A stretch of 64,000 bases of DNA from Candidatus Eisenbacteria bacterium (lineage in GTDB: Bacteria > Eisenbacteria > RBG-16-71-46 > JAFGJU01), in contig JAPLKG010000014.1 of NCBI GenBank assembly GCA_026388185.1, positions 277,537 to 341,536 on the forward strand. The letters run 5' to 3'. Below the pieces are notes generated by a model that saw only the letters and a program-made list of their open reading frames with translations, was not told the DNA's origin and searched no databases. How positions within the stretch are numbered: the stretch's first letter is position 1; each line of letters begins with the position of its first letter. A program made the position numbers and the translations under genes. Positions 1-64,000 of the stretch are shown in pieces.

Positions 1-2759
1 GTCACGCTGTCAAGACACAGCCCCACTGTCTCCATCACCCCGTAGCCCTTTATCCCGCACGTCAGACTATCTGCATCGCCGGAAATGGTCGTGGTACTGA
101 TGGAACCATGAGAACCCTGAGAAAGAAAAACCCCAACACTGTTCTTCCGAGAGACCCCGATGTCGCTACCCACGATCTCGAATAATGAGCTTTCTCCGGA
201 TGCATTAAGACCATATTCCTCGCATCCCACCATTGAACAGTCGGTAAGATACGCGCTCGAAGCTTCGCCAGGCATATTGACACCGCATCTCGGATGTCCT
301 GCTATTGAGAAGTTATTGAGATGGGCGATCGCCCCTTGCCCCATCTCTACTCCCGCCTCTACGTTCTCGCCTTCGAGGCTAGTGTTAGTGACCTCGAGCA
401 CGCCGTCTACGCCAGTGAGGTCAATCCCGTAGTCTCCATCACCGCTTACCGTACAGTTCTCCAGTCTCACTTCCGCGTAGTCTCCCACGCGCACCCCGGT
501 GTTGAGATCACAATTATCCAGAGTCAACGTCCCGTAGTCCGTTGCACGCACCCCGGTGTCGCTGTTGAAGCTTTCCAGAATGCTGTTCGAAGCCACTAAC
601 TCGCTCCCCACGCCTATGACGTCAATAACGTGCTCCGCACAACTAGTGATCCAACAACTGTCGAGTGCAACACTCCCGCTATCGCTCACGATCACTCCCA
701 CGTCTCCATACTTGAGCGAACAGCACTTCATCTCCAGGTTCCCACTGCAATATATCCCTGCCCAGTCCCCAGGCTCTGGACTCTGCGCAGCCGGCACAAA
801 CCTGATAGGTTCGCCCGGGCTACCAACCGCATTCAGATCACCCGCCACTCGAAGGCTGCACGCCTCCGCAATGCTCACGTACGTGCCGGGCTCAACAGCC
901 AAGTCTGCACTCGCTTCAACTGTTACGTTTCCATTGACACGAATTGTGTCCATCCAGATAAAGTCGCCCGAAATAGAGCCATGAGTCCAATACGGCACCA
1001 CCTCGTAGGCATATCTGTAGTCCCACTCACTGTAATCATCCCCGCTCGGGTCGGGATCCCGGCCCGTTAGGCCCAGGATCACCAAGGCAGCCTTCACCGA
1101 GTCGCCGAACTCTTCCACCGCAATGTTCACCTGCCCGCTACCAGCAGGCACATCAAGCTTCTTGACGTCAATCACGTCCTCCCCAGACTGAAACACGTGC
1201 TCCGCCGAGGAATAGGTGATGACAGATACCTGAAGCCTCTGCCCATACGGACCAAGCGGGAGCACGTCGTCCTGGCCTTCGGGTTGCCGCACAAAAACCT
1301 TGAGACTACAGGGACCGTCTGATCCGCTCTGAAAGTTGTACGTCGACTTAAACAGAATATAGTCGGCGCCCCAGGCACGTAGTGTGATGCTCGTATCAGC
1401 CGCTGGTGGCCCCGTCCATAGCGAATCGCTAGGATGACGGTATTGCGTAACCCATGCCCCACGATTAACCCACGTGCTGTCCAGCACATGCTCGTTCGGC
1501 AGAACCCCCGAGTTCGGAGCTCCAAGATCGATGTCTCTGAATAGACCCAGATCCTGGTAGGGACTAAAACCACGACCAAAACCAAGCGTAACCGAATCGC
1601 CGGGAGCAATTCTTGTCGTGTCATCCAGTGCCTTAGCTATGGACCAATCCTGGAACAGAGCACAGAGTTTGCCCATACGCGTGCTATCCCCAGGAGCCAG
1701 CTTCGTGTGCCACGGCTTTGTAGGATCAATCAAGACTTCGCCGAGCTGGTACATACCCCGATCCGCAGTGTAAGACTGAGTAACTGCTCTCAACCACTGA
1801 TAGAGAAGATCGTCCTCATAACTCGACTCGTCAGTGTTGAATTGCTGCAATAGATAGACTGCAAACAACCTCCACATCCCGTACGGATTAAGGGCATCGT
1901 AGCCCTGCCCAAGAAGGCTTTGGCCACACGGAAGGTCGTACTGGAGCTGCCACAAGTAGCTGCTGTCCGGCGCCACGCCAGAAAGATACTCCGCTGCCGT
2001 TGAGAAGAACTCGTTCGGCCAGCCTGTGCTCTGCATGCCTGTATTTGAGCGAAAACACATGTGCTGGTACTCATGATTAAACCTCAGATTGCAGGCCCTG
2101 CCTGACTTGTACCAATTGGGATTCCCCGCGTCTAACCCGTAGGGGCCATCGTAACCCTGAAGGCTGTTAAAGTGGTAGGCTGTGATCGTGCTTGTACTGT
2201 CCTCGTCCCAGTCCCAGAAACCTGATGGATACAGTCCAACACACGTGGTCCAATCACCCGGCAACTCGGCCTCGTTACCGGCAAGATAAAAGTCAACGTG
2301 GTTCTCCTCTGATGAGTCGGGATAGCCGAGATTGAAAAGGACGTTCGACGGATCCTCCCCGGGCCGCTGGCCATACGGATAATCCGGCCGCGCAAAATAG
2401 TTGTAGATGAGTGCAAAATCGTGATAGGGTAGACCGAATTCATTATCCCACAGTCCGTCAAGCTCCCAGAGTAAATCATCCACTGCCTGCTCCGTGTCTC
2501 CCACTACTGCTCCGATCCTCGACAGAACCACAGGTGAAAGCAGAAGATTGAAGTCATACTGGATCCGTTCCTCGCTCGAATGGTGATACGGAGCGAAGTT
2601 GAATGTCGTATCTATTGTTGCTTCGCTAGACTGAGGACCCGCCGGGAAGGTGATCCCGGTACCGTGTCCTCCAATAGCCAGGAGACTCGGAGGAAAAAGA
2701 AGGAAAATCGCGACAACAAGCAGAAACAAAGCAAATATCAGTGCACCTCGCCTGTACAT
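1..2759 (-). CDS. Secreted gluzincin-like metalloprotease fused to a beta-helix domain (partial, runs off left edge)
   Basis: The frame stays open from ATG 2759 to the window edge, giving 919 codons without a stop. Residues 1-33 form a signal peptide (MYRRGALIFALFLLVVAIFL). A zinc-binding HEYQH lies at residues 229-233, with a candidate third ligand, Glu257, in STAAEYLSG and another acidic residue, Glu250. This HExxH plus downstream Glu arrangement is that of gluzincin peptidases, as in the M30/M6-like secreted enzymes. From about residue 620 onward the chain consists of short repeats alternating small polar and aliphatic residues (for example VRLENCTVSGDGDYGID), typical of a right-handed parallel beta-helix. 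It lies 59 bp downstream of the beta-propeller gene in the same direction, so the two are probably co-transcribed. The C-terminus, where a sorting domain would be expected, is outside the window. The protease assignment is inferred from the motif only. Confidence 0.75.
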   Translation of the reverse strand, partial: MYRRGALIFALFLLVVAIFLLFPPSLLAIGGHGTGITFPAGPQSSEATIDTTFNFAPYHHSSEERIQYDFNLLLSPVVLSRIGAVVGDTEQAVDDLLWELDGLWDNEFGLPYHDFALIYNYFARPDYPYGQRPGEDPSNVLFNLGYPDSSEENHVDFYLAGNEAELPGDWTTCVGLYPSGFWDWDEDSTSTITAYHFNSLQGYDGPYGLDAGNPNWYKSGRACNLRFNHEYQHMCFRSNTGMQSTGWPNEFFSTAAEYLSGVAPDSSYLWQLQYDLPCGQSLLGQGYDALNPYGMWRLFAVYLLQQFNTDESSYEDDLLYQWLRAVTQSYTADRGMYQLGEVLIDPTKPWHTKLAPGDSTRMGKLCALFQDWSIAKALDDTTRIAPGDSVTLGFGRGFSPYQDLGLFRDIDLGAPNSGVLPNEHVLDSTWVNRGAWVTQYRHPSDSLWTGPPAADTSITLRAWGADYILFKSTYNFQSGSDGPCSLKVFVRQPEGQDDVLPLGPYGQRLQVSVITYSSAEHVFQSGEDVIDVKKLDVPAGSGQVNIAVEEFGDSVKAALVILGLTGRDPDPSGDDYSEWDYRYAYEVVPYWTHGSISGDFIWMDTIRVNGNVTVEASADLAVEPGTYVSIAEACSLRVAGDLNAVGSPGEPIRFVPAAQSPEPGDWAGIYCSGNLEMKCCSLKYGDVGVIVSDSGSVALDSCWITSCAEHVIDVIGVGSELVASNSILESFNSDTGVRATDYGTLTLDNCDLNTGVRVGDYAEVRLENCTVSGDGDYGIDLTGVDGVLEVTNTSLEGENVEAGVEMGQGAIAHLNNFSIAGHPRCGVNMPGEASSAYLTDCSMVGCEEYGLNASGESSLFEIVGSDIGVSRKNSVGVFLSQGSHGSISTTTISGDADSLTCGIKGYGVMETVGLCLDSV

Positions 2760-2818
2760 GACTGCCCCCTCCTGTCAGCGCGCGACCTGTCAGCTATAAC
2801 AATCGATGTGAAAACCTG

Positions 2819-4708
2819 TCAGCGCAATACAACTAACTTCTGGACGCCACCTCTGGCACGCCCTCCTGCCAAGAAACGAGCAAAGTAGACCCCGGGTCTC
2901 ACCTCCTTACCCTTCTCGTCCCTTCCGTCCCACAATACCTCTCCCTCTCCCCCAGGACACTCTATGCGCCTCACTAACCTCCCGGATATATCCATAACCT
3001 CGAACTCCGCCTCTCTCCTGGCCCCCGCGTAATAACCCAACATGAAACCCACACCTGACGGATTGGGCCTCACTCCAATAAAACCTGCTCTCGTACCTCC
3101 CTCACACGGCTTCACCAACACCGGTCCCGCTTCCTCGCACAACTCCACAAAAGGCGACTCTACGTCCAACCAGTATCGATACCTCCTGCCCAACTCCACC
3201 GTGCTGTCTACAAAACTCTCAACGTCCACCAATGGCTCTACCGTGTACACCAGCTCCCTCTCCCCCTCTGCATCAGGCTCTCCACAACCACCTGCGTCTG
3301 CACGATACACCTCGAACCTCACCTGCCCCCGACAGCTCCACTCAACCACCACCCGCTCTCCCTCTACACGAGCGCTGAAACCCTTGACCCACGGCTCGTA
3401 CAGAAAATCATCAGAATACCGAGCCCAAATGTCATAGTCGCTCCCACTGGGACCACCGCTCCGCCTCCACACTACCCACACCCTACCTCCTCCTACACCC
3501 ACGTCCGGCCACCCATCTAGTGCCACAAGCTCGCTGTCAGGCTCCGTCACCAACTCCTCCCCCTTCCACCAGCAACCCGACCAACGGCTTATGTACACGT
3601 CCCCACGATACACGTTGTTATGATCTTCCCTCGGCCACACTACTACAGGCCCACCGTCCACAGTGCCGCTCATCATGGGCTTGTAGTCCCACTCACTCGG
3701 AACTGCGTGAGGTAACGGTATGGGACCGCTGATACTCCAGCCCTCACCATCCCAAAAAGCTCCACGAATATCGGAAGTGCTGTCAAGGTACACTATCCAG
3801 GGGCCCTCACCGCCGCTGAAACATATCGAAGGACCACGGCCCTTAATGGAGAGAAGGGACTCCGACCAACCTGTGTCACCCCGATAGATGCAGTGAAGCG
3901 TATCTATATAGTCCATCGCTTGCCATACAACCCAAGGTACACCTGCGTCAAACACCGCTATGTCTGGATACCCGTCCTGAATCTCCGGATGATCTATGTG
4001 CTCCAATGATGACCATATCCCATCCACACGACTGCGGAAGAAGAGATCGTAGTCATACTTCGTCCCCCTCTTCACAGGGGTGCTTATCACCCCCCAAACC
4101 AACATCGTGTCCACGCACGCCATCTCATAGATCTGTCCTTCCCCGCCTCCCGCATACAGCGTCTCGGGCTCACACCAGCCTGCACCGGCCCAGTGCGTCG
4201 TCAACACGTCACAGTAAGGCGACGTCCCTCCTCGATACCGCTCCCAAATCACCCACGGAATGCCATCTCCCCCAATCGACGCTCCCCCCAACCATGCATC
4301 CTTCTGCACATTGTCCGGGTGCACCCTCTCCTCGGGCGTCCAACCATCCCCTGTCCAACGAGAGTACATAATCTCAAAATCACCCTGACTAGCGTCAATA
4401 CCCATCCAAAACACCCAAGCCGTCCCCACACTGTCAACTACCACCCTTACGCTCAAGTCGTCAGAGGTATCCTCCACATTAACCTGCATCTCAGGACTCC
4501 ACATGGCTGCAAAAACGGAAGATGCTGTTGAAAGGAGAAAAGCGCAAGACAGAACAGAGGTTGTCAAGAGCAGTACTGTGCGGTCGAGCAGATGTGTGCG
4601 GCTAACACCGCGGCCAAGCCAGCGGTCACGCCCACGGCCGTGATCGCCTCTGGAACCCAGCCTCCCGCCTTGCCTGCGTGAAATAGCCCCCTCACGAGCG
4701 GACCACAT
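2819..4708 (-). CDS. Secreted beta-propeller-like protein with FlgD/type-9-like C-terminal domain
   Basis: The product is about 629 residues. After a basic N-terminal stretch there is a hydrophobic segment (VLLLTTSVLSCAFLLSTASS) followed by AAMWSPEMQVN, which looks like the signal-peptide cleavage region. The body has repeated blocks with WVxW, DG and IW-type strands (IPWVIWERYRGG, VPWVVWQAMDY, GPVVVWPRED, RVWVVWRRSGG), suggesting a BNR/sialidase-like beta-propeller. The last 85 residues (RPNPSGVGFMLGYYAG through GVYFARFLAGG) are the FlgD-Ig-like/type 9-like sorting domain common in FCB secreted proteins. I chose ATG 4708 because GAGG precedes it by 8 nt; a TTG at 4732 is the alternative. The unusually long charged stretch before the hydrophobic core leaves the true start uncertain. 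No substrate can be named. Confidence 0.7.
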   Translation of the reverse strand: MWSAREGAISRRQGGRLGSRGDHGRGRDRWLGRGVSRTHLLDRTVLLLTTSVLSCAFLLSTASSVFAAMWSPEMQVNVEDTSDDLSVRVVVDSVGTAWVFWMGIDASQGDFEIMYSRWTGDGWTPEERVHPDNVQKDAWLGGASIGGDGIPWVIWERYRGGTSPYCDVLTTHWAGAGWCEPETLYAGGGEGQIYEMACVDTMLVWGVISTPVKRGTKYDYDLFFRSRVDGIWSSLEHIDHPEIQDGYPDIAVFDAGVPWVVWQAMDYIDTLHCIYRGDTGWSESLLSIKGRGPSICFSGGEGPWIVYLDSTSDIRGAFWDGEGWSISGPIPLPHAVPSEWDYKPMMSGTVDGGPVVVWPREDHNNVYRGDVYISRWSGCWWKGEELVTEPDSELVALDGWPDVGVGGGRVWVVWRRSGGPSGSDYDIWARYSDDFLYEPWVKGFSARVEGERVVVEWSCRGQVRFEVYRADAGGCGEPDAEGERELVYTVEPLVDVESFVDSTVELGRRYRYWLDVESPFVELCEEAGPVLVKPCEGGTRAGFIGVRPNPSGVGFMLGYYAGARREAEFEVMDISGRLVRRIECPGGEGEVLWDGRDEKGKEVRPGVYFARFLAGGRARGGVQKLVVLR

Positions 4709-4904
4709 GTCACAAACCTCGAGTGAAACCAATGCACACTCCGCCGTAAATCAAACTTCTGCCGCAGCACAAAGCTAGCGCTCCCACCGCTCTCTGTCAA
4801 CACATTTCTGAGAGTACAGGATGACCCCGCATTGACCGTGCTGTGCCTTGCGAACGCATAACGCGGGCGGCCAATTGGGATGTCTTACCACACGCCGATG
4901 TGCG

Positions 4905-4933
4905 TTGACACGACAGCGGTAGCGTTGGATAAT
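4905..4933 (+). promoter_or_regulatory. Sigma70-type promoter for the TIGR02757 gene
   Basis: TTGACA at 4905-4910, a 17-nt spacer, and GATAAT at 4928-4933. The predicted start of transcription lies about 40 nt before the ATG at 4984. The match to consensus is 11 of 12. Confidence 0.6.
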
Positions 4934-4983
4934 CGCTTGAGGCCGGCGAAAACAGAGGCCGCGACGGAGACTGAACCCGAAAA

Positions 4984-5910
4984 ATGGACCCGATGCCGAC
5001 AATGTCACAATCGCGCAGGGAACTTCTCAAAGAGAAGCTCGGCGAGCTCTATCTGAGCTACGATGCAGGTTATGTAGACTCGGACCCTATCCAATTTCCA
5101 CACAGGTACGGCGACGCTCGTGACAAGGAGGTAGCCGGCTTCATTGCTTCCGCACTTGCGTACGGAAGTGTCGCGACGATCAAGAAAGACTTGGAGATAG
5201 TATTCACAGTCCTGGGGGCCGATCCATACGATGCAGTGCTCACGGCAAGACCCAACGAATTGCTCTCTGCTCTCGGGGGATTCAAGCATCGCTTCACCAC
5301 CGCCAGGCACCTGGCCTGGTTTCTTCTCGCTACAAAGGAAATCCTGTCCAAGCACGGGAGTCTCAAAGCGTTCTTTCTCGAGGGATACTCGAAAGACGCG
5401 CCGACTATCAGGGATTCCTTGGGTTCTTTCGCGGGAAGGTTCCTTCGATACGGAGGCCGGACGATTTATCGCAGCGTTGAGGATGCGCGAGACGACGGGG
5501 CGCTCTTTCTTGTCCCCTCGCCACTGACCGGCAGCGCCTGCAAGCGGCTCAACCTTTTCCTCCGGTGGATGGTTAGGACCGCCGACAAAATCGATTTTGG
5601 CCTCTGGCCGGAGGTAAGTCCTTCGCAGCTTGTGATTCCTCTCGATACTCATGTGGCTCGTCTTTCTCATTACTTGGGACTTACGAGGCGCAAAACGAGC
5701 GATTGGAAGACGGCGGAGGAGATCACGCAAGCCCTCAAGACGCTTGACCCGCGGGATCCTTTGAAATATGATTTCTCTCTTACGAGACTCGGTATTCTGC
5801 GGGACTGCGTGGTCAGGAAGAATGACACAAAATGCAGAGAATGTCTGCTTGTCGGGATTTGTGAAAGAGGAGCCGCAGTCGCGAGAGGAAGGGCGCAGGG
5901 AGCGAGCTGA
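4984..5910 (+). CDS. TIGR02757/DUF2400 family protein
   Basis: The 308-residue product matches the TIGR02757 (DUF2400) family along its length. Recognisable blocks are DKEVAGFIASALAYGSV near residue 39, the GSLKAFF segment, SACKRLNLFLRWMVR at about 180, and IPLDTHVARLSHYLGLTRRK at about 218. The helix-rich fold with LDTHVARL resembles the HhH-GPD DNA-glycosylase superfamily. The C-terminus carries four cysteines (DCVVRKNDTKCRECLLVGIC) spaced like the iron-sulfur loop of endonuclease III-type enzymes. A role in nucleic-acid repair is inference; the family has no established reaction known to me. It starts a plus-strand pair with the DUF502 gene 37 bp downstream. The start is the first ATG after the promoter; in-frame ATGs at 4993 and 4999 are possible. 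Confidence 0.85.
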   Translation: MDPMPTMSQSRRELLKEKLGELYLSYDAGYVDSDPIQFPHRYGDARDKEVAGFIASALAYGSVATIKKDLEIVFTVLGADPYDAVLTARPNELLSALGGFKHRFTTARHLAWFLLATKEILSKHGSLKAFFLEGYSKDAPTIRDSLGSFAGRFLRYGGRTIYRSVEDARDDGALFLVPSPLTGSACKRLNLFLRWMVRTADKIDFGLWPEVSPSQLVIPLDTHVARLSHYLGLTRRKTSDWKTAEEITQALKTLDPRDPLKYDFSLTRLGILRDCVVRKNDTKCRECLLVGICERGAAVARGRAQGAS

Positions 5911-5947
5911 GGGACGTTCGGGCAGCTAATCGGGAGAAAAACCTCGT

Positions 5948-6601
5948 ATGAATTCTCTTGCAAGGTTCTTGAGACACAGTTTCCTCGCGGGGATCCTCGT
6001 GATAGTCCCTCTGGGCGTGACCTATCTCATCCTGAAACTGGTGTTCAATGCCGTTGACAACATCCTGGCCCCATACATCGAACGGCTTATCGGACTTGAC
6101 ATTCCAGGGCTCGGCGTTGCCGCTACGATAGTGCTGGTGTTTCTGGCGGGGCTGGTTGCGACAAACGTTCTTGGGAAGACGCTGCTCAACTATTTTCACA
6201 GGGGTGTGTCAAAGATTCCCGTGGTGGGTAGTGTGTACGTTTCCGCAAAGCAGGTGATAGAGGCTCTCGGCACGGCCGACACACAGTCTTTCAAGAGGGT
6301 AGTGTTCATTGAGTATCCTAGGAATGGACTTCTAATGATGGGTTTTGTTACCAGGGAGCACTACGCGGTCATTGACAAACAAGGAAACAAAACCGAGGTA
6401 ATAAACGTCTTTCTTCCGACCACCCCAAACCCAACAACGGGCTTTCTCGTTGTATGTAGGTCGTCGGACGCCATAAGGGCAGGCATCACCGTGGAGCAGG
6501 GAATAAAGCTGGTCGTTTCCGGGGGTATAGTTGCGCCCCCAGAGCCACTCATGGTCGAGAGCACCGAAGCGCTGCTGAGAGAGAACGAAACGTCCGCGTG
6601 A
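5948..6601 (+). CDS. DUF502 family membrane protein
   Basis: The 217-residue product has two N-terminal transmembrane segments (FLAGILVIVPLGVTYLILKL and GVAATIVLVFLAGLVATNVL) followed by a soluble C-terminal domain. The family blocks KIPVVGSVYVSAKQV, RNGLLMMGFVT, VFLPTTPNPTTGFLVV and VVSGGIVAPP identify DUF502, the bacterial relatives of the plant LIKE-COV proteins. No biochemical function is established. It is 37 bp after the TIGR02757 gene and probably co-transcribed with it. Length and domain layout are normal for the family. Confidence 0.9.
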   Translation: MNSLARFLRHSFLAGILVIVPLGVTYLILKLVFNAVDNILAPYIERLIGLDIPGLGVAATIVLVFLAGLVATNVLGKTLLNYFHRGVSKIPVVGSVYVSAKQVIEALGTADTQSFKRVVFIEYPRNGLLMMGFVTREHYAVIDKQGNKTEVINVFLPTTPNPTTGFLVVCRSSDAIRAGITVEQGIKLVVSGGIVAPPEPLMVESTEALLRENETSA

Positions 6602-6697
6602 CGCTACGACCACGTTCCCGCTGATAGCCGCCGCTGATTGGGTCGCGCGACGCCGCACCGCGCTTCCCTGCGACCCGCCCCCAAGCTTTGAATCGCC

Positions 6698-7738
6698 CTA
6701 CTTTTTTTCTGCCGGCCGCTCTGCCGCCAGTTCCGAAAGTATCTTCTCGTATCTCGGGTCAGACCTCACGTTGTTGAGGTCTGAGTCCGTGCGAGCCAAA
6801 GAACCCAATTTGGGGCTGAGTCTCAAAGCTATTTCCAGTTCCTTGAGGCTATTGTCAGCGTCACCGGCCAGCGACAAGAAGCAGGCGAGGTCGTAGTGCG
6901 CGTCGCCGTAGTCTGGTCTATATTCTACTGCTTTCCTGGCTGCTTCCACTGCTTCCTTGTACTTGCCTTGACCGTAAAGAGCGCTAGCTTCGTTCAGTCT
7001 TGACATGGCATGTTGAATCTTGAGAAGCCTGCCCAGTTCCTTAATCGGTTCGGAGTTATCGTCTACTCTCAGGTCAATATAGCGGTCGTTGAATCCTGCA
7101 TATCCGCCGCTATCTCTGACCACAAAGAGCGCGGCAGATTGCTGACCCCTTGAGTCTCCACCGGCGGACTGTCCGGCTTCGAGCGCGGCCAGGAGTCTGT
7201 CGGCCAGCTCACCTTTCGCTTTCTCGAATGCCTCGCCCATTGCCGCCACAACCTGCTCGCTGACAAGTATGTTTCCCTGCGCCGAGTAGTGCGTACCGGT
7301 TTTCCCGCCGGCCCAGGGATTGCAGCCCTTTCCGGTGTACGTGGCCGCGTTTCCCTCTGCGTCCACAATACCAACCTGACGCCTGTCTCTTCCTTCGTCC
7401 GCGGACGTGAGTGCTTCAATGACTTCGGCCGGAGTTTTTCCGCTTGCCAGGAGCTCAAGGCCTTTCGGACCGTAAGTGGTGTTACCAAACGCCTGCGTGG
7501 CGATTGCACCGACACCGGCCTTGGCCCACGGCACAACGGAGCCGACCGCGAAAAACTTGGACTCTACCGCCACGCCCAGGTCCTTCGTCTCCGGGTCGTA
7601 GGCTACGATGGAAAACGTAGCCACGGGTACCTGATGAAAGGGAGGCGCAGGCAGAATGGCCGGCGCCATCGCAGGAGCCAGAACGGCCACAATTGCAGAG
7701 ACCAAGACCAAGAGTGTGAAAAGTGAACAGCGTGACAT
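6698..7738 (-). CDS. Secreted DUF1028 (Ntn-hydrolase-like) protein with TPR tail
   Basis: I placed the start at ATG 7738 because GGAGGGAGG sits just upstream; an in-frame start at 7816 lacks this. The 346-residue product has a signal peptide (SLFTLLVLVSAIVAVLAP). It then has the DUF1028 signature starting at VATFSIVAYDPETKDLGVAV, with WAKAGVGAIATQAFGNTTYG and GCNPWAGG, characteristic of this Ntn-hydrolase-fold family. The last 100 residues contain TPR-like repeats (ASALYGQGKYKEAVEAARKA, DAHYDLACFLSLAGDADNSL). The substrate is unknown; related proteins occur near peptidases and amidohydrolases. Expression would start from the promoter at 7807-7835. Confidence 0.85.
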   Translation of the reverse strand: MSRCSLFTLLVLVSAIVAVLAPAMAPAILPAPPFHQVPVATFSIVAYDPETKDLGVAVESKFFAVGSVVPWAKAGVGAIATQAFGNTTYGPKGLELLASGKTPAEVIEALTSADEGRDRRQVGIVDAEGNAATYTGKGCNPWAGGKTGTHYSAQGNILVSEQVVAAMGEAFEKAKGELADRLLAALEAGQSAGGDSRGQQSAALFVVRDSGGYAGFNDRYIDLRVDDNSEPIKELGRLLKIQHAMSRLNEASALYGQGKYKEAVEAARKAVEYRPDYGDAHYDLACFLSLAGDADNSLKELEIALRLSPKLGSLARTDSDLNNVRSDPRYEKILSELAAERPAEKK

Positions 7739-7806
7739 TTTGCCTCCCTCCTCGAACGGGGCCATGAATCGACGGTGGCGGCGAGTCTGTCTGGAACCTG
7801 CCGAAA

Positions 7807-7835
7807 AAGTTAACAAACAGCGGGAGCCGGGTCAA
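7807..7835 (-). promoter_or_regulatory. Sigma70-type promoter for the DUF1028 gene
   Basis: On the minus strand TTGACC (7835-7830) is followed by a 17-nt spacer and TAACTT (7812-7807). This is about 60-70 nt upstream of the chosen ATG at 7738. Confidence 0.45.
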
Positions 7836-7898
7836 CATGCTTTTGCCGGTCGGAGCGAAAGTCGCTGCGTCTCTGCGCGTGTACTCAGGCATGCATCT

Positions 7899-9848
7899 TC
7901 AGTTGCGGTAGCGTTCCTGTGTGGGGAGGAAGGCGGCTTTGGTGACCACCTTGGAGAGCATTCTGGCGTGTGTTTCCTCGAGTCCTGCAATCTCTCTCTC
8001 GAGTTGTCTTGCCGACAACTTTTTCTTTCTATTCTGAATCGAGCGCAGAAGTTCGCGGAATTCCTTACCCGTTAGGGCCTCTCTCTTCACAAGAATGTCC
8101 TTCAATTTGAACAATTCATAATAGTGCGACGTGAGCACGTCGAGCGCTCGCTTTTCTGCTTCGAGCACCATGAAGTCGATCTGTCGTCTCAGAGCTTCTC
8201 TGTCGTGTTCTTTGTCGGGCAGCACGTAGCCGTTTCCGAACCCTATCTCCGTTACTGCGTAGTCCAGGAGATCCCTGAGCACCTGAAGATCGCTCGAGGC
8301 GCCGTCGGTCTTTTCGTTCTCGGGGTACATCAGTTCCTCCGCAACCCGGCCGCCGATGAGCGTGGCGATTCCGTCGAGGAGCATGTCCTTGCTCATCAGG
8401 TATCTGCCCTCTCTTTGATAGGGCCTCGTGTAACCGAGTTGCTCCCCCTTGCCCACGATTGATATCTTGGCCACCGGGCTTGCGTTGGGCAGAAACTGGG
8501 AGACCAACGCGTGACCCAGCTCGTGGACCGCGACTATTTCTTTTTCCTTGTCCGTCAACCTGTGAGTGCTTCCGGCTCCTTCAACGATTCTGTCGAACGC
8601 CTCCCGCATCTTGTCTCCGTCGATTCCGCAGCGACAGCGTGCGGCGACCGCGAGTATTGCCGCGTCGTTGAGAAGATTCTCTATTTTTTCGGGCGTGAAC
8701 CCCGCGGTGTCGCGCGCCCATCTGTCCAGATCAAGGGTTCTCTCGATGAGTTTTTTTCTTGGGTTTTGAGCGAGTACCTTTCTGCTCGTGGTAGTGTAGA
8801 TTCGGAAAATTTCGAGTCTTGCCTTGAAATCCGGTTTGTCAATGGGCAAGACTCTGCCGAATCTCTCGTGTCTCAGAAGCGAGGGGTCCGGTGCCTCCGG
8901 GTTACTCGTGGCTCCTATGATCAGCACGTCGTCGGCGCCGGCGAAACCTTCGAACAGCGCGCGGAGGGCAAAGGTGGCGTAATCCTGCCCCGCAGCAGGA
9001 GCGGGCAGTACTTCGTCCACCAAGATGACGAGAGGAGAGTTTTCCTTGAGCGCCGCAATCGCCTGTGCCATGCCTTCCGAGCCGAGCTCGCCGTACATTG
9101 CCACGAGATCCGTTGCATCTATCTTGAGCATGGGCACACCGGCTTCGCCGGCCATTGCGATTGCAAGGGAGGGCTTGCCGGCACCGTGGGGTCCCTTGAG
9201 TAGCACACCCTTCGGCAGTCTCGCCCCGATTTCTCTGAATCTGGAAGGAGTCCTGAAGAATGCGACGAATCTCATCAGCTCCCTCTTTGCGTCAATGTTT
9301 CCTCCGACGTCCTTGAACCTGAGAGAGGGCCTGAACTTCTTGAGCGTGAACTTGGGGCTTGAGGTCTTTTGCTCGGACACCACCCCGTCCCCGAGGGTTC
9401 TTTCCTGCCGCAGATCAGACTCGGGAACGTCGACTGAAACCGTCGTGGCTATTTCGTACGCTCTTTTCATGAATTCCGAGAAGAATTTCTTGGAGAAACT
9501 CGAGGCCATTTTCTTCATTTCTGGTTCGGCATGGAGCCCGAACGTACCCTTCTTCTGTCCGATCTGAAGCCGCGAGTACATTCTGCCCAGATACTCAGCC
9601 AGCGCCTTGACGGGATTGTGAAGCTGACTTAGGTCCATCATGTTTTGTGCGATCGATTCACCGATGAGTTTTTCCAGTTGCCGGCGCTGGATCTGCGGGA
9701 GGTCTTTCTGCCCCGGCTTGCTCTGAACAACAAGGGAAGCAAGAGACTTCGCCATTTTCCTGGCCTCATCTCTTGTCAGGCCGGTGCGTGACGCGCCGCT
9801 CTGTTTCTTGGTGGCGGATTTATTGAGAGCTCTCTTGTTGGCGTTCAT
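7899..9848 (-). CDS. Soluble FtsH-like AAA+ metalloprotease paralog with altered Walker A
   Basis: The 649-residue product is homologous to FtsH over the AAA+ and peptidase domains but has no transmembrane segment; residues 1-165 are polar and helix-rich. The AAA module starts at FKDVGG (about 178). Walker A reads GPHGAGKPSLA, so the Thr/Ser after Lys225 is Pro226. Walker B is VILVDEV and the arginine region is LLRHERFGR. The pore-loop region reads LVAMYGELG in place of FVEMFVGVG. The peptidase centre is intact: HELGH at 442-446 and GASSDL supplying the third-ligand Asp. A canonical membrane FtsH is encoded at 44362-46515, so this is a second, divergent copy. GGAGGAG precedes the ATG. It follows the iscS-dsrE-tusA genes by 150 bp. 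ATP hydrolysis is doubtful; proteolysis is plausible. Confidence 0.85.
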   Translation of the reverse strand: MNANKRALNKSATKKQSGASRTGLTRDEARKMAKSLASLVVQSKPGQKDLPQIQRRQLEKLIGESIAQNMMDLSQLHNPVKALAEYLGRMYSRLQIGQKKGTFGLHAEPEMKKMASSFSKKFFSEFMKRAYEIATTVSVDVPESDLRQERTLGDGVVSEQKTSSPKFTLKKFRPSLRFKDVGGNIDAKRELMRFVAFFRTPSRFREIGARLPKGVLLKGPHGAGKPSLAIAMAGEAGVPMLKIDATDLVAMYGELGSEGMAQAIAALKENSPLVILVDEVLPAPAAGQDYATFALRALFEGFAGADDVLIIGATSNPEAPDPSLLRHERFGRVLPIDKPDFKARLEIFRIYTTTSRKVLAQNPRKKLIERTLDLDRWARDTAGFTPEKIENLLNDAAILAVAARCRCGIDGDKMREAFDRIVEGAGSTHRLTDKEKEIVAVHELGHALVSQFLPNASPVAKISIVGKGEQLGYTRPYQREGRYLMSKDMLLDGIATLIGGRVAEELMYPENEKTDGASSDLQVLRDLLDYAVTEIGFGNGYVLPDKEHDREALRRQIDFMVLEAEKRALDVLTSHYYELFKLKDILVKREALTGKEFRELLRSIQNRKKKLSARQLEREIAGLEETHARMLSKVVTKAAFLPTQERYRN

Positions 9849-10000
9849 TTCTATGCCGTCTCCTCCAACGCGCTCATGAAGCTTCCCGCGCTCAAATCGT
9901 TCGACCGGCTCGAGACCCTTGGTTCGCCCAACTATACTATCGGCATTTTCCGGGACGGAGTTCGCCGGTTACTTCTTCCTGCCGGTTGCTCTTTCACCAG

Positions 10001-10228
10001 CTATTTTTTCCTGACGTAGGCCTTGTAAACCTCCCCGTCCTCCTCGACGCCCAGAAACTCGTTCTTCGTGGCCCTGCACCAGGCCGGCATGTCTTCCTTT
10101 ATTCCCTCGTCAGTTGATATTACTTCCAGTACTTGGCCCGGCTGCATTTCCTTGATTTTCTCGGCGGTTCTCACAATGGGCATCGGACAGAGAAGACCGA
10201 ACGCATCGAGTGTAAAGTCAGCCTTCAT
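10001..10228 (-). CDS. tusA: TusA/SirA-family sulfur carrier
   Basis: This 75-residue protein has the TusA signature DAFGLLCPMPIVRTAEKI, with the sulfur-accepting cysteine in CPMP at residue 14. TusA proteins take persulfide sulfur from a cysteine desulfurase and pass it to DsrE-type proteins or to tRNA thiolation. The neighbours fit this: a DsrE-like gene 76 bp upstream and a NifS/IscS homolog before that, all in one direction. Length and fold are standard for the family. The symbol is family-level; in non-enteric bacteria such copies often serve other sulfur-transfer routes. Confidence 0.85.
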   Translation of the reverse strand: MKADFTLDAFGLLCPMPIVRTAEKIKEMQPGQVLEVISTDEGIKEDMPAWCRATKNEFLGVEEDGEVYKAYVRKK

Positions 10229-10304
10229 GGTGCCTCCAACAATGCGAGGGAGCGACGTCGAAGCCGTCGTTCCCCTGCGGTCCCGGTAGAACGAACGTAG
10301 TGTC

Positions 10305-10775
10305 TCAAACGAATAGGTTGATTCCTGATTCAGACGCCTCCGAAAGGTAAGTTGCGACGCCGGCCACGCGATCCACTTGTTCGACTAACTGGTCCTTGCT
10401 GATTCCCATCAGCTCCATCGTGGTTGTGCACGCGATCAGTTTGACACCGCTTTGCTCGGCGAGCGAAATCATCTCCTGAACGCCAGGCATTCTATATTGC
10501 TTCATTAACTTTTTCATCATGAACGGGCCTATTCCGAGCATGTTCAGTTTGGAAAGAGGGAGCTTGCGGGCGTCTGGAGGACTCATCATGGAGAGCATCC
10601 TTCTGATAAGACCTTTGGCCCTCGACGGGGTGTTCGGACGTTTAAGGATATGGATACCCCAGAACGTGAAGAACATCGAGACTTCCATGCCCATTGATCC
10701 CGCTCCGATGGCGATATTGAAAGCAGCCATCGCTTTGTCCATGTCGCCGCTGAAAACGACAAGTGTGACTTTCAT
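10305..10775 (-). CDS. DsrE/DsrF/DrsH-like sulfur-relay protein
   Basis: ATG 10775 is preceded by AAGGAGG at ideal spacing and gives a 156-residue protein. A longer frame to 10847 would overlap the upstream gene and lacks such a site. MKVTLVVFSGDMDKAMAAFNIAIGA begins a DsrE-like Rossmann domain, and the conserved cysteine lies in KLIACTTTMELMGI. Residues 40-105 carry the methionine-rich insert typical of the DrsE_2 group. These proteins are thought to relay or bind sulfane sulfur. It sits between the cysteine desulfurase homolog and tusA, supporting a sulfur-transfer role. Confidence 0.8.
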   Translation of the reverse strand: MKVTLVVFSGDMDKAMAAFNIAIGAGSMGMEVSMFFTFWGIHILKRPNTPSRAKGLIRRMLSMMSPPDARKLPLSKLNMLGIGPFMMKKLMKQYRMPGVQEMISLAEQSGVKLIACTTTMELMGISKDQLVEQVDRVAGVATYLSEASESGINLFV

Positions 10776-10830
10776 CGAACCGCCTCCTTGAGCCTGAACT
10801 TGCGAACCGTCTCGTTGGCCTACCTGCCCG

Positions 10831-12024
10831 TCACGCCCCTGGGTCATTGCCCCTTTTCTTCTTCATGTCGCTGTAAAGCGGACTCATCTCACGAAGCCTC
10901 TCGACTATTGGAGGGAAGACCTTCAAGAAATGCTCTACGTCCTCCGCGGTGTTTTCCCTGCCGAGCGAGAAGAGGAGAGAGCCCTGAGCCACGTCGGGCG
11001 GTACTCCCATGGCCGTCAAGACGTGAGACGCCTTCAATGCCTTCGAGCTACACGTGGAACCGCTCGACGCGGCAATTCCCTCCATGTTGAGAAATAGAAC
11101 CATGGATTCGCCCTCTATGTACTGGGCGCAGATGCTCAAATGCCCGGGTAAGCGCCTTTCGGGGTGACCGTTCACGCGGACGAACTGGATGCGTTCTTTG
11201 ATTCCAGCCTCCATCGTGTCGCGTAGTTTCTTGCAACGTTCCGCCGCCGGCCCCATTTCCTGCTCCGCCACTTCCACTGCCTTTCCCAGCCCGACAATCG
11301 CAGGCACGTTCTCGGTGCCGGCTCTCTTGCCGTCCTCCTGAACCCCGCCGTCAATGAACGGCGCAATCCTTACACCTTGCCTCACGTAAAGGGCCCCGAC
11401 CCCCTTGGGTCCGTAACACTGGTGGCCCGCAAGGCTGAGAAGGTCTACACCCAGTTTGTTGACATTGACGGGAATGTTGCCGAAGCTTGCCACGGCGTCG
11501 GTGTGAAAAACGATGCCCCTCTCCCTTGCGATCTTTGAGATTTCTTCCGTGGGTTGTATGGTGCCCACTTCGTGGTTGGCGTGCATGACGGATATGAGGA
11601 CGGTGGACGGCATGACGGCTCTTGCGACATCGTCGGGATTCACCAGCCCGTGGCCGTCTGTGGGTACGTAAGTAACCTGGAAGCCTTGTTTCTCGAGTTT
11701 TTTACAGGAGTGCAGAACCGCGTGGTGCTCGATGCTGCTTGTGACTATGTGGTTTCCCTTCTTTTGAGCCGCCGCTACCAGCCCCTTGATTGCAAAGTTG
11801 TCGGCTTCCGTCCCCGTTGACGTAAAGACAATTTCGTCCGGCCGTGCGCCGATGAAATCGGCCACACGCTTTCTGGCAGCCTCCACGGCCGCTCGCGCCT
11901 CTTGCCCGAAATCGTGCACACTGGAAGGGTTCCCGAACGTTTCACCCAAGAATGGAAGCATCGCCTCAACCACTCGAGGGTCGGTCTTTGTCGTTGCCGC
12001 GTGATCAAAATAGATCCGTTTCAT
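10831..12024 (-). CDS. Cysteine desulfurase (NifS/IscS) homolog lacking the Schiff-base lysine
   Basis: The 397-residue product aligns throughout with class-V aminotransferase-fold NifS/IscS enzymes: YFDHAATTKTDPRV at the N-terminus, SSIEHHAVLHSC, HANHEVGTIQP, FHTDAVASFG and RAGTENVPAIVGLG. The catalytic cysteine is present (SSGSTCSS, Cys325). The lysine that normally binds PLP, in the motif SGHK-x-YGPKG, is Gln202 here (LAGHQCYGPKG, codon 11421-11419). Canonical enzymes need this lysine for PLP aldimine formation, so activity may be changed or lost. The gene leads the dsrE-like/tusA cluster and has AGGTGAGAG before its ATG. It could be a scaffold or persulfide carrier rather than a desulfurase. 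Confidence 0.88.
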   Translation of the reverse strand: MKRIYFDHAATTKTDPRVVEAMLPFLGETFGNPSSVHDFGQEARAAVEAARKRVADFIGARPDEIVFTSTGTEADNFAIKGLVAAAQKKGNHIVTSSIEHHAVLHSCKKLEKQGFQVTYVPTDGHGLVNPDDVARAVMPSTVLISVMHANHEVGTIQPTEEISKIARERGIVFHTDAVASFGNIPVNVNKLGVDLLSLAGHQCYGPKGVGALYVRQGVRIAPFIDGGVQEDGKRAGTENVPAIVGLGKAVEVAEQEMGPAAERCKKLRDTMEAGIKERIQFVRVNGHPERRLPGHLSICAQYIEGESMVLFLNMEGIAASSGSTCSSKALKASHVLTAMGVPPDVAQGSLLFSLGRENTAEDVEHFLKVFPPIVERLREMSPLYSDMKKKRGNDPGA

Positions 12025-12064
12025 CTACTCTCACCTCCGCCTGGTCTTCTTGTGATTCTTACGG

Positions 12065-12092
12065 AGTCTACCAAAAACCGTGGACGTGTCAA
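12065..12092 (-). promoter_or_regulatory. Sigma70-type promoter for the iscS-like cluster
   Basis: On the minus strand TTGACA (12092-12087), a 16-nt spacer and TAGACT (12070-12065), about 40 nt before the ATG at 12024. Confidence 0.5.
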
Positions 12093-12166
12093 GCGAGGGC
12101 TTGCGATCCAGGCGCCGGAAGACGCCCGCGCCGGGGGAAAATGTCGGCGAGGCGTCAACAAAGTTC

Positions 12167-12213
12167 TTGACCGTTCCAGAATTAGTGTTATGTTTTTGAG
12201 AAACGTATGCACA
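12167..12213 (+). promoter_or_regulatory. Promoter of the nikR-nikMNQO operon with possible NikR dyad
   Basis: TTGACC (12167-12172), a 16-nt spacer and TATGTT (12189-12194) form a sigma70-like promoter about 50 nt before nikR. An imperfect dyad, GTGTTATG (12185-12192) and GTATGCACAC (12204-12213), overlaps the -10 region. Its position suits autorepression by NikR. The dyad differs from the E. coli box, so the operator assignment is inference. Confidence 0.4.
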
Positions 12214-12247
12214 CCGGCAACGGCGGCTCGCAATTGTGGGGTCAGCT

Positions 12248-12673
12248 ATGAAGAAACCGTCTCATCTCATCAGGTTTGGCGTCTCGCTCGAAAGGGAGCT
12301 TCTCGCGCGGCTCGACTCGTTCGTCAGAGACAATGAGTTTCCGACGAGATCGGAGGCAATACGTGCCCTGATAAGAGAGAGGCTCGTCAGAAAAGAGTGG
12401 TTGTGCGGTAGGCAGGTGGTGGGTGCGATAGTGCTTGTGTATGACCACGGAAGACGCGAGATTCTCAACAAGATTACCCACGTTCAGCATGAGTTTCACG
12501 ACAATGTGATCTCGACGCAGCACGTGCATCTTGATCGCGACAACTGCCTTGAGGTAGTCGTCGTGAAGGGCAGACCCAGAGACGTGGACAGTCTCTACAA
12601 GGGGCTACAGTCGATTAAAGGTATCAAGCACATCAGTCTGAATACGGGGACCACGGGTCGCGGAATTCCATGA
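12248..12673 (+). CDS. nikR: Nickel-responsive regulator NikR
   Basis: The 141-residue product has an N-terminal ribbon-helix-helix domain (RFGVSLERELLARLDSFVRD, SEAIRALIRERL) and a C-terminal ACT-like nickel-binding domain. The nickel ligands match E. coli NikR: His in HEFHDNVISTQHVHL (H-x-H) and Cys in DNCLEVVVVKG. It represses nickel uptake when nickel is bound. The next four genes encode a NikMNQO-type transporter, so it most likely controls them. I used ATG 12248, with GGGG upstream; a GTG at 12236 would add four residues. Confidence 0.93.
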   Translation: MKKPSHLIRFGVSLERELLARLDSFVRDNEFPTRSEAIRALIRERLVRKEWLCGRQVVGAIVLVYDHGRREILNKITHVQHEFHDNVISTQHVHLDRDNCLEVVVVKGRPRDVDSLYKGLQSIKGIKHISLNTGTTGRGIP

Positions 12674-12768
12674 TTGTGCAGTGTAGGTCTCGCGCGAGCG
12701 GGGACGGCGGCTGATAGATAGCCGGTCATGCGCCGGCGAGGACGGTGGAATTCCCGGAGGACTTCTTC

Positions 12769-13413
12769 GTGCACATTCCAGACGGTTTTCTTGAAGCGAA
12801 GGTGTGGGTGCCTGCTTGGGTGCTGGCGGCCGGGGCAATGGGACTCTGCTCCAGAAAGGCCGGCCGGGCTCTTGGCGACAAAAAGATTCCTGTCATGGGA
12901 GTCACGGCGGCGTTCATCTTTGCCGCGCAGATGCTCAATTTTCCGATAGCCGGGGGTACTTCCGGTCATCTTCTTGGCGGCGCAATAGCCGCAACACTAT
13001 TAGGACCGTACGCAGGATTCATGGTCATCACGGTCGTGCTCACGGTTCAATGCCTCGTATTTCAGGATGGAGGTCTCACCACGCTCGGCGCGAACATCAT
13101 GAACATGGCATTTGTAGGTACCACGTGCGTCTACCCGATCATAAGGGTGAGTAGCTCCGTGATGCGCAGGAGAGCGGGAGTTGTTCTCGGGGCTTCGCTG
13201 GCAGCGTGGGTCTCTGTCGTGGCAGCTTCCTTTGGCTGCTCTCTTGAGCTTGCGCTGTCTGGAAGGGCTCCGATCGCCGTGGTCGTGCCTGCCATGGTGG
13301 GTGTCCATTCCGTGATAGGGATCGGAGAGGCCCTGATAACGGGATTCTTTGTCGGATTCCTGCTCAAGACAAGGCCCGATCTTGTGATGAGCGGGACAAC
13401 GGCAAATCGCTAG
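12769..13413 (+). CDS. nikM: Nickel ECF transporter substrate-binding membrane protein NikM (CbiM family)
   Basis: I set the start at GTG 12769 because GGAGG lies 8 nt upstream and the protein then begins (M)HIPDGFL. In this family residues Met1 and His2 are part of the metal site, so the start decides function. A further conserved histidine is in GGTSGHLLGG. The 214-residue chain has about seven transmembrane segments. CbiM-type proteins bring Co2+ or Ni2+ into the cell together with the N, Q and O subunits; nickel is preferred here because nikR is the first gene of the operon. Confidence 0.9.
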   Translation: MHIPDGFLEAKVWVPAWVLAAGAMGLCSRKAGRALGDKKIPVMGVTAAFIFAAQMLNFPIAGGTSGHLLGGAIAATLLGPYAGFMVITVVLTVQCLVFQDGGLTTLGANIMNMAFVGTTCVYPIIRVSSSVMRRRAGVVLGASLAAWVSVVAASFGCSLELALSGRAPIAVVVPAMVGVHSVIGIGEALITGFFVGFLLKTRPDLVMSGTTANR

Positions 13414-13433
13414 CGCGCTTCAGGGGGAGAGCG

Positions 13434-13736
13434 ATGTCGGAACGAAAGGTTCTAGTTTTGTCGTTCGTCGTTTCGCTGGTCCTTGCCGGTCTTGTGTCTC
13501 CTTACGCTTCACGGTTGCCCGACGGACTGGAGAGGATTGCCGGTGACCTGGGATTCATCGACAGAGAGCGCGCGCTCCTTCGCTCGCCCGCTCCCGATTA
13601 CTCTTGGCAAGGTTTACTTCTTGGAAAACTACCCGCGTCTCTCGCCGGAATAGCGGGTGCAGCACTCGTGTTTGCGGCCGCCGCTCTACTCGGAAAGGTC
13701 CTGACCGCGGCGGAGTTGAAACACGAGACGCGTTGA
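13434..13736 (+). CDS. nikN: NikN-like PDGLE-domain membrane subunit
   Basis: The 100-residue protein has transmembrane segments at residues 5-22 and about 65-87 and the hallmark PDGLERIAGDLGF (PDGLE domain) between them. In nickel/cobalt ECF transporters this small subunit works with the M component. GGGGGAGAG precedes the ATG and it sits 20 bp after nikM. The order M-N-Q-O is that of a complete ECF importer. Confidence 0.85.
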   Translation: MSERKVLVLSFVVSLVLAGLVSPYASRLPDGLERIAGDLGFIDRERALLRSPAPDYSWQGLLLGKLPASLAGIAGAALVFAAAALLGKVLTAAELKHETR

Positions 13737-13766
13737 TCGCTAACAACGATTGTCAGCAAGAGACGT

Positions 13767-14543
13767 ATGGATCTTTTCGCGATCGACAGATACTGCGGCT
13801 TGACGAGTCCGATCCACAGGCTGAATCCAGTCGTTACCCTGGTCTCATTCCTGACCTTTGTGGTTGTCGTAGTTCTTGTACCGGTGCGCGAATTCGCCCC
13901 GTTACTGGCGGCCCTGTTCAGCCTGTCGTGTATCGCGCTTGTTTCGAAAGTTCCTCTTCGCTTCATCCTCAGGAGGAGTCTTGCGATAGTTCCCTTTGCG
14001 ATTGCAATCGGTGCATTCAATCTGCTCGGGAGGGGTGTGGACCTCATGATTCATCACTCCGCCTCGGGTTCTTCTGCCCTTGATTCCGCCGGGGTTCCCG
14101 CGTTCCTGAACGTGGTGCTGAAGTCGTTTGTCTGCGTTCTGGGCATGACTATTCTCGTCAGCACGACGGGCAGTGCCAATCTACTGAATGCCATGCGCAA
14201 GATAGGTGTCCCGGAAGGATTGACGGCGGGAACCTGTTTTCTCTCCAGGTACGCTTACGTTGTTGCGGACGAGCTATTCAGAATGAAGAGATCGAGAGAC
14301 TCTCGACGGGCGGGCAGCTTACCGTGGATTGCGGAATTGCGTTTCGTGGGCTCGCTGGTCGGCGTGCTGTTCATTCGGTCTTACGAGCGAGCCGAGCGTG
14401 TCCACGTGGCCATGTGTTCACGCGGGTTCGATGGAACCGCCGTCGTTTCGACTCAATTCAGGACTTCGAGAAGAGACGTCTTGTTTCCTCTGTTTCTTCT
14501 AGGGCCCCTTCTACTGATACTTCTGATTTCGAATCTGATCTGA
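13767..14543 (+). CDS. nikQ: Energy-coupling factor transmembrane subunit NikQ (CbiQ family)
   Basis: The 258-residue product has five or six hydrophobic segments and the CbiQ family sequences SPIHRLNPVVTLVSFLTF and, near the C-terminus, SYERAERVHVAMCSRGF. The latter belongs to the Ala-Arg-Gly coupling helices that contact the ATPase. It is the T component linking the ATPase to NikM in the inner membrane. It lies 30 bp after nikN. Confidence 0.9.
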   Translation: MDLFAIDRYCGLTSPIHRLNPVVTLVSFLTFVVVVVLVPVREFAPLLAALFSLSCIALVSKVPLRFILRRSLAIVPFAIAIGAFNLLGRGVDLMIHHSASGSSALDSAGVPAFLNVVLKSFVCVLGMTILVSTTGSANLLNAMRKIGVPEGLTAGTCFLSRYAYVVADELFRMKRSRDSRRAGSLPWIAELRFVGSLVGVLFIRSYERAERVHVAMCSRGFDGTAVVSTQFRTSRRDVLFPLFLLGPLLLILLISNLI

Positions 14544-14613
14544 CGGGCTGGTTTCGGAGTGATCACGCCGGCCACGGAGTTAGCACAAGGAATCAGCAGA
14601 CGAGAGTCACATA

Positions 14614-15369
14614 ATGCGCCCCATCATACAAATATCCTCGCTCTCTTTCGCCTATCCTGACGGAACCAGCGCTCTCGACGGCGTTTCTCTTGACATATTC
14701 GAGGACGAGTGTCTGGGTCTTGTTGGGCCGAACGGCGCCGGGAAGACAACGCTCTTGCTTCACCTCAACGGCATTCTGTCTGGAAGCGGTAAAGTCACGA
14801 TCGATGGTCTGGAGGTGTGTGACAAGAACTTGCGTGAAGTCAGGCAGAGAGTCGGAATTGTGTTCCAGGATCCCGACGATCAGCTTTTCAGTCCCACTGT
14901 TTTCGACGACGTGGCGTTCGGGCCGCTCACAATGAGGCTCGCCAATCCGGAGGTTCTTTCGCGCGTGAACTGGGCCTTGAACGAAGCCGGCCTTGCCGGG
15001 CTCGAGAAGAAGGCGCCACATCATCTGAGCTTCGGCCAGAAGAAAAAGGCTTCGTTAGCTTCTGTTCTTTCCATGCGACCAAGAATCATTGCCCTCGACG
15101 AACCTACGAGCAATATGGACCCGCGCAGCAGGAGGAGGTTTCTCCAGCTCATAAAGGCGCTGAAGGCTACGAAGGTTCTCTCGACTCACGACATGGAGAG
15201 CGTGAGTGAATTGTGCAGTAGAGTCGTTGTGCTCGATTCCGGCAGGGTGGTCGCCGACGGGAACACGCAATCCGTTCTCTCGAATAGAGAACTCATGGAA
15301 TCTCACGGCCTGGAAGTCCCGCGCAGCCTCTGGTGCCCGCCACGACATTCACCTGACGTGCCACACTAG
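14614..15369 (+). CDS. nikO: Nickel ECF transporter ATPase NikO (CbiO family)
   Basis: The 251-residue ATPase has Walker A GPNGAGKTTLL (about residues 39-49), Q-loop FQDPDDQLFSPTVFDDVAFG, a signature LSFGQKKKASLASVLSM, Walker B IIALDEPTSNMDP and the switch His in LSTHDMES. It powers the NikMNQ importer. The signature has KKK in place of the usual (K/R)RV. Its stop codon overlaps the stop of the convergent GH20-like gene by four bases (CTAG at 15366-15369), so the two transcripts are convergent with no intergenic terminator. Confidence 0.92.
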   Translation: MRPIIQISSLSFAYPDGTSALDGVSLDIFEDECLGLVGPNGAGKTTLLLHLNGILSGSGKVTIDGLEVCDKNLREVRQRVGIVFQDPDDQLFSPTVFDDVAFGPLTMRLANPEVLSRVNWALNEAGLAGLEKKAPHHLSFGQKKKASLASVLSMRPRIIALDEPTSNMDPRSRRRFLQLIKALKATKVLSTHDMESVSELCSRVVVLDSGRVVADGNTQSVLSNRELMESHGLEVPRSLWCPPRHSPDVPH

Positions 15370-16940
15370 TATTCAGGGCTCTCGAACGGGTCGTTGATGT
15401 ACGGATGACGCCTAAAATTGGGAGGAATTTCCTTGCCCGTAGGATCCAGCGGGGGGGCTCCTCCTCGCCAGAATGCTTCTGCGCCCTCACGCAAAATTTT
15501 TCTGGGAGTGCCCATCCCGCTGTAGTTGAAGCAATTCCACAAGGCGACAGTCATGCCCAGGAATCGGCCGTCCTTGTCCGCAACATACTTGCCGAAGTTG
15601 TTTGTCGCTTGAAGGTCGTTGTACGTGCAACCAACCACGCGGAAACCCTTTGAGAGCAAATAGTCAACCGTGGGGAAATCCGGCTTCCGCTGCTTGTAAT
15701 GCGCGTCCACGAGGATTATGTCTTTTGGCAGAGAATCTATCAGGGCATACGTATTACCGAGGAGTCCGTTGCAGTTGTCTTGCCCCTGAAACTGGGTAGA
15801 GCTAAGCAGCATGCCTGCCCACATCATCGTCTGCACATTCTTCTGCTCGAGGTACGCGTGGATCTCTCGGATGTCGCTCAAGAATAGCTTGGCTGCCTTC
15901 TCCTTCGGCATGTTCGAGAACGCCCGAATCTCGTCGTGCCCGATATGCATGTATTTGGGCTCGAATATCTCCAAGATCTCGTCGATGATTCCGAAGAGTC
16001 TCGCGTACACCTTCGGATTGGACGGGTCGTACGTGTTCTTGTCCAAACACAGATCCGGATAGGCTGGACAGAGCAGGACGTCCTGGTGACTGAAGGTATC
16101 TATCAGGGGGATCACTTCGAACCCCGCCGCACGTGCGTATTCTACGAGGGCTCTGAGCGTGTCCCTTGCGAGAGCATCGGTTCTTCCCACTCCCGGGGCT
16201 GAATTGAATTTGATTGCGTCGTCCACCTGGACAATCATGGTGTTCATGTGCAGCATCTCTGCCATGTCGATGACCGCTCTTGCATCCCACACTTGCTCAC
16301 GAAATCTGTAGCCGCGAAGCGGGAGCAAGAACGCTCGCATGCTTGCGGACGGGAAATCAACGATCTCGATCGGAGGAACTACAGATGTTGCGGTGTAAGC
16401 GTCTATCGAAATAACCTGAAGCAGAGTCTGCGCGCCGCACTTGAGTCCTTGGATGCCATTTCCTATCAGACACGTCCTGCCGGGGCTCACCGAGAGAACG
16501 TAACTCTGCTCCGGAGAGCTACCGAAGTCCGCAGTCGAGAGTGACGGAACAAGACCTTTCAACGCTGCGTTACTAGCGAGGCCGACCACGATCGCGTTTT
16601 TCTCCGGGATCAGATCTGTCACCATCATTTCGGGGTTGACTCCGTGCAACTTGTAGAGGCCTTGCTTGAGCCAGGCTGCGATGTTGCGCTCTTCCTGCGA
16701 GGAAGTGGTCGGGAGGATGATGACTGTCGTGGCGGTGAGCGTAAACGCCTCGCTAATCTTCCATTTCAGCTGGATAGGTTCCGGCACGGCGAGCGCCCGC
16801 ATGGAACTCGAGGCGGGAAGCCACCTTTGGGCGAATCCGTTGCCGGCACACGCAGCCACGAGTATCGAAGTCAAGAGCACGATCGCGGTTCCGGAAGCGA
16901 CTCTGGTTCCAGTTTTCAAGGCCATCCTCCTCGTTGCCAT
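15366..16940 (-). CDS. Glycoside hydrolase family 20-like lipoprotein (beta-N-acetylhexosaminidase-like)
   Basis: The 524-residue product begins with a signal peptide ending in a lipobox-like VAAC, so it may be a lipoprotein. Residues 50-190 form the alpha/beta domain that precedes GH20 barrels (ERNIAAWLKQGLYKLHGVNPE, EQSYVLSV). The TIM barrel starts at DFPSASMRAFLLPLRGYRF. The catalytic acid pair is present as HIGHDE, with Asp336-Glu337, versus the usual HIGGDE. GH20 enzymes release terminal N-acetylhexosamine from glycans using the substrate acetamido group. The chain ends soon after the barrel, and the sugar-pocket aromatics cannot be confirmed by eye. The 5' 208 bp up to 17148 show no other gene. 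Confidence 0.8.
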   Translation of the reverse strand: MATRRMALKTGTRVASGTAIVLLTSILVAACAGNGFAQRWLPASSSMRALAVPEPIQLKWKISEAFTLTATTVIILPTTSSQEERNIAAWLKQGLYKLHGVNPEMMVTDLIPEKNAIVVGLASNAALKGLVPSLSTADFGSSPEQSYVLSVSPGRTCLIGNGIQGLKCGAQTLLQVISIDAYTATSVVPPIEIVDFPSASMRAFLLPLRGYRFREQVWDARAVIDMAEMLHMNTMIVQVDDAIKFNSAPGVGRTDALARDTLRALVEYARAAGFEVIPLIDTFSHQDVLLCPAYPDLCLDKNTYDPSNPKVYARLFGIIDEILEIFEPKYMHIGHDEIRAFSNMPKEKAAKLFLSDIREIHAYLEQKNVQTMMWAGMLLSSTQFQGQDNCNGLLGNTYALIDSLPKDIILVDAHYKQRKPDFPTVDYLLSKGFRVVGCTYNDLQATNNFGKYVADKDGRFLGMTVALWNCFNYSGMGTPRKILREGAEAFWRGGAPPLDPTGKEIPPNFRRHPYINDPFESPEY

Positions 16941-17148
16941 GTCTTGATTGCGATGTCATCGTCGTCGAAGTGCCCGTGCGATTGCCACGGCCTGGTCGGC
17001 CCGGCGTCCCCGCAACAAACGCGTTTGCCGGAGTGCATGTGGGACGATTTCATCAAAGAGTGTATAGGTGCTCCGATCGGAAGTCAATCAGCTCGTCACA
17101 GTAGAATGGGACGTCTCCTAACTGCGTCGACATGATTCGTCACCTCTG

Positions 17149-17177
17149 TTGACGCATGGCGCCTTTGCTGTTATCAT
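17149..17177 (+). promoter_or_regulatory. Sigma70-type promoter for the outer-membrane protein gene at 17282
   Basis: TTGACG (17149-17154), a 17-nt spacer, TATCAT (17172-17177). Transcription would start near 17184, giving a leader of about 100 nt before the ATG. Confidence 0.55.
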
Positions 17178-17281
17178 GGCGCTTCACTTAGTGGAAACGC
17201 CGAGAAGAGCGGGTGGTGACACATAAACTTGACAGATTGTTTCAGATACGGGTCACGACCTGTCGAAAGGAGGGAGGACAA

Positions 17282-17809
17282 ATGCGTGTGCTCGTTATCG
17301 CTATTGTGGTTGCTTCTTTGACCAGTCTCGCTGCTGTGTGTTCGGCTCAGGACTATTCTGATTGGAGCGTAACCGGCAGTGGTGGGGACAAGAATTACAG
17401 CATAGGGTTTCAGCTCGGACTTCCCCTCGTGGCCGGAGTGGACATTTCCGGGCAGCTCAACCAGCGGTTCAGCGTGAGCCTGGGTTTTGGATTTGTGCCC
17501 GATCTCATTGCCCTGGGCGGCCAACTGCGAATGAACGTCCTTGAGCCCGGTCCAGACAAGATAGTTCCCATTGTCGGCGTCGGACTCAACCAGTACTGGC
17601 TCGAAGACGACGGAGAAAATACCGATGCCGTGGCGGCTCATCTTCTTGTCGGAGGCCAGCGCATGTTTGGTTCGAATTACGCTTTAGGTCTGCACCTGGG
17701 TTACATTGCAACCCTCAGCGAGAGCACTGCGTCTCATGTTAGCGTGTGGGGAGTGAACGACGACATGTCTAAGCTCTTCTTGGGAGTTGAGGGACGCTAC
17801 TTCTTCTAA
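17282..17809 (+). CDS. Small outer-membrane beta-barrel protein
   Basis: ATG 17282 is preceded by AGGAGGGAGG, and the 175-residue product begins with a signal peptide cleaved near VCSAQ. The mature part alternates hydrophobic residues and glycines (YSIGFQLGLPLVAGVDISG, RFSVSLGFGFVP, YALGLHLGYIATL) and ends LFLGVEGRYFF. The terminal Phe is the beta-signal recognised by the BAM machinery. It is probably an eight-stranded barrel. No specific function can be assigned. Confidence 0.75.
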   Translation: MRVLVIAIVVASLTSLAAVCSAQDYSDWSVTGSGGDKNYSIGFQLGLPLVAGVDISGQLNQRFSVSLGFGFVPDLIALGGQLRMNVLEPGPDKIVPIVGVGLNQYWLEDDGENTDAVAAHLLVGGQRMFGSNYALGLHLGYIATLSESTASHVSVWGVNDDMSKLFLGVEGRYFF

Positions 17810-17857
17810 TGGGAAACAGTGCGGTGACACTTTCTTGACAAACGAAAGGAGACGAAG

Positions 17858-18307
17858 ATGAAAGGGACAAGGGCTGTAATCATCATGATAATCGTGTTCG
17901 TCGTGGCCCTTTTTCTTGGCTTCATGATGGGTTCAAAGCGCGTGTCCGACGTCACGAAGGAACTCAATGCTCTCAAGACAGAGTTCAAGACCAAAGTCGC
18001 CACGCTCGAAGAGAACCTCGCAACGGCCAAGGCACAGAAGGAACTCTCCGTCTGCAAGTGGGAGCTTGTGCAAGTCAGAACCAACGCATCAGCGCGGAAT
18101 TTCGGCAAGGCCACAGAATCTCTTTCTGTCGCGAAGGGAGCGTTAGACAAGGCCGTTTCCATATCATCTCCCAAGTTTTTTGCCAGGCTTGCCCCTCTTC
18201 AGCCGGCACTTGAAGAGATCAAAGTCGATCTTGATAAGAACGACGTGAAGGTTGTCGGGAAGGTGGAGGGAGTGATAGCCCAGCTCGATACGATCATATC
18301 CGAATGA
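17858..18307 (+). CDS. Membrane-anchored coiled-coil protein of unknown function
   Basis: The 149-residue protein has one N-terminal transmembrane anchor (VIIMIIVFVVALFLGFMMG) followed by a heptad-rich helix (VTKELNALKTEFKTKVATLEENLATAKAQK) and a helical C-terminal part. AAAGGAGACG lies before the ATG. It is 48 bp after the barrel protein and probably shares its transcript; a TTGACA at 17835 could give extra initiation. I do not recognise the family. The layout suggests a periplasmic or envelope-spanning spacer. Confidence 0.65.
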   Translation: MKGTRAVIIMIIVFVVALFLGFMMGSKRVSDVTKELNALKTEFKTKVATLEENLATAKAQKELSVCKWELVQVRTNASARNFGKATESLSVAKGALDKAVSISSPKFFARLAPLQPALEEIKVDLDKNDVKVVGKVEGVIAQLDTIISE

Positions 18308-18336
18308 AATTCGCTCGGGTTACCGGGGGAGGCGCT

Positions 18337-19377
18337 CTAGGCCAGCGGAGAGACGAATAGCATGAGCCACTCTTTGAGGCTCAGTCCGAATGCCTCTTTT
18401 CCATAGCGTGTGGCGCAGACTGTCTTTATGTTGCTGAACTGTCTGCCTGTACTCACGGCGTGTTTCTTTAGCCTCAACGCAAATTCAATCGCCTCCCCCG
18501 AGAACATCGTTTCTCTAAAACCCCCCAGTCTGCGAAAGGCGCTTTTTCTTACGAACATCACCCCCAGGCTGACGCCGTTGAGCCTCAGCGGAAGGCGGGA
18601 GATCATCGCCGCGAGTCTTGAACTCAGGCTCCCATCCTCTGACGCCACATTTGTCCCGCCTCCAAGTGACTTTCTGTTGGCAGTTGCCTGAAGAATACGA
18701 CAGAGAGACCCTTTCTTGGGCATCAGGTTCGGTCTGAGAAGAACCAGAATCTTTCCCCTGGCAACGCTTGCTGCGGCGTTGATTGCCGCCGCGCAATTCG
18801 GGAGGTTTCTGGACACAATTTTGGCATCGAATTCCTCCGCCGAGGCAAAGTAGGTAAGTGAGGCGGAGCGAGTGATCCGGTCCGAGCCTTTGATTGAGGT
18901 CGACGTGGCAACGAGGGCGGCCCCGGCCGCTAGAGTGGAATCGCCGGCCCCAATGGAGTCCGTGGACTCGGAGCCGTATGCAGCCACGATTATCTCTGCC
19001 TTTCTTCCAAGCGTTCGAGAGAGTTCCTCTCCTGCTTCAGCGAGCAGTTCCAGCGTCCGCAGCAACTCCCTTGAGCAACTAGTCGCAGCCACGATGACAG
19101 ACAGGGCTGGCCTGGACTCTGGCAGTGCATTCTGCAATGGACGTCGCGGTTTGGGCTGAAGGGCCACCGACTCGGTGTCGAGGTCTTCGAGCAATGCTTC
19201 AATCGTATCGTTAAGAATGGCAGCCAATAGCGCAGACCTCCTTAGCAATGCGACAACCGGGCCCCGCGCACTAGGCAGAGCAGGGCCGACATGTATTTTG
19301 GATTGCAATAGACGTGCCAGAGGCAAAGCCGGGGTTAAGCGATCGTCCGGGCATGGTGCAGCGGGGCGATTATCCAT
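18337..19377 (-). CDS. Degenerate family-2 glycosyltransferase-like protein
   Basis: The 346-residue product has, from about residue 90, the order of blocks of a GT-A glycosyltransferase: LSVIVAATSCSRELLRTLELL, NLPNCAAAINAAASVARGKILVLLRPNLMPKKGSL, and GVMFVRKSAFRRLGGFRETMFSGEAIEFALRLKK. The site where GT2 enzymes have the metal-binding D-x-D reads RPN, so nucleotide-sugar transfer is doubtful. The first 90 residues are unrelated and alanine/leucine-rich. No signal peptide is seen. It may be a regulatory or non-catalytic relative. The start codon has no strong ribosome-binding site. Confidence 0.6.
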   Translation of the reverse strand: MDNRPAAPCPDDRLTPALPLARLLQSKIHVGPALPSARGPVVALLRRSALLAAILNDTIEALLEDLDTESVALQPKPRRPLQNALPESRPALSVIVAATSCSRELLRTLELLAEAGEELSRTLGRKAEIIVAAYGSESTDSIGAGDSTLAAGAALVATSTSIKGSDRITRSASLTYFASAEEFDAKIVSRNLPNCAAAINAAASVARGKILVLLRPNLMPKKGSLCRILQATANRKSLGGGTNVASEDGSLSSRLAAMISRLPLRLNGVSLGVMFVRKSAFRRLGGFRETMFSGEAIEFALRLKKHAVSTGRQFSNIKTVCATRYGKEAFGLSLKEWLMLFVSPLA

Positions 19378-19526
19378 TCGCGTCGCGACGAGGAATCTCT
19401 GGGGAGCGATTCGACAGTCCGGTCAGAGCAGAGAATATCACGAGGGGGATTCGGCAATCGTGTTAAGATGAGAACTACGCGGCGGGCAATTCGTCGACTC
19501 CGGAGCCATCTTGACAGGAGGGGGGC

Positions 19527-19982
19527 ATGACAATTCAAGAGCCGTTCGAACACATCGAGAATGCGAGAATCTTGCTTCTTCAAGCCGCCCAGGAGGTTGA
19601 CAGAGAATGCTTCTTGAACAGGCAGAAGGGCATGAGTTCGATACGAGATCTTCTCGTTCATCTCATGGATGCGGAAGACTACTGGATCGGCTCCGTAGTC
19701 TGTGGCGAAAAACGACAGAAGTTCCTCCCCGAGAAATATGAAGACGTTGCTGCGCTCCAGGCAAATTGGGACAGAATTCACGGCCGCACCCAAAAACTCG
19801 TCTCTGACATCGCGAGCGGACTCCTCTCAGAACAAACGACCGTGCGGTGGGAAGGGGAGAGGGTGCTCGACTTGGGCACGGTCTTTCTGCACGTGTTTAC
19901 CCACGAGCTTCACCATCGCGGCCAGATCTGCCTCTTGATGAGGCAGCAAGGATACGAGCCGCCCTACGTGGACTTGCTTTAA
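19527..19982 (+). CDS. DinB-like (DUF664) four-helix metal-binding protein
   Basis: The 151-residue protein shows the DinB-superfamily pattern: a helix with HLMDAEDYWIGSV near residue 45 and the C-terminal metal-ligand helix HVFTHELHHRGQICLLMRQQGYEP. The three histidines (one in HLMDAE, two in HELHH) would bind a divalent metal. Members include thiol transferases and uncharacterised stress proteins. ACAGGAGGGGGG precedes the ATG. It is a single gene between the glycosyltransferase-like gene and the two-component system. The name refers to the B. subtilis DinB fold, not to DNA polymerase IV. Confidence 0.88.
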   Translation: MTIQEPFEHIENARILLLQAAQEVDRECFLNRQKGMSSIRDLLVHLMDAEDYWIGSVVCGEKRQKFLPEKYEDVAALQANWDRIHGRTQKLVSDIASGLLSEQTTVRWEGERVLDLGTVFLHVFTHELHHRGQICLLMRQQGYEPPYVDLL

Positions 19983-19990
19983 GAAAGTTG

Positions 19991-20019
19991 TTGACTTTGT
20001 GACCTCGGTGTGCTATCTT
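19991..20019 (+). promoter_or_regulatory. Strong sigma70-type promoter upstream of the histidine kinase gene
   Basis: TTGACT (19991-19996), a 17-nt spacer, TATCTT (20014-20019). Transcription would start near 20026, about 330 nt before the kinase start. Confidence 0.6.
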
Positions 20020-20025
20020 ACGAAG

Positions 20026-20358
20026 GCAAGAGCAAGGAAACGAGCTGACGAGGTTACCGAAAGGCCCTGTTCTTCTTGTTACAGCAGCTTTAGCGCGGCC
20101 GAATAGCTTTCCGGCCTCCCGCCAGTTTGATTACAGTTCATGAAGTGAGACGAACATGACTCCAGCTGAGATTCCGAGCCGAGACTCGATGCCCGGAGTT
20201 TGGGGATTCTCCGTCCGTCGTTGCTTGCTGTACGTGTTCTTCCAGCCCCCTCGCCGGATTGCATCATGTTAGCCTTTCATGGCGGGTCCCTTGCCGCTGA
20301 TATCTTAGGGCCGAACTTACTGACATTCGGGTGATTCAGAGGAAAGCCCTGAAGGCAG
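20026..20358 (+). other. Long untranslated leader before the histidine kinase gene
   Basis: There is no coding frame in these 333 bases. A purine-rich start (AAGGCAAGAGCAAGGAAACG) is followed by GC-rich segments including GCGGCCGAATAGC next to CTTTCCGGCC. I see no match to a riboswitch class I know. It is either a long 5' leader or a small independent RNA. Confidence 0.3.
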
Positions 20359-22065
20359 GTGATTCTCGTGGGCACGGTGGCAAGATCGGTCGACGCGAGA
20401 CAACCCTCTCGGAGGCATCGCGTTGCATCTATCGTTCACTACGAACAGGCCTTTTTCATCCGGCAGATTATCGCCGCATCCGTTCCGGCAGTCAGCCTTG
20501 TCGTGAGGCATTCTTTCCCCAACTTGATGTTTGCCTTCTACGTCGTCATTGCCGTCACGTGTCTCAATCTCTTCTACTACTGGCTCACCGTGACCGGGAG
20601 ATTCCGTTCTTCCTTCAAATGGGTTCAGATCGGCATCGACATGTTTCTTTGGACGCTCCTCATACACGTTACCGGCGGGAAAGACAGCGTTTTCTTCTTT
20701 CTCTATCCGCTCGAGATACTGGTGGCGGCTTTCACGCTCTCCGCGTCAGGCTGCGCGTACGGCGCCACGCTTGCGGGTGTTTTCTACACTATCGATGTAG
20801 GTTTTCTCGGCTCACATGCGGACCTGGGAGGCACCCACATCGTCAGACTCTTTTTCCTCTCGGCAATCGCAGCCATATCCGTCCTCGTAGTCAGAAAACT
20901 CGAAAAGAAGACGGTCGAGGTGGAAAGGCTCAGCGAGATGTTGCGCGAGCGGGCCGAAAGCGCAGAGACAAGCCTGGGTGCAGTTCTCGACACCGTGGGC
21001 GACGGCCTCCTGATACTGGATGAAAAAGGTGGGTTGCTCTCCGTAAACGGCCCGTTCGCGAGAATGTGTGAAATTGCAGACGGAAGGCTGCCTGGAGAAG
21101 CGGCGCGCGGAACACCATTCTACAACGTCAAGGCTCGATTGCTGGAATTGCTGAGCGGGGGAGCCGAAGATGAGACGGTAGAGATTACTTTTCCACAGGA
21201 ATCCGGGCGCCCACGAGGGTTCCACCTTAAAACCAAGGTGTTCAAGCGGCACGGTGAAAGATGCATCATGGCGATCGCTTCGGATGGCGTTCTCGAAAGC
21301 GAGAGGAACGACGCGCTATTTCACAACGGTGATGCCGGCGAGACGGATTCGCTTCCGGGCGTTGGCGAGACAGCCCTCGTCATAGCTCACGAAGTCAGAA
21401 ATTCCTTGACCTGCATCATGGGGTTGCTGTCGCTGCTCAACGAGGATTTGTCAGGGAAAGCGGAATCCGTTGGATTGCTCAGGAAGGCCGTGGGTGCGGC
21501 CGAAGACTTGAACTTATTCGTGTCCGATCTCCTTGTCTACTCACAACGCGTCGAACCGCGATTAGAGAAAACAGATCTTGTGAGCCTCCTGAATTCGGTG
21601 ATCGAGTTGGTCTCAGGCAAGCTCGATGGCACTAAGAACGTGAGACTTACAAGAGAGTTTTCTGTGAGTCGGCTTGAAGCTGAAGTGGACCCCAGATACA
21701 TGCAACGCGTGATCATAAATCTATTTCTCAATGCATATCAGGCGGTGAACGAGGAAGGCAGTGTGTGCATTCTCTTGCGCGAGGAGGATGGGAACGCCGT
21801 GATAGAGGTGAAAGATGACGGATGCGGGATATCGAGCGAACACATCGACAAGATATTTGAACCATTTTTCACCGCGAAGGGTAAGGGTAGCGGACTCGGA
21901 CTCGCGATTGCGAAAAGGCTCGTCGAGGCGCATCGAGGCAACATTAGCGCGATCAGTAACCCGGAGGTGGGAAGCACGTTGACCGTTCGGGTTCCGGCCG
22001 CGCGACATGATGCCGAGGTACGCGAGAGAACGAACGAACTCTTGTGCGAGACAACCAAGGTCTGA
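20359..22065 (+). CDS. Membrane sensor histidine kinase (NtrB/PilS-like, PAS + HisKA + HATPase)
   Basis: The 568-residue kinase starts with a GTG. Residues about 30-185 contain six hydrophobic segments (FYVVIAVTCLNLFYYWLTV, VFFFLYPLEILVAAFTL, VRLFFLSAIAAISVLVV). A coiled linker and a PAS-like domain (LDTVGDGLLILDEKGGLLSV) follow. The HisKA box is VIAHEVRNSLTCIMGLL with His344. ATPase boxes are N (NLFLNAYQAV), G1 (VKDDGCGIS), F (EPFFTAKG) and G2 (GSGLGLAIAKRLV). It should phosphorylate the sigma54 response regulator that begins 29 bp after its stop. The signal sensed is unknown. Confidence 0.9.
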   Translation: MILVGTVARSVDARQPSRRHRVASIVHYEQAFFIRQIIAASVPAVSLVVRHSFPNLMFAFYVVIAVTCLNLFYYWLTVTGRFRSSFKWVQIGIDMFLWTLLIHVTGGKDSVFFFLYPLEILVAAFTLSASGCAYGATLAGVFYTIDVGFLGSHADLGGTHIVRLFFLSAIAAISVLVVRKLEKKTVEVERLSEMLRERAESAETSLGAVLDTVGDGLLILDEKGGLLSVNGPFARMCEIADGRLPGEAARGTPFYNVKARLLELLSGGAEDETVEITFPQESGRPRGFHLKTKVFKRHGERCIMAIASDGVLESERNDALFHNGDAGETDSLPGVGETALVIAHEVRNSLTCIMGLLSLLNEDLSGKAESVGLLRKAVGAAEDLNLFVSDLLVYSQRVEPRLEKTDLVSLLNSVIELVSGKLDGTKNVRLTREFSVSRLEAEVDPRYMQRVIINLFLNAYQAVNEEGSVCILLREEDGNAVIEVKDDGCGISSEHIDKIFEPFFTAKGKGSGLGLAIAKRLVEAHRGNISAISNPEVGSTLTVRVPAARHDAEVRERTNELLCETTKV

Positions 22066-22094
22066 AGCTTTTCGTTTGGAGTGGCCGACAGAGG

Positions 22095-23480
22095 ATGAAA
22101 GATGTTCTTCTCGTAGATGACGATCGCCGCATTCTCGAGACGATTGGTGAGATCTTAGAACGTAAAGCGCTCAGCTTTGAGGCCGCAACGAGCGTAGAGG
22201 AGGCGTTGTCTACACTCGGCGGCGAGACTTTCCGGGTCGTGCTCACAGACGTGAAAATGCCGGGTCAGGATGGGCATTCGCTCCTCCGCGAGATCAAATC
22301 GCTCTATCCCGACACGGAGGTGGTACTTCTCACCGGTTTCGGCAGCGTCGAAGGTGCCGTCAGTGCCTTGAAGGAGGGAGCGTACGACTACATTCTCAAG
22401 CCTTTTGAGCGGGAGGCGCTTGAAGGTCTCGTTGGGCGTGCGCTTGAGAAGTCTCGCCTCGTGAGCGAAACGAGGGAGCTGCGTAAGCTTCTTTCGGAGA
22501 GGTATCGGTTTCACAACGTAATCACGAGGGACGAGCGCTTGCTGAAAGCACTTGACCTTCTGGAGACGGTTTCGGATTTCAATGCCACAATCATGATTAC
22601 GGGCGAGACCGGGACGGGCAAAGAACTCATTGCGAAATCGGCTCATTTCAACGGCAACCGCAAGAACAGACCCTTTGTGAAAGTCAATTGCTCTGCAATC
22701 CCAGAGGGGCTGCTTGAAAGCGAGCTCTTCGGGCACGAGAAGGGAGCGTTCACTCACGCAACCGCACGCAGGATCGGCAAGTTCGAGCACGCAGACGGAG
22801 GAACCATCTTCCTTGATGAATGCGCCGACATCCCGAGGGCGATCCAGGTCAAGCTGTTGAGGGTCCTAGAACAGAAAGAGTTCGAGAGAGTCGGCAGCAA
22901 CGAGACCGTTCACGTTGACGTGCGAGTCATTGCCGCGACGAATTCCGATCCCTGCCTGGCCATGGCCGAAGGGAGAATTCGAGAGGACCTTTTCCACAGA
23001 CTCAACGTGATTCCGATCAGCATTCCCCCTCTGCGCGAGAGAAAGTGTGACATCCCCTTGCTGGTCGAGCACTTTCTTGATAAGTTCGGTGGTTCCAGAC
23101 AAAGGACTCTTCGAGTGTCCCCGGAGGCGATGCGGACTCTCGTCGAGCATGATTGGCCGGGCAACGTTCGAGAGCTGGAGAACCTGATCGAGAGGCTCTC
23201 CATCATCGTGAAGGGCCCGCTTGTGAGGCCTTCCGATCTGCCGGAACAAGGCAGAAGCCAAAAATGCGTATCCGGCGGCAGTGCTCCAGGTGGATCGCGT
23301 CCTCTCCGGGACGTCGAGAAAGAACACATTCTTAAGACCCTCCAACAATGCCGCGGCAACGTCGCCAAGACCGCAAGATTGCTCGGCATTGACCGCACCA
23401 CCCTTGCCCGTCGCTTGAAGAAATATGGCGTCGGTGAAAAATCCAGCCGCAAGACGCACCCGCAACAATTTCACGAATGA
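22095..23480 (+). CDS. Sigma54-dependent response regulator (NtrC family) with GAFTHA variant
   Basis: Beginning at ATG 22095 the product has 461 residues. The receiver domain carries DDD near the start and the phosphoacceptor Asp52 in VLTDVKMPG. The AAA+ domain has Walker A GETGTGKE (170-177), ESELFGHEKGAFTHA and Walker B GTIFLDE. The loop that contacts sigma54, normally GAFTGA, is GAFTHA at 217-222. A Fis-type helix-turn-helix closes the protein (GNVAKTARLLGIDRTTLARRL). It is paired with the kinase upstream. A near-consensus sigma54 promoter lies 239 bp downstream of its stop, so the gene at 24014 is a likely target. Confidence 0.92.
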   Translation: MKDVLLVDDDRRILETIGEILERKALSFEAATSVEEALSTLGGETFRVVLTDVKMPGQDGHSLLREIKSLYPDTEVVLLTGFGSVEGAVSALKEGAYDYILKPFEREALEGLVGRALEKSRLVSETRELRKLLSERYRFHNVITRDERLLKALDLLETVSDFNATIMITGETGTGKELIAKSAHFNGNRKNRPFVKVNCSAIPEGLLESELFGHEKGAFTHATARRIGKFEHADGGTIFLDECADIPRAIQVKLLRVLEQKEFERVGSNETVHVDVRVIAATNSDPCLAMAEGRIREDLFHRLNVIPISIPPLRERKCDIPLLVEHFLDKFGGSRQRTLRVSPEAMRTLVEHDWPGNVRELENLIERLSIIVKGPLVRPSDLPEQGRSQKCVSGGSAPGGSRPLRDVEKEHILKTLQQCRGNVAKTARLLGIDRTTLARRLKKYGVGEKSSRKTHPQQFHE

Positions 23481-23718
23481 AAGAGGCGTGAGACCTCCGT
23501 GGACCGCGCAAGGACCCGCCTTGCATTGAGGCAGGTTGCACATGTGCGGCCTAATGCATCACGTGCCCCAGTCCGTCGTTTCCCGCCATGTTCCGCTCAC
23601 AAGTTCCTGAAGACTGATGTGAAGTGCCTCAGTGTCTGTAGGGAGGATCACGTCTTTAGGACATCCACACATGCCGCAATCGCTTGTCTGGCAAGCAAAT
23701 GAGGCCTTTCACGTGAGG

Positions 23719-23734
23719 CGGCACGCATCTTGCC
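23719..23734 (+). promoter_or_regulatory. Sigma54 promoter upstream of the CTERM-type protein gene
   Basis: CGGCACGCATCTTGCC has GG (23720-23721) and GC (23732-23733) separated by exactly 10 nt, and matches TGGCACG-N4-TTGCW at nearly every position. A short dyad GCTTG-TCTGG-CAAGC at 23682-23696 could bind an activator. Apart from these, 23481-24013 holds no gene that I can support. The leader to the ATG at 24014 would be about 270 nt. Confidence 0.65.
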
Positions 23735-24013
23735 CTGCTTCTAAGTGCTAGTTCATTCACGGGTAATGTCGCTTGATGGTCTGTTGTGGGCGGCGATGGT
23801 GCCCGAAGTGACGCGAGGGGCGCTTTTGCGTCTGTGTGAGAAGCCGGAGTTCTTGGGGGGGTGATGCCCGGAAGCGTGGGATTGAGGATTGGGTGGTCGT
23901 GACGAGGGGTTGAGGCGGTGCCGCAATGGTTTCTAATTTCGCGTGTTGTGTCGGATGGCGCGTCATGACTTGCGCGTGACGTCGTGAGCTCGTCCGAGGG
24001 AAGGAGGCAGGAA

Positions 24014-24520
24014 ATGAAGAAGGTTCTCGCTCTATTTTTGTTGGGAAGCGTACTGTTGTTGGTTCAGGTCTATGCAGTCAGTGCCGGGACAGCCTTGTCG
24101 GACAGGACGATTTCCATTGAATGCAGCCCAACTTTCAGTGTCCCTCAGTCGCCGATCACGTTCGGCGATGACACGAATGTTACGTGGGAGGTCAGCGCCG
24201 ACTGCACGACAACCGCAGACAGCGTCAGGATCGTCTTTGGGGTCGATAACCCGTGGTCTGCGACTCAGGCTGAGACGTTTACAACATTCCCGGACACCCT
24301 TGTCACCTCTCCTCCTACCACAAGGGAGGGTGACTTCTTATACAAGGTCATCCGGTACAAGAACGGCAGTCCCGTTGACACACTTACAGCCAGGGTGATA
24401 TGCGCAGGTCGAGGTCCAGGCTTGCCTTCGCTGAGCACCTGGGCTGTACTCATTCTGGTCCTTGCAGTGATTGCAGTGTCAATTGCCTTCTTGAGGCGGC
24501 GAAAGATAGTCGTTACGTAG
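24014..24520 (+). CDS. Secreted protein with IPTL-CTERM-like C-terminal sorting tail
   Basis: ATG 24014 follows AAGGAGG; the product has 168 residues. A signal peptide (VLALFLLGSVLLLVQVYAVSA) is followed by about 100 residues with one or two beta-sandwich-like repeats (SIECSPTFSVPQSPITFGDD). The C-terminus is LPSLSTWAVLILVLAVIAVS plus a hydrophobic stretch and RRRK. This matches the tripartite IPTLSEW / transmembrane / Arg-cluster sorting signal processed by exosortase-like enzymes. The gene lies behind the sigma54 promoter and the two-component pair. No exosortase gene is in this window. Function of the mature protein is unknown. Confidence 0.8.
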   Translation: MKKVLALFLLGSVLLLVQVYAVSAGTALSDRTISIECSPTFSVPQSPITFGDDTNVTWEVSADCTTTADSVRIVFGVDNPWSATQAETFTTFPDTLVTSPPTTREGDFLYKVIRYKNGSPVDTLTARVICAGRGPGLPSLSTWAVLILVLAVIAVSIAFLRRRKIVVT

Positions 24521-24591
24521 CACCTCGGTGTTGGATTGGGCCGGCAACATCACTGTGCCGGCCCACAATACGCGGTCAATCTTGATAAGAA

Positions 24592-24633
24592 CCGCCCCTG
24601 CCTCCATGCGAGGCCGGGGCGGCTTCTTTGTTT
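24592..24633 (+). terminator. Rho-independent terminator after the CTERM-type gene
   Basis: CCGCCCC-TGCCTC / GAGGCC-GGGGCGG forms a 13-bp stem with one mismatch around a five-base loop (24592-24622), followed by the T-rich CTTCTTTGTTT. Confidence 0.75.
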
Positions 24634-24765
24634 CAACTCCTCTCTTCTTGTTGACCACCGCGGGGCGAAGTGTTATAGTCGACCGTTATCCTTCTGTGCG
24701 AACTGAAGTTAGACGGCGGAATCCCCCAGTTCCTTTTCCGAGTGTCTCACCGAAAGGAGTCTCTC

Positions 24766-25728
24766 ATGAAGCTCAAGGAGTTCTACAACAAGTGCGTTGA
24801 GGCTGGAATTGCGGGGGACCGGAGAGGGAAGGCTTTCATAACAAGCCTTCTCAAGGAAGAGAAGAAGAGATACGACAAGCTCGAGGGTTTTGACAAAGAG
24901 TGCTACGACGTCGAGCGGCTTCACAATCCCTACACGGACTGCCGAATTCTCTACGGCGATCTAAACACACAAATCAAGTGCATGATGGTCGGCATAGATG
25001 CTCACGCGGACGAGCTGCTTCTGGCCAACGAACTGCGCAGACGCGGGAAGCAGATCGATGCCGTCTTGACGCATCATCCTGCCGGATTTGCAGTGAAGCG
25101 TCTTCCCGAGGTGATGGACATACAAACCGAGCAGTGGATTGCCTTTGGCGTACCGACGCATCTTGCCGAGGCCATGATCGAAGAGAAAAAAACGTGGGCC
25201 GTCAGACAGTTCCACGTCAGGAACACGGACGCACCGGTAGACATCGCTCGTATTCTTGACATTCCGTTCATGGCCACACATACTCCGGCCGACAACTGGG
25301 CCGCGGGCTATCTGCAGAAGAAAGTTGACAAGGCAAAGCCCAGGACCGTCGGCGATCTCATCGATCTGCTTCGTGAAGTTTCCGAATATCGCTACCATGC
25401 CAGCCTACAGGCAGGGCCGACGCTGAGTTGCGGTGGCAAGGAGAGTCGCGCCGGGAAAGTGTATGTTGATATGACTGGCGGGATCATGGCCGGCAAGGGC
25501 TATCTTCCCGAATTGTCCAAGCGCGGCATCAGCACGTTGGTTGTCATGCACATCCCGGATGACGCGCTCGACAAGGCCAAGGAAGAGAAACTGAACATCA
25601 TCGTGGCCGGTCACATAGCGAGCGACACGCTCGGTATGAACCTTCTTCTCGACCGCGCGCTGTCGAAAGGTGTCGAGATCGTAGAATGCGCAGGGTTCAA
25701 GAGATTTCCGCGAGCCGTGGAGAAATAA
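24766..25728 (+). CDS. NIF3-like dinuclear metal-centre protein
   Basis: ATG 24766 follows GAAAGGAG; the product has 320 residues. NIF3/DUF34 features are GIDAHADELLLANEL, VLTHHPAGF, IPFMATHTPADNWAAGYL and, near the end, IIVAGHIASDTLGMNLLLDRAL, which supply His/Asp/Glu residues for the two-metal site. Family members form hexameric toroids and have been tied to GTP cyclohydrolase-like folds, but the reaction is unresolved. It stands alone between the terminator at 24592 and nadE. Confidence 0.8.
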   Translation: MKLKEFYNKCVEAGIAGDRRGKAFITSLLKEEKKRYDKLEGFDKECYDVERLHNPYTDCRILYGDLNTQIKCMMVGIDAHADELLLANELRRRGKQIDAVLTHHPAGFAVKRLPEVMDIQTEQWIAFGVPTHLAEAMIEEKKTWAVRQFHVRNTDAPVDIARILDIPFMATHTPADNWAAGYLQKKVDKAKPRTVGDLIDLLREVSEYRYHASLQAGPTLSCGGKESRAGKVYVDMTGGIMAGKGYLPELSKRGISTLVVMHIPDDALDKAKEEKLNIIVAGHIASDTLGMNLLLDRALSKGVEIVECAGFKRFPRAVEK

Positions 25729-25804
25729 CGGATCACCGGACCTACTAGGCCCTAAGGTCGGCAGTCGGAATCGGCGCGGGAGCCGAGGAGGGTGGAAAGA
25801 ACCC

Positions 25805-27574
25805 ATGTTCAGGGTTGCGCTGGCTCAGGTCAATCTCTGTGTCGGTGATCTCGAAGGGAACAAGCGCAAAATCATAGAGTACATTCACAGGGCCAGAGAC
25901 GGGCAATCCGACCTCGTTGCCTTCCCCGAGCTCTCCATCACCGGTTATCCGCCCGAAGACCTTCTCCTGCAGCCCAGCTTTGTGAGAGACAGTCAAGAGG
26001 CGCTTGCGGCAATCGTACGCGAGACAAAAGGAATAATCGCCGTCGTAGGCTTTCCGTACGCAGAGGCGCACGACGGAAGTACACTCTACAACGCAGCAGT
26101 AATCGCGAGAGACGGGAGTCTCGTTTCTGTCTACAGGAAGATGCTGCTGCCGAACTATGGCGTGTTTGATGAGAAGCGCTATTTCACCGCGGGTCATTCG
26201 CCCACCACTTACGAAATAGGCAGACTTCGCTTTGCCGTTAACATCTGCGAAGACATCTGGAGACCGGAGGTCTCGAGCGAACAAGCCACTCGAGGCGGTG
26301 CGCATGTTATCGTCAACATTTCCTCGTCTCCGTACCGTGTCGGCAAGGGAGTGGAGCGACAGAGCATGCTCTCAGACCGCGCCCGCGAGAACAACGCGGC
26401 AGTCTGCCTGGTGAACCTCGTCGGCGGGCAGGACGAACTTGTCTTCGACGGTGAGAGTCTTGTTTTCTCGTCCGGCGGGAATCTTCTCGCTCGTGCTCCG
26501 CAGTTCGAAGAGGCCCTGCTGGTGGCGGACATCGACGTCGACGAAATCGCTCGGACGCGCCAAGCCGGAAGAGGCGGCGCTACCCGCGACAGTACTCGCG
26601 AAACGACCGGGCAAGAGGCCGAGGCCCTTACGGCTGCAACAGTCAAGTTGGGTGACTGGAAAGAGCCCGTCCCGCGAGAGCCCATCAAGTCAACAATCAC
26701 GCGCAGGCTCAATCACGTCGAGGAAATACACCGCGCACTCGTCCTCGGCACACGCGACTACGTCAGGAAGAACGGGTTCGAGAAAGTCGCCATCGGGTTG
26801 AGCGGTGGAATCGATTCCGCCCTCGTTGCGGTCATAGCCGCAGACGCACTTGGTCGCGAGAATGTGATCGGAGTCATGATGCCGTCGGGCTTCACTTCGG
26901 CGCAGAGCGTGAACGACGCCGAAGACTTGGCGCGAAGGCTCGGCATCAAGACCGTTACGATCCCAATTGAGGAAATCTTCTGCGCGTATCTGAGCACGCT
27001 CAAGACTGCTTTTGAGGGCAGGAGCCAGGACATTACGGAAGAAAACGTGCAGGCGAGAATCCGGGGCAACGTCTTGATGGCCCTTTCCAACAAGTTCGGT
27101 TGGCTCGTGCTCACCACGGGTAACAAGAGCGAGATAGCGGTGGGCTATTCGACTCTCTACGGGGACACGGCCGGAGGTTTTGCCGTCGTCAAGGACGTAC
27201 CAAAAACTCTCATCTACGAGCTTGCGAGATTCAGGAACTCACTGCCCGCAGGTCCGGTGATACCGGAGTCGATTCTGACCAAGGCGCCGTCCGCAGAGTT
27301 GAGGACCGATCAGAAGGACACGGACTCGCTCCCGGCTTACAGCGTCCTGGACCCAATCATAGAGGCATACGTCGAGCAGGACAAAAGCCGAGACGAAATC
27401 GTCAATCAAGGGTTTGACGAGAACGTGGTTGACCGGGTGATATCAATGGTGGAGAAAAGCGAGTACAAACGTAGACAGGCGCCACCTGGAGTCAAGATCA
27501 CGCCGAAGGCGTTCGGCAGAGACAGGCGAATGCCGATCACAAATTTCTACAACATGACACGAAAGAAACGCTGA
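25805..27574 (+). CDS. nadE: Glutamine-dependent NAD+ synthetase
   Basis: The 589-residue enzyme combines an N-terminal nitrilase-type glutaminase domain (VALAQVNLCVGDLEGN, FPELSITGYPPEDLLL, catalytic Cys148 in VNICEDIWR) with a C-terminal ATP-pyrophosphatase domain (GLSGGIDSALVAVIAADALG, TTGNKSEIAVGYSTLYGDTAGG). It makes NAD+ from deamido-NAD+, ATP and glutamine-derived ammonia. Length fits the two-domain type. AGGAGGGTGG lies about 10 nt before the ATG. Residues about 255-290, between the domains, are a variable Arg/Glu/Thr-rich linker. Confidence 0.97.
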   Translation: MFRVALAQVNLCVGDLEGNKRKIIEYIHRARDGQSDLVAFPELSITGYPPEDLLLQPSFVRDSQEALAAIVRETKGIIAVVGFPYAEAHDGSTLYNAAVIARDGSLVSVYRKMLLPNYGVFDEKRYFTAGHSPTTYEIGRLRFAVNICEDIWRPEVSSEQATRGGAHVIVNISSSPYRVGKGVERQSMLSDRARENNAAVCLVNLVGGQDELVFDGESLVFSSGGNLLARAPQFEEALLVADIDVDEIARTRQAGRGGATRDSTRETTGQEAEALTAATVKLGDWKEPVPREPIKSTITRRLNHVEEIHRALVLGTRDYVRKNGFEKVAIGLSGGIDSALVAVIAADALGRENVIGVMMPSGFTSAQSVNDAEDLARRLGIKTVTIPIEEIFCAYLSTLKTAFEGRSQDITEENVQARIRGNVLMALSNKFGWLVLTTGNKSEIAVGYSTLYGDTAGGFAVVKDVPKTLIYELARFRNSLPAGPVIPESILTKAPSAELRTDQKDTDSLPAYSVLDPIIEAYVEQDKSRDEIVNQGFDENVVDRVISMVEKSEYKRRQAPPGVKITPKAFGRDRRMPITNFYNMTRKKR

Positions 27575-27623
27575 AAGCCGACCGGCTCTGCGGCTTGGGT
27601 GAGACGCTGCGCGGCGACTTCTC

Positions 27624-28193
27624 TCAGAGAGACGTCGGCTCGCCGGCTTCTGTTTGCGGACCTGAATGACCGGTACGACCCAGTTGTTTCCTTATCTTGG
27701 CTTCGTTGCGCGAATATCTCTCGTACAACTCGGTCGGTAGAAAACGGGCGATTACGCGTGACACGTTCATGATACGCGGCGTGAGTTTCGACGCGATCAT
27801 TGGTTCGGTGGGTTTGTCCGTGCAGACTATAAACAGCGCAAACAGGACAGCTATCAGAAGCACAAACCTCGCCAGACCGAATACGCCTCCGACCAACCTG
27901 TCGAACCATCCCACGTGTATCGCAGAGATGGCAGCCCTGGAAGCGAGGCCTATCAGCTTGAACAGCAGGATCACGATGGCAAGAATGACAACAAAAGAGA
28001 TCACCGTGAGAGCCACGGGGTGCTGAATCCACTTGCTAAGATATCTGGCTAGCAGCTCGTGATACCTAAAGGCTATGATGATGGCCAGGACGAGACCCAT
28101 GAGAGAAAACGCCTGTCGCACGAATCCCTTGACGAGACCCTGGATCATGCCGGCGATGAGGATAACTAGTATGGTGATATCAAGCCAGTTCAT
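27624..28193 (-). CDS. CvpA-family membrane protein
   Basis: The 189-residue product from ATG 28193 begins MNWLDITILVILIAGMIQGL, the standard CvpA N-terminus, with four transmembrane segments, then a charged C-terminal tail. GFVRQAFSLMGLVLAIIIAF and VGWFDRLVGGVFGLARFVLL are family blocks. CvpA proteins are linked to colicin V production and envelope homeostasis. A frame to 28313 adds 40 residues unlike the family and was not used. It converges on nadE. Confidence 0.85.
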   Translation of the reverse strand: MNWLDITILVILIAGMIQGLVKGFVRQAFSLMGLVLAIIIAFRYHELLARYLSKWIQHPVALTVISFVVILAIVILLFKLIGLASRAAISAIHVGWFDRLVGGVFGLARFVLLIAVLFALFIVCTDKPTEPMIASKLTPRIMNVSRVIARFLPTELYERYSRNEAKIRKQLGRTGHSGPQTEAGEPTSL

Positions 28194-28403
28194 GACGAGA
28201 GTATTGCCCAACGAATCAGAACATGTCAAATGTTTTTTGCCGAAGAACCTGGCCCTGGGGTGCAGTCTGGTTGCGCTCGGACGCCTGACTAGGGTCTTCA
28301 CCGGGATGAGCAAGCCGACTAGTGCATTCTGACGGTCGTTGGCGCATACGGTCCTTCTTATTTGTTACTTCCCATGCTGTTGTCGTTCCTAATAATTTTT
28401 TTC

Positions 28404-28432
28404 TTGACACCTGCACAAATGTGCAGTAAAAT
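28404..28432 (+). promoter_or_regulatory. lexA promoter with Fibrobacter-type SOS box in the spacer
   Basis: TTGACA (28404-28409), a 17-nt spacer and TAAAAT (28427-28432). The spacer holds CTGCACAAATGTGCAG (28411-28426), a palindrome with 7-bp arms that fits TGCNC-N4-GTGCA, the LexA operator reported for Fibrobacter succinogenes. LexA bound here would block RNA polymerase, giving autorepression of the lexA-dinB operon. Confidence 0.85.
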
Positions 28433-28532
28433 GTCTGCGGAATGTTTGATGTAGGCAAAATCCGAGATACCGATTGAATGTTCAGTGCAGAAACGAAGGT
28501 AGCTAACCGATTGAAAATAAAAGAGGTAGCGT

Positions 28533-29366
28533 ATGGGAATGAAAGATCGAGATCGAGTCAAACTTGAGAGACCAAGAGGCGGTAGGAAGCTCGGCAAGGG
28601 ACAAGGTGCGGGTAAAAGAGCGCAGGCTGGCCAAAGAGCAACGGGTTGTCTCGGAGCGAGGGCCGGGAAGATCCTCGATTTTATAGTGAATTCTATTCTT
28701 GAAAAGGGTTCGCCACCGACGATACGCGAGATAGGAAAAGAGTTCAGGATTTCCTCTACTAATGGAGTGAGATATTACCTCGGAGTTCTTGAAAAGGCCG
28801 GATGCATTAAACGTAAAGGGAAGATATCGAGGGGCATAGAAGTGAAGAGAGAGTGGATTGATTCCGCGAGAGGGGAGTCTTGGAGATTCGTCCTCGGCCG
28901 GGTTCAAGGCGGAAGGATTGACAAGGCGAGGGAAATCAGCCCAAGCAGCCCACTAGGATTACTCAGACCACTAGGATTACCAGGGCTTGTTGAGGTTCCC
29001 CTCGTCGGTAGGGTGGCTGCCGGCACTCCTGTTCTTGCCGAGGAGAACATAGAAGATGTTATAACGGTCGATGGGAGCATCGCGAAACCCGGGAAACTTT
29101 TCGCGCTGAGAGTGCGCGGAGACAGCATGAAGAACGCGGGCCTTCTTGATGGAGACATAGCCATCGTAAGGCAACAACCCCGCGCCGATTCAGGCGATAT
29201 TGTAGTCGCGCTTCTTGGAGAAGAGGCCACGGTGAAAAAATACGTCCTCAAAGAAAACGAAGTGATACTTGAGCCGGAGAACGAAAGCTATGAACCCATA
29301 GTTGTAACGGAAGAAAGTCAATTCAGTTTGGTGGGTAAGGTGATCGGATCGTTGAGAAGGTATTGA
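28533..29366 (+). CDS. lexA: SOS repressor LexA with N-terminal extension
   Basis: The 277-residue protein has the LexA winged-helix domain (ILDFIVNSILEKGSPPTIRE, EFRISSTNGVRYYLGVLEKAG) from about residue 45 and the S24 autopeptidase domain. The cleavage site is Ala163-Gly164 in RVAAGTP, the nucleophile Ser198 in GDSMKNAG and the general base Lys235, with the 37-residue spacing seen in E. coli. Two oddities: a basic, glycine-rich 45-residue N-terminal extension, and a hinge insert (PSSPLGLLRPLGLPG) encoded by a short direct repeat, CCACTAGGATTAC. Both make it longer than the usual 200-230 residues. It heads the SOS operon with the DUF6504-like gene and dinB. Confidence 0.95.
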   Translation: MGMKDRDRVKLERPRGGRKLGKGQGAGKRAQAGQRATGCLGARAGKILDFIVNSILEKGSPPTIREIGKEFRISSTNGVRYYLGVLEKAGCIKRKGKISRGIEVKREWIDSARGESWRFVLGRVQGGRIDKAREISPSSPLGLLRPLGLPGLVEVPLVGRVAAGTPVLAEENIEDVITVDGSIAKPGKLFALRVRGDSMKNAGLLDGDIAIVRQQPRADSGDIVVALLGEEATVKKYVLKENEVILEPENESYEPIVVTEESQFSLVGKVIGSLRRY

Positions 29367-29379
29367 GCTAAACAAAGTC

Positions 29380-29631
29380 ATGATCGAGACAATCAATGAA
29401 GCCATAGAGGTTGTGTCTGTTTGTACAAACGGCAAGATGCATCCCCTTCGTTTAAGGTGGAAAGGCAAAGTAGTCAAGGTGAAGAGAATCACGGGCGAGT
29501 GGAGAAAAAACGAGGGAGAAGCAAGGGTCTATTACTATTCGATCCTTGGTGAGAATTCCGACTACTTCGAGATTTGCTACGATTCGCGCACGCTAATCTG
29601 GACTCTGTGCAGAGTATGGCTTGAGGGATAG
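29380..29631 (+). CDS. DUF6504-like small protein between lexA and dinB
   Basis: The 83-residue product (NEAIEVVSVCTNGKMHPLRL, WKGKVVKVKRITGEWR, YFEICYDSRTLIWTLCRVWL) resembles DUF6504, a small beta-rich domain often encoded next to Y-family polymerases. It starts 13 bp after lexA, and dinB starts 28 bp after its stop, so all three are one transcript under LexA. Function is unknown; an accessory role in translesion synthesis is inference from position. Confidence 0.65.
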   Translation: MIETINEAIEVVSVCTNGKMHPLRLRWKGKVVKVKRITGEWRKNEGEARVYYYSILGENSDYFEICYDSRTLIWTLCRVWLEG

Positions 29632-29659
29632 GCGCGTGAAAGAAAGCAGTGGAGAGCGG

Positions 29660-30820
29660 ATGCGAACAATAGCCCACATAGACATGGATGCATTCTTTGC
29701 GTCGGTTGAGCAGGTATTTAATCCGCACTATAAAGGCAAACCTCTTGTAGTGTGTGGTGACCCGAACAGAAGAGGGGTTGTGTCAACGGCTTCTTACGAA
29801 GCCCGCAAGTACGGAGTAAGAGCCGGAATGCCGCTTCAGGAAGCGCGCTACCTGTGTCCTAACGGGATTTATGTAGAGGGAAATTCCGAGAAATACGTGC
29901 ATGTTTCTCTCAAACTCCTTGAGATTTACAAAGACTTCACGCCGATGGTGGAACCCTTCAGCATTGACGAGGCCTTTCTGGATTTGACGGGGACTATTTA
30001 TGAATGGGAAGTGGCGAGAAAGGGAGCCATTCTTATAAAGAAGAGGATTCGCGAGGAGTTTAACCTTACGGCCTCAATAGGGATAGCTCCGAACAAGTAC
30101 ATGGCCAAGATGGCGTCGGGCCTAGAAAAACCGGACGGCCTGGTCCAGATTGACAGTGAAGACTACAGGAAGATTTTCTGGAAGCGAAAGGTGGAAGAAT
30201 TGTGGGGCGTGGGAGCCAAAACCGCTGTAGCATTGAGAAGGTTGGGTATAGACACCGTCGACGACCTGGCCAGATTTCCGGTCACTATTTTGAGAGCAGA
30301 ATTTGGAATCAACGGAGAGAAGCTTTCTGATATGGCGAACGGGAAGGACGATTCTCCTGTCACTCCTTACTACGAAGGCGTGCCGGTAAAATCAATGGGT
30401 CACGAATATACCTTGAGGGAGGATACGGACAGTCTCGACAAATTGGAAAGGACGCTCTTAAGGCTTTCGGATCAGGTCGGGCGACGCCTCAGACAAGAAG
30501 GGTATCTCGGTGACACCGTGACGCTGAAACTGAGAAGCAGTACGTTTGCAACAATAACAAGACAGAAAAAACTCACGGGTTACACCGATGAAGATAGAAT
30601 GATATTCGGCGTGGGGAGAGGCCTCCTGAAAGAAAACTGGAAGGGAGAAAAAGTAAGACTGGTGGGTGTGAGTATTTCGGGACTCGTGAGAAGAGGCCAC
30701 AGCTTAAGCGAATCTCTTTTCGAGAAGGACGAAAAAGAGCGAAGAGTGCTTGAGGCAATCGATAACCTCAGGGACAAGTTCGGCGAGAACGCGATAGTAA
30801 GAGCGGGTGCCATGCGATAA
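29660..30820 (+). CDS. dinB: DNA polymerase IV (Y family)
   Basis: The 386-residue polymerase starts MRTIAHIDMDAFFASVEQ, giving the first catalytic Asp of the palm, and continues with VVCGDPNRRGVVSTASYEAR, the steric-gate region, and PFSIDEAFLDLTG with the second carboxylate pair. A thumb HhH (LWGVGAKTAVALRRLGIDTV) and a little-finger domain follow. It carries out error-prone bypass of DNA lesions. GGAGAG precedes ATG 29660; an earlier in-frame GTG exists at 29636. No clear beta-clamp motif of the QLxLF type ends the chain. Confidence 0.95.
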   Translation: MRTIAHIDMDAFFASVEQVFNPHYKGKPLVVCGDPNRRGVVSTASYEARKYGVRAGMPLQEARYLCPNGIYVEGNSEKYVHVSLKLLEIYKDFTPMVEPFSIDEAFLDLTGTIYEWEVARKGAILIKKRIREEFNLTASIGIAPNKYMAKMASGLEKPDGLVQIDSEDYRKIFWKRKVEELWGVGAKTAVALRRLGIDTVDDLARFPVTILRAEFGINGEKLSDMANGKDDSPVTPYYEGVPVKSMGHEYTLREDTDSLDKLERTLLRLSDQVGRRLRQEGYLGDTVTLKLRSSTFATITRQKKLTGYTDEDRMIFGVGRGLLKENWKGEKVRLVGVSISGLVRRGHSLSESLFEKDEKERRVLEAIDNLRDKFGENAIVRAGAMR

Positions 30821-30864
30821 TGTTGTACGAGTCATGCCATGATTTCAAGTGAGAGAACGTACTG

Positions 30865-31968
30865 ATGACAGAAGACTTTCATAAGAAACCCTTCGACGAG
30901 GGGACCATGGTGAAGCTCCGTCTTTTTGAGAACTACGTCGCGGAGTGGCTTCCGGTGTTCATATCCTCCGCCCAGGGAAAACGAATCAATATAGTTGATT
31001 TCTTCGCGGGGCCGGGAAGAGATGTCAAGGGAGTAGACGGGAGTCCACTTATTGCGCTTAAACAGATTCGCAAATTCACCTTCCGCATTCGACAAAGCTC
31101 CAGTTTGTTGTACTTGCTTCTCAATGAGAAAGCCACACAGAAAGCGGCTACACTTCGCAGCATAATGGAAAGTCAGACAGTTGATGAGAAGTTGTGTAAG
31201 TGTGAAATTGAGGCACTGGATTTCGGGAAGGCCTTCGAGAAGTATTACCCACACCTTCTAGGGAATGCAAACCTGCTCTTCTTAGATCAAACCGGAGTGA
31301 AGTCCATATCGGACGACGTGTTTGTCAGAATCCTAGAGCTTCCGACGACAGACTTCATTTTCTTTATTGCATCCTCGTCGCTCCGTCGATTTGCCGATCA
31401 TCCCTATTTCCATAGACACCTGAAGATTCCTAAGGGGACTATTTCAGCTCGGAGTTTCAATGAGACGCACCGCGTAGTTACGGACTACTATCGCAGTCTG
31501 GTCCCGCCTGGGAGGGAGTTCTACTTGGGCTCTTTTTCGATTAAGAAGGGCAGCAATCTGTACGGGATCATATTTGGATCGGGACATCCACTTGGAATGG
31601 AGAAATTCCTCAGGGTATGTTGGAAACTGCATTCAATTCGCGGTGAGGCGAACTTCGATATTGATTCGGAAGACATCAATGCCCGTTCACCACACCTGTG
31701 GAAAGAAATGGATAGACCTAAGAAGCTCGATCTCTTCGAACGGGAATTGCGGCAACGTGTACTGAAAAAAGAACTGAGAACCGATGGTGATTTATATCTA
31801 TTTGCCCTCCGACGAGGATTTCGGCCATCCCATGCGCGCCACGTATTGAACCGAATGTTGAAGAAAAGCGAGGTAGCTATGGCTGAGCCGAGGGTTAGAC
31901 CTAGGATCTCTCTGGATGGCTACAAGGCACCCCGGACCCTTGAGGTATTACAGAATGGCAATCTCTAG
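30865..31968 (+). CDS. tcmP: Three-Cys-motif partner protein TcmP
   Basis: The 367-residue product matches TcmP (TIGR04474): a Rossmann methyltransferase-like core with INIVDFFAGPGRDVKGVDGSP near residue 45 and LLFLDQTGVKSISDDVF, then a mixed C-terminal domain. TcmP genes are named for lying beside three-Cys-motif proteins, and that partner follows here with a 14-bp overlap. The function of the pair is not established. The set appears in accessory regions, so a role in defence or nucleic-acid modification is inference. It starts 44 bp after dinB and could ride on the SOS transcript. Confidence 0.85.
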   Translation: MTEDFHKKPFDEGTMVKLRLFENYVAEWLPVFISSAQGKRINIVDFFAGPGRDVKGVDGSPLIALKQIRKFTFRIRQSSSLLYLLLNEKATQKAATLRSIMESQTVDEKLCKCEIEALDFGKAFEKYYPHLLGNANLLFLDQTGVKSISDDVFVRILELPTTDFIFFIASSSLRRFADHPYFHRHLKIPKGTISARSFNETHRVVTDYYRSLVPPGREFYLGSFSIKKGSNLYGIIFGSGHPLGMEKFLRVCWKLHSIRGEANFDIDSEDINARSPHLWKEMDRPKKLDLFERELRQRVLKKELRTDGDLYLFALRRGFRPSHARHVLNRMLKKSEVAMAEPRVRPRISLDGYKAPRTLEVLQNGNL

Positions 31969-32689
31969 GATCGAATGGACAGAGATGTCATGGAACCCGG
32001 TCACGGGATGTTCCAAGCTGTCCGCGGGATGCAAGAACTGCTACGCCGAAGTCTTGGCCAAGAGACTGTGCTCTATGGGTTCAGAGAAGTACGTGAACGG
32101 CTTTGAGGTAGCGACGCATCCCGAGGCGCTCCCGGTTCCGTTCAAGTGGAAGACCCCCCGCATGGTTTTTGTGAACTCAATGAGCGACTTGTTTCACGAC
32201 GCAGTACCCTTGAGCTTCATACTGGAAGTGTTCAAGGTCATGAACCAGTGCAGGCGGCACCAGTTTCAGGTATTGACCAAAAGGCCTAAGCGTCTGGTGT
32301 CGCTGGATCAAGTGCTTCCATGGAGTGCTAATATCTGGATGGGAGTCTCCGTTGAGAATGAGGAGGTGCTGGGTCGAGTAGATTGGCTTAGGAAATGCAG
32401 TGCGAAGGTCAAGTTCTTATCGCTGGAGCCCTTGCTGGGTCCCCTCAACCATCTTTCCTTGGCTCACATTGATTGGGTGATTGTCGGGGGAGAGTCTGGC
32501 TCCCGTGCAAGACCGACTCGGGAGGAGTGGGTCTTGGAGATCCGCAACAAGTGTGCAGACACTGGGGTACCCTTCTTTTTCAAGCAATGGGGTGGGGCAA
32601 ATAGGAAGAAGGCCGGGCGTCTATTGTGTGGGCGGACGTATGAGCAGATGCCACCCTTTGCCGCCGAAGAAAGCCTATTGCTGGCTTAG
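31955..32689 (+). CDS. Three-Cys-motif protein (phage Gp37/Gp68, DUF5131)
   Basis: From ATG 31955, inside the end of tcmP, the 244-residue product begins ISRIEWTEMSWNPVTGC, followed by CSKLSAGCKNCYAEVLAKRL with three cysteines in a C-x6-C-x2-C pattern. Later family blocks are FVNSMSDLFHDAVP, VLTKRPKRL, WMGVSVENEEV, KFLSLEPLLGPL and VIVGGESGSRARP. Family members occur in phages and plasmids. The cysteines suggest an iron-sulfur cluster in a barrel related to radical-SAM proteins. The 14-bp overlap with tcmP argues for translational coupling. Confidence 0.9.
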   Translation: MAISRIEWTEMSWNPVTGCSKLSAGCKNCYAEVLAKRLCSMGSEKYVNGFEVATHPEALPVPFKWKTPRMVFVNSMSDLFHDAVPLSFILEVFKVMNQCRRHQFQVLTKRPKRLVSLDQVLPWSANIWMGVSVENEEVLGRVDWLRKCSAKVKFLSLEPLLGPLNHLSLAHIDWVIVGGESGSRARPTREEWVLEIRNKCADTGVPFFFKQWGGANRKKAGRLLCGRTYEQMPPFAAEESLLLA

Positions 32690-32817
32690 AGTTTCTTCGT
32701 AATCTATGTCCCAAGCGGACGCTGCAGCAGCAGCGTCGCAAGGCCTCGCCAGTGATTACTGCCGCTATGCAGAGCTTAGGATGGATTTGGTCTCTTTTCT
32801 TTGAGTGAGTGTCCTGC

Positions 32818-33471
32818 ATGAAGAATGATTGCTGGGAGATTGTCCTTGCAGAGGACAAATTCAATCAATTGAGAAATGATAAGGCCTTTCTGGCGATCTT
32901 GACGCTTGCGCGCTGTGTCAACGCGCTCAGATTTTGCCAGACCCCTTTGATCGAGTCCGAGCGCAAGAGTACTCCTGCTGTGAGTAGACAACGTCTCAAT
33001 TCGGTCTTGCTTGCGAGTTCGGTCTTGTACGAAGGGTTGAAGGTTGCTGATTCGCTGGGACGTGATTTCAAGAGCCTAGTTTCCTTCCGGGAAGGGTTTG
33101 GGAAGCTGCTCAAGAAGCCAGAGACGAAGAAACTTAGGAGCGGGATCCTTTGGAAGATGAGGAATAAATTCGTGTTCCACTTCGATCAAGACGTAGCAGC
33201 CATGGCATTGACTCACTTCGAATTGCCTTCATACAAGTTCGCCGTGGGACAGGGAACAGCCCGGGGTCACGTTTACTATGCCCTAGCAGATGAGATCAGC
33301 CTTCATTATTTGCTGGACCCCGAGGGTGAGAAATCGAATGACCAACTGGAAAAAATATACATACAGTTCGCTCAGGAAATAGCAGATCTCATGGTTGAGT
33401 TTGACAATGCGGCAGAGGAGCTGATTGCCGAAACCTTACTACAGCAGGGCTGGTCATTAGGTGACGATTAG
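32818..33471 (+). CDS. Unknown helical protein, possible HEPN-like RNase
   Basis: I do not recognise the family. The 217-residue product is almost all alpha-helical. It has MRNKFVFHFDQDV at about residue 115: an Arg-Asn followed four residues later by His, the R-x4-6-H arrangement of HEPN ribonucleases. It follows the TcmP/three-Cys pair by 128 bp in the same direction, so a three-gene accessory module is possible. GTG 32809 is an alternative start. The HEPN reading is a motif-level inference. Confidence 0.55.
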   Translation: MKNDCWEIVLAEDKFNQLRNDKAFLAILTLARCVNALRFCQTPLIESERKSTPAVSRQRLNSVLLASSVLYEGLKVADSLGRDFKSLVSFREGFGKLLKKPETKKLRSGILWKMRNKFVFHFDQDVAAMALTHFELPSYKFAVGQGTARGHVYYALADEISLHYLLDPEGEKSNDQLEKIYIQFAQEIADLMVEFDNAAEELIAETLLQQGWSLGDD

Positions 33472-33697
33472 CGGGGAAGAAGACGAACCTGACGAAGGCA
33501 CAGCCCAATGTAGATCCGTCATCAGCGCCTCATGTACCTGCCAGGGGCTTCTACGGGTGCAGGCGATGCGTAGCGTAAAGTTGCCCGAGTTGCAGCCGTT
33601 TGAGACTCGCTCAGACTGGAAGAGAACGGCAACAGTCGGCGCTGTGAGCTTAGCTTCATCTTGACGCTGAGGGATTCGCAGCACAGAGAGAAGGGCC

Positions 33698-34474
33698 ATG
33701 ATAAGAATAGGTACGAGCGGCTACAGTTTTGATGACTGGGTGGGGACTTTCTATCCGCCCGACATTCGGAAGGGCGACATGCTTTCTTACTACGCCAAGC
33801 ACTTCAACGTGGTGGAGATAAATTCCAGCTACTATAGGATTCCCCATCCGGCAGTATTTCACCAGATGGAGAAGAAGACCGCCCCCGGCTTTGAATTCTT
33901 CGTCAAGGCGAACAAGGCAATGACGCACGAGTGGAGCACGGAACGGGCTCTGTACCAGCAGTTTCTGGATTCGTGCCGCCCGCTCGTGGAGGCGGGCAAG
34001 TTCTGTGGTGTTCTGGCCCAGTTTCCCTGGGGGTTCAAACAGAACGAAAAAAACTCCGAGTTCCTCAAGAAAATGCGCGAGAACTTTGGGGACACCCCTC
34101 TGGTCGTTGAGTTCAGGAACGATTCCTGGGTCAAGGACGAAGTGTTCTCTCTCCTCGAGAAGGAGAGCATCTCCTTCTGCGCCGTGGATGAACCGCCGTT
34201 GAGGGGGTTGGTGCCGCCGATTGTGAAGTACACCGCCGAACCTGGTTACGTGAGGTTTCATGGGAGAAACGCGAGGAACTGGTGGGCGAGCGGCGGAGGC
34301 GATCGGTACGACTATGACTACACCGAACAAGAACTGACGGAGTGGTTAGGAAAGATAAAGGAGCTGGCCGCAACCGCGCGGAAGACGTACATTTTCTTCA
34401 ACAACTGTCATGCGGGGCAGGCGGCGAGAAGTGCGAAACTCATGGAGAGGCTACTGTCGCTTGAGATTCAATAG
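33698..34474 (+). CDS. DUF72 family protein
   Basis: The 258-residue product is a DUF72 TIM-barrel protein: IRIGTSGYSFDDWVGTFYP at the N-terminus, YAKHFNVVEINSSYYRIP, FFVKANKAMTHEW, VVEFRNDSWVKDEVF, YVRFHGRNARNWW and FNNCHAGQAARSAKLM. The reaction is unknown, although family members often neighbour DNA-repair genes. Its stop is immediately followed by the ATG of the MrfA-like helicase with no gap, so they form one operon. The 226 bp before it show no other gene. Confidence 0.92.
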   Translation: MIRIGTSGYSFDDWVGTFYPPDIRKGDMLSYYAKHFNVVEINSSYYRIPHPAVFHQMEKKTAPGFEFFVKANKAMTHEWSTERALYQQFLDSCRPLVEAGKFCGVLAQFPWGFKQNEKNSEFLKKMRENFGDTPLVVEFRNDSWVKDEVFSLLEKESISFCAVDEPPLRGLVPPIVKYTAEPGYVRFHGRNARNWWASGGGDRYDYDYTEQELTEWLGKIKELAATARKTYIFFNNCHAGQAARSAKLMERLLSLEIQ

Positions 34475-36853
34475 ATGAGACAGGTTTGTGATAGAAAGAC
34501 CGGAGCCGAGGTGACGATCAAGGAAGCGCTGAAAGACTTACTTTCTTCGCCGGGCTTCAAAGAAAGAGTGAAGTACATAAAGAATCTGGAAGCACGAGAG
34601 GCAGTCTACGGTGAACTCTCGTCGCCGCTACGGGCCGAGCTCTCAGGCGCGCTTGCAGGGGTGGGAATTGAGCGGCTCTATTCCCATCAAGTGAGGGCCG
34701 TGGAGCTTGCGAGAGAGGGAAAGCACTTCGTAGTTGTTACCGGGACGGCAAGCGGAAAGACTCTCTGCTATAACATCCCGGTGCTTGAGACGTTGCTTTC
34801 GAGAGAGAACGCGAACGCTTTCTACGTCTTTCCGACAAAGGCGCTGGCCCAGGATCAGTTGAAGGGGCTCCTCAGGTTGGCCTCCCAGGACGAGAGAATA
34901 TCGTCCCGTCTTCACCTCGGCACGTACGACGGAGACACCACGCCTCACGCGAGGCGAAAGCTTCGCGAAGCCGCTAACGTGATTCTCACCAATCCTGACA
35001 TGTTGCACCAGGGAATCCTGCCTTACCACACGCGCTGGAGCAAATTTTTCTCGAATCTTGAGTACGTGGTTATCGATGAGATCCATTCTTACAGAGGCAT
35101 TTTCGGTTCCAACGTGGCTAACGTAATAAGAAGGTTGCGCAGAGTCTGCAGTCACTACGGTTCGAACCCGAAATTCGTTCTTTGCTCGGCAACTATCAGG
35201 AACCCCCAGGATTTGGCCTCGCAACTCATCGGCCTCGACGTAGAGATCGTCTCCGAAGATGGGTCGCCACGCGGTTCGAAGATGTTTATTTTCTGGAATC
35301 CCCCTTTTCTTGACGAAGCAAAGATGGAACGAAGAAGCTCAAACGTTGAGGCGAAAGAGCTTCTGGTTGAGCTTGTCAAGAATGGAATACAAACAATCGC
35401 GTTCACCAAGGCAAGGGTCGTCGCGGAATTGATATACCGGTACGCCTTGGACGATCTTTTGAAACACAGGGCGACGTTGAAGGATTCCATAAGGCCCTAC
35501 AGAGCGGGATATCTTCCGGAGGATAGAAGAGAAATCGAGCGACAGCTTTTCTCCGGCGAACTCATGGGCGTTGTCAGCACGAACGCGCTTGAACTCGGAA
35601 TTGATGTCGGCGGGCTCGACGCATCAATCACTGTAGGATTTCCCGGTACTATCGCGAGCACGTGGCAGCAGGCAGGTAGGGCTGGTAGGGGCACAAGAGA
35701 AGCCTTGAGCGTGCTCGTTGCGTACAACGACCCGATTGACCAATACCTCATGCGTCACCCGGAGTATTTCTTTAGACAGTCGCCCGAGAGCGCGGTCGTT
35801 GCTCCCGACAATCCATATGTTCTTGCGGGCCACCTCTGCGCCGCGGCCTTCGAGCTTCCGATATCGGAGTCCGACAGGGAGCTCTTTGGTCCGCTGACCG
35901 AGGAGATCACGCGCGTGCTCGAAGACGAAGGCAAGATGAAGGGGATAGACAAGAAATGGTACTGGTCCAGCACCGATTTCCCCGCCGCCTCGGTGAATTT
36001 GAGAACCATTTCCGATGACACCTACACTATCGTGGACGCGAAACACGGCAACACGGTGATAGGAACGGTTGATGCCATAAGCGCACCGGAGCTTGTTTAC
36101 CCCGAGGCCATCTATTTGCATGAAGGGGAGACCTTCTTCACGAAAAAGCTCGACATGGAGCAGAAGGTTGCATACGTGGAACGAGCTGAGGTGGACTATT
36201 ACACGCAGCCCGTCCTCGACACCAGTCTGAGGGTATTGAGACAACGAAAAGAAAAGAAATTGGCGGGACAGAGAGTCGTTCTTGGCGACGCGGACGTGAC
36301 CTGGGCGACGATCGCGTTTAAGAAAATAAAGTTCTACAGCCTGGACAGCATCGGATACAAGACGCTCGATCTTCCAGCGCAACACCTTGAGACGGCCAGT
36401 ATGTGGTTCGTACCCGCGACGACCCTCCTGAAGCAGGTTCGAGTGGCGGGCAAGAATCCCGTCGAAGGGCTCGCGGGCATACGCAACATGATGATAAACG
36501 TAGTTCCTCTTTTTGCCATGTGCGACAGGCAAGATATCGGAGGAGTCATAGACAGCAGTAATACGGGCACGCCCACCATCTTCATTTACGACAGATTCCA
36601 GGGGGGTCTCGGATTCGCCGAGAGAACGTACGAACTCATCCAGGAAGTGCTTCAAGCCTGTCTTTCTCTGGTCAAAGAATGCGAGTGTTCCGAGGGATGT
36701 CCTTCCTGCGTCGGTCTCCCGATACTCAGACCTGCGCAGCACCAGGACCCCGACGTCTATCACGGTTGGGCGATTCCTAGTAAGGAGATCGCGCGAGCAA
36801 TGTTGGAGGCTCTCGTCATGAAGAGTGGGCCGATCTTGGGCGAACGACGCTGA
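34475..36853 (+). CDS. mrfA: MrfA-like DEAD/DEAH helicase with DUF1998 zinc domain
   Basis: The 792-residue superfamily 2 helicase has Q/I motifs (LYSHQVRAVELAREG, VTGTASGKTLCYN), II (VIDEIHSYRG), III (LCSATIRNP) and VI (QQAGRAGRG). Its C-terminal DUF1998-like region ends with four cysteines in KECECSEGCPSCVGLP. This is the layout of YprA/MrfA and Hrq1. In B. subtilis MrfA works with the exonuclease MrfB in repair of mitomycin C damage, independent of nucleotide excision repair. The MrfB homolog begins one base after its stop. Confidence 0.92.
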   Translation: MRQVCDRKTGAEVTIKEALKDLLSSPGFKERVKYIKNLEAREAVYGELSSPLRAELSGALAGVGIERLYSHQVRAVELAREGKHFVVVTGTASGKTLCYNIPVLETLLSRENANAFYVFPTKALAQDQLKGLLRLASQDERISSRLHLGTYDGDTTPHARRKLREAANVILTNPDMLHQGILPYHTRWSKFFSNLEYVVIDEIHSYRGIFGSNVANVIRRLRRVCSHYGSNPKFVLCSATIRNPQDLASQLIGLDVEIVSEDGSPRGSKMFIFWNPPFLDEAKMERRSSNVEAKELLVELVKNGIQTIAFTKARVVAELIYRYALDDLLKHRATLKDSIRPYRAGYLPEDRREIERQLFSGELMGVVSTNALELGIDVGGLDASITVGFPGTIASTWQQAGRAGRGTREALSVLVAYNDPIDQYLMRHPEYFFRQSPESAVVAPDNPYVLAGHLCAAAFELPISESDRELFGPLTEEITRVLEDEGKMKGIDKKWYWSSTDFPAASVNLRTISDDTYTIVDAKHGNTVIGTVDAISAPELVYPEAIYLHEGETFFTKKLDMEQKVAYVERAEVDYYTQPVLDTSLRVLRQRKEKKLAGQRVVLGDADVTWATIAFKKIKFYSLDSIGYKTLDLPAQHLETASMWFVPATTLLKQVRVAGKNPVEGLAGIRNMMINVVPLFAMCDRQDIGGVIDSSNTGTPTIFIYDRFQGGLGFAERTYELIQEVLQACLSLVKECECSEGCPSCVGLPILRPAQHQDPDVYHGWAIPSKEIARAMLEALVMKSGPILGERR

Positions 36854-36854
36854 C

Positions 36855-37703
36855 ATGAAGCTGAGTAGCAAGAGCAGAGAATCTCTGTGTAATTTGATCT
36901 CCGCCCACCGGACCTCACGTGAGGAGAAAGAGACTCGTCACAGGACACCCGTCTCCGTGGAAGAACTCCTGCCGGGTGGGGTGCTGAAGGGCAAGCACGG
37001 CCAGATATTCGTTCACGAAAGGCTCAGGTCCGAGATAGAGAGGAACACGCAGCGGATCGTCTCGCTTTATCGTCAGGCAGAGCTAAACGCCTTTTCTGCC
37101 ACGCTGGAGGGCAAGGCGGGCGAATTTTCGGAATTGGGAAAGACGGGATTCTCGCGGGCCGTCTTTCTCGATATCGAAAGCACGGGGCTTTTCAATTGCC
37201 CGACCTTTCTTGCCGGTGCGATGTTTCTTTCGGGGGACGATTTCGTCATAAGGCAATTCTTCGCCCGCGACTACTCTGAAGAGAAATGTCTCATAGAAAT
37301 CCTCTCAAAATTTCTTCGTCAGTTTGAGGCCGTGATTACTTTCAACGGAAAATCGTACGACATTCCGTTTATTGCAGACCGAGCCATATATCACGGCGTC
37401 AAATTTGCGACGCGCCACTCGCACGTTGATCTTCTCCATCACTCGAGACGGCACTGGAAGGGGACTCTCCCCAACTGCAAACTTCAGACGCTGGAGCTTC
37501 ACGTGTGTCGAAGAAGAAGGGTCGGAGACATTCCGAGCTCTGAGATCCCGCAGCTCTACCACGATTTTGTGCGGACGGGCGATCCTTACCTTCTGATCCA
37601 CGTGTTTCATCACAACATGCTTGACCTGATAACGATGAGTGAGTTACTGGTGGAACTGATGCGCAGGGAGGGGCTGATTCGCGCACGCCGTGCATTGCAG
37701 TAG
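36855..37703 (+). CDS. mrfB: MrfB-like (YprB) DEDD-type exonuclease
   Basis: The 282-residue product has a ribonuclease H-like exonuclease core. VFLDIESTGLFNC supplies the first Asp-Glu pair, VITFNGKSYDIPFI the second block, and HHNMLDLITMSEL a later Asp. These are the metal ligands of YprB/MrfB. Residues 1-100 (SVEELLPGGVLKGKHGQIFV) are the family N-terminal extension. With MrfA it forms the known mitomycin-repair pair. B. subtilis MrfB carries a TPR tail; here the chain stops after the nuclease domain. Confidence 0.85.
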   Translation: MKLSSKSRESLCNLISAHRTSREEKETRHRTPVSVEELLPGGVLKGKHGQIFVHERLRSEIERNTQRIVSLYRQAELNAFSATLEGKAGEFSELGKTGFSRAVFLDIESTGLFNCPTFLAGAMFLSGDDFVIRQFFARDYSEEKCLIEILSKFLRQFEAVITFNGKSYDIPFIADRAIYHGVKFATRHSHVDLLHHSRRHWKGTLPNCKLQTLELHVCRRRRVGDIPSSEIPQLYHDFVRTGDPYLLIHVFHHNMLDLITMSELLVELMRREGLIRARRALQ

Positions 37704-37745
37704 AGGTCTTGACGGAAGGTGGCCTCGATCACGAGGGAATCCTGA

Positions 37746-38876
37746 ATGAAGCCTTTGAGAAAATCAGAACGGGAGCTTGTCGCCGGGGATCTTGGAGAAA
37801 TGGGACTCATCGAGAGGATTTTGTCAAAGACCGGCCGGTCGTTGGGACTCTCGAAGTCGGACGTAGGGCGCGTGATCGTCGGCCCCGGAGATGACGCCGC
37901 GGTAATAGAGTTCGGCGGGAGGACGCGCGTCGTTGTGACGACGGACGTCCTCGTGGAAGGCGTGCACTTCCGACTCGATTGGTCATATCCTGAGGCTCTT
38001 GGATTCAAGTCCGTGGCAGCGAACCTGAGTGACGTCGCTGCGATGGGAGGCCGTGCTGTAGGAATCGTGATTTCTCTTGGAATACCGCCGGCGGTTCCAG
38101 TGAAAGCCGTTGACAGGATGTATCGCGGCATATCCAAAGCGCTGTCGTTGTTCGGAGGAAATCTGCTTGGGGGAGACACGGTGCGCTCGAGTGCCATAAT
38201 CGTCTCGATATCTGCCATCGGCGTGCTTGTTGGCGAGAGGCCGCTACTCCGTTCTGGAGCGAGGCCTGGAGACAAGATATGTGTCACAGGTTCGCTGGGT
38301 CGTTCCGAGTTGGGGCTGATGTTGCTGAAGAGATACTTCAGACCGACTCGTCGGCCGAGAAAAATCTTGCTCGAGGCGTGGGCGGAGAGAACAGAACAGT
38401 ACTTCAGGAAAGGACTTCCTCCATCACTGCGGGAGGCGGGATGTGCATGCATCGCCAAACACCTCATGCCTTCTCCGCGGGTGAAGGAAGTGCGAGTGCT
38501 CTCAACTTTGGGTCCCTCTGCGATGATCGACATCAGCGATGGGCTGTCGGCAGATCTGATGCGGGTGGCAAGGGCGAGCGGGGTAGGACTGGTGCTGAAC
38601 GAAGCAGACATTCCCGTTGACAAAGACGCGATGGCCGTGGCGCAGGCTCTCAACGTTGCGCCATACAAGATAGCGCTTTCGAGCGGCGAGGAATACGAAG
38701 TTCTGTTCACCATTCCGCAAGCTAGAGTCGAACGGGCGGCAAGTGTTCTGGCGAGAAGGTGTGGAACTGCAATCGGAGTAATAGGAGAAATCACGGGATA
38801 CAGAGAGTCGATTCTTGTGGTCGGGAGTCGCGCTAGAAAGAGGGCCTTGGCAGAGACAGGCTTCAGACATTTCTAG
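37746..38876 (+). CDS. thiL: Thiamine-monophosphate kinase
   Basis: The 376-residue product has LGEMGLIERIL, GPGDDAAVIEF, VVTTDVLVEGVHFRLDW, GFKSVAANLSDVAAMGGRA and LLGGDTVRSSAIIVSISAIG, which are the metal and ATP-binding blocks of ThiL. It phosphorylates thiamine monophosphate to the diphosphate. IDISDGLSADLMRVARASG and LSSGEEYEVLF match the C-terminal domain. It is slightly longer than the usual 320-350. It ends the plus-strand block that starts at 33698; an inverted repeat (AACCCAA / TTGGGTT, 38979-39010) follows. Confidence 0.95.
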   Translation: MKPLRKSERELVAGDLGEMGLIERILSKTGRSLGLSKSDVGRVIVGPGDDAAVIEFGGRTRVVVTTDVLVEGVHFRLDWSYPEALGFKSVAANLSDVAAMGGRAVGIVISLGIPPAVPVKAVDRMYRGISKALSLFGGNLLGGDTVRSSAIIVSISAIGVLVGERPLLRSGARPGDKICVTGSLGRSELGLMLLKRYFRPTRRPRKILLEAWAERTEQYFRKGLPPSLREAGCACIAKHLMPSPRVKEVRVLSTLGPSAMIDISDGLSADLMRVARASGVGLVLNEADIPVDKDAMAVAQALNVAPYKIALSSGEEYEVLFTIPQARVERAASVLARRCGTAIGVIGEITGYRESILVVGSRARKRALAETGFRHF

Positions 38877-39028
38877 CTCGCTTTTCTCTGCGGCCCGATG
38901 CCTGGCGTTGTGGTGACTCCTGGTCGCTGATGCACTTCCAAGAAGTGTGTCGCCCTTGGAATCGGCCTCGACATCCCATCTAACCCAATTATATCGCAAC
39001 GAGTTGGGTTATCACGCGCACTTTTCTA

Positions 39029-39057
39029 TTGATTACGTTCTCACAGTGCTGTATAAT
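39029..39057 (+). promoter_or_regulatory. Near-consensus sigma70 promoter of the candidate RNA
   Basis: TTGATT (39029-39034), a 17-nt spacer, TATAAT (39052-39057). Transcription would start near 39064. Confidence 0.75.
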
Positions 39058-39063
39058 TAGTAC

Positions 39064-39202
39064 AAAGTTAAGTGTGAGATGGCACGTTAGGGTACGGTCG
39101 AAAACCTTCGGAAGTCTCTCTTTCGGAAGTCCCTGAGGTCTCGTACCTCATCCGCTCCGCTGGGGAGTTAATATGACCGAAGTGTCGTTTTCGACCTTTT
39201 TG
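39064..39202 (+). ncRNA. Candidate structured small RNA with its own promoter and terminator
   Basis: Between the promoter at 39029 and the next gene there is no coding frame, but the transcript folds strongly. GGTCGAAAAC (39096-39105) pairs perfectly with GTTTTCGACC (39187-39196), directly followed by five T. Inside it CTTCGG (39106-39111) pairs with CCGAAG (39177-39182). Two inner hairpins are GAGGT-ACCTC (39135-39149) and CTCC-GGAG near 39155-39167. The result is a closed multi-branch of about 100 nt ending as an intrinsic terminator. A local GTCG-TTTT-CGAC hairpin competes with the closing stem. It matches no RNA class I know. It could be a free sRNA or a leader of the gene at 39283. Confidence 0.55.
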
Positions 39203-39282
39203 TTTGCCCTTTTTTGACGCCGAGAAGGCCATGAAGTGACCGGGAAGAGGGGCCATGACAAGAAGGTGGAGGTGTTCAATTC

Positions 39283-39996
39283 ATGTTCAGATCATCGGTA
39301 ATGGTAATCGTTGGCGTTTGTCTGCTTTTCGGACAAGCTCTTGGCTGCGGGACTCAGCTTTGCTGGAACACGGTCGTGCCGCGGAACATGGTAGGTTTCG
39401 ATTTGAACGTAATCTCTACTGTCGACGGGCCTGACAAGTCGGGGCTGTATACCTACACGTACACGATTTACAGGCTCGACAACGGGTTGAAGCTCGACAA
39501 CGGAGCGTGGGTCCTTTACCGAGAGATCAGTCACATCTCTTTCTGGTTTCCCTGTGGGCCGGCCGCAGAGAGGAGCATAGTGAACGGCAAGTACGGCATC
39601 TCTGTTAGTTGCACGGACGCGGGGCAGTGTCCGACAATTGAAATGGGTGGAAGTCGTGGCATGGTTGAGCCCGTTATGAGCAGATCGTGCAGCGTGTTCT
39701 GGGGGTTCAAGCTTGACGCATGTGTCTGCCCCGACGACAGAATCTTCCTTCTTCCCAATCTCAATAAGATTTCTTTCCCCACCGACCCCGAGGATCCCCA
39801 CTGCACCATCACGTTCAAGAGTGGTAGCGCACCCGAGTGGGGCAAGTGGCTCGCGAAAGGCGGTGCCACACGGGGTGGGCTACACGATGGAATGGGTTGG
39901 GTCTACGATGCTGGCGACATCAAGGTTCCGACCTGCGTTCCCGCTGTTGACGTCGGAGACATGACGTGGGGTGCAATCAAGGCAACCTACCGCTAG
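39283..39996 (+). CDS. Cysteine-rich secreted protein with WG-x-IKA C-terminus
   Basis: The 237-residue product has a signal peptide (MFRSSVMVIVGVCLLFGQALG) with a cysteine right at the cleavage region (LGCG), and eight or more cysteines in the mature part (CSVFWGFKLDACVCPDD). The family is unknown to me. The chain ends VGDMTWGAIKATYR, very similar to the end of the unrelated beta-helix protein at 59002-60156 (TTWGKIKALFR). AGGTGGAGG lies about 10 nt before the ATG. It follows the candidate RNA by about 80 bp. Confidence 0.7.
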   Translation: MFRSSVMVIVGVCLLFGQALGCGTQLCWNTVVPRNMVGFDLNVISTVDGPDKSGLYTYTYTIYRLDNGLKLDNGAWVLYREISHISFWFPCGPAAERSIVNGKYGISVSCTDAGQCPTIEMGGSRGMVEPVMSRSCSVFWGFKLDACVCPDDRIFLLPNLNKISFPTDPEDPHCTITFKSGSAPEWGKWLAKGGATRGGLHDGMGWVYDAGDIKVPTCVPAVDVGDMTWGAIKATYR

Positions 39997-40119
39997 CGCC
40001 GGCCACGAACACATAGCCCGTCGTATACCCTCACGCGTTCAATTCCGTTTGACACAACTAGAATAGCGGATTAGCATCTCACCGCACGTTCTGTTCTGAA
40101 CCTTTCGCAGGAGGAGGAC

Positions 40120-41775
40120 ATGGAAGGAGAGCAAAGCCTAAGGGCCTTGTCTGACGAGTATTTTGACTTCTACGTTGAATCCTACCCCGAAATGGCCACG
40201 GTCGTGGGGCTTCACACCTTCGATGACAGGCTGACTCGCTACGATCGGGCCTCCATCGACAAGCAAGTGCGAGCATTCCGCGGATTCAAGAGGCGCGCCG
40301 AAGAGCTCTTGTCCGCCGGAGGGCTCTCCACAACCGCTTCGATAGATGCGAGACTCATCGCCAGCAACTGTGAGATTCAGGTCCTCGAGATCGAAAAGAT
40401 GATGAAACCCTGGGTCGATCCCACCCTCTACATCGAAATGAGCCTGTATGGGTTGTTCCTTCTCGTTTCCAGGGAAGTCGTCCCCGTCGAGAAGCGTGCC
40501 AACTCGGTGGCCGGAAGATTGAGAGAGTTCGCTCGCGTGCTGGTCGAAGCTAAGCAAAACCTGGAAAACCCGCCGTCCATTTTTACGAGGACGGCCCTCG
40601 GCATGCTCAAGGGCGCAGACGCTTTCGTGAAGGAAACCGTTCGTCACTTCGGCGACAGCTTGGCCGGAGCAAGAAGCGAGTTGGAATCAAGTTCAACAAT
40701 CTGCATCGAGGCCATGAGGGATTTCGAGACCTACCTGGAAAACGATCTCCTGCCAAGATCAAACGGGGATTTCGCCATAGGACGCGATCTCTTCGAGACC
40801 AAGCTAAGGGTGCAGCACATGTTGGACGTGGACACGAAGACACTCGAAAAGATGGGCCGCGCGCTCTTACTGGAGACCAAGGAGCAGATAGAACACCTCA
40901 GTAACGAGTTGCACCCCGGCAAGAACTGGAGAGACGTGATCGAGGCCCTCAAGGAGCACCATCCCGACGCCTCGATGCTGAGAAGTGAATACGAGGAGCA
41001 CATGAGGAAGGCAAGAGAGTTTGTTCTTGCCAAGGATCTTGTTCCTATCCCGGCTGGCGAAGAACTCACGGTCATTGACACTCCCTCTTTTGAACGAGGG
41101 ACCATCCCTTACGCTGCATACGTCAGCCCGGGGCCCTTCGATGAAAAGCAGGAAGGCCTCTTCTTTGTCACGCCCGTGGATACGAGCGCGCCGATTGAGG
41201 TACAGCGGGAACAGCTCAAGGGACACAGCTATGCTTCAATGGTGTTAACGGCCCTGCACGAAGGTTATCCGGGTCATCACTTGCAGTTCATTCATTCTAA
41301 CCGCGTCCCCACCAAGCTTCGGCATTTATGCGGGAATACTGTTTTTGCGGAAGGATGGGCGCTATATTGCGAAGAGCTCATGAAGGAAGCCGGCTTCTAC
41401 AGGAGCAGGGAGGTTGAGCTGTTTCAGTTGAAGGACATGCTTTGGAGGGCAGCGCGCGTGGTCGTAGATGTGGGGTTGCACACGAAAAGCATGAGCTTTG
41501 ATGAAGCGGTCGAGTTTCTGATCTCCGAAGCGTTGATAGAACGCCCCAATGCCGTTGCCGAAGTCAGGAGATATACCAACTCGCCATCTCAACCCTCGAG
41601 CTACGCCGTAGGAAAGGCCGAGGTTCTGGCTCTTCGAGACGGCGAGAAACAACGGCTCGGCCCTAACTTCAACTTATCCAGATTCCACGAAAAGCTTCTG
41701 AGCTCAGGCACCATTCCATTCAAGCTGGTCAAGGAGGAACTGGGAGCGAAAGACGAGAGCTCGCGAGAAAAGTGA
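40120..41775 (+). CDS. DUF885 family putative metallopeptidase
   Basis: The 551-residue product matches DUF885 over its length, with YFDFYVESYPEMATVVGLHTFDDRLTRYD at the start and the metal-binding segment LHEGYPGHHLQFIH (His380, Glu381) followed by FAEGWALYCEELMKEAGFY. The family resembles M32-type carboxypeptidases; substrates are mostly unknown. No signal peptide is seen, so it is probably cytoplasmic. CAGGAGGAGG precedes the ATG. It converges on cdaA with only 15 bp between stops. Confidence 0.9.
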   Translation: MEGEQSLRALSDEYFDFYVESYPEMATVVGLHTFDDRLTRYDRASIDKQVRAFRGFKRRAEELLSAGGLSTTASIDARLIASNCEIQVLEIEKMMKPWVDPTLYIEMSLYGLFLLVSREVVPVEKRANSVAGRLREFARVLVEAKQNLENPPSIFTRTALGMLKGADAFVKETVRHFGDSLAGARSELESSSTICIEAMRDFETYLENDLLPRSNGDFAIGRDLFETKLRVQHMLDVDTKTLEKMGRALLLETKEQIEHLSNELHPGKNWRDVIEALKEHHPDASMLRSEYEEHMRKAREFVLAKDLVPIPAGEELTVIDTPSFERGTIPYAAYVSPGPFDEKQEGLFFVTPVDTSAPIEVQREQLKGHSYASMVLTALHEGYPGHHLQFIHSNRVPTKLRHLCGNTVFAEGWALYCEELMKEAGFYRSREVELFQLKDMLWRAARVVVDVGLHTKSMSFDEAVEFLISEALIERPNAVAEVRRYTNSPSQPSSYAVGKAEVLALRDGEKQRLGPNFNLSRFHEKLLSSGTIPFKLVKEELGAKDESSREK

Positions 41776-41790
41776 AGGCGCTCTATTGTT

Positions 41791-42579
41791 CTATGCCAGA
41801 GCGGTTCCGGCCTTGGCGTGTTCGCGGGTTTTTCTCACAAGCAGTCTGCTCAGTTCGCTTCTGAGAGAGCCCTTGTCGAGACGTCTCTTGAGAACGCCGC
41901 GGGAGGCTATGGAGATCGCCCCCGTCTCGCCCGAGACGACGATGACAACCGAATCGGTTTCCTCGCTAAGCCCTATGGCGGCCCTGTGTCTCGTGCCGAG
42001 ATCGGCGGCCAGACGAGGATTCTCGCTCAAGGGAAGGAGACAACCTGCAGCCACCGCCTCGTCTCCACTTATGATCACGGCACCGTCGTGCAGCGGAGAA
42101 AGCGGTGTGAAGAGTGTGAGAAGAAGCTCGGAAGTGACCTTCGCGTTCAGGGGGGTGCCGGTTTCTTCATAATTACGCAGCCCGACGTCTCTTTCTATTG
42201 CTATCAGGCCGCCTTTTTTCTCCTCTGACATTTCTTCCACTGCCTTCAGGATCTCGCCGAGCATACCGAACTCCTGAACCCTTATGAAGGAACCGAACAG
42301 TCTGTTTTGACCAATGAGGGCCAGGCCCTTTCTCAATTCCGGCTGGAATATTATTACGAATGCGATAACCCAGACCGTCTTGAGACTGGTAATGATCCAG
42401 TTTAGCGCGTTGAGCTGAAACCACTGCGCCACCAGCGAGGTTACAACCAGTACGACGAGACCGGCGAACATCTGCGAAGCGCGTGTGCCCTTTACAAGCA
42501 TGAAGAGCTTGTAAAAAAGAAATGCCACGATGGCGATATCAATCAGATCAAGATACAGGTGCTGACCAAAAATCCCCAT
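41791..42579 (-). CDS. cdaA: Diadenylate cyclase CdaA
   Basis: The 262-residue product has three N-terminal transmembrane helices (LIDIAIVAFLFYKLFMLV, FAGLVVLVVTSLVAQWF, TVWVIAFVIIFQPELRK) and a DAC domain with the catalytic DGA (LHDGAVIISG) and RHR (GTRHRAAIGLSEE) motifs. It makes c-di-AMP from two ATP. GAGGGG lies before the start. It is the last gene of the tilS-ftsH-folE-folP cluster, and 288 bp without a clear gene separate it from folP. The usual partners cdaR and glmM are not in the window. Confidence 0.95.
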   Translation of the reverse strand: MGIFGQHLYLDLIDIAIVAFLFYKLFMLVKGTRASQMFAGLVVLVVTSLVAQWFQLNALNWIITSLKTVWVIAFVIIFQPELRKGLALIGQNRLFGSFIRVQEFGMLGEILKAVEEMSEEKKGGLIAIERDVGLRNYEETGTPLNAKVTSELLLTLFTPLSPLHDGAVIISGDEAVAAGCLLPLSENPRLAADLGTRHRAAIGLSEETDSVVIVVSGETGAISIASRGVLKRRLDKGSLRSELSRLLVRKTREHAKAGTALA

Positions 42580-42867
42580 CACATGGTTCCCCTCAGCCTT
42601 TCGCTCGAATAGCCGCTCAAGGCATTGGCATCGCCGCGGCAACCGAAGTCGATGCAGCGCTTGCCGTGGACTCTCTCCGGGCAGATTACGATGACTCGTT
42701 GCCGATTCTTACCACATCTCCCCGAGAGTTGCATCATTTTTCAGGCGGAGCCGCCATTTTCAGGTCAGGTACACGCGTCTATCCCCCGGCCGACTTCGGA
42801 ATCGTCCAGGATTCCCAGAGGCGCCGGGCCGCAACGGTCGAATCCCCCGGCCCTCCTGCTGCCGACT

Positions 42868-43761
42868 TCATGCTTTTGCCACCGCGTCGGCGATGGCGGC
42901 AGCTTCTCGTGCCTCTCTCACGTCGTGGACTCTCACCATCGAGGCGCCGGACAGAATGCTGACGACGACCGCGGCCAAAGTCCCAGGGAGCCTTTGGTCG
43001 ACCGGAAGATCGAGGAGCTGACCGATAAAGGCTTTTCTCGACGGTCCGACCATGATCGGTCTCTGCATCGATTTCAGTTGAGACAGGTTCTTCAGGATTG
43101 TCAGATTGTGCGAGAGTTCTTTCCCAAATCCGATACCCGGATCGACCATCATCGATTCGAATTTGACTCCAGCCGTTCTGGCTCGCTCCATCGCTTTCCT
43201 GAGAAAGTCGGCTATCTCAACCATAACGTCGTCGTATTCCGGATCGTTCTGCATCGTGGCGGGAGTGCCCTTCATGTGCATCAGTATGAGACCGGCTCCA
43301 TACTTGGAAGCCACGCACGCGAGTTCGGGGTCGAATCGAAGCGCGCTCACGTCATTGATTATGTGCGCACCGGCGTCCAGGGCAGCTTCGGCAACCGAAG
43401 ACTTGTAAGTGTCCACCGATATGATCACATCAAAGCGTCGTGCGAGCTCCGAGATGACAGGCACGACCCTGGTTTTCTCTTCGGATTCGTTGACTGGCGT
43501 GGAATTCGGTCTCGTGCTTTCTCCGCCGACGTCAATTACGTCTGCCCCCTCCTCTATCATTCTTTCGGCGTGTCTCAGGGCCGTCTCGGGCCTGAGGAAC
43601 GTTCCTCCGTCCGAGAAAGAGTCGGGGGTTACGTTCAGTATGCCTGCGACGTGAGTTCTCTTGGATAGGTCGAATTGTCCTCCGCGGAACACGAACGTCG
43701 CGTCGCTCGTCTCACATGCGTGCATCGTTTTCTCTGCGGTACCTGGTTGCGGCCGGTTCAC
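42868..43761 (-). CDS. folP: Dihydropteroate synthase
   Basis: The 297-residue product has AGILNVTPDSFSDGG, GADVIDVGGESTRPNS, ISVDTYKSSVAEAAL, IINDVSAL, LMHMKGTP, MMVDPGIGFGKELSHNL, VGPSRKAFIG and a C-terminal RVHDVREAREAAAIADA. These are the pterin and p-aminobenzoate binding blocks of DHPS. It joins 6-hydroxymethyl-dihydropterin diphosphate to pABA. The GTG start shares a base with the folE stop, so the two are translationally coupled. ATG 43725 is an alternative start. Confidence 0.97.
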   Translation of the reverse strand: MNRPQPGTAEKTMHACETSDATFVFRGGQFDLSKRTHVAGILNVTPDSFSDGGTFLRPETALRHAERMIEEGADVIDVGGESTRPNSTPVNESEEKTRVVPVISELARRFDVIISVDTYKSSVAEAALDAGAHIINDVSALRFDPELACVASKYGAGLILMHMKGTPATMQNDPEYDDVMVEIADFLRKAMERARTAGVKFESMMVDPGIGFGKELSHNLTILKNLSQLKSMQRPIMVGPSRKAFIGQLLDLPVDQRLPGTLAAVVVSILSGASMVRVHDVREAREAAAIADAVAKA

Positions 43762-44417
43762 TATTTCGAGGTGCGGCGCGTTCCGGCGCGCTTGTGCGGC
43801 GCCTTTTTCCTGGCTCTCGAGTCGGCTTGGCTGCCTATCAAGGAGAGAGCTTCAGCTCTTGTTCGTTCTTCAAGCATCGCGCCTCTCGCGGCGGTCGAGA
43901 TCGTCTTTGCGCCGGGTTTGTGGGTGTTATTCATGGCCATGCACAAATGCTCGGCTTCGATGATAACAAGCAGCCCTCTTGGATCGAGAGCCTTCGTCAG
44001 TTCGTCCGCAATCTCATTAGCCAGGCGTTCCTGTAATTGGAGCCTCCGGGACAGAACCTCGACGGTCTTCGTGAGACTGCTCAGTCCTGTGACGCGATTC
44101 TTACTTGGCAAGTAGGCGAGGTGTATCTTTCCGAAAAAGGGAAGCAGATGGTGCTCGCACATCGAATGAAAAGAGATGTCTCTCACCAGAATCATGCCGT
44201 CCTGATTGTCGACACGATATAGTTTGAGGCCTCCCGCAGGCTTCTGGCCGATTCCGCTGAAGATTCTTTCGTAAAGCCGGGCGACACGGCGAGGAGTATT
44301 CTTGATTCCTTTCCTCTCCGGATCCTCTCCTATCGCCTCGAGGATGGAGCGGACGGCTTTCTCAATCTTCGCGAGCCTCACCAGTCGCTGCGTCCTGTGT
44401 TTGCGCACCTCCCTCAC
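43761..44417 (-). CDS. folE: GTP cyclohydrolase I
   Basis: The 218-residue product has the zinc ligands Cys and His in [22 protein letters not shown] and the second Cys in [25 protein letters not shown] and [19 protein letters not shown] are family blocks. It converts GTP to dihydroneopterin triphosphate, the first step of folate synthesis, and sits with folP. After EHLCMAM the usual RGVxKPG is NNTHKPG, a substitution in the substrate loop. The likely GTG start overlaps the end of ftsH by 56 bp; an internal start would shorten the overlap. Confidence 0.95.
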
Positions 44418-46515
44418 GGGGTTCAGTCCTTTCCGTTCCAGAAGGGGATTCCGTCTGATTGATCTTGGGGATTTCTTGCTGGCCCTGCGCTGGAGTGCGT
44501 GGAGTTCGCGTCTTACTGACGGGCTCCAGCTTCTCCCCTCGGAGCACTCTGTCTATTTCCTCGCTGTCCAGAATTTCTCTTTCCAGAAGCGCGATGGCAA
44601 GGTCGTTGAGTTTTTCCCTGTTCTCAAGAAGAAGCTTCCTGGCTTTCTCGTGCGATCCTTCCACTATGGCCTTTATTTCTTCATCTATGGAGACGGCCGT
44701 CTTCTCGCTGTAGTTCTTCTGCTGGGAAATCTCGCGCCCCAGGAAGATGAGCTCCTCTCTCTTGCCGAGAGTCACCGGACCGAGTCTCTCGCTCATGCCC
44801 CACTCGCACACCATCTTTCGTGCTATCTCGGTAGCAGTCTCGATGTCGTTTGCGGCGCCGTTGGTGATTTGATTGAGTACCAGCTCCTCCGCCGCTCGTC
44901 CTCCCATAAGCGTGGTGAGGGTCATGAGAAGGTAATCCCGCGTCCTCGTGTATCTTTCGTCGATCGGAAGCAAGTGGGTGAGCCCGAGGGCTCTTCCCCT
45001 GGGGATGATTGTAACTTTGTGAATTGGGTCCGAGCCGGGCTGTAGCCTGGCTATTAGAGTGTGGCCGGCTTCGTGGTAGGAAGTCGTGCGCTTCTCTTCG
45101 TCGCTTATGATGAGACTTCTTCTTTCCGTGCCCATCATGACCTTGTCTTTCGCCTCCTCGAAGTCCTCCATGAGGACTTTCTTTCTGTTCCTTCTTGCGG
45201 CGAGGAGAGCGGCCTCGTTGACGAGATTCGCAAGGTCTGCGCCGGCAAGCCCGGGCGTCGCTCTGGCGAGCACTTTGAGATCCACGTCTTCTGACAGCGG
45301 GATGCCTCTCGTGTGTACGCGGAAAATGCCTTCGCGACCGCGGACGTCGGGCCTGTCAATCACGATCTGTCTGTCGAAACGGCCGGGTCTCAAGAGCGCG
45401 GGATCGAGAACATCCGGCCTGTTGGTGGCAGCCAGGAGTATGACTCCTTCGTTTGAATCGAAGCCGTCCATCTCGACCAGGAGTTGATTGAGGGTCTGTT
45501 CCCGTTCGTCGTGTCCTCCTCCGAGGCCCGCGCCGCGCTGCCTCCCGACGGCGTCTATTTCATCGATGAAAATTATGCATGGGGCGTTCTTCTTCCCCTG
45601 ATCGAACAGGTCTCGGACCCTCGAGGCCCCAACACCTACGAACATCTCGACGAAGTCGGAGCCACTCATGCTGTAGAATGGTACGTTGGCTTCTCCGGCC
45701 ACGGCCTTTGCGAGCAGCGTCTTCCCGGTCCCGGGAGGACCGAGAAGAAGCGCGCCTTTTGGAATTCTGCCACCGAGGCGTTGAAACTTCTTCGGTTCCT
45801 TTAGAAACTCTATTATTTCCTCGAGCTCTTGCTTTGCTTCGTCGGCCCCGGCCACGTCTCTGAACGTGACCTTGGGTCTGTCTTCGAGAATCACTTTGGC
45901 CTTGCTTCTTCCAAACTTGAGGGCGGCGCTCCCACCGGCCTGCATCTGACGCATTATGAAGAGCCAGAATGCGACTATGAGAACGATAGGAAGCCAGGAG
46001 ACGAGCATTCCAATCCAGTTCATGCCTTCCGGCTGGGACGTGATCTCGGCGCCCGGGAACTTCTTCCATATTTTGTCGGGAAGGTCGGCGTCCTCCGTGG
46101 GGAGCCATACCTTGAAGTTTTTGAACGTGAGCTTCCTGCCGCGATAGTCCGTCTCGGCCTGGGCTTTAAGTTCTCCCGTCACTTGCTTACCGGACAATGT
46201 CAGCGACGCAATGTTGCCCGCGTTGATTTCCTTGAAGAATCTCGAATAAGAGATCTCCACATCTTTAGGTTTCGCGGAGAAATAGAATTCAAAGAGGAGG
46301 ACAGTGAGAAGAATCAGCATGATCCAGAACGCCATCGTTTTGAACGGTTTTACCGGCGACAGGGGTATGCCCCTTCGGGGGCCTCTAATTCTTCCACGAG
46401 GAGGAAGAGGAGGCTTGTCGTCTTGTTTCTGGAGCTTGTCTCCTCCGGGTCGAGATCTATCTTCGGGTGGAAGCTTTTCTTCAGGAGATTTCTTCTCGGG
46501 TTTTGTCAAATGCAT
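44362..46515 (-). CDS. ftsH: ATP-dependent zinc metalloprotease FtsH
   Basis: The 717-residue protease has a basic, proline-rich N-terminal extension of about 60 residues, then transmembrane helix 1 ([18 protein letters not shown]), a periplasmic domain, helix 2 ([19 protein letters not shown]) and the AAA+ module: Walker [12 protein letters not shown], pore loop [17 protein letters not shown], Walker [17 protein letters not shown], and Arg fingers RPGRFDRQ. The zinc site is [10 protein letters not shown] plus a distal Asp in [10 protein letters not shown]. It degrades membrane and regulatory proteins. Its start overlaps the tilS stop by 10 bp. This is the canonical FtsH; the copy at 7899-9848 is divergent. 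Confidence 0.97.
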
Positions 46516-48068
46516 TTCACCTCAACGCTAAGGATTAGTTCCGTTGTCTCGTTTACAGAAGCCGCGTTGCTCCTTCGTATACCGACCACCCAGAGTACTT
46601 GACTCTGGTCGCAGAAGGCGGCCAGTCTCTTTCTCCTTGACCTTGGTACTTTCAGATCGACCAGAAGGTCCTGGATCTTCCTCGTGCCGTCCATGCCGAA
46701 CGGGGTCATCCTGTCCCCGGGCTCGAGACTGCGCAGGACGAGGGGTGGCGTGAGCTTTTCAAGATCAAAGATCACTCTGTCGGGTCCGCTCTTGAGCAAA
46801 TCGCCCCCGCCAGGCTCCTTTGCGCCGGGCTTCCCTGTCGTGGGTCCATCGGCCGACAGCTTTTCGCTCCGCGCATCCTTACCCAGTACCCTGCTGTCGA
46901 TCTCAAGCCCTATGAGCGGTAGCGACACCGCGTTGCCGGGCTCGAGTCGGACAGCGAATTTCGGCGCAACAGCTCGCTCGGAACGCAGCGTTGAGGTGCG
47001 TCCGATCCAGAGCCTCCGTCCATCCAGCCATGCGCTTTTGCCCAACGCGATGTCAACCGAGTCACCTGATTGCCCCGAGGAAATCAGACCGATCAGGGAT
47101 GCGACGTGAGTGAAGCTAAGATCCCTGAGGCTGCCGCAAAGTCTACGATACGCCTCTCTAAGGATGTAGCTCTGTACAAAAGTATGATAGGACAGGAGGG
47201 AGGTTAGTTCAAGTTGAATGTGCTCACGCGTTTCCTCGCGGACACAGTTGCGGTATGCTTCTGAAGCCACTTTGCTCAGGTAGTCTTCCGCTTCTGCGAC
47301 CAGAGACGCATGAGAGCTCAGTACCTCGACGATTCGCGGATTGTATTTCTCTCTTAGGATCTCCACAAGCTCGTGACGGACTCTGTTCCGCATGAAAGCC
47401 GCGTCAACATTGGAGGCGTCCTCCCGGTATGCGATCTGCCTCGAAGCAATGAATTCATTGACTTCAGCTCTACTCGTGGCGAGAAACGGCCTGATGAAGA
47501 AGAGTCCTGAATCCGGCCGACTCTCTCCATCTGACACGCCCGGCATCGCACTTGTGCAGGTCTCGGAGATTGTCTTTGTCCCAACCTTCGAGATCGGTTT
47601 CATTCCCGAGACGCCCAGAATGCCCGCGCCCCTGATGATATGCATGAGGACGGTCTCGGCCTGGTCGTTCATGGTGTGGCCGAGAGCGATTTTGTTGTGG
47701 CCGTGCGCGGCTGCTCTGTCTTTCAGAAAGCCATGTCTGAGCTCGCGCGCAGCTTCCTCCGTCGAGAGCTTGGCACTTTTGGCGAACGACGGTGCATCGG
47801 CTCTTCCAACGTGGCAGGCAATCCCGAGTCCCAGGCACATTTTTTCGACGAAGTCTGCGTCCTCGTCCGCGGCGTTTCCCCTGATTCCGTGATTGAGATG
47901 CGCGGCCTCGAGAGTGAAACCCATGTCCCTGTGCAAGTCGAACAAGACTTGGAGCAAAGCCACGGAGTCTGCTCCTCCGGACACGGCCACCAGAACAGAG
48001 TCACGCGAGACGATGAGCCCCTTCGTCTCAATGAACTCTCCGACTTTTTTCGCTAACATCCCCGACAT
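46506..48068 (-). CDS. tilS: tRNA(Ile)-lysidine synthetase TilS
   Basis: The 520-residue product has the PP-loop [32 protein letters not shown] and [14 protein letters not shown] of the N-terminal ATP-pyrophosphatase domain. [19 protein letters not shown] and the C-terminal [20 protein letters not shown] complete it. TilS converts C34 of tRNA-Ile(CAU) to lysidine so that it reads AUA. Residues about 395-440 form a low-complexity insert. It leads a five-gene minus-strand operon with ftsH, folE, folP and cdaA. Confidence 0.96.
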
Positions 48069-48243
48069 ACTCCAGCCTTCTTCAGGAAAACGGTTTGTGC
48101 TCTGCTCCGATTTCCTACATTTCCTACGAAGGTGTCACGCCTGAAGTTATCACAAAAAACACCCCTCTGTGCCCAATTTTCTTGCCGGACGCGAGTCGCT
48201 TTCTGCCTGATTGTCGTCCCGGGGACTTGGTACATGAGGAGGG

Positions 48244-48320
48244 TGGTGGCGGTGCAGGGATTCGAACCCCGGACACAAGGATTATGATTCCTCTGCTCTG
48301 ACCAACTGAGCTACACCGCC
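48244..48320 (-). tRNA. tRNA-Met (anticodon CAU), CCA encoded
   Basis: The minus strand folds into a full cloverleaf. Acceptor GGCGGTG pairs with CACCGCC, and the D-arm is GCTCAGTTGGTCAGAGC. The anticodon arm is GAGGA-ATCATAA-TCCTT, and the T-arm contains GGTTCGAATCC. The ACCA end is encoded. The anticodon is CAU. The GGCGGTGTAGCTC start resembles elongator tRNA-Met, but a lysidine-modified tRNA-Ile cannot be ruled out by eye, and tilS is next to it. Confidence 0.92.
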
Positions 48321-48537
48321 AGAGAGTCATAGGGAGCAATCAAATTCTGAAGCTAGGCACCGGCTTGCGCCCTGTCGAGGCGGAAGCCCCAGGTAATTCT
48401 CCAAAAGAGAATACTGGAGGGTGCGCCGCTCGTCAACTGCAAAGAAGGCGGGATGTCGTGGATAGACGGGGGGAGCTCGCCTGTCACGGCAGTGGGGCGA
48501 CCCGTGTTCATCTGTACAACTACCCTCATTACCGGTA

Positions 48538-48565
48538 TTGACAGTTTTGACCGTGCCCGTATATA
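48538..48565 (+). promoter_or_regulatory. Sigma70-type promoter for the gene at 48634
   Basis: TTGACA (48538-48543), a 16-nt spacer, TATATA (48560-48565). Transcription would start near 48572, about 60 nt before the ATG. The stretch 48321-48537 shows no gene. Confidence 0.65.
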
Positions 48566-48633
48566 CTGGACTAACCTTCTTGGTGCATCCGCTTCTCACC
48601 GGGGCATGGTTCGTCTGAAAGGAGTTCCATCGT

Positions 48634-49293
48634 ATGAAACTCGTCCGGTTTGTTGTCATTGCAGGCCTTCTGCTTTCTATACTCTGTGGGACGTCCTTTT
48701 CTGCTGACGTAACCGGGCGCGCCTTCATGGGTAGCTCAGTCGGAACAATGCTCTTCATCTCTGACGACCAAATGAACGGGTCCAAGATCTGGGTGGGCGG
48801 CTACAAGATGAGTAGCGGCGTCAAGCCGAGGCCTTACGGAGACGTGAGTTTCGGTTACGTCTTCAAGCCCTATCTCTCCGCCCTGGTGAGCGTCGGTTAC
48901 GGCTGGGAGGCATACAAGTTCGATGACCTGCGAGTCACGACTGCCAGGCCCATCACCGTGGGGGTTGAGTACAGGTACGGGACCCGGAAGTATGTGCCCA
49001 AGGCAGGGATCGGCGTAGGTTACTACGTGTGGTCCGTGCTCGAAGACAGGAAGGTCATGAAAGATCCGATCACGAGGGAAGAACTCAAGCGCGGCAACCC
49101 CGGCGGGTATGTGATGGCAGGTGTTGAGTATTTCATGAGACCCGATCTGACCATCGGCGGTGACGTGGTAGGCCATCACGTATTCTCCGAAGACATCGAG
49201 GCTTTCCCGTCAGGATATGCGTACAACAAAGATATACTCTCCATGAAACTGGGCTTGAAGTACTACTTCGTGTCCAAGAAAAAGGGGTCCTAG
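48634..49293 (+). CDS. Outer-membrane beta-barrel protein
   Basis: The 219-residue product has a signal peptide (LVRFVVIAGLLLSILCGTSFSA) and a mature part of amphipathic strands with Gly/Tyr/Val alternation (YGDVSFGYVFKPYLSALVSV, ITVGVEYRYG, KAGIGVGYYVWSVL, LSMKLGLKYYFVS). This is typical of an eight-stranded OmpW/OmpA-like barrel. Unlike most barrels it ends in a basic tail (KKKGS) after the aromatic. AAAGGAG precedes the ATG. It is followed 11 bp later by the PHP-domain gene. Confidence 0.75.
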   Translation: MKLVRFVVIAGLLLSILCGTSFSADVTGRAFMGSSVGTMLFISDDQMNGSKIWVGGYKMSSGVKPRPYGDVSFGYVFKPYLSALVSVGYGWEAYKFDDLRVTTARPITVGVEYRYGTRKYVPKAGIGVGYYVWSVLEDRKVMKDPITREELKRGNPGGYVMAGVEYFMRPDLTIGGDVVGHHVFSEDIEAFPSGYAYNKDILSMKLGLKYYFVSKKKGS

Positions 49294-49303
49294 GCCCCGA
49301 CTG

Positions 49304-50119
49304 ATGCTTCTCACTGGTCTCGTTGACTATCACTTACACACTAAACTCTGCGGCCACGCCCGAGGCGAGGTCGAAGAGTATATTGACGCGGCCCGGGCTG
49401 CGGGTCTTGTCGAAGTAGGATTCGCAGATCATTTTCCGCTCTTGGGACGCGACAGAACGGGGCTCACGATGTCCCTGGAGGAGCTGCCGCTCTACTATGA
49501 GCGGGTGGCGGGCCTGAGGGAGAGCCACTCCGAAATTCGCGTGAAAGTGGGGATAGAGGCTGACTACATCCCCGGACAGGAAGCGCTCATAGAGAAACTG
49601 CTCAGTCTGTACGAGTTCGACTACGTGCTTGGGTCCGTACATCACATCGGGGACCTGGATGTCAGCAGTTCGCGGAATCTTGCCCGAGTCAATGCAATGG
49701 ACTTCGACTCGCTTTACACCCAGTACTTCACCCTGGTAACGGAGTGCGCCGGAACGGGCTTGTTCGATATTCTGGCCCATCCCGACATTATCAAGAAGCA
49801 CGGACATACCACCTCGCTTGACCCGAGACCTTTCTGGGAAGCGACCGTTGAAGCGACTGCGCGTGCCGGAATGTGCGTCGAGGTGAACGCCTCGGGTTTG
49901 CGGCGGCCGGTGAAGGAGATCTATCCCTGTGCAGAGTTTCTGGGAATGTGCCGGGAGGCCCGGATACCCATTACGCTTGGCTCGGACGCGCACGCGCCGT
50001 CCGAGGTGGGCTCCGGCATGGAGGATGCGGTCAGGCTGGCTCTTCAATGCGGGTACACTGAGAGCGTTCTCTTCTCGAGGAGAAAGGTCGAGGGGAGAGT
50101 GAAGCTAGGGGTGTCATAG
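49304..50119 (+). CDS. PHP-domain phosphatase (histidinol-phosphatase HisJ-like)
   Basis: The 271-residue product has the PHP metal ligands DYHLHTKLCGHARGEVEEY, FADHFPLL, GIEADYIPG, GSVHHIG, LAHPDIIKKHG, EVNASGLRRP and ITLGSDAHAPSEVG. This order matches HisJ/HisK-type histidinol phosphatases, which act on histidinol phosphate. Other his genes are not in the window, so a different phosphoester substrate is possible. It follows the barrel protein by 11 bp. Confidence 0.9.
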   Translation: MLLTGLVDYHLHTKLCGHARGEVEEYIDAARAAGLVEVGFADHFPLLGRDRTGLTMSLEELPLYYERVAGLRESHSEIRVKVGIEADYIPGQEALIEKLLSLYEFDYVLGSVHHIGDLDVSSSRNLARVNAMDFDSLYTQYFTLVTECAGTGLFDILAHPDIIKKHGHTTSLDPRPFWEATVEATARAGMCVEVNASGLRRPVKEIYPCAEFLGMCREARIPITLGSDAHAPSEVGSGMEDAVRLALQCGYTESVLFSRRKVEGRVKLGVS

Positions 50120-50197
50120 CCTCATATACGTATATCTGTATATAAGACTATGACGCTTACCTCCTACTGTAGAGCGGCGAAACACGGGGCCTTGAAA

Positions 50198-51664
50198 ATG
50201 CATGACAGATTTGTTGACGCGGACGGAATCACCTTCGACGACGTCCTAATCCTGCCTGCGCGTTCGACCGTGGTTCCTGCGCAGGTGGACGGCAGGACGC
50301 GCCTCACGCGAAACATCGAGCTCGGGATTCCGCTCGTGAGCGCTGCTATGGACACGGTGACCGAGGCGGCGCTGGCCATCGCAATCGCCAGGGAGGGCGG
50401 AATAGGCTGCATCCACAAGAACATGGGGATCGGAGAGCAGGCGGCGGAGGTCGACAGGGTAAAGAGAAGTGAGAGCGGGATGATTGCCGATCCCATCACG
50501 CTTTCTCCCGAAGCTCCCGTCAGAGCGGCCCTGGAGCTCATGGATAAATTCAAGATCTCCGGCGTGCCGATTACCCAGGGCAAGAAGCTGGTGGGTATTC
50601 TCACAAACCGGGATCTGCGGTTTGTCGAAGACGTGAATTCGCCCGTGGGAAAAGTGATGACTCGCGAAGGCCTGGTAACCGCACCTGAGGGGACGACGCT
50701 CGAGCAGGCGACGAAGATACTTCACAAGCACAAAATCGAAAAACTGCCGGTGGTGGACGCAGACTACAACCTTGTAGGATTGATAACCGTCAAAGACATC
50801 ATGAAGCGCATCAAGTATCCCCAGGCGTGCAAGGATTCGCAGGGGAGACTGAGGGTCGGTGCCGCCGTCGGCGTATCCGGGGACCTCGAGGAAAGGGTGC
50901 TGGAACTCGTCAGGGCCGAGGTTGATGTGCTTGTTCTGGACAGCTCGCACGGGCATTCGGAGAATGTCATCAAGGCTGCAGAGAGCATCAAGAAACTGGC
51001 TGCCGGGATTGAGCTTGTGCTCGGCAACGTCGGGAGGGCAGAGGGCGCCGAGGAATTGATATCTGCCGGGGCCGATGCCATCAAGGTCGGGATGGGGCCG
51101 GGAGCCACGTGCACGACGAGAGTGATTGCCGGGGTCGGCGTGCCGCAGATTACTGCCATAATGGACTGCGTGCGCGTTGCCGACAAAAAGGGTGTGCCGG
51201 TCATAGCGGATGGCGGGATAAGGCATTCGGGCGACATCGTCAAGGCCATTGCCGCCGGAGCAAGCTCGGTCATGATAGGGAATCTCTTCGCGGGCACGGA
51301 AGAAAGCCCTGGCGAGACCATTCTCTACGAGGGCAGGAGTTACAAGCTCTACCGCGGGATGGGAGCGCCGGGTGCCATGAGGAGGGGGAGCGCCGACAGG
51401 TATGGCCAGGAGGCCGCCACCGCAGAGGCCAAGCTGGTTGCCGAGGGAATAGAGGGAAGAGTGCCGTACAAGGGTCCGCTTGGTCGGACTGTTTACCAGC
51501 TTGTCGGAGGCTTGAGAGCGGGGATGGGATACTGTGGTGCAAGAACGATACAGGAGCTGAGAACTACGGCCAAGTTTATCCGCATCAGCCCTGCGGCCCT
51601 CCGGGAAAGTCATCCTCACGACATAACCATTACACGCGAAGCGCCCAACTACGGGCTGCGTTGA
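50198..51664 (+). CDS. guaB: IMP dehydrogenase
   Basis: I used ATG 50198, since [20 protein letters not shown] aligns with the usual IMPDH N-terminus; an ATG at 50150 would add 16 residues. The 488-residue enzyme has [20 protein letters not shown], two CBS domains (about residues 90-205), [12 protein letters not shown], and the catalytic Cys loop [44 protein letters not shown] and [11 protein letters not shown] complete the active site. It oxidises IMP to XMP, the committed step to GMP. A short palindrome ATATACGTATAT (50127-50138) lies upstream. Confidence 0.97.
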
Positions 51665-51732
51665 GGTGCGGCAAGCGCAACGCGCAGCTATAGGACAGCG
51701 GATCAAGATAAACGCCGCGGCAAGACGACGAG

Positions 51733-52533
51733 ATGGAAAAGCAGGGCAAAGCAAGAGAATTCACTGAAACACTCAGGGGAACTGCCAATTCTTGTGGCGT
51801 GACCCTTTTCGGGACGGCCTCTTTCCACGGACGAGAGAACGAGGCTCCGAGCACGTTACCCTTTTCCTTGAGTGATCTCCCCTATGCCGTATCCATAGGG
51901 TTCAAGCTCAGCGACGTTGTCGTGGATGGTTTGGTGGACAGGCCGACCCGCACGTACCAGTATCACTACCGTCAGGTGAACCTGTTCATCGACCAAGCCC
52001 TGTTGCGACTTCTCGGGAAAGTGCATGAGCTGGGATACGAAGGCTTCCCGGTTCCCTCGTCACAAATAGTCAACTGGGAATCGAACACCGGCCATCTCAC
52101 GCACAAGGTCGTCGCGAAGGAGGCGGGCCTCGGATGGATAGGTCGGAGCAACCTGCTGGTTTCTCCCGTGTACGGCGCCAGAGTGAGATACGGGAGTCTG
52201 TTCACAACCATGCCGCTTCAGACGCCGAGTATGCAAGGGGCAAAAGCCGGTATTCAAGGGGCTCAGGTGAGCGCTCAGGGAACTCAGGCGGGCATTCAGG
52301 GAGCTCAAGACGGCATCCAAGCGGCTCAGGACTGCGGCGACTGTTTCAGATGTCTCAGGGCGTGCCCGGCCTCGGCAATCGGAAAGACCCGCGAAGAGTT
52401 CGATCTCGGAAAATGCACCGAGATGCTCAAGCTTTTCAGCAAGGAAGAAAACATCGGCTCCATGATTTGCGGGCTTTGCGTCAGGGCGTGCAAGGGACAC
52501 GACAGACCGCGGAAGACGCCAGCTGCGGGCTAG
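51733..52533 (+). CDS. QueG-related double [4Fe-4S] protein with heptad-repeat insert
   Basis: The 266-residue product resembles the iron-sulfur half of epoxyqueuosine reductase (QueG). NTGHLTHKVVAKEAGLGWIG and RVRYGSLFTTMPL are shared blocks, followed by the clusters CGDCFRCLRACPASAIG and MICGLCVRACKG. Members without the full cobalamin domain are common reductase-like proteins of unknown role. An insert of five seven-residue repeats of the type IQGAQDG lies just before the first cluster (residues about 167-201). Whether it acts on queuosine is uncertain. Confidence 0.8.
   Translation: MEKQGKAREFTETLRGTANSCGVTLFGTASFHGRENEAPSTLPFSLSDLPYAVSIGFKLSDVVVDGLVDRPTRTYQYHYRQVNLFIDQALLRLLGKVHELGYEGFPVPSSQIVNWESNTGHLTHKVVAKEAGLGWIGRSNLLVSPVYGARVRYGSLFTTMPLQTPSMQGAKAGIQGAQVSAQGTQAGIQGAQDGIQAAQDCGDCFRCLRACPASAIGKTREEFDLGKCTEMLKLFSKEENIGSMICGLCVRACKGHDRPRKTPAAG
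52231..52335 (+). repeat. 21-bp in-frame tandem repeat (five units) in the QueG-like gene
   Basis: Five diverged 21-bp units encode QGAKAGI, QGAQVSA, QGTQAGI, QGAQDGI and QAAQDC. The frame is kept through all units. The array joins the catalytic part to the first iron-sulfur motif. Confidence 0.75.
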
Positions 52534-52665
52534 CGGAAGTTGTGGCGGCATCCCCGGCCAGCAAGCCGCATGGAGCGTATGTCGCGTCTGCGCACGATCC
52601 TCGGCTGGCCGACCGCACAAATCACTTGTCGCCGCCCCGCCACTTAAGTATTGGAGGGAGCTAGA

Positions 52666-53193
52666 ATGCCCATCCTTACTGGAAAGCCTGCCAAAGCCAA
52701 GCTGGTCGCGGCGCTCATGGCTCCACGTGAGGGGTTGATCCAGAAAGCCCTTTCTGCTCTCGAGCCAACCTACGGGTCAGTAGAGCTTGCTAGTAGCGTT
52801 TTTCCCTTCACCTACTCCGATTACTACAAAAACGAGATGGGGGACGGTCTGTGCAAGATGTTCTGCTCGTTTGGCAGGCTCATCGAACCTGATGAAATCG
52901 TGAGCTTGAAACTCGAGGCAATCGAATGCGAGAAGAAGTTTCTGAGAGACGAGGCCCCTCAAACGTCATTCAAAAGGTCGGTCAACATAGACCCCGGCTA
53001 TTTGGACAGAACGAAGCTTGTCCTCGCTACGACAAAAGACTGCTCCCACCGAATCTACCTCGCCAAAGGAATCTACGGTGACGTCGAGCTCGTGTATAGA
53101 TCGGGAAGTTTTGTCTGCCTGGAGTGGACGTATCTCGACTATAGAGAGGCGTTCGCCATAGAATTCTTCAACAAGGTGAGGAGCGCAACCTGA
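52666..53193 (+). CDS. DUF4416 family protein
   Basis: ATG 52666 follows TTGGAGGGAG, giving 175 residues. The DUF4416 pattern is visible in KLVAALMAPREGLIQKALSAL, VFPFTYSDYYKNEMGDGL, MFCSFGRLIEPDEIVSLKLE, RSVNIDPGYLDRTKLVLATTKD and SHRIYLAKGIYGDVELVY. Function is unknown. It is the last core-type gene before the accessory island. Confidence 0.88.
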   Translation: MPILTGKPAKAKLVAALMAPREGLIQKALSALEPTYGSVELASSVFPFTYSDYYKNEMGDGLCKMFCSFGRLIEPDEIVSLKLEAIECEKKFLRDEAPQTSFKRSVNIDPGYLDRTKLVLATTKDCSHRIYLAKGIYGDVELVYRSGSFVCLEWTYLDYREAFAIEFFNKVRSAT

Positions 53194-53260
53194 CCTCGCA
53201 GCGTGTCTTCTTAACGCCTGTGCGCGCTCGGGCAGAGGGAGGCGATAGTGCCGCATGACG

Positions 53261-53416
53261 TTTTTCCAAATGGCCAGGTTTATTTGCTAGTCGCACTTCC
53301 AAATAACACGGCTAATATCGGAAGCCAGGTACAAGTGCTGAGGGATGGGTGGGCTTGTGTCCCGGGTGAGGTAAGACACTGGGTACCGCAGGTTCGAGTC
53401 CTAGCTGGGGAGCCAC
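53261..53416 (+). repeat. 156-bp repeat, copy A, with T-arm-like end
   Basis: Nearly the same sequence occurs at 56230-56385 (roughly 85-90% identity by eye, same length). It contains the duplicated start TTCCAAATAAC-type, the dyad GTGTC/GACAC, and ends GGTTCGAGTCC with TGGGGAGCCAC, like the T-arm and 3' end of a tRNA. No full cloverleaf can be drawn because no CTCCCCA acceptor half is present. The 5' edge also holds the end of the 53194-53489 gap, which has no gene. Confidence 0.7.
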
Positions 53417-53489
53417 AACTCTTCCGTATTCCGCAGCCCAAACGCCTAAACCTCAAGTACCCGTCGTTGGACCCGGCCGTACAGCAAGT

Positions 53490-53972
53490 CTACTCTTCTA
53501 GCAGATTCCCGAATCTCAACTGTCTTTGAGGGGCTTTCGCCTTGATAAGGCTGGAGACTTTCTCAACGAACTTCTCGGCCACCGCGATAGAATGAGTCGC
53601 TTCTTTCAGCGAACAAGGTATGCCGGGTTCATAGATGAACCTGTGACGTTTTCGCCTCATGAAATCATAATCGTTCACAAGTTTCCTAAACTCATCTCCT
53701 AAAACCGAACCCGCAAATCTCACTATTGTCAAGTGCTTGTTCTTGATTTCCGGTCTGAACCCCTCGCTGAACATCAAACCCAATCCCATTCTCAACATGG
53801 CATTGTAAGCATAGTTGTAGGCACATTCCGGATCCTCTCGTAGGTTTCTCTTCGCAGTTCTCAGATCAGTGCGGGCGCGCTTGATCAGCTTGGCTACCGC
53901 CCTTTGGTCTACAGGACACCTCTTGATCAATCCGTCCTTTTCAAGGGGTTTCTCGGAATGTCTAGAGCTCAT
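53490..53972 (-). CDS. HEPN-domain toxin, copy 1
   Basis: The 160-residue helical protein has the HEPN block DLRTAKRNLREDPECAYNYAYNAMLRMGLGL and the catalytic-type Arg/His segment MRRKRHRFIYEP. HEPN proteins paired with MNT partners are ribonuclease-type toxins. Its ATG lies 11 bp inside the end of the upstream nucleotidyltransferase gene, the usual antitoxin-first order. A second copy with about nine substitutions is at 60483-60965. Confidence 0.85.
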   Translation of the reverse strand: MSSRHSEKPLEKDGLIKRCPVDQRAVAKLIKRARTDLRTAKRNLREDPECAYNYAYNAMLRMGLGLMFSEGFRPEIKNKHLTIVRFAGSVLGDEFRKLVNDYDFMRRKRHRFIYEPGIPCSLKEATHSIAVAEKFVEKVSSLIKAKAPQRQLRFGNLLEE

Positions 53973-54537
53973 CCTCTTTTCCCACCAACATTATCTTTGG
54001 AGCCGTCAAGACCTCTTCGATGAAACCGCTCGCGACTCTTTTCTTCGCCCGGTATTCTTGCAGAGAGTAGATCGTCGGGTTGATTTCTCTCCGGAGTTTT
54101 TTCTCCAATCCCGCAATCTTCTCGTTCAACACGGAGATGTCGGGACGCCCGATTATCATTAGATCGATGTCGCTGGTCGCTTTTTCTCGACCCGAAGCGA
54201 ATGATCCATAAATGAAGGCCAGCCTTATGTCCTTGAAAGACGATAACGTTTTTCTTACTGCCCCTTCAACACCAACAGTCTTAGAGACTATGGCCTTCAG
54301 TTCCTTGAATAGGGGATGTCCAGTATTCAGAGAGTAGTAGAGCAGGTTTCCGACTCTGTGAGTGACGAATAGGTTATCCCTCTGAAATCTTAAGAGCTCT
54401 CTTCTTATGCTGCCCGCGGAGTAACCCAGGATGCGCTCAAGTTGTCGCAGATAGTATTTCTGGGATGGATTGCTGAAGAAAAGGGACAGCAAGCCCTGTC
54501 TGATTCTTGACTTCGTTACATATAGCGCTTCCAACAT
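53962..54537 (-). CDS. MNT nucleotidyltransferase antitoxin with winged-helix N-terminus, copy 1
   Basis: ATG 54537 follows AAGGAG, giving 191 residues. Residues 1-75 form a winged helix (YYLRQLERILGYSAGSIRREL). The nucleotidyltransferase motif is FIYGSFASGREKATSDIDLMIIG, the G-S-x10-D-x-D of MNT. In related pairs the MNT protein AMPylates or neutralises the HEPN toxin, and the helix-turn-helix would bind the operator palindrome just upstream. It overlaps the HEPN gene by 11 bp. Confidence 0.87.
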   Translation of the reverse strand: MLEALYVTKSRIRQGLLSLFFSNPSQKYYLRQLERILGYSAGSIRRELLRFQRDNLFVTHRVGNLLYYSLNTGHPLFKELKAIVSKTVGVEGAVRKTLSSFKDIRLAFIYGSFASGREKATSDIDLMIIGRPDISVLNEKIAGLEKKLRREINPTIYSLQEYRAKKRVASGFIEEVLTAPKIMLVGKEDEL

Positions 54538-54552
54538 CGTTGAACTCCTTCT

Positions 54553-54589
54553 TGAGTACAATTGTACTCAGTATTGGATACAGCGGCAA
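54553..54589 (-). promoter_or_regulatory. Promoter and 18-bp palindromic operator of MNT-HEPN copy 1
   Basis: TGAGTACAATTGTACTCA (54553-54570) is a perfect palindrome. It contains the -10 TACAAT; TTGCCG lies 17 nt further upstream on the minus strand (54589-54584). Binding by the MNT winged helix would repress its own operon. The same palindrome is kept in copy 2. Confidence 0.7.
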
Positions 54590-54599
54590 GTCTTATCTG

Positions 54600-54872
54600 A
54601 ACCCAACCTTTGTACCGAAGTGGACTGTGCGACGAGCGTCTGAGGGTGGCATTCCAGATTGCACCACTGCCTGGTACTCGGAAGCTGCGGTGAGCCCTTC
54701 TGGCAATCAAGGCTGGACGACAGTTCTGGCACGATCCGGCCAGGAAGACAGTCTGAAGGTGAACCTATCCAGTCGTCACACACTCTCGCTGGCGTTCGTT
54801 GTGCCCGCGCTTAGTGCTCCAGTCCGTGTAGACAACCCGGAAGTGAAGGGCGACTTCAAGGCTCTCTTCTAG
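54600..54872 (+). pseudogene. Gene remnant beside MNT-HEPN copy 1
   Basis: A plus-strand frame reads NPTFVPKWTVRRASEGG, PDCTTAWYSEAAVSPSGNQG and ends VKGDFKALF at a stop. It has no plausible start, since the frame runs into the operator region. The second copy has a two-base deletion (at 61716-61717) and several changes, so neither is under coding constraint now. It looks like the 3' end of a broken gene carried along with the module. Confidence 0.45.
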
Positions 54873-54928
54873 GGTTCGAATACTGGCACATTTGGGGAGG
54901 CACACCCTCCTGCTGTGCTGCACAATGC

Positions 54929-56086
54929 TCACCGCTGCAGAGCCGTCACAAGACCGGAAAGGCTGACGAACCGAACCTCCATGTCACCATACTTCCTGTG
55001 GTAGCTGCGGGTCACGTCGTTAGCCACGACATAGTTTGAACCGGTCGGATATTGTCTCCGAAATGCCTGAAGATTCTTGGGGTCGAACGCGCCTGCCGAC
55101 CATTTGCATTCGATGGCCACCGGAGCCCTTCCTCGCACCGAGTGTACGAAATCCACCTCGTGTCCTCGTTTGTCACGCCAGTACCGAACTGTCCTCACCT
55201 GAAGAATGCTCTGAATCTCGTTCAGCACGTAGTGCTCCCAGAGCTGTCCCATGTCCTCTTCACGCAATTCTGTCCACCCGCGGTGGTAACATACGAAGCC
55301 AGTGTCGAAGCCGTAGACCTTCGGGGCCGCCACGATTTCGGTAGACTTGTGTCTTGTGAAGGGGCGAACTACGTGGGTGATAAACGTGGCTTCAAGCACG
55401 GCGAGATAATTGGAAATCGTCGTCCGGCTGATCTCGCAGGAGCGTGCGAACCTCGTCGCCTCGAATATGCTCCCACTTTGCGCGAGAAGAAGCTCCACAA
55501 ATCGCTGAAACGAGGCTCTCCTCTCTAAGCGAAACAACTCCTGAATGTCCTTCGCCCAGTATGCATCAATCCATTCCTGGAAATCTCGATCCGGAGTATT
55601 CGTGGCAAGAAAGAACGGGGGGAGTCCGCCGTAGAGGAAGCGGTGGCTGAGATCCACGTTCTTGAAGTCCACGAGATCGTGGCTGTTCATCGGCGTAAGC
55701 CAAAGATCCCTTTTCCGACCCGCCAGTGTGTCCTTGAACCTTGCCGACGCCCCGAGCGTGGATGACCCCGTGGCAAGGACTCGAGTCTTCAGGAAGTGGT
55801 CTGCCGCGATCTTGAGCAACTCGGAAGGATTCGAAAGGCGGTGAATCTCATCGAGCACAATTCTCCGGCCTACGAGGTCTTTCAGGAAACCTTCAGGATC
55901 CTCCATCAGACGCCGCGTACGGGGAAGCTCACAGTCGAAGTACTCGACTTTGTCCAATGACTTACTCAGGAAGGTCTTGCCTACACGTCTAGCTCCAGAA
56001 AGCCAGACTACCGGCTTTTCCTTCCAGGCAGATTCAACCAAATCTATCCAGAAAGACCTTCGTACCATACGCAACCATTGTTGCAC
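54929..56086 (-). CDS. AAA ATPase with DUF4143 nuclease-like C-terminus
   Basis: The 385-residue product has Walker A LSGARRVGKTFLSKSL, Walker B RIVLDEIHRL and the sensor segment VLATGSSTLGASARF of the AAA_14 family. The C-terminal DUF4143 domain includes a winged helix (SCEISRTTISNYLAVLEATF) and a PD-(D/E)xK-like site (GHEVDFVHSV, VAIECKW). Such proteins are widespread in accessory regions, and their targets are unknown. It forms the second unit of the island between two junction motifs. GTG 56086 or ATG 56068 could be the start. Confidence 0.88.
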   Translation of the reverse strand: MQQWLRMVRRSFWIDLVESAWKEKPVVWLSGARRVGKTFLSKSLDKVEYFDCELPRTRRLMEDPEGFLKDLVGRRIVLDEIHRLSNPSELLKIAADHFLKTRVLATGSSTLGASARFKDTLAGRKRDLWLTPMNSHDLVDFKNVDLSHRFLYGGLPPFFLATNTPDRDFQEWIDAYWAKDIQELFRLERRASFQRFVELLLAQSGSIFEATRFARSCEISRTTISNYLAVLEATFITHVVRPFTRHKSTEIVAAPKVYGFDTGFVCYHRGWTELREEDMGQLWEHYVLNEIQSILQVRTVRYWRDKRGHEVDFVHSVRGRAPVAIECKWSAGAFDPKNLQAFRRQYPTGSNYVVANDVTRSYHRKYGDMEVRFVSLSGLVTALQR

Positions 56087-56229
56087 ATGGTGCTACCAAA
56101 TGCAAGATCAAAAGCACAGTCGAAGGCACGCCTTATTGAGTGGTGGCTAAGATACTCGGGCAGGAGTGTGAAAATGACCTGCTTGCCCACGTTCCGGGCG
56201 GGTCCAGACAGCACTCCGTTCAGACGTCG

Positions 56230-56385
56230 ATTTTCCAAATAACCAGGTTTATTTGCTAGTCGTGCTTCCAAATAACACGGCTAATATCGGAAATCAGACA
56301 CAAATGTTGAGGAATGGGTGGGCTTGTGTCGCGGGTGAAGCAAGACACTGGGTACCGTCGGTTCGAGTCCTATCTGGGGAGGCAC
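56230..56385 (+). repeat. 156-bp repeat, copy B, with T-arm-like end
   Basis: Direct repeat of 53261-53416. This copy has a clean hairpin CAAATAA-CCAGGT-TTATTTG near its start and ends GGTTCGAGTCC with CTGGGGAGGCAC. The two copies bracket the MNT-HEPN and DUF4143 units. No gene can be supported in the following stretch, 56386-56678. Confidence 0.7.
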
Positions 56386-56678
56386 TCGGTGCTCCAAGGT
56401 TGCCCTACTTCCTGCGCAGAGGATTTTGGCGTTCTCCAGCGAGAGCGCCTGTTCTCTTTTGGCAGGACTAAGACGAGCCGATGGACAGAGACCGGGTATT
56501 GCTCTGGTTTAGTATCAAGGGCTGAGTTTTTTCTCTTGGCCTCTACGTGCGGTCGTGCTCACTGCATCCTTGCCCTACCCCTCGGGCTCCGGAATTTGAT
56601 GGCAATGGCACGAAACTCAATGGGATGCTGCCGCTGATCGCACGCATTGATACTCGTCACAATGATCTTTAGGCTGGG

Positions 56679-57098
56679 CTAGTCCGCATCTACCAGATGG
56701 TCTCGAATGAACTTCTCCGCAGCCGCAACGACGTGATCTTTGACTCCCGATGGACTCTGTGCCAGCCAGACTGTGAAATTGTAAAGTTCTTGGGTATCCG
56801 CCTTCAGCCACTTACCATTACCAGCTAGAAATGTGAGCAAGGTGGTTACTGCGATCCTCTTGTTGCCGTTCTGGAAGGGGTGGTTCTTGATCATCAGATA
56901 GAAAAGAACACTAGCCTTGCCCACTAGTGTTGGGTACAGGGCCTTGCCTGAAAAACTCTGAAACGGAGTCACAACGCAGCTTTCAAGTCTGTTTGCAAAT
57001 CGCGTAGAGAAATCAGGTATTGGCTCGTCGAAGGAGAGGTGTTCTTTAGCGAGTCGAAAGGCAAGGTATTCCACGTCGGCTATAGTTATGATTCTCAC
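56679..57098 (-). CDS. doc: Fic/Doc-family toxin
   Basis: The 139-residue protein has the Fic core HPFQNGNKRIAV, with catalytic His and the phosphate-binding GNKR, in the small Doc layout (ITIADVEYLAFRLAKEHLSF at the start). Doc toxins phosphorylate EF-Tu and stop translation. It overlaps the upstream HTH antitoxin gene by one base. HPFQNGNKR has Asn where Doc often has Asp/His, still within family range. Confidence 0.88.
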   Translation of the reverse strand: MRIITIADVEYLAFRLAKEHLSFDEPIPDFSTRFANRLESCVVTPFQSFSGKALYPTLVGKASVLFYLMIKNHPFQNGNKRIAVTTLLTFLAGNGKWLKADTQELYNFTVWLAQSPSGVKDHVVAAAEKFIRDHLVDAD

Positions 57099-57355
57099 TA
57101 TTCCCTGCTTAAGTTCTTCAGGACTTCGCCATATTCCAGAACTGTTCTACGAACAGCTGCATCTATTCGCTTCTTTCCCTTTCCTGATGTCTTCTTGCCG
57201 AGGACATCTGTGAGAGTACGGTCTGTAATGACGTACGTTTTGCCGATCTTCATAGCACGGATCTGCCCTTTTCTGACCCGGTTGTAAATGGCAATGCGAC
57301 TGACTCCGATAAGCTTGGCAAGTTCGGGTATAGTGAAGTATTTTTCCTTAGCCAT
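57098..57355 (-). CDS. HTH-domain antitoxin of the Doc toxin
   Basis: The 85-residue protein is an excisionase/MerR-like helix-turn-helix (YFTIPELAKLIGVSRIAIYN, followed by KIGKTYVITDRTLTDVLG) with a basic tail and a C-terminal helix that could cover the toxin. It is not a Phd homolog by sequence. AGGTGAGG precedes the ATG. It should bind the GTTAAC array at 57379-57442 and control the pair. Confidence 0.8.
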   Translation of the reverse strand: MAKEKYFTIPELAKLIGVSRIAIYNRVRKGQIRAMKIGKTYVITDRTLTDVLGKKTSGKGKKRIDAAVRRTVLEYGEVLKNLSRE

Positions 57356-57378
57356 GGTTCCTCACCTGAAGTTAGAAG

Positions 57379-57442
57379 GTTAACTTGACATCCACAGGTT
57401 AACATAAGTTAATCAAGCGAACAACAGTTAACATGAGTTAAC
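57379..57442 (-). promoter_or_regulatory. Phased GTTAAC operator array of the Doc module
   Basis: GTTAAC occurs at 57379, 57398, 57427 and 57437, and GTTAAT at 57408. The spacings are 19, 10, 29 split as 19 after the 57408 site, and 10, close to one and two helical turns. The array covers the promoter zone before the antitoxin gene. Confidence 0.65.
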
Positions 57443-57636
57443 GTGAGCAAATTGATCAGTAACAAACAGATATCCTAACGTCTTGTCAAATAGTCAAGTT
57501 AGTGGATAATCCTGGAAAAGCCTTACTTTAGGAAGCTGGCGAGTATATCTCTCCCGGAAGCGACTCCTTTGTGGTACAATTCTCTTTCCAGTGAGGCCTT
57601 CGTTTTCTCAGAAAGGTATTTTATCCACAGATCAGA

Positions 57637-57670
57637 TACCAATAGATGGTATATATACCATCTATTGGTA
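57637..57670 (+). promoter_or_regulatory. 34-bp perfect palindrome before the AbiEi-like gene
   Basis: The left arm TACCAATAGATGGTATA is followed directly by its exact reverse complement. It ends five bases before the chosen ATG at 57676, so a bound regulator would block initiation. Confidence 0.8.
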
Positions 57671-57675
57671 GACAA

Positions 57676-58572
57676 ATGGGCTCTATGAAGATGCTAACCA
57701 AGAAACATCATCTCGAAATCAAGACCTACTTCGATAGCGTGGATGCAAGAATATACACCCAGAAAGACATCCGACAAATCCTCGCAAGCAAACGGATTCT
57801 ATGGCAACTGCCTGGAAAAATAGGCGTGGCTGAATTCCTGGACCATCTCATTAAGAATTCGGAACTCAAGAAAATCGTTCTCAATTCTCCAGATTATGAT
57901 AAGAAATACATCCGCTATGCATGGAGGGAGATATCTGCATATCAGCTAAGTCTCTCTTTGAGACCACATTCCTATTTATCTCACCGCTCCGCAATGTACT
58001 TGAATAATCTGACTGAACTGCCTTCCAGGATCATATACGTTAACTCCGAACAAACCCCAAAACCTCGACATGAAACCAGCCTTGAACAGAGATTGATCGA
58101 CTTAGCCTTCAAATCTGAGCCCAGAACCTCAAAGTATGTTTTCAAGCATAAGAATTGGCGGATATGCTGTTTGAGCGGATTGAATACAGATAATTTGGGA
58201 GTAGTGGAAATCCAGGCACCCACTCAGGGCAGATTGCAGGTCACTGGCATTGAGAGAACCTTGATCGATATAGCCGTCAGACCTTTTTATTCTGGCGGGA
58301 CAGGTGAAGTCCTCAAGGCTTATATGAAGGCAATAGGGAAAATTGACACTGACCGACTGATTTCAATTCTGAGGAAGATCGAATACATTTATCCGTACCA
58401 TCAGGTAATAGGTTTCTATTTGCAGGGGGCAGGTTTTCAGAATTCTTCCTTGAATTCGTTTAAAGAAATGGGACTCAAACATGATTTCTATCTTGACTAT
58501 GGTATGCAGGAAAAAGACTACTCCAAAGAGTGGAGAGTTTACTTTCCCAAAGATCTTATGACTGCGCGTTAG
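57676..58572 (+). CDS. AbiEi-like antitoxin/regulator, orphan
   Basis: The 298-residue product resembles AbiEi antitoxins of type IV toxin-antitoxin systems. A helix-turn-helix region near the start (IYTQKDIRQILASKRILWQLP) is followed by SYLSHRSAMYLNNLTELP and a C-terminal domain with LQVTGIERTLIDIAVRPFYSGG. The nucleotidyltransferase toxin AbiEii, normally downstream, is absent: 58573-59001 has no frame. The gene is visibly more AT-rich than its neighbours, suggesting transfer. I chose ATG 57676 because an earlier ATG lies within the palindrome. Confidence 0.75.
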   Translation: MGSMKMLTKKHHLEIKTYFDSVDARIYTQKDIRQILASKRILWQLPGKIGVAEFLDHLIKNSELKKIVLNSPDYDKKYIRYAWREISAYQLSLSLRPHSYLSHRSAMYLNNLTELPSRIIYVNSEQTPKPRHETSLEQRLIDLAFKSEPRTSKYVFKHKNWRICCLSGLNTDNLGVVEIQAPTQGRLQVTGIERTLIDIAVRPFYSGGTGEVLKAYMKAIGKIDTDRLISILRKIEYIYPYHQVIGFYLQGAGFQNSSLNSFKEMGLKHDFYLDYGMQEKDYSKEWRVYFPKDLMTAR

Positions 58573-59001
58573 TTCATTGTCCGGATATCCACCAAGCCCG
58601 AGCTGATCCAATATGATAATAAGGTTCTAATCAAGCGCGAGGCACTTCTCTTCCATCAGTTAGCAAGGCGCCTTCTTGGTAGGTGACAAACTTAGGCGTC
58701 AGGACACGGTCTCATCATCTCTTGGTCGAGGGGCACTTGCTTCTGTCTGAACCGTGGTCTGTGAGAAGGTCGGTTGCATGCGCCTGTTGCGCCGACTAAC
58801 GACTGTCAATGGCGATTTAATCTTACCCAGAAGTGGCGAAGTAAAAGTGTACCACCTATACGGCGTGCGCTGATCAGGCGAGTACGGATCTTGCCTCCTG
58901 TCTTGGGTCATAGGTGTAGTTCTTAACCAAACCTATAGTAGACCTCTCACAGGAGGTTTTTCATAAGTATCTAACATCGTCCAGCGAGGGGAGGCAACGA
59001 G
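58573..59001. other. Non-coding stretch
   Basis: No gene can be supported. A small hairpin CCTC-TCACAG-GAGG followed by TTTTT lies near 58947-58965 and could end plus-strand transcription. Confidence 0.4.
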
Positions 59002-60156
59002 CTATCTGAAAAGCGCCTTGATCTTGCCCCAGGTGGTGGGCAGTACAGATGTGGGACCGCAGCCGACACCCAAGGCGCCTACCTGTCCACAACCAGGATG
59101 ATTTGCGCAGGGCGAGGTACAGTTGATGTGGTAGTCCCCAGCAGCAGGATCACAAAAGAGAGGGTTTGCCGAGAAATCTTCAGACACCGACGTGCACGTA
59201 TAGTAGTTTCCACGGCTGTTGTTCCATACGTCATTGCAGTGCAGTGTGGGTGACGATGAATGGGGCTGGGCGCAATCTATCCCGTACCATTCACTGCCAA
59301 TCACGATATTGTTCTCCAGAAGTGGCGAGGCAGAATCAAGGGCAATGCCGACCTGGTTGTTGACTATCGTGTTACTATGCACAGTTGGCGATGAATAGCT
59401 TATGTAGACACCATAACCCGTTCCGTCTACGATCAGATTCTCGTAGACTTCTGCCTGTGATGAAGCCCTGCACGAAACGCCGCCTGAACCATCCCTCATG
59501 ATATTCCTGCGTACAACCGGAGAGCTACCTTGACAGGCAACCGCCATATCCTCGTTCCCGATGAACTCGTTGTTCTCAATGACAGCCTGCGAAGTCAGAC
59601 AATAAATCCCAGATCCATCAACGCTGCCGTACTCTGGCCATCCGCCCGTGTTGTTGCTTATTGTATTGCCGGAAACATATAGAACCGAAGCAGCATCAGC
59701 GGCTATGCCGCCCCCGGAGTTGTCCGTAATGACGTTGTCAATGATCTGAACATCTGAAGATTCACAGAAGATCCCACTCCCGGCATTGTTGGGCCAGTAA
59801 TACCCAGAATACTGACCGTTGGTTATCGTAAGCCCTCGTATTACACCCGTGGCCGGAACATTGGTGCAATGGATAGCTCTGTGAAAGTCCCCGCCATGAA
59901 TGCTGGTAACCGCGGTACCTTGTTCGCTAATTAGGGCGATGTTCTTTCCAGATATGGTCAAGGGCCCATAGTAATAGGGCTCATAGTAATCACCCGGACC
60001 GACAAGGACTGTGTCGCCTGCAGCAGCAGAATCGATGCACGCCTGAATGGTCGTGCAATCCCCACTTCCATCCTGCCTCACAAGCCACGTGCGGGCGTCA
60101 GAGGCAACGGGGATGAGCAAGAGAAGAGAGAACAGAAGGAGGATGATAGCTCTCAT
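59002..60156 (-). CDS. Secreted right-handed beta-helix protein with WG-x-IKA C-terminus
   Basis: The 384-residue product has a signal peptide (RAIILLLFSLLLLIPVASDA) and a parallel beta-helix body. It begins WLVRQDGSGDCTTIQACIDSAAAGDTVLVGPG, the pectate-lyase/NosD-like entry, with rungs such as VIENNEFIGNEDMAVAC and PTVHSNTIVNNQVGIAL. A cysteine-rich cap (CNDVWNN to CGPTSVLP) follows. It ends TTWGKIKALFR, like the protein at 39283-39996. No catalytic residues are recognisable, so binding or lyase activity is open. The 245 bp upstream to 60401 show no gene. Confidence 0.85.
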   Translation of the reverse strand: MRAIILLLFSLLLLIPVASDARTWLVRQDGSGDCTTIQACIDSAAAGDTVLVGPGDYYEPYYYGPLTISGKNIALISEQGTAVTSIHGGDFHRAIHCTNVPATGVIRGLTITNGQYSGYYWPNNAGSGIFCESSDVQIIDNVITDNSGGGIAADAASVLYVSGNTISNNTGGWPEYGSVDGSGIYCLTSQAVIENNEFIGNEDMAVACQGSSPVVRRNIMRDGSGGVSCRASSQAEVYENLIVDGTGYGVYISYSSPTVHSNTIVNNQVGIALDSASPLLENNIVIGSEWYGIDCAQPHSSSPTLHCNDVWNNSRGNYYTCTSVSEDFSANPLFCDPAAGDYHINCTSPCANHPGCGQVGALGVGCGPTSVLPTTWGKIKALFR

Positions 60157-60482
60157 ATCGCTTTCGACCTCGCTTTCTGCCTGTCACAGACGAGCTCAGG
60201 GAAAACAAGAGGAAAGAGATCTTGTAAGCTAATCAATACGAGGAACTGTCTAAGGTTAGACTATCACATCTTGCCGCTTCGCGCAATCCCTTTCGATAAC
60301 CCACCGAGAGCATGCAACCTGTTCTCAGTATGTGGGAAGGGAACACCTCGGGACCAGACGGCTCACATCCACTCTAATGGTTCGCAAATCGTACAACTTG
60401 AGGAGCCACAACTCTTCTGTATTCCGCAGCCCAAACGCCTCAACCTCAAGTCCCCGTCGTTGGACCCGGCCGTACAGCAAAT

Positions 60483-60965
60483 TCACTCTTCCAGCAGATT
60501 CCCGAATCTCGACTGTCTCTGAGGGGCTTTCGCTCTGATGAGGCTTGAGACTTTCTCAACGAACTCCTCGGCCACCGCGATAGAATGAGTCGCTTCTTTC
60601 AGCGAACAAGGTATGCCGGGTTCATAGATGAACCTGTGACGTTTTCGCCTCATGAAATCATAATCGTTCACAAGTTTCCTAGACTCGTCTCCTAGAATCG
60701 AACCCGCAAATCTCACTATTGTCAAGTGCTTGTCCTTGATTTCCGGTCTAAACCCGTCGCTGAACATCAGACCCAGTCCCATTCTCAACATGGCATTGTA
60801 AGCATAGTTGTAAGCACATTCCGGATCCTCTCGCAGGTTTCTCTTAGCAGTTCTCAGATCAGTGCGGGCGCGCTTCATTAGCTTGGCTACTGTCCTTTGG
60901 TCTACAGGACACCTCTTGATCAATCCGTCCTTTTCAAGGGGTTTCTCAGAATGTCTAGAGCTCAT
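60483..60965 (-). CDS. HEPN-domain toxin, copy 2
   Basis: 160 residues, the same as the copy at 53490-53972 apart from about nine substitutions (for example LIKRAR to LMKRAR, GSVLGDEF to GSILGDES). RRKRHRFIYEP is unchanged, so the active site is kept. It overlaps its MNT partner by 11 bp. Confidence 0.85.
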   Translation of the reverse strand: MSSRHSEKPLEKDGLIKRCPVDQRTVAKLMKRARTDLRTAKRNLREDPECAYNYAYNAMLRMGLGLMFSDGFRPEIKDKHLTIVRFAGSILGDESRKLVNDYDFMRRKRHRFIYEPGIPCSLKEATHSIAVAEEFVEKVSSLIRAKAPQRQSRFGNLLEE

Positions 60966-61530
60966 CCTCTTTCCCCACCAACATTATCTTTGGAGCGGTC
61001 AAGACCTCTTCGATGAAACCGCTCGCGACTCTTTTCTTCGCCCGGTATTCTTGCAGAGAGTAGATTGTTGGGTTGATTTCTCTCCGGAGTTTTTTCTCCA
61101 ATTCCGCAATCTTCTCGTTCAACACGGAGATGTTGGGATTCCCGATTATCATCAAATCGATGTCGCTGGTCGCTTTTTCTCGACCCGAAGCGAATGATCC
61201 ATAAATGAAGGCCAGCCTTATGTTCTTGAAAGATGATAACGTTTTTCTTGCTGCCCCTTCAACACCAACAGTCTTAGAGACTATGGCCTTCAGTTCCTTG
61301 AATAGGGGATGTCTAGTATCGAGAGAGTAGTAAAGCAGGCTTCCGACTCTGTGGGTGACGAATAAGTTATCCCTCTGAAATCTTAAGAGCTCTCTTCTTA
61401 TGTTGCCCGCAGAGTAACCCAGGATGCGCTCAAGCTGTCGCAGATAGTATCTCTGGGACGGATTGCTGAAGAAAATGGACAGCAAGTCTTGTCTAATTCT
61501 TGACTTCGTTATATATAGCGTTTCTAACAT
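60955..61530 (-). CDS. MNT nucleotidyltransferase antitoxin, copy 2
   Basis: 191 residues from ATG 61530. The GSFASGREKATSDIDLMIIG motif is identical to copy 1. About a dozen changes are spread over the chain, some in the winged helix (QRYYLRQLERILGYSAGNIR). Because both copies are intact, cross-neutralisation or divergence of specificity is possible. Confidence 0.87.
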   Translation of the reverse strand: MLETLYITKSRIRQDLLSIFFSNPSQRYYLRQLERILGYSAGNIRRELLRFQRDNLFVTHRVGSLLYYSLDTRHPLFKELKAIVSKTVGVEGAARKTLSSFKNIRLAFIYGSFASGREKATSDIDLMIIGNPNISVLNEKIAELEKKLRREINPTIYSLQEYRAKKRVASGFIEEVLTAPKIMLVGKEDEL

Positions 61531-61545
61531 CGTCGAACTCCTTTT

Positions 61546-61582
61546 TGAGTACAATTGTACTCAGTATTGGATACAGCGGCAA
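61546..61582 (-). promoter_or_regulatory. Promoter and 18-bp palindromic operator of MNT-HEPN copy 2
   Basis: The palindrome TGAGTACAATTGTACTCA (61546-61563) and the promoter elements TTGCCG and TACAAT are conserved exactly as in copy 1. Confidence 0.7.
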
Positions 61583-61592
61583 GTCTTATCTA

Positions 61593-61862
61593 ACCCCAGC
61601 CTTTGTACCGAAGTGGACTGTGCGACGAGCGTCCAAGGGCGGCATTCCAGATTGCACCACTGTCTGGTATTCGGAAGCCGCGGTGAGCCCTTCTGGCAAT
61701 CAAGGCTGGACGACATCTGGCACGATCCGGCCAGGAAGACAGTTTGGAGGCGAGTTTATCCAAGCAGCACACACTTTCGCTGGTACTCGATCCGGTGACG
61801 CCTGATGTCCCAGTTCGCATAGACGACTCGGAAGCACGGGGCAGATTCGCGAGTCTCTTCTG
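61593..61862 (+). pseudogene. Frameshifted gene remnant beside MNT-HEPN copy 2
   Basis: Corresponds to 54600-54872. It reads PAFVPKWTVRRASKGG and then shifts frame after GNQGWTT because two bases are missing near 61716. No start or function can be assigned. The stretch 61891-62070 holds no further gene. Confidence 0.45.
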
Positions 61863-62070
61863 CAGTTCGAATACTGGCACATCTGGGGAGCCTGCCGCGG
61901 CGACGGGGCCTGTTGCATCCACGCTCGCTCCTGTGACTACCGCCTCGGGCCACCAAAGCAAGAGGAGCCAGCGCTTGGCCAGTCCATCGGTTGTGCTTAG
62001 TCTCTTGCCCAATCAGCAAGAGCCTCTATCTTCGCACACAAAAATACACTTGGTTTGTGCGGTATCTCTA

Positions 62071-63789
62071 TCAGCGCGTCAGCACTATCTTCCGCGCTTC
62101 CTTATGACCCCCGAAGTTGAGCTGAACGAAATACACTCCCGCCGGAAGCTTCGTCCCACGCGCACCCTTTCCATCCCAGTTCACCATGTGCTGGCCAGCA
62201 TCCTCCTCACCATCTCTGAGAACCGCTACCTGCCTACCTGCCACGTCATAAACGACTAACCGCACATGCCCACGCTCTGGCAACGTGTACCCCAGGTGCG
62301 TCAATGCCTCAAACGGATTCGGCGCACCGCGACCGAGCAACAAGGCACCAGGAACTGCCCCTCCGCCTTCAACACCGACCACGGTTCCAGTCCGCACATC
62401 CGCCTCCGTCACACAGTTGTACGGCAACGAAAACCACGGGGAACGCGGGAAAAACGGCGAATCCGTCAACGTGCGAAGCCGCCAGTGATACATTATGTTT
62501 GACGTAAGACCAGTCACCACCTTGGAGAGACCCACCACGCTGCCGCCACCTCCAGGAATTCCCGTGTTGTACGCCGAACCCGTAACGAGCCCGCTACCGT
62601 TGAACGGCGTCCCCAGCGGCTTCACCTCGCACTGGAGCCGCACATTGCCACGACCTAAGGGGGTGCGACCCACGGCTTTCAAGAGGAAACCATCAGCCGA
62701 GCCGGACAGACCCAGTAGCGCGATAGGCGCCGAGTCGTCGGTTCGCGCCTGGCGGGCGATGCGATGGAGCCCATCACCTTCGTTCCCATAGTACACATAC
62801 GCACGCCCCTCACCCGTCTGACCGTTGCTGTGGCTTGGGGCGCCAACAATAACATCCGAGTAGCCATCCCCGTTCACATCCCCTGCAGTACCCACGGAAC
62901 GACCGAAGTCGGCACTTGCCTGGTCGCTCTGCGCTATCCAGCCTGCGGTCGCCGCAAGACCACCGGCAGACCCATGGTACACATACGCCTGGCCGTTGCT
63001 GTACTCATAGGCATAGGCGCCGACAATAACGTCCGAGTAGCCGTCCCCGTTCACATCCCCTGCAGTACCCACGGAACGACCGAAGTAGGCGCCTGCCTGG
63101 TCGCTCTCCGCAGTCCACCCAGCGCTCACCGCAAGACCACCGGCAGACCCGAGATACACAAAGGCACACCCCTCATACGCCTGGCCGTTGCTGTACTCAT
63201 AGGCGCCGACAATAACGTCCGAGTAGCCGTCCCCGTTCACATCCCCTGCCGTACCCACGGAATAACCGAAGGAGCCCCCGCTCACCGCAGTCCACCCAGC
63301 GCTCACCGCAAGACCACCGGCAGACCCGAGATACACAAAGGCGCGCCCGTAATTGGGCTGGCCGGCGGCGTAGTATGGGGCGCCGACAATAACGTCCGAG
63401 TAGCCGTCCCCGTTCACATCCCCTGCAGTACCCACGGAATAACCGAAGCATGCGTTTGCCTGGTCGCTCTCAGCTGTCCAAGCCGCGGTCGCCGCAAGAC
63501 CACCAGCAGACCCATAGTACACATACGCACGCCCCTCACGCGTCTGACCGTTGCTGTACTCATAGGCGCCGACAATAACGTCCGAGTAGCCGTCCCCGTT
63601 CACATCCCCTGCAGTACCCACGGAATGACCGAAGTCGGCACTTGCCTGGTCGCTCTCCGCAGTCCAGGCAGCGGTCGCCGCAAGACCACCGGCAGACCCG
63701 TGGTAAACATACGCACGACCCTCATTGGTCTGCCCGTTGGCGTAGTTTGGGGCGCCGACAATGACGTCCGAGTAGCCATCCCCGTTCAC
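62071..63789 (-). CDS. FG-GAP repeat surface protein, N-terminally truncated
   Basis: The 572 residues shown contain six FG-GAP (integrin-alpha-like) repeats with the calcium-binding loop DVNGDGYSDVIVGA, which fold into a beta-propeller. A linker domain (YHWRLRTLTDSPFFPRSPW) and an FlgD/type-9-like sorting domain (NPFEALTHLGYTLPERGHV to GVYFVQLNFGGHKEARKIVL) follow. In-frame coding continues upstream to 63864 (LSAAWTAESDQAIAYFGFSV) but hits a TAA with no start and no signal peptide. The 5' end is therefore missing, probably through a rearrangement. The GTG at 63789 is an arbitrary start inside a repeat. Confidence 0.75.
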   Translation of the reverse strand: MNGDGYSDVIVGAPNYANGQTNEGRAYVYHGSAGGLAATAAWTAESDQASADFGHSVGTAGDVNGDGYSDVIVGAYEYSNGQTREGRAYVYYGSAGGLAATAAWTAESDQANACFGYSVGTAGDVNGDGYSDVIVGAPYYAAGQPNYGRAFVYLGSAGGLAVSAGWTAVSGGSFGYSVGTAGDVNGDGYSDVIVGAYEYSNGQAYEGCAFVYLGSAGGLAVSAGWTAESDQAGAYFGRSVGTAGDVNGDGYSDVIVGAYAYEYSNGQAYVYHGSAGGLAATAGWIAQSDQASADFGRSVGTAGDVNGDGYSDVIVGAPSHSNGQTGEGRAYVYYGNEGDGLHRIARQARTDDSAPIALLGLSGSADGFLLKAVGRTPLGRGNVRLQCEVKPLGTPFNGSGLVTGSAYNTGIPGGGGSVVGLSKVVTGLTSNIMYHWRLRTLTDSPFFPRSPWFSLPYNCVTEADVRTGTVVGVEGGGAVPGALLLGRGAPNPFEALTHLGYTLPERGHVRLVVYDVAGRQVAVLRDGEEDAGQHMVNWDGKGARGTKLPAGVYFVQLNFGGHKEARKIVLTR

Positions 63790-63864
63790 ATCCCCTGCAG
63801 TACCTACGGAAAAACCGAAGTAGGCGATTGCCTGGTCGCTCTCCGCTGTCCAGGCAGCGCTCAG
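62800..63864 (-). repeat. 180-bp tandem repeats encoding FG-GAP units
   Basis: The segment ATCCCCTGC with the preceding GTCCCCGTTCAC recurs near 62870, 63050, 63230, 63410, 63600 and 63785. The spacing is close to 180 bp throughout, with one unit near 189. High identity between units suggests recent expansion or gene conversion. Confidence 0.8.
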
Positions 63865-63984
63865 ACTTTATGGATCTGGCTGGACTCCTCAACTAATCGT
63901 GGGTTAGTGTGGAACTGTCATCGTTAACCGTTCCTACTAGAGCCACATGAGTGCCGCAAGCACTCAAAGAGGAAAGGAGCCCAG

Positions 63985-64000
63985 CCATGTCTCAGTATAT
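63985..64000 (+). CDS. Start of a plus-strand gene running off the right edge
   Basis: ATG TCT CAG TAT follows AAAGGAG at 7-nt spacing. Only five codons are visible, so no product can be named. Confidence 0.35.

Follow-up and report, generated by a model that had tools for sequence, protein, structure and literature searches.

A conserved, unclassified structured RNA in one family of Candidatus Eisenbacteria, a candidate attenuation leader of a gene of no known family

The window analysed here, a 64,000-nucleotide stretch of DNA from a Candidatus Eisenbacteria bacterium, carries thiL, a predicted structured RNA, the gene of a 237-aa hypothetical protein and a DUF885 gene, in this order and all on the plus strand, with the RNA ending ~80 nt upstream of the hypothetical protein gene. 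The features of the locus are as follows.

37746-38876, plus strand: thiL, the 5' neighbour of the RNA
39029-39057, plus strand: sigma-70-type promoter, TTGATT-17-TATAAT, matching 10 of 12 consensus positions
39064-39201, plus strand: predicted terminated transcript of ~135-140 nt, its start placed by inference ~7 nt past the -10 box
39071-39088, plus strand: hairpin P1, AGTGTGNGATGGCACNTT, near-invariant between both species
39089-39119, plus strand: hairpin P2, a candidate antiterminator, AGGG..AC..TCGAA-AACC-TTCGG..GT..CTCT, which overlaps the terminator's 5' strand
39096-39105, plus strand: 5' strand of the perfect 10-bp closing stem, GGTCGAAAAC
39106-39111, plus strand: 5' strand of the inner 6-bp stem, CTTCGG
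39134-39139/39145-39150, plus strand: apical hairpin TGAGGT-ctcgt-ACCTCA inside the long stem, its sequence not conserved in the relative
39177-39182, plus strand: 3' strand of the inner stem, CCGAAG
39187-39201, plus strand: 3' strand of the closing stem, GTTTTCGACC, with T5 (39197-39201), the intrinsic terminator
39283-39996, plus strand: gene of the 237-aa hypothetical protein, with a signal-peptide-like start and no known family, the proposed target of the leader
40120-41775, plus strand: DUF885 gene, 3' of the hypothetical protein gene

Judged from its sequence, the 237-aa protein is probably secreted; its sequence matches in the PDB are weak (best E 0.017), and structure prediction gave a pLDDT of 35 and no usable fold. 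Upstream of the DUF885 gene, a promoter-like site TTGACA-17-TAGCAT is present at 40049-40077, and a TTGACA-type site is kept there in all three genomes of the family (TTGACA-17-TAGGAT in the relatives, as read from the sequences). Because this promoter-like site of its own is conserved, the DUF885 gene looks independently transcribed.

An orthologue of the RNA is found, within the same gene order, in CP070702.1, a Candidatus Eisenbacteria genome from another genus of the same family. The near-consensus promoter that had been proposed from the window's letters alone (hereafter the sequence-only reading) is conserved in this relative as TTGATT-17-TATACT with identical spacing (L002 1596-1568); in shuffled sequence such promoter sites arise at a rate of 0.4 per 600 bp, both strands counted. 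When the intergenic region from thiL to the hypothetical protein gene was scanned in both genomes at a looser threshold for the sigma-70-type consensus, no further site matching at least 9 of 12 positions was found, and the sole such site before the secreted-protein gene precedes the terminator in each species. As far as the sigma-70-type consensus goes, the order of promoter, intrinsic terminator and gene without a promoter of its own is thus common to the two species. Note that an inverted repeat, AACCCAA-N15-TTGGGTT, lies immediately 5' of the promoter in the window (38984-39012) and was not seen in CP070702.1; it could be an operator or part of the end of the thiL transcript.

The RNA is predicted to fold into two units, a small hairpin at the 5' end and then a long imperfect one, with T5 immediately after the closing stem. 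The section 39097-39196 folds at -38.9 kcal/mol (z -4.3), a stability reached by none of 200 shuffles, and the 143-nt stretch holding the predicted transcript has a z of -2.4, with 2 of 200 shuffles reaching its energy. This last figure, taken from the window alone, would allow for a chance inverted repeat between genes, an explanation contradicted by the orthologue, in which promoter, stems and U-tract are conserved across genera, and which we regard as very improbable. The perfect 10-bp long-range stem, the inner 6-bp stem and the T5 tract of the sequence-only reading are all present and all kept in the relative, whose closing stem retains 10 of 10 pairs and whose terminator end, on L002, reads GTTTTCGGCC-TTTTT with an identical U-tract. 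Both of the hairpins that it had counted exist as well, but only one is a 5' hairpin (39071-39088), the other being the apical one inside the long stem.

The plus strand holds no open reading frame of at least 60 aa, so the earlier statement that no frame is open is right at that length, but two very short frames are present. The first, ATG GCA CGT TAG (MAR*) at 39079-39090, has MAL* as its equivalent in the relative and lacks a clear ribosome-binding site; we rejected it as a leader peptide, since no ribosome-binding site is convincing and a single substitution alters the residue. The second, of 14 codons from the ATG at 39173 (39173-39217), stands behind GGGGAG and overlaps the terminator; it was likewise rejected, as the frame is not conserved and the relative has no ATG there. 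We also observed that the frame of the hypothetical protein is open through the entire RNA in the relative (L002:693-1589, minus strand) and is closed ~8 codons before ATG 39283 in the window, and that the window RNA contains a direct repeat, TTCGGAAGTC, at 39107-39116 and 39122-39131, of which the relative is missing the second copy.

We then compared the two orthologues at the level of sequence and structure. Over its first half the RNA hardly varies, and a 50-nt block is 88% identical, against merely 54-58% for the neighbouring proteins (54% for the hypothetical protein). An independent DNA match to CP070702.1 has an E of 4.5e-11, and the match of the RNA model has an E of 2e-30, the CP070702.1 sequence having helped to build that model. 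With the two sequences aligned, the terminator hairpin's consensus fold has a z of -3.6, with 2 of 1000 column shuffles as stable, and the hairpin together with its U-tract a z of -3.7, with 1 of 1000; for P1, RNAalifold gives a z of -4.1, and 7 of 1000 column shuffles are as stable. Shifting the stem partners against each other by 1-3 columns lowers pairing from 97% to 33-54%. Over both stems, and with two sequences only, three one-sided substitutions keep pairing via G-U, one breaks a pair and none is two-sided; the three two-sided changes reported by RNAalifold fall in the middle, where the alignment is poor, and this count leaves them out. Overall, the conservation of the element in CP070702.1 and a consensus fold that beats column shuffles bear out its reading as a structured RNA with its own promoter and terminator.

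The distribution of the RNA is narrow. It occurs in 2 of 47 Eisenbacteria genomes, and the downstream gene in exactly those two; a scan of GTDB contigs found the hypothetical protein only in CP070702.1, the window's own genome possibly being outside that scan. In a third genus of the family (G001), the DUF885 gene lies 260 bp after thiL; the hypothetical protein was not found there, nor was the RNA, which scored at best 1.7 bits with filters off. No further copies of the RNA were found in its own genome, in viral contigs or among 385 genomes of a broader set; a match in G019 (E 0.2) covers only model positions 33-121, without 5' hairpin or U-tract, and was taken as chance. Because they are present or absent together, promoter, RNA and hypothetical protein gene behave as one unit; the co-occurrence of RNA and gene could simply reflect the common ancestry of adjacent loci.

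A match to a known family was looked for as a refutation of the claim that the RNA is unclassified. Against Rfam (4227 families, riboswitches included), the window gave only a tRNA at gathering score, and the best scores in permissive scans of both orthologues were 18.1 bits (cut-off 40) and 11.9 bits (cut-off 45), leaving the claim intact. The RNA has a size and a rod-like fold roughly of the housekeeping class, 6S RNA (RF00013) in particular being of similar size and long rod-like shape, which might suggest a divergent copy of 6S or SRP RNA. However, the present RNA differs from 6S RNA by its 5' hairpin domain and its terminator and by its absence from nearly all relatives; the sole 6S match in the genome (C2:89659-89841) and the sole SRP RNA match (RF00169; C8:38895-38994) are located elsewhere, and the RNA is missing from 45 of 47 genomes of the phylum. 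We give this explanation next to no credence.

Conservation of the 5' domain, 39071-39120, extends to nearly every base, those of loops and linkers included. In both species, P2 has the shape UCGAR-AACC-UUCGG, its internal loop being GG/AA and its base AGNG/CUCU, and 11 of 11 of its pairs are possible in the window and 10 of 11 in the relative, one being lost. As P2 takes up the 5' strand of the terminator, the two are mutually exclusive, and this use of the strand would explain the near-invariance of 39071-39120. The competing local hairpin of the sequence-only reading is indeed predicted as an early or suboptimal fold in both species when either the growing transcript or only the 5' domain is folded. 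Its stability, however, does not exceed that of shuffles (z about -1.3, ~11% of column shuffles as stable, i.e. not above chance), and we therefore treat P2 as a candidate antiterminator. Since P2 is much less stable than the full terminator hairpin, any antitermination would depend on strong help. Note also a possible GAUG-CAUC loop contact (alignment columns 9-12 and 80-83), which involves four conserved bases only.

From this anatomy we infer transcription, termination, read-through, the role of P2 as antiterminator and any signal. RNA polymerase would start at the 39029-39057 promoter and, in the default state, be stopped by the long hairpin with its closing stem 39096-39105/39187-39196 together with T5, yielding an RNA of ~135-140 nt. 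The 5' domain, P1 plus P2, includes the 5' strand of the terminator stem, so that a P2 held by a ligand or a protein would block the terminator and the gene ~80 nt downstream would be transcribed. Since a strong terminator stands between the only good promoter-like site and this gene, its expression would need read-through, which is the layout of an attenuator. Sequence comparison argues for this layout through the conserved promoter, stems, U-tract and gene order, through the lack of another promoter-like site of similar quality and through the joint presence or absence of RNA and gene. Our leading explanation, to which we give even odds, is that the RNA serves the secreted-protein gene at 39283-39996 as a transcription-attenuation leader.

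Two other explanations were weighed against this one. In the main rival, the RNA would be a stand-alone small RNA of ~140 nt that acts in trans through base pairing or by binding protein, and the downstream gene would be expressed otherwise. It is indeed a complete promoter-to-terminator unit with a very strong terminator hairpin, and the sequence of its 5' half is conserved beyond what stem pairing needs; yet it always adjoins the same gene, both are missing together in G001, no other good promoter was found for the downstream gene, and the RNA is single-copy with a very narrow distribution. We regard this explanation as possible but doubtful. The remark of the sequence-only reading that the layout is also seen in switch-type leaders is favoured over a free-standing RNA, because the RNA co-occurs with the secreted-protein gene ~80 nt downstream, for which no other promoter was found. 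Alternatively, the RNA may be a plain 5' leader whose constitutive terminator merely dampens the gene via fixed read-through, with no switching. That P2 is not above chance and that no aptamer or family is recognisable would fit such a leader, but the near-invariance of 39071-39120 exceeds the needs of a fixed terminator, and we hold it to be distinctly unlikely.

If the RNA is an attenuation leader, several known systems offer comparison. ANTAR targets (eut, nasF, amiE) are protein-dependent antitermination leaders (PMC3369931, PMC3369936), and the present RNA resembles them in its two small 5' leader hairpins, of which the downstream one overlaps the intrinsic terminator's 5' strand. ANTAR-target RNA requires tandem hairpins with hexanucleotide loops that carry A1 and G4 (PMC3369931). 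Here the P1 loop reads GAGAUG or AGAUGG in the window and is a GAUG tetraloop (or CGAUGG) in the relative, and the P2 loop is AACC (hexaloop RAACCU). The window's genome encodes an ANTAR protein and a neighbouring gene:

L035:1468-2049, minus strand: REC-ANTAR response regulator
L035:2046-3125, minus strand: GAF/histidine-kinase-like gene beside REC-ANTAR

For this regulator, no convincing counterpart was found in the sister genera, the search for an ANTAR protein in CP070702.1 giving only a sub-threshold match inside a long hydantoinase-like frame. An ANTAR-target RNA was rejected, as the A1/G4 hexaloops are absent here and no convincing ANTAR protein was found in the relative.

The RAT leaders of BglG, SacY and LicT rely on a CAT_RBD antiterminator protein (PMC3369936). 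They share with the present RNA a local, internally looped hairpin that cannot coexist with the terminator, but the gene downstream here is not a recognisable sugar-uptake gene. A RAT/LicT-type leader was rejected, a CAT_RBD (PF03123) protein being found in none of the three family genomes with controls positive. In the HMP-PP (thiS motif) riboswitch, the aptamer is embedded in the terminator and acts by transcription termination (PMC6478431); likewise, conserved bases overlap the terminator stem here, and thiL adjoins the RNA. Unlike that riboswitch, the present RNA has no Rfam match and sits downstream of thiL, before a gene of no known family. A further-reaching proposal is that the near-invariant 49-nt double hairpin 39071-39119 senses a signal and controls the lineage-specific secreted protein, making the RNA a new terminator-overlapping regulatory class (riboswitch or protein-bound antiterminator) of one Eisenbacteria family; we advance it tentatively, as rather unlikely.

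To our knowledge, little functional work exists on the phylum Eisenbacteria, and a literature search combining its name with non-coding RNA or riboswitch found no paper on the phylum among the matches listed. The RNA is real, conserved and unclassified; attenuation leaders are a known kind and the present one is new. Such an element could thus be picked out by reading one sequence alone. For now the RNA counts among the very many orphan, lineage-specific leaders of bacteria; if it is a true switch, it would provide a way into the regulation of a protein that belongs to no known family.

Follow-up and report, generated by a model that had tools for sequence, protein, structure and literature searches.

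The cassette array and its cargo

The window, a stretch of 64,000 nucleotides from a Candidatus Eisenbacteria bacterium, contains an array of five cassettes that begins after the core gene DUF4416 (Table 1). The cassettes have one to three genes apiece, largely of toxin-antitoxin or phage-defence type, and the units measure 1487, 1482, 2612, 1412 and 1485 bp along the array, in agreement with the approximately 1.49 kb given for each of the first two in a preliminary description of this DNA. The only tRNA gene in the window is a tRNA-Met, and no tyrosine integrase was found in the window. The five junctions named in the preliminary description are all present in the sequence as written; a sixth, the type D site at the end of cassette 3, had been overlooked, and the count is corrected accordingly. 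The type A junction is a 22 bp sequence, GGTTCGAGTCCTAnCTGGGGAG, and the type B junction a 27 bp sequence, GGTTCGAATACTGGCACATnTGGGGAG, each with two copies in the window, while the type C junction, also of 27 bp (GGTTCGCAAATCGTACAACTTGAGGAG), has one.

Table 1. Positions of junction sites, cassettes and associated repeats in the window.
Feature	Position	Strand	Description
tRNA-Met	48244–48320		Sole tRNA in the window
156-bp repeat	53259–53416; 56228–56385		Two copies
Left arm of type A site	53259–53390	+	115/130 identical to the other copy; 0/500 shuffles as good
Site A1	53391–53412	+	T-arm and acceptor-like (tRNA-Asn); left array border, after core gene DUF4416
Cassette 1	53413–54899	-	HEPN (53490–53972) and MNT (53962–54561) toxin-antitoxin pair; Pfam HEPN, Polbeta/NTP_transf_2; PADLOC PDC-M05A/B
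Site B1	54873–54899		End of cassette 1
Cassette 2	54900–56381	-	AAA_14-DUF4143 ATPase (54929–56086); Pfam; PADLOC PDC-S01
Site A2	56360–56381		End of cassette 2
Cassette 3	56382–58993	.	Fic (56679–57098, -), HTH_17 (57098–57355, -), AbiEi-like (57646–58572, +); Pfam, PADLOC
Site D	58967–58993		End of cassette 3
Cassette 4	58994–60405	-	NosD/beta-helix secreted protein (59002–60156), C-terminal TTWGKIKALFR
Site C	60379–60405		End of cassette 4
Cassette 5	60406–61890	-	Second HEPN (60483–60965) and MNT (60955–61554) pair
Site B2	61864–61890		End of cassette 5
Right-hand arm	61891–61965	+	Also after type A (C4:4627), type B (C4:8058) and type D (C20:44575) sites

Cassette boundaries and the distribution of junction sites

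Cassettes 1 and 5 are 92% identical in a pairwise alignment (53406–54899 with 60399–61890) that begins inside GGAG and stops at the last G of the next GGGGAG. Despite this identity, their left junctions differ, being of type A for cassette 1 and of type C for cassette 5. The previously described 156-bp repeat, whose two copies are 88% identical, comprises the type A site together with its left arm. The right-hand arm, about 60–75 bp long, recurs after sites of types A, B and D, on three contigs in all; each pairwise alignment outscored no fewer than 499 of its 500 shuffles.

A search of the host genome (2.6 Mb) with the junction motif, as the preliminary description had proposed, returned four clusters with accessory genes and one variant elsewhere, the sequence inspected being that around the matches. 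The pattern GGTTCGAN{5,16}TGGGGAG has six matches, against none for the reversed pattern, and the C/D pattern has seven, against none in its reversed control. Nearly all matches are confined to clusters on contigs C4, C8, C14 and C20, which together span about 32 kb and each contain accessory genes; the sole match outside them (C11:9788) is A-like with two mismatches. Exact copies of site C also occur at C4 and C8. Several of the host-genome site copies are degenerate. An Rfam search gave no match at the junction sites, and the C/D pattern was not found in viral contigs.

Relationship of the junctions to tRNA-Asn

The preliminary description read the motif as a tRNA T-arm plus acceptor. Sequence comparison supports a relationship to tRNA, and specifically to tRNA-Asn, although the plain T-arm-plus-acceptor form is limited to type A, which is itself a tRNA-Asn 3′-end. 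The 27-bp sites of types B, C and D share only two blocks, RGTTCG and GGGGAG(CCA), with that end and behave as its partners. The relationship is further indicated by a decayed tRNA-Asn, detected by ARAGORN at one junction site in the C8 cluster of the host genome, and by tRNA-Asn 3′ halves that border cassettes in relatives. The intact host tRNA-Asn is found on another contig (C18), which carries no array, and the sequence 3′ of it has no convincing match to any host site.

In the related genome G015, an intact tRNA-Asn is followed by an MNT-HepT pair and then by a 51-bp tRNA-Asn 3′ half, forming an element of about 920 bp without an integrase; AbiEii, AbiEi, AlbA_2-like and DUF4143 genes come after this element. 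Genome G003, which belongs to a different family, contains a DUF4143 cassette that is 84% identical to cassette 2, with the homology starting 11 bp past a tRNA-Asn 3′ repeat in G003 and 12 bp past the type B site in the window. The G003 repeat (39 bp, 97% identical) also flanks a Fic cassette, and the Fic part of cassette 3 is 79% identical in a genome of the same family as the host. The array begins at an intact tRNA-Asn in G015 and in the actinomycetotal genome G062, whereas that of the window does not.

Three findings back the modular insertion put forward in the preliminary description: cassettes have exact boundaries, their junctions are interchangeable, and one cassette is common to two families. 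The sites could alternatively be static, either scattered repeats in intergenic DNA or decayed copies of tRNA, with a mosaic arrangement produced by ordinary homologous recombination between them, as the degenerate host copies and the roughly 30 copies embedded in longer interspersed repeats of a Verrucomicrobia genome (G061) might suggest. This explanation is unlikely, given that the break points coincide to the base between unrelated cargo and between different site types, that the sites are tightly clustered and share an arm between types A, B and D, and that the G003 copy of cassette 2, in another family, has nearly the same break point.

The 27-bp site in other phyla

The 27-bp version of the junction is found in several phyla. 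The C/D pattern matched 19 public contigs against about two expected by our own estimate, and the six genomes tested contain 2–30 sites each, with none in the reversed control. In G002 (the host's own family), G062 and G061, the flank found after the 27-bp site recurs behind tRNA-Asn ...GGAGCCA, although G061 and G062 gave a less clear background test than G002, with 2 of 1500 random windows matching a site flank equally well. The 27-bp array of G062 is located downstream of an intact tRNA-Asn and on its strand; the unit bounded by positions 6361 and 7283 consists of little more than a HEPN-MNT pair. Defence cargo is not a universal feature: in G061 and in G059 the cargo often consists of large membrane, glycosyltransferase-like or secreted proteins, and the genes there lack a consistent antisense orientation relative to the sites. 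Only a minority of arrays adjoin a tRNA-Asn, most being located elsewhere. The tRNA-Met genes near Latescibacterota arrays were considered as a target, but their 3′-ends fail to match.

Comparison with integrons and Xer modules

The arrays resemble integron arrays in having small cassettes with one recombination site each. A divergent integron array without an integrase (CALIN), in which the sites would be attC sites recombined by IntI, could account for this arrangement of one gene set per site and for the toxin-antitoxin cargo. Some Latescibacterota copies also have co-varying inverted arms (GTTCGC/GCGAAC, GTTCTAA/TTAGAAC), and a true IntI is encoded by G059, a genome with an array. The G059 IntI has no site in its vicinity, however, and the host genome (G000) has no IntI above the TIGR02249 cut-off. 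Canonical RYYYAAC...GTTRRRY pairs, the attC R boxes, number zero in the host arrays and are likewise absent from the G059 and G003 arrays, the single pair in G062 being located away from the sites. Folding z-scores are -2.4 for type B and -2.7 for one Latescibacterota copy, whereas that of host type C (0.5) is nothing unusual; a general hairpin model of the sites, which fits the former two and is absent in type C, was consequently rejected. As type A sites are in addition tRNA-Asn 3′-ends, the integron explanation is disfavoured and has very little probability.

Recombination of 27–28-bp sites around toxin-antitoxin modules by the host XerC/XerD, comparable to Acinetobacter pdif modules, would agree with the length of the 27-bp sites, their two arms and 6-bp centre, and with the XerC/XerD-like genes on contig C2 of the host genome. 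Two earlier reports describe Acinetobacter modules with Xer sites on either side (PMC12907356, PMC7399989). The resemblance does not extend to the sequence, since only 11–15 of 28 positions match E. coli dif and 2–4 of 11 match its XerD arm, and type A, at only 22 bp, is a tRNA-Asn end. A Xer-based system is therefore improbable.

A proposed route of cassette accretion

The absence of an integrase gene noted in the preliminary description holds for all site-bearing loci examined, in that no tyrosine integrase was found within their site arrays, and no recombinase acting on the junction sites was identified. The host integrases are either XerC/XerD-like or located beside a different palindrome. 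Four paralogous tyrosine recombinases of the host were rejected as candidates, being found beside a loxP/dif-like palindrome with no A–D sites, as was an integrase gene beside tRNA-Asn in G061, which has no detectable catalytic domain and is located on the 5′ side.

The best reading of these observations, which we consider probable, is that cassettes lacking an integrase accrete in tandem at tRNA-Asn-type sites through the action of a recombinase in trans. The trans action is suggested because the arrays contain no integrase. The mobile unit would begin immediately past one GGGGAG and finish with the following one, and would have at one end an attachment site in which the RGTTCG and GGGGAG(CCA) blocks are those of the tRNA-Asn 3′-end. 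This site would be joined either to the tRNA-Asn 3′-end or to its counterpart in a resident cassette by a site-specific recombinase, most probably a tRNA-type tyrosine integrase supplied in trans. Strand exchange would probably occur within or beside GGGGAG(CCA), possibly via a circular intermediate, and repeated events would stack cassettes head to tail; protection from phages may be the benefit. The interpretation offered in the preliminary description is supported in large part. Since the same joints recur in relatives and distant phyla, the arrangement looks like an integron-like stacking of defence genes without a recombinase of their own.

More tentatively, these arrays might form a distinct cross-phylum system that functions for defence genes as an analogue of the integron, with integrase-less single-operon cassettes whose conserved 27-bp site (RGTTCGNANATCGTNCANNNNGRGGAG) would pair with the tRNA-Asn 3′-end and be served by one dedicated recombinase in several phyla.

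Relation to known islands and significance

Tandem islands bounded by tRNA or ssrA repeats are already known. In Dehalococcoides, tandem ssrA islands are separated by direct repeats of 20 bp of the ssrA 3′-end, with insertion in the T-loop; 16 islands have a serine recombinase module (DsiB), while 15 without an integration module were suggested to be cis-mobilizable by accretion, and the cargo includes reductive dehalogenases (PMC3146451). The arrays described here likewise consist of several units bounded at repeats, and the border repeats are a tRNA 3′-end in type A sites, G003 and G015. They differ from the Dehalococcoides islands in their tRNA-Asn-type sites, units of 0.9–2.6 kb, lack of an integrase in the arrays examined and 27-bp partner motif across phyla. 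Additive flexible genomic islands of Methylopumilus contain recurring tRNA-Lys 3′ 20-mers; these are known from one genus, with mostly unknown cargo, and no separate partner motif is described in the portions of the source drawn on here (PMC10872708). The same source describes tycheposons as cargo elements of 4–200 kb at tRNA genes that are linked to tyrosine recombinases, the example element having its own tyrosine recombinase gene (PMC10872708), in contrast to the single-operon cassettes found here, which have no such gene. New here are the tiny defence cassettes and the partner site shared across phyla.

Although defence and toxin-antitoxin genes are found clustered in islands, the route by which single small systems arrive is seldom visible. 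In the present arrays, both the unit with its precise limits and the site at which it docks are legible in the sequence, and such a short site lends itself to searches. Should the 27-bp site prove to be a general partner of tRNA-Asn, it would provide a sequence handle for defence cassettes in uncultured phyla and for the recombinase that moves them.

Junction sites and cassette cargo

The preliminary description placed tRNA-like junction motifs at five module borders of the island, and proposed a whole-genome junction search. All five motifs are present at those positions, but the count was too low, since a sixth site, of type D, completes the order A1, B1, A2, D, C, B2 (Table). In the host genome (2.6-Mb draft, 98% complete; window at C14:277537-341536), the A/B pattern gave 6 matches versus 0 with the reversed pattern, and the C/D pattern 7 versus 0 in the control. 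With looser patterns, nearly all sites fall within four clusters with accessory genes, summing to ~32 kb; a single variant site lies outside them (C11:9788). The 64-kb window contains no integrase, and its only tRNA gene is tRNA-Met.

Table. Sites, clusters, cassettes and associated features (window positions unless a contig, C, or a locus, L, is named)
Feature	Position	Length	Content
Type A site		22 bp	GGTTCGAGTCCTAnCTGGGGAG
Type B site		27 bp	GGTTCGAATACTGGCACATnTGGGGAG
Type C site		27 bp	GGTTCGCAAATCGTACAACTTGAGGAG
Type D site	58967-58993 (window copy)	27 bp	around AGTTCGAACATCGTCCAnCGAGGGGAG
Site cluster	C4:1466-8058		
Site cluster	C8:47934-60063		
Site cluster	C14, window island		
Site cluster	C20:39994-44575		
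Cassette 1		1487 bp	HEPN-MNT
Cassette 2		1482 bp	AAA_14-DUF4143
Cassette 3		2612 bp	Fic-HTH-AbiEi
Cassette 4		1412 bp	NosD/beta-helix
Cassette 5		1485 bp	HEPN-MNT
Perfect palindrome	54553-54570; 61546-61563	18 bp	TGAGTACAATTGTACTCA
GTTAAC boxes, repeated	57375-57450		
FG-GAP repeat gene	62785-63823		tandem units, 177 and 186 bp
Group II intron fragments	L015 4979-5255, minus strand		RF01998, RF02001
TTWGxIKxxF(R)-tailed proteins	59002-60156; L015 5398; L016 9158; L097 (genome G004); L069 9199 and L070 8462 (genome G060)		
tRNA-Asn, anticodon altered (att)	C8:60040-60113		
Paralogous tyrosine recombinases	L034 (C1); L035 (C11); L036, L037 (C14)		

Each unit starts directly past one GGGGAG and stops at the end of the next. 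AbiEi is the sole gene of the window cassettes that shares a strand with the sites. HEPN and MNT, DUF4143 and Fic matched PADLOC PDC models, which we take to be phage-defence candidates, and AbiEi was matched too; the sister clusters carry SIR2_2, TIR_2, AbiEii-like and PIN-TPR-GreABC proteins. On these matches and domain contents, most cargo is of toxin-antitoxin or defence-like type, alongside some secreted repeat proteins.

The palindrome opening both MNT genes is likely an operator of an autoregulating toxin-antitoxin pair, and the GTTAAC-box stretch upstream of the HTH-Fic operon is likewise a likely operator region. The FG-GAP gene lies at the island's right edge, and the intron fragments lie between a type A site and an NHL gene in a C4-cluster cassette. 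Secreted beta-helix, NHL and similar proteins have the C-terminal tail TTWGxIKxxF(R) in common. The tail, a possible sorting signal, is found in two phyla or more, and in several cases a site motif lies immediately past the stop codon.

Cassettes have precise ends, and the junction types can replace one another. The alignment of cassettes 1 and 5 (92%) runs from 53406/60399, within GGAG, to 54899/61890 (final base of GGGGAG), and their left junctions differ, being type A and type C, respectively. The arm past site B2 (61891-61965) recurs past type A and type B sites on C4 and type D on C20, with pairs scoring above 499-500 of 500 shuffles. Left-arm identity within types is 115/130 for A, 33/43 to 68/98 for B and 65/78 for C; that of type D is weak (13 of 500 shuffles equally good).

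Relationship to tRNA-Asn

The likeness of the junctions to a tRNA T-arm plus 3′ acceptor, already suggested in the preliminary description, is supported for type A by tRNA-Asn sequences in the host and in relatives. ARAGORN predicted a tRNA-Asn within the C8 cluster, and its 3′ end is a type A motif. In G003 (same class, other family), a DUF4143 cassette shares 84% identity with that of the window over 1196 bp; the homology starts 11 bp past the repeat GCCGATTGGTTGCTGGTTCGAATCCAGCCCGGGGAGCCA, the 3′ part of tRNA-Asn, and the repeat recurs (39 bp, 97%) 1738 bp further, with a Fic gene between the copies. The relative G015 has an intact tRNA-Asn (C13:1360-1432); downstream of it come an MNT-HepT pair (1586-2276), then a tRNA-Asn 3′ half from 2304, and finally AbiEii, AbiEi, an AlbA_2-like protein and DUF4143. 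No array was found at the host's own intact tRNA-Asn (C18). In class member G009, a protein with a SIR2-like start (FLGAGASASGG; L156 9018-10769) lies ~5 kb or less from an intact tRNA-Asn, as would be expected if tRNA-Asn were a hotspot for defence genes.

The 27-bp motif carries a T-loop-like RGTTCG and an acceptor-like GGGGAG. A scan of 84,980 genomes with RGTTCGNANATCGTNCANNNNGRGGAG matched 19 contigs, against a chance expectation that we estimate at ~2. Matches include Verrucomicrobia, Acidobacteria/Terriglobia, Zixibacteria, Latescibacterota, Actinomycetota, Desulfuromonadales and Elusimicrobiota, and their flanks differ to either side of the site; some single matches (e.g., Halococcus, Novosphingobium) may be due to chance. 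A relaxed search of six matched genomes gave 12, 8, 30, 5, 2 and 4 sites (reversed control, 0), with direct-repeat arrays in several. Among 47 class members, own-family G002 carries two type D sites.

G062 (Actinomycetota) has an intact tRNA-Asn with four same-strand sites downstream of it, and HEPN-MNT forms one of the units that these sites delimit. The sequence directly past tRNA-Asn ...GGAGCCA also follows the 27-bp site in G062, G002 (47/60) and G061 (Verrucomicrobia; 44/51), each match scoring above all 500 shuffles. Random windows from the same loci reached the observed score in 0/1500 cases for G002 and 2/1500 for G061 and G062, where register at GGAGCCA adds weight. From these sequences, we read the 27-bp motif as the putative element-side partner of the tRNA-Asn attachment site.

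Putative recombinase and comparison with known systems

A recombinase would link the cassette site to tRNA-Asn or a resident site at GGGGAG(CCA), and arrays would enlarge by accretion. The character of the sites suggests a tRNA-type tyrosine integrase, and the absence of an integrase suggests action in trans. Among the site-bearing loci scanned, the only integrase besides a host one on C11 lies ~6 kb off a G060 array. The host genome has seven integrase matches: four are paralogues located next to a loxP- or dif-like palindrome (e.g., CCATAATCGGCATTATACGAAG), two resemble XerC/XerD and the seventh belongs to a different type. Two of the paralogues have ~4 kb in common at 83%, and the four look like a distinct mobile family. 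In G061 (~30 sites), a tyrosine integrase gene (L159 5262-6503), in which the catalytic domain was not detected, lies 5′ of tRNA-Asn, <100 bp away.

A dif identity is unlikely because the sequence matches poorly, and an integron identity because canonical attC boxes are missing from the host arrays and IntI from the host genome. Separately, a Latescibacterota genome (CP070631) encodes a strong integron integrase (L088 11737-12810; 432 bits to TIGR02249); the 29 kb of flanking sequence yielded no canonical attC pair. The nearest described systems are the tandem Dehalococcoides islands bounded by ssrA, with the integration module absent from 15 (PMC3146451), and additive islands flagged by tRNA-Lys 3′ 20-mers (PMC10872708). 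Relative to described systems, mainly in non-subscription literature, the new features are single-operon defence cassettes, without an integrase, and a partner site that crosses phyla.
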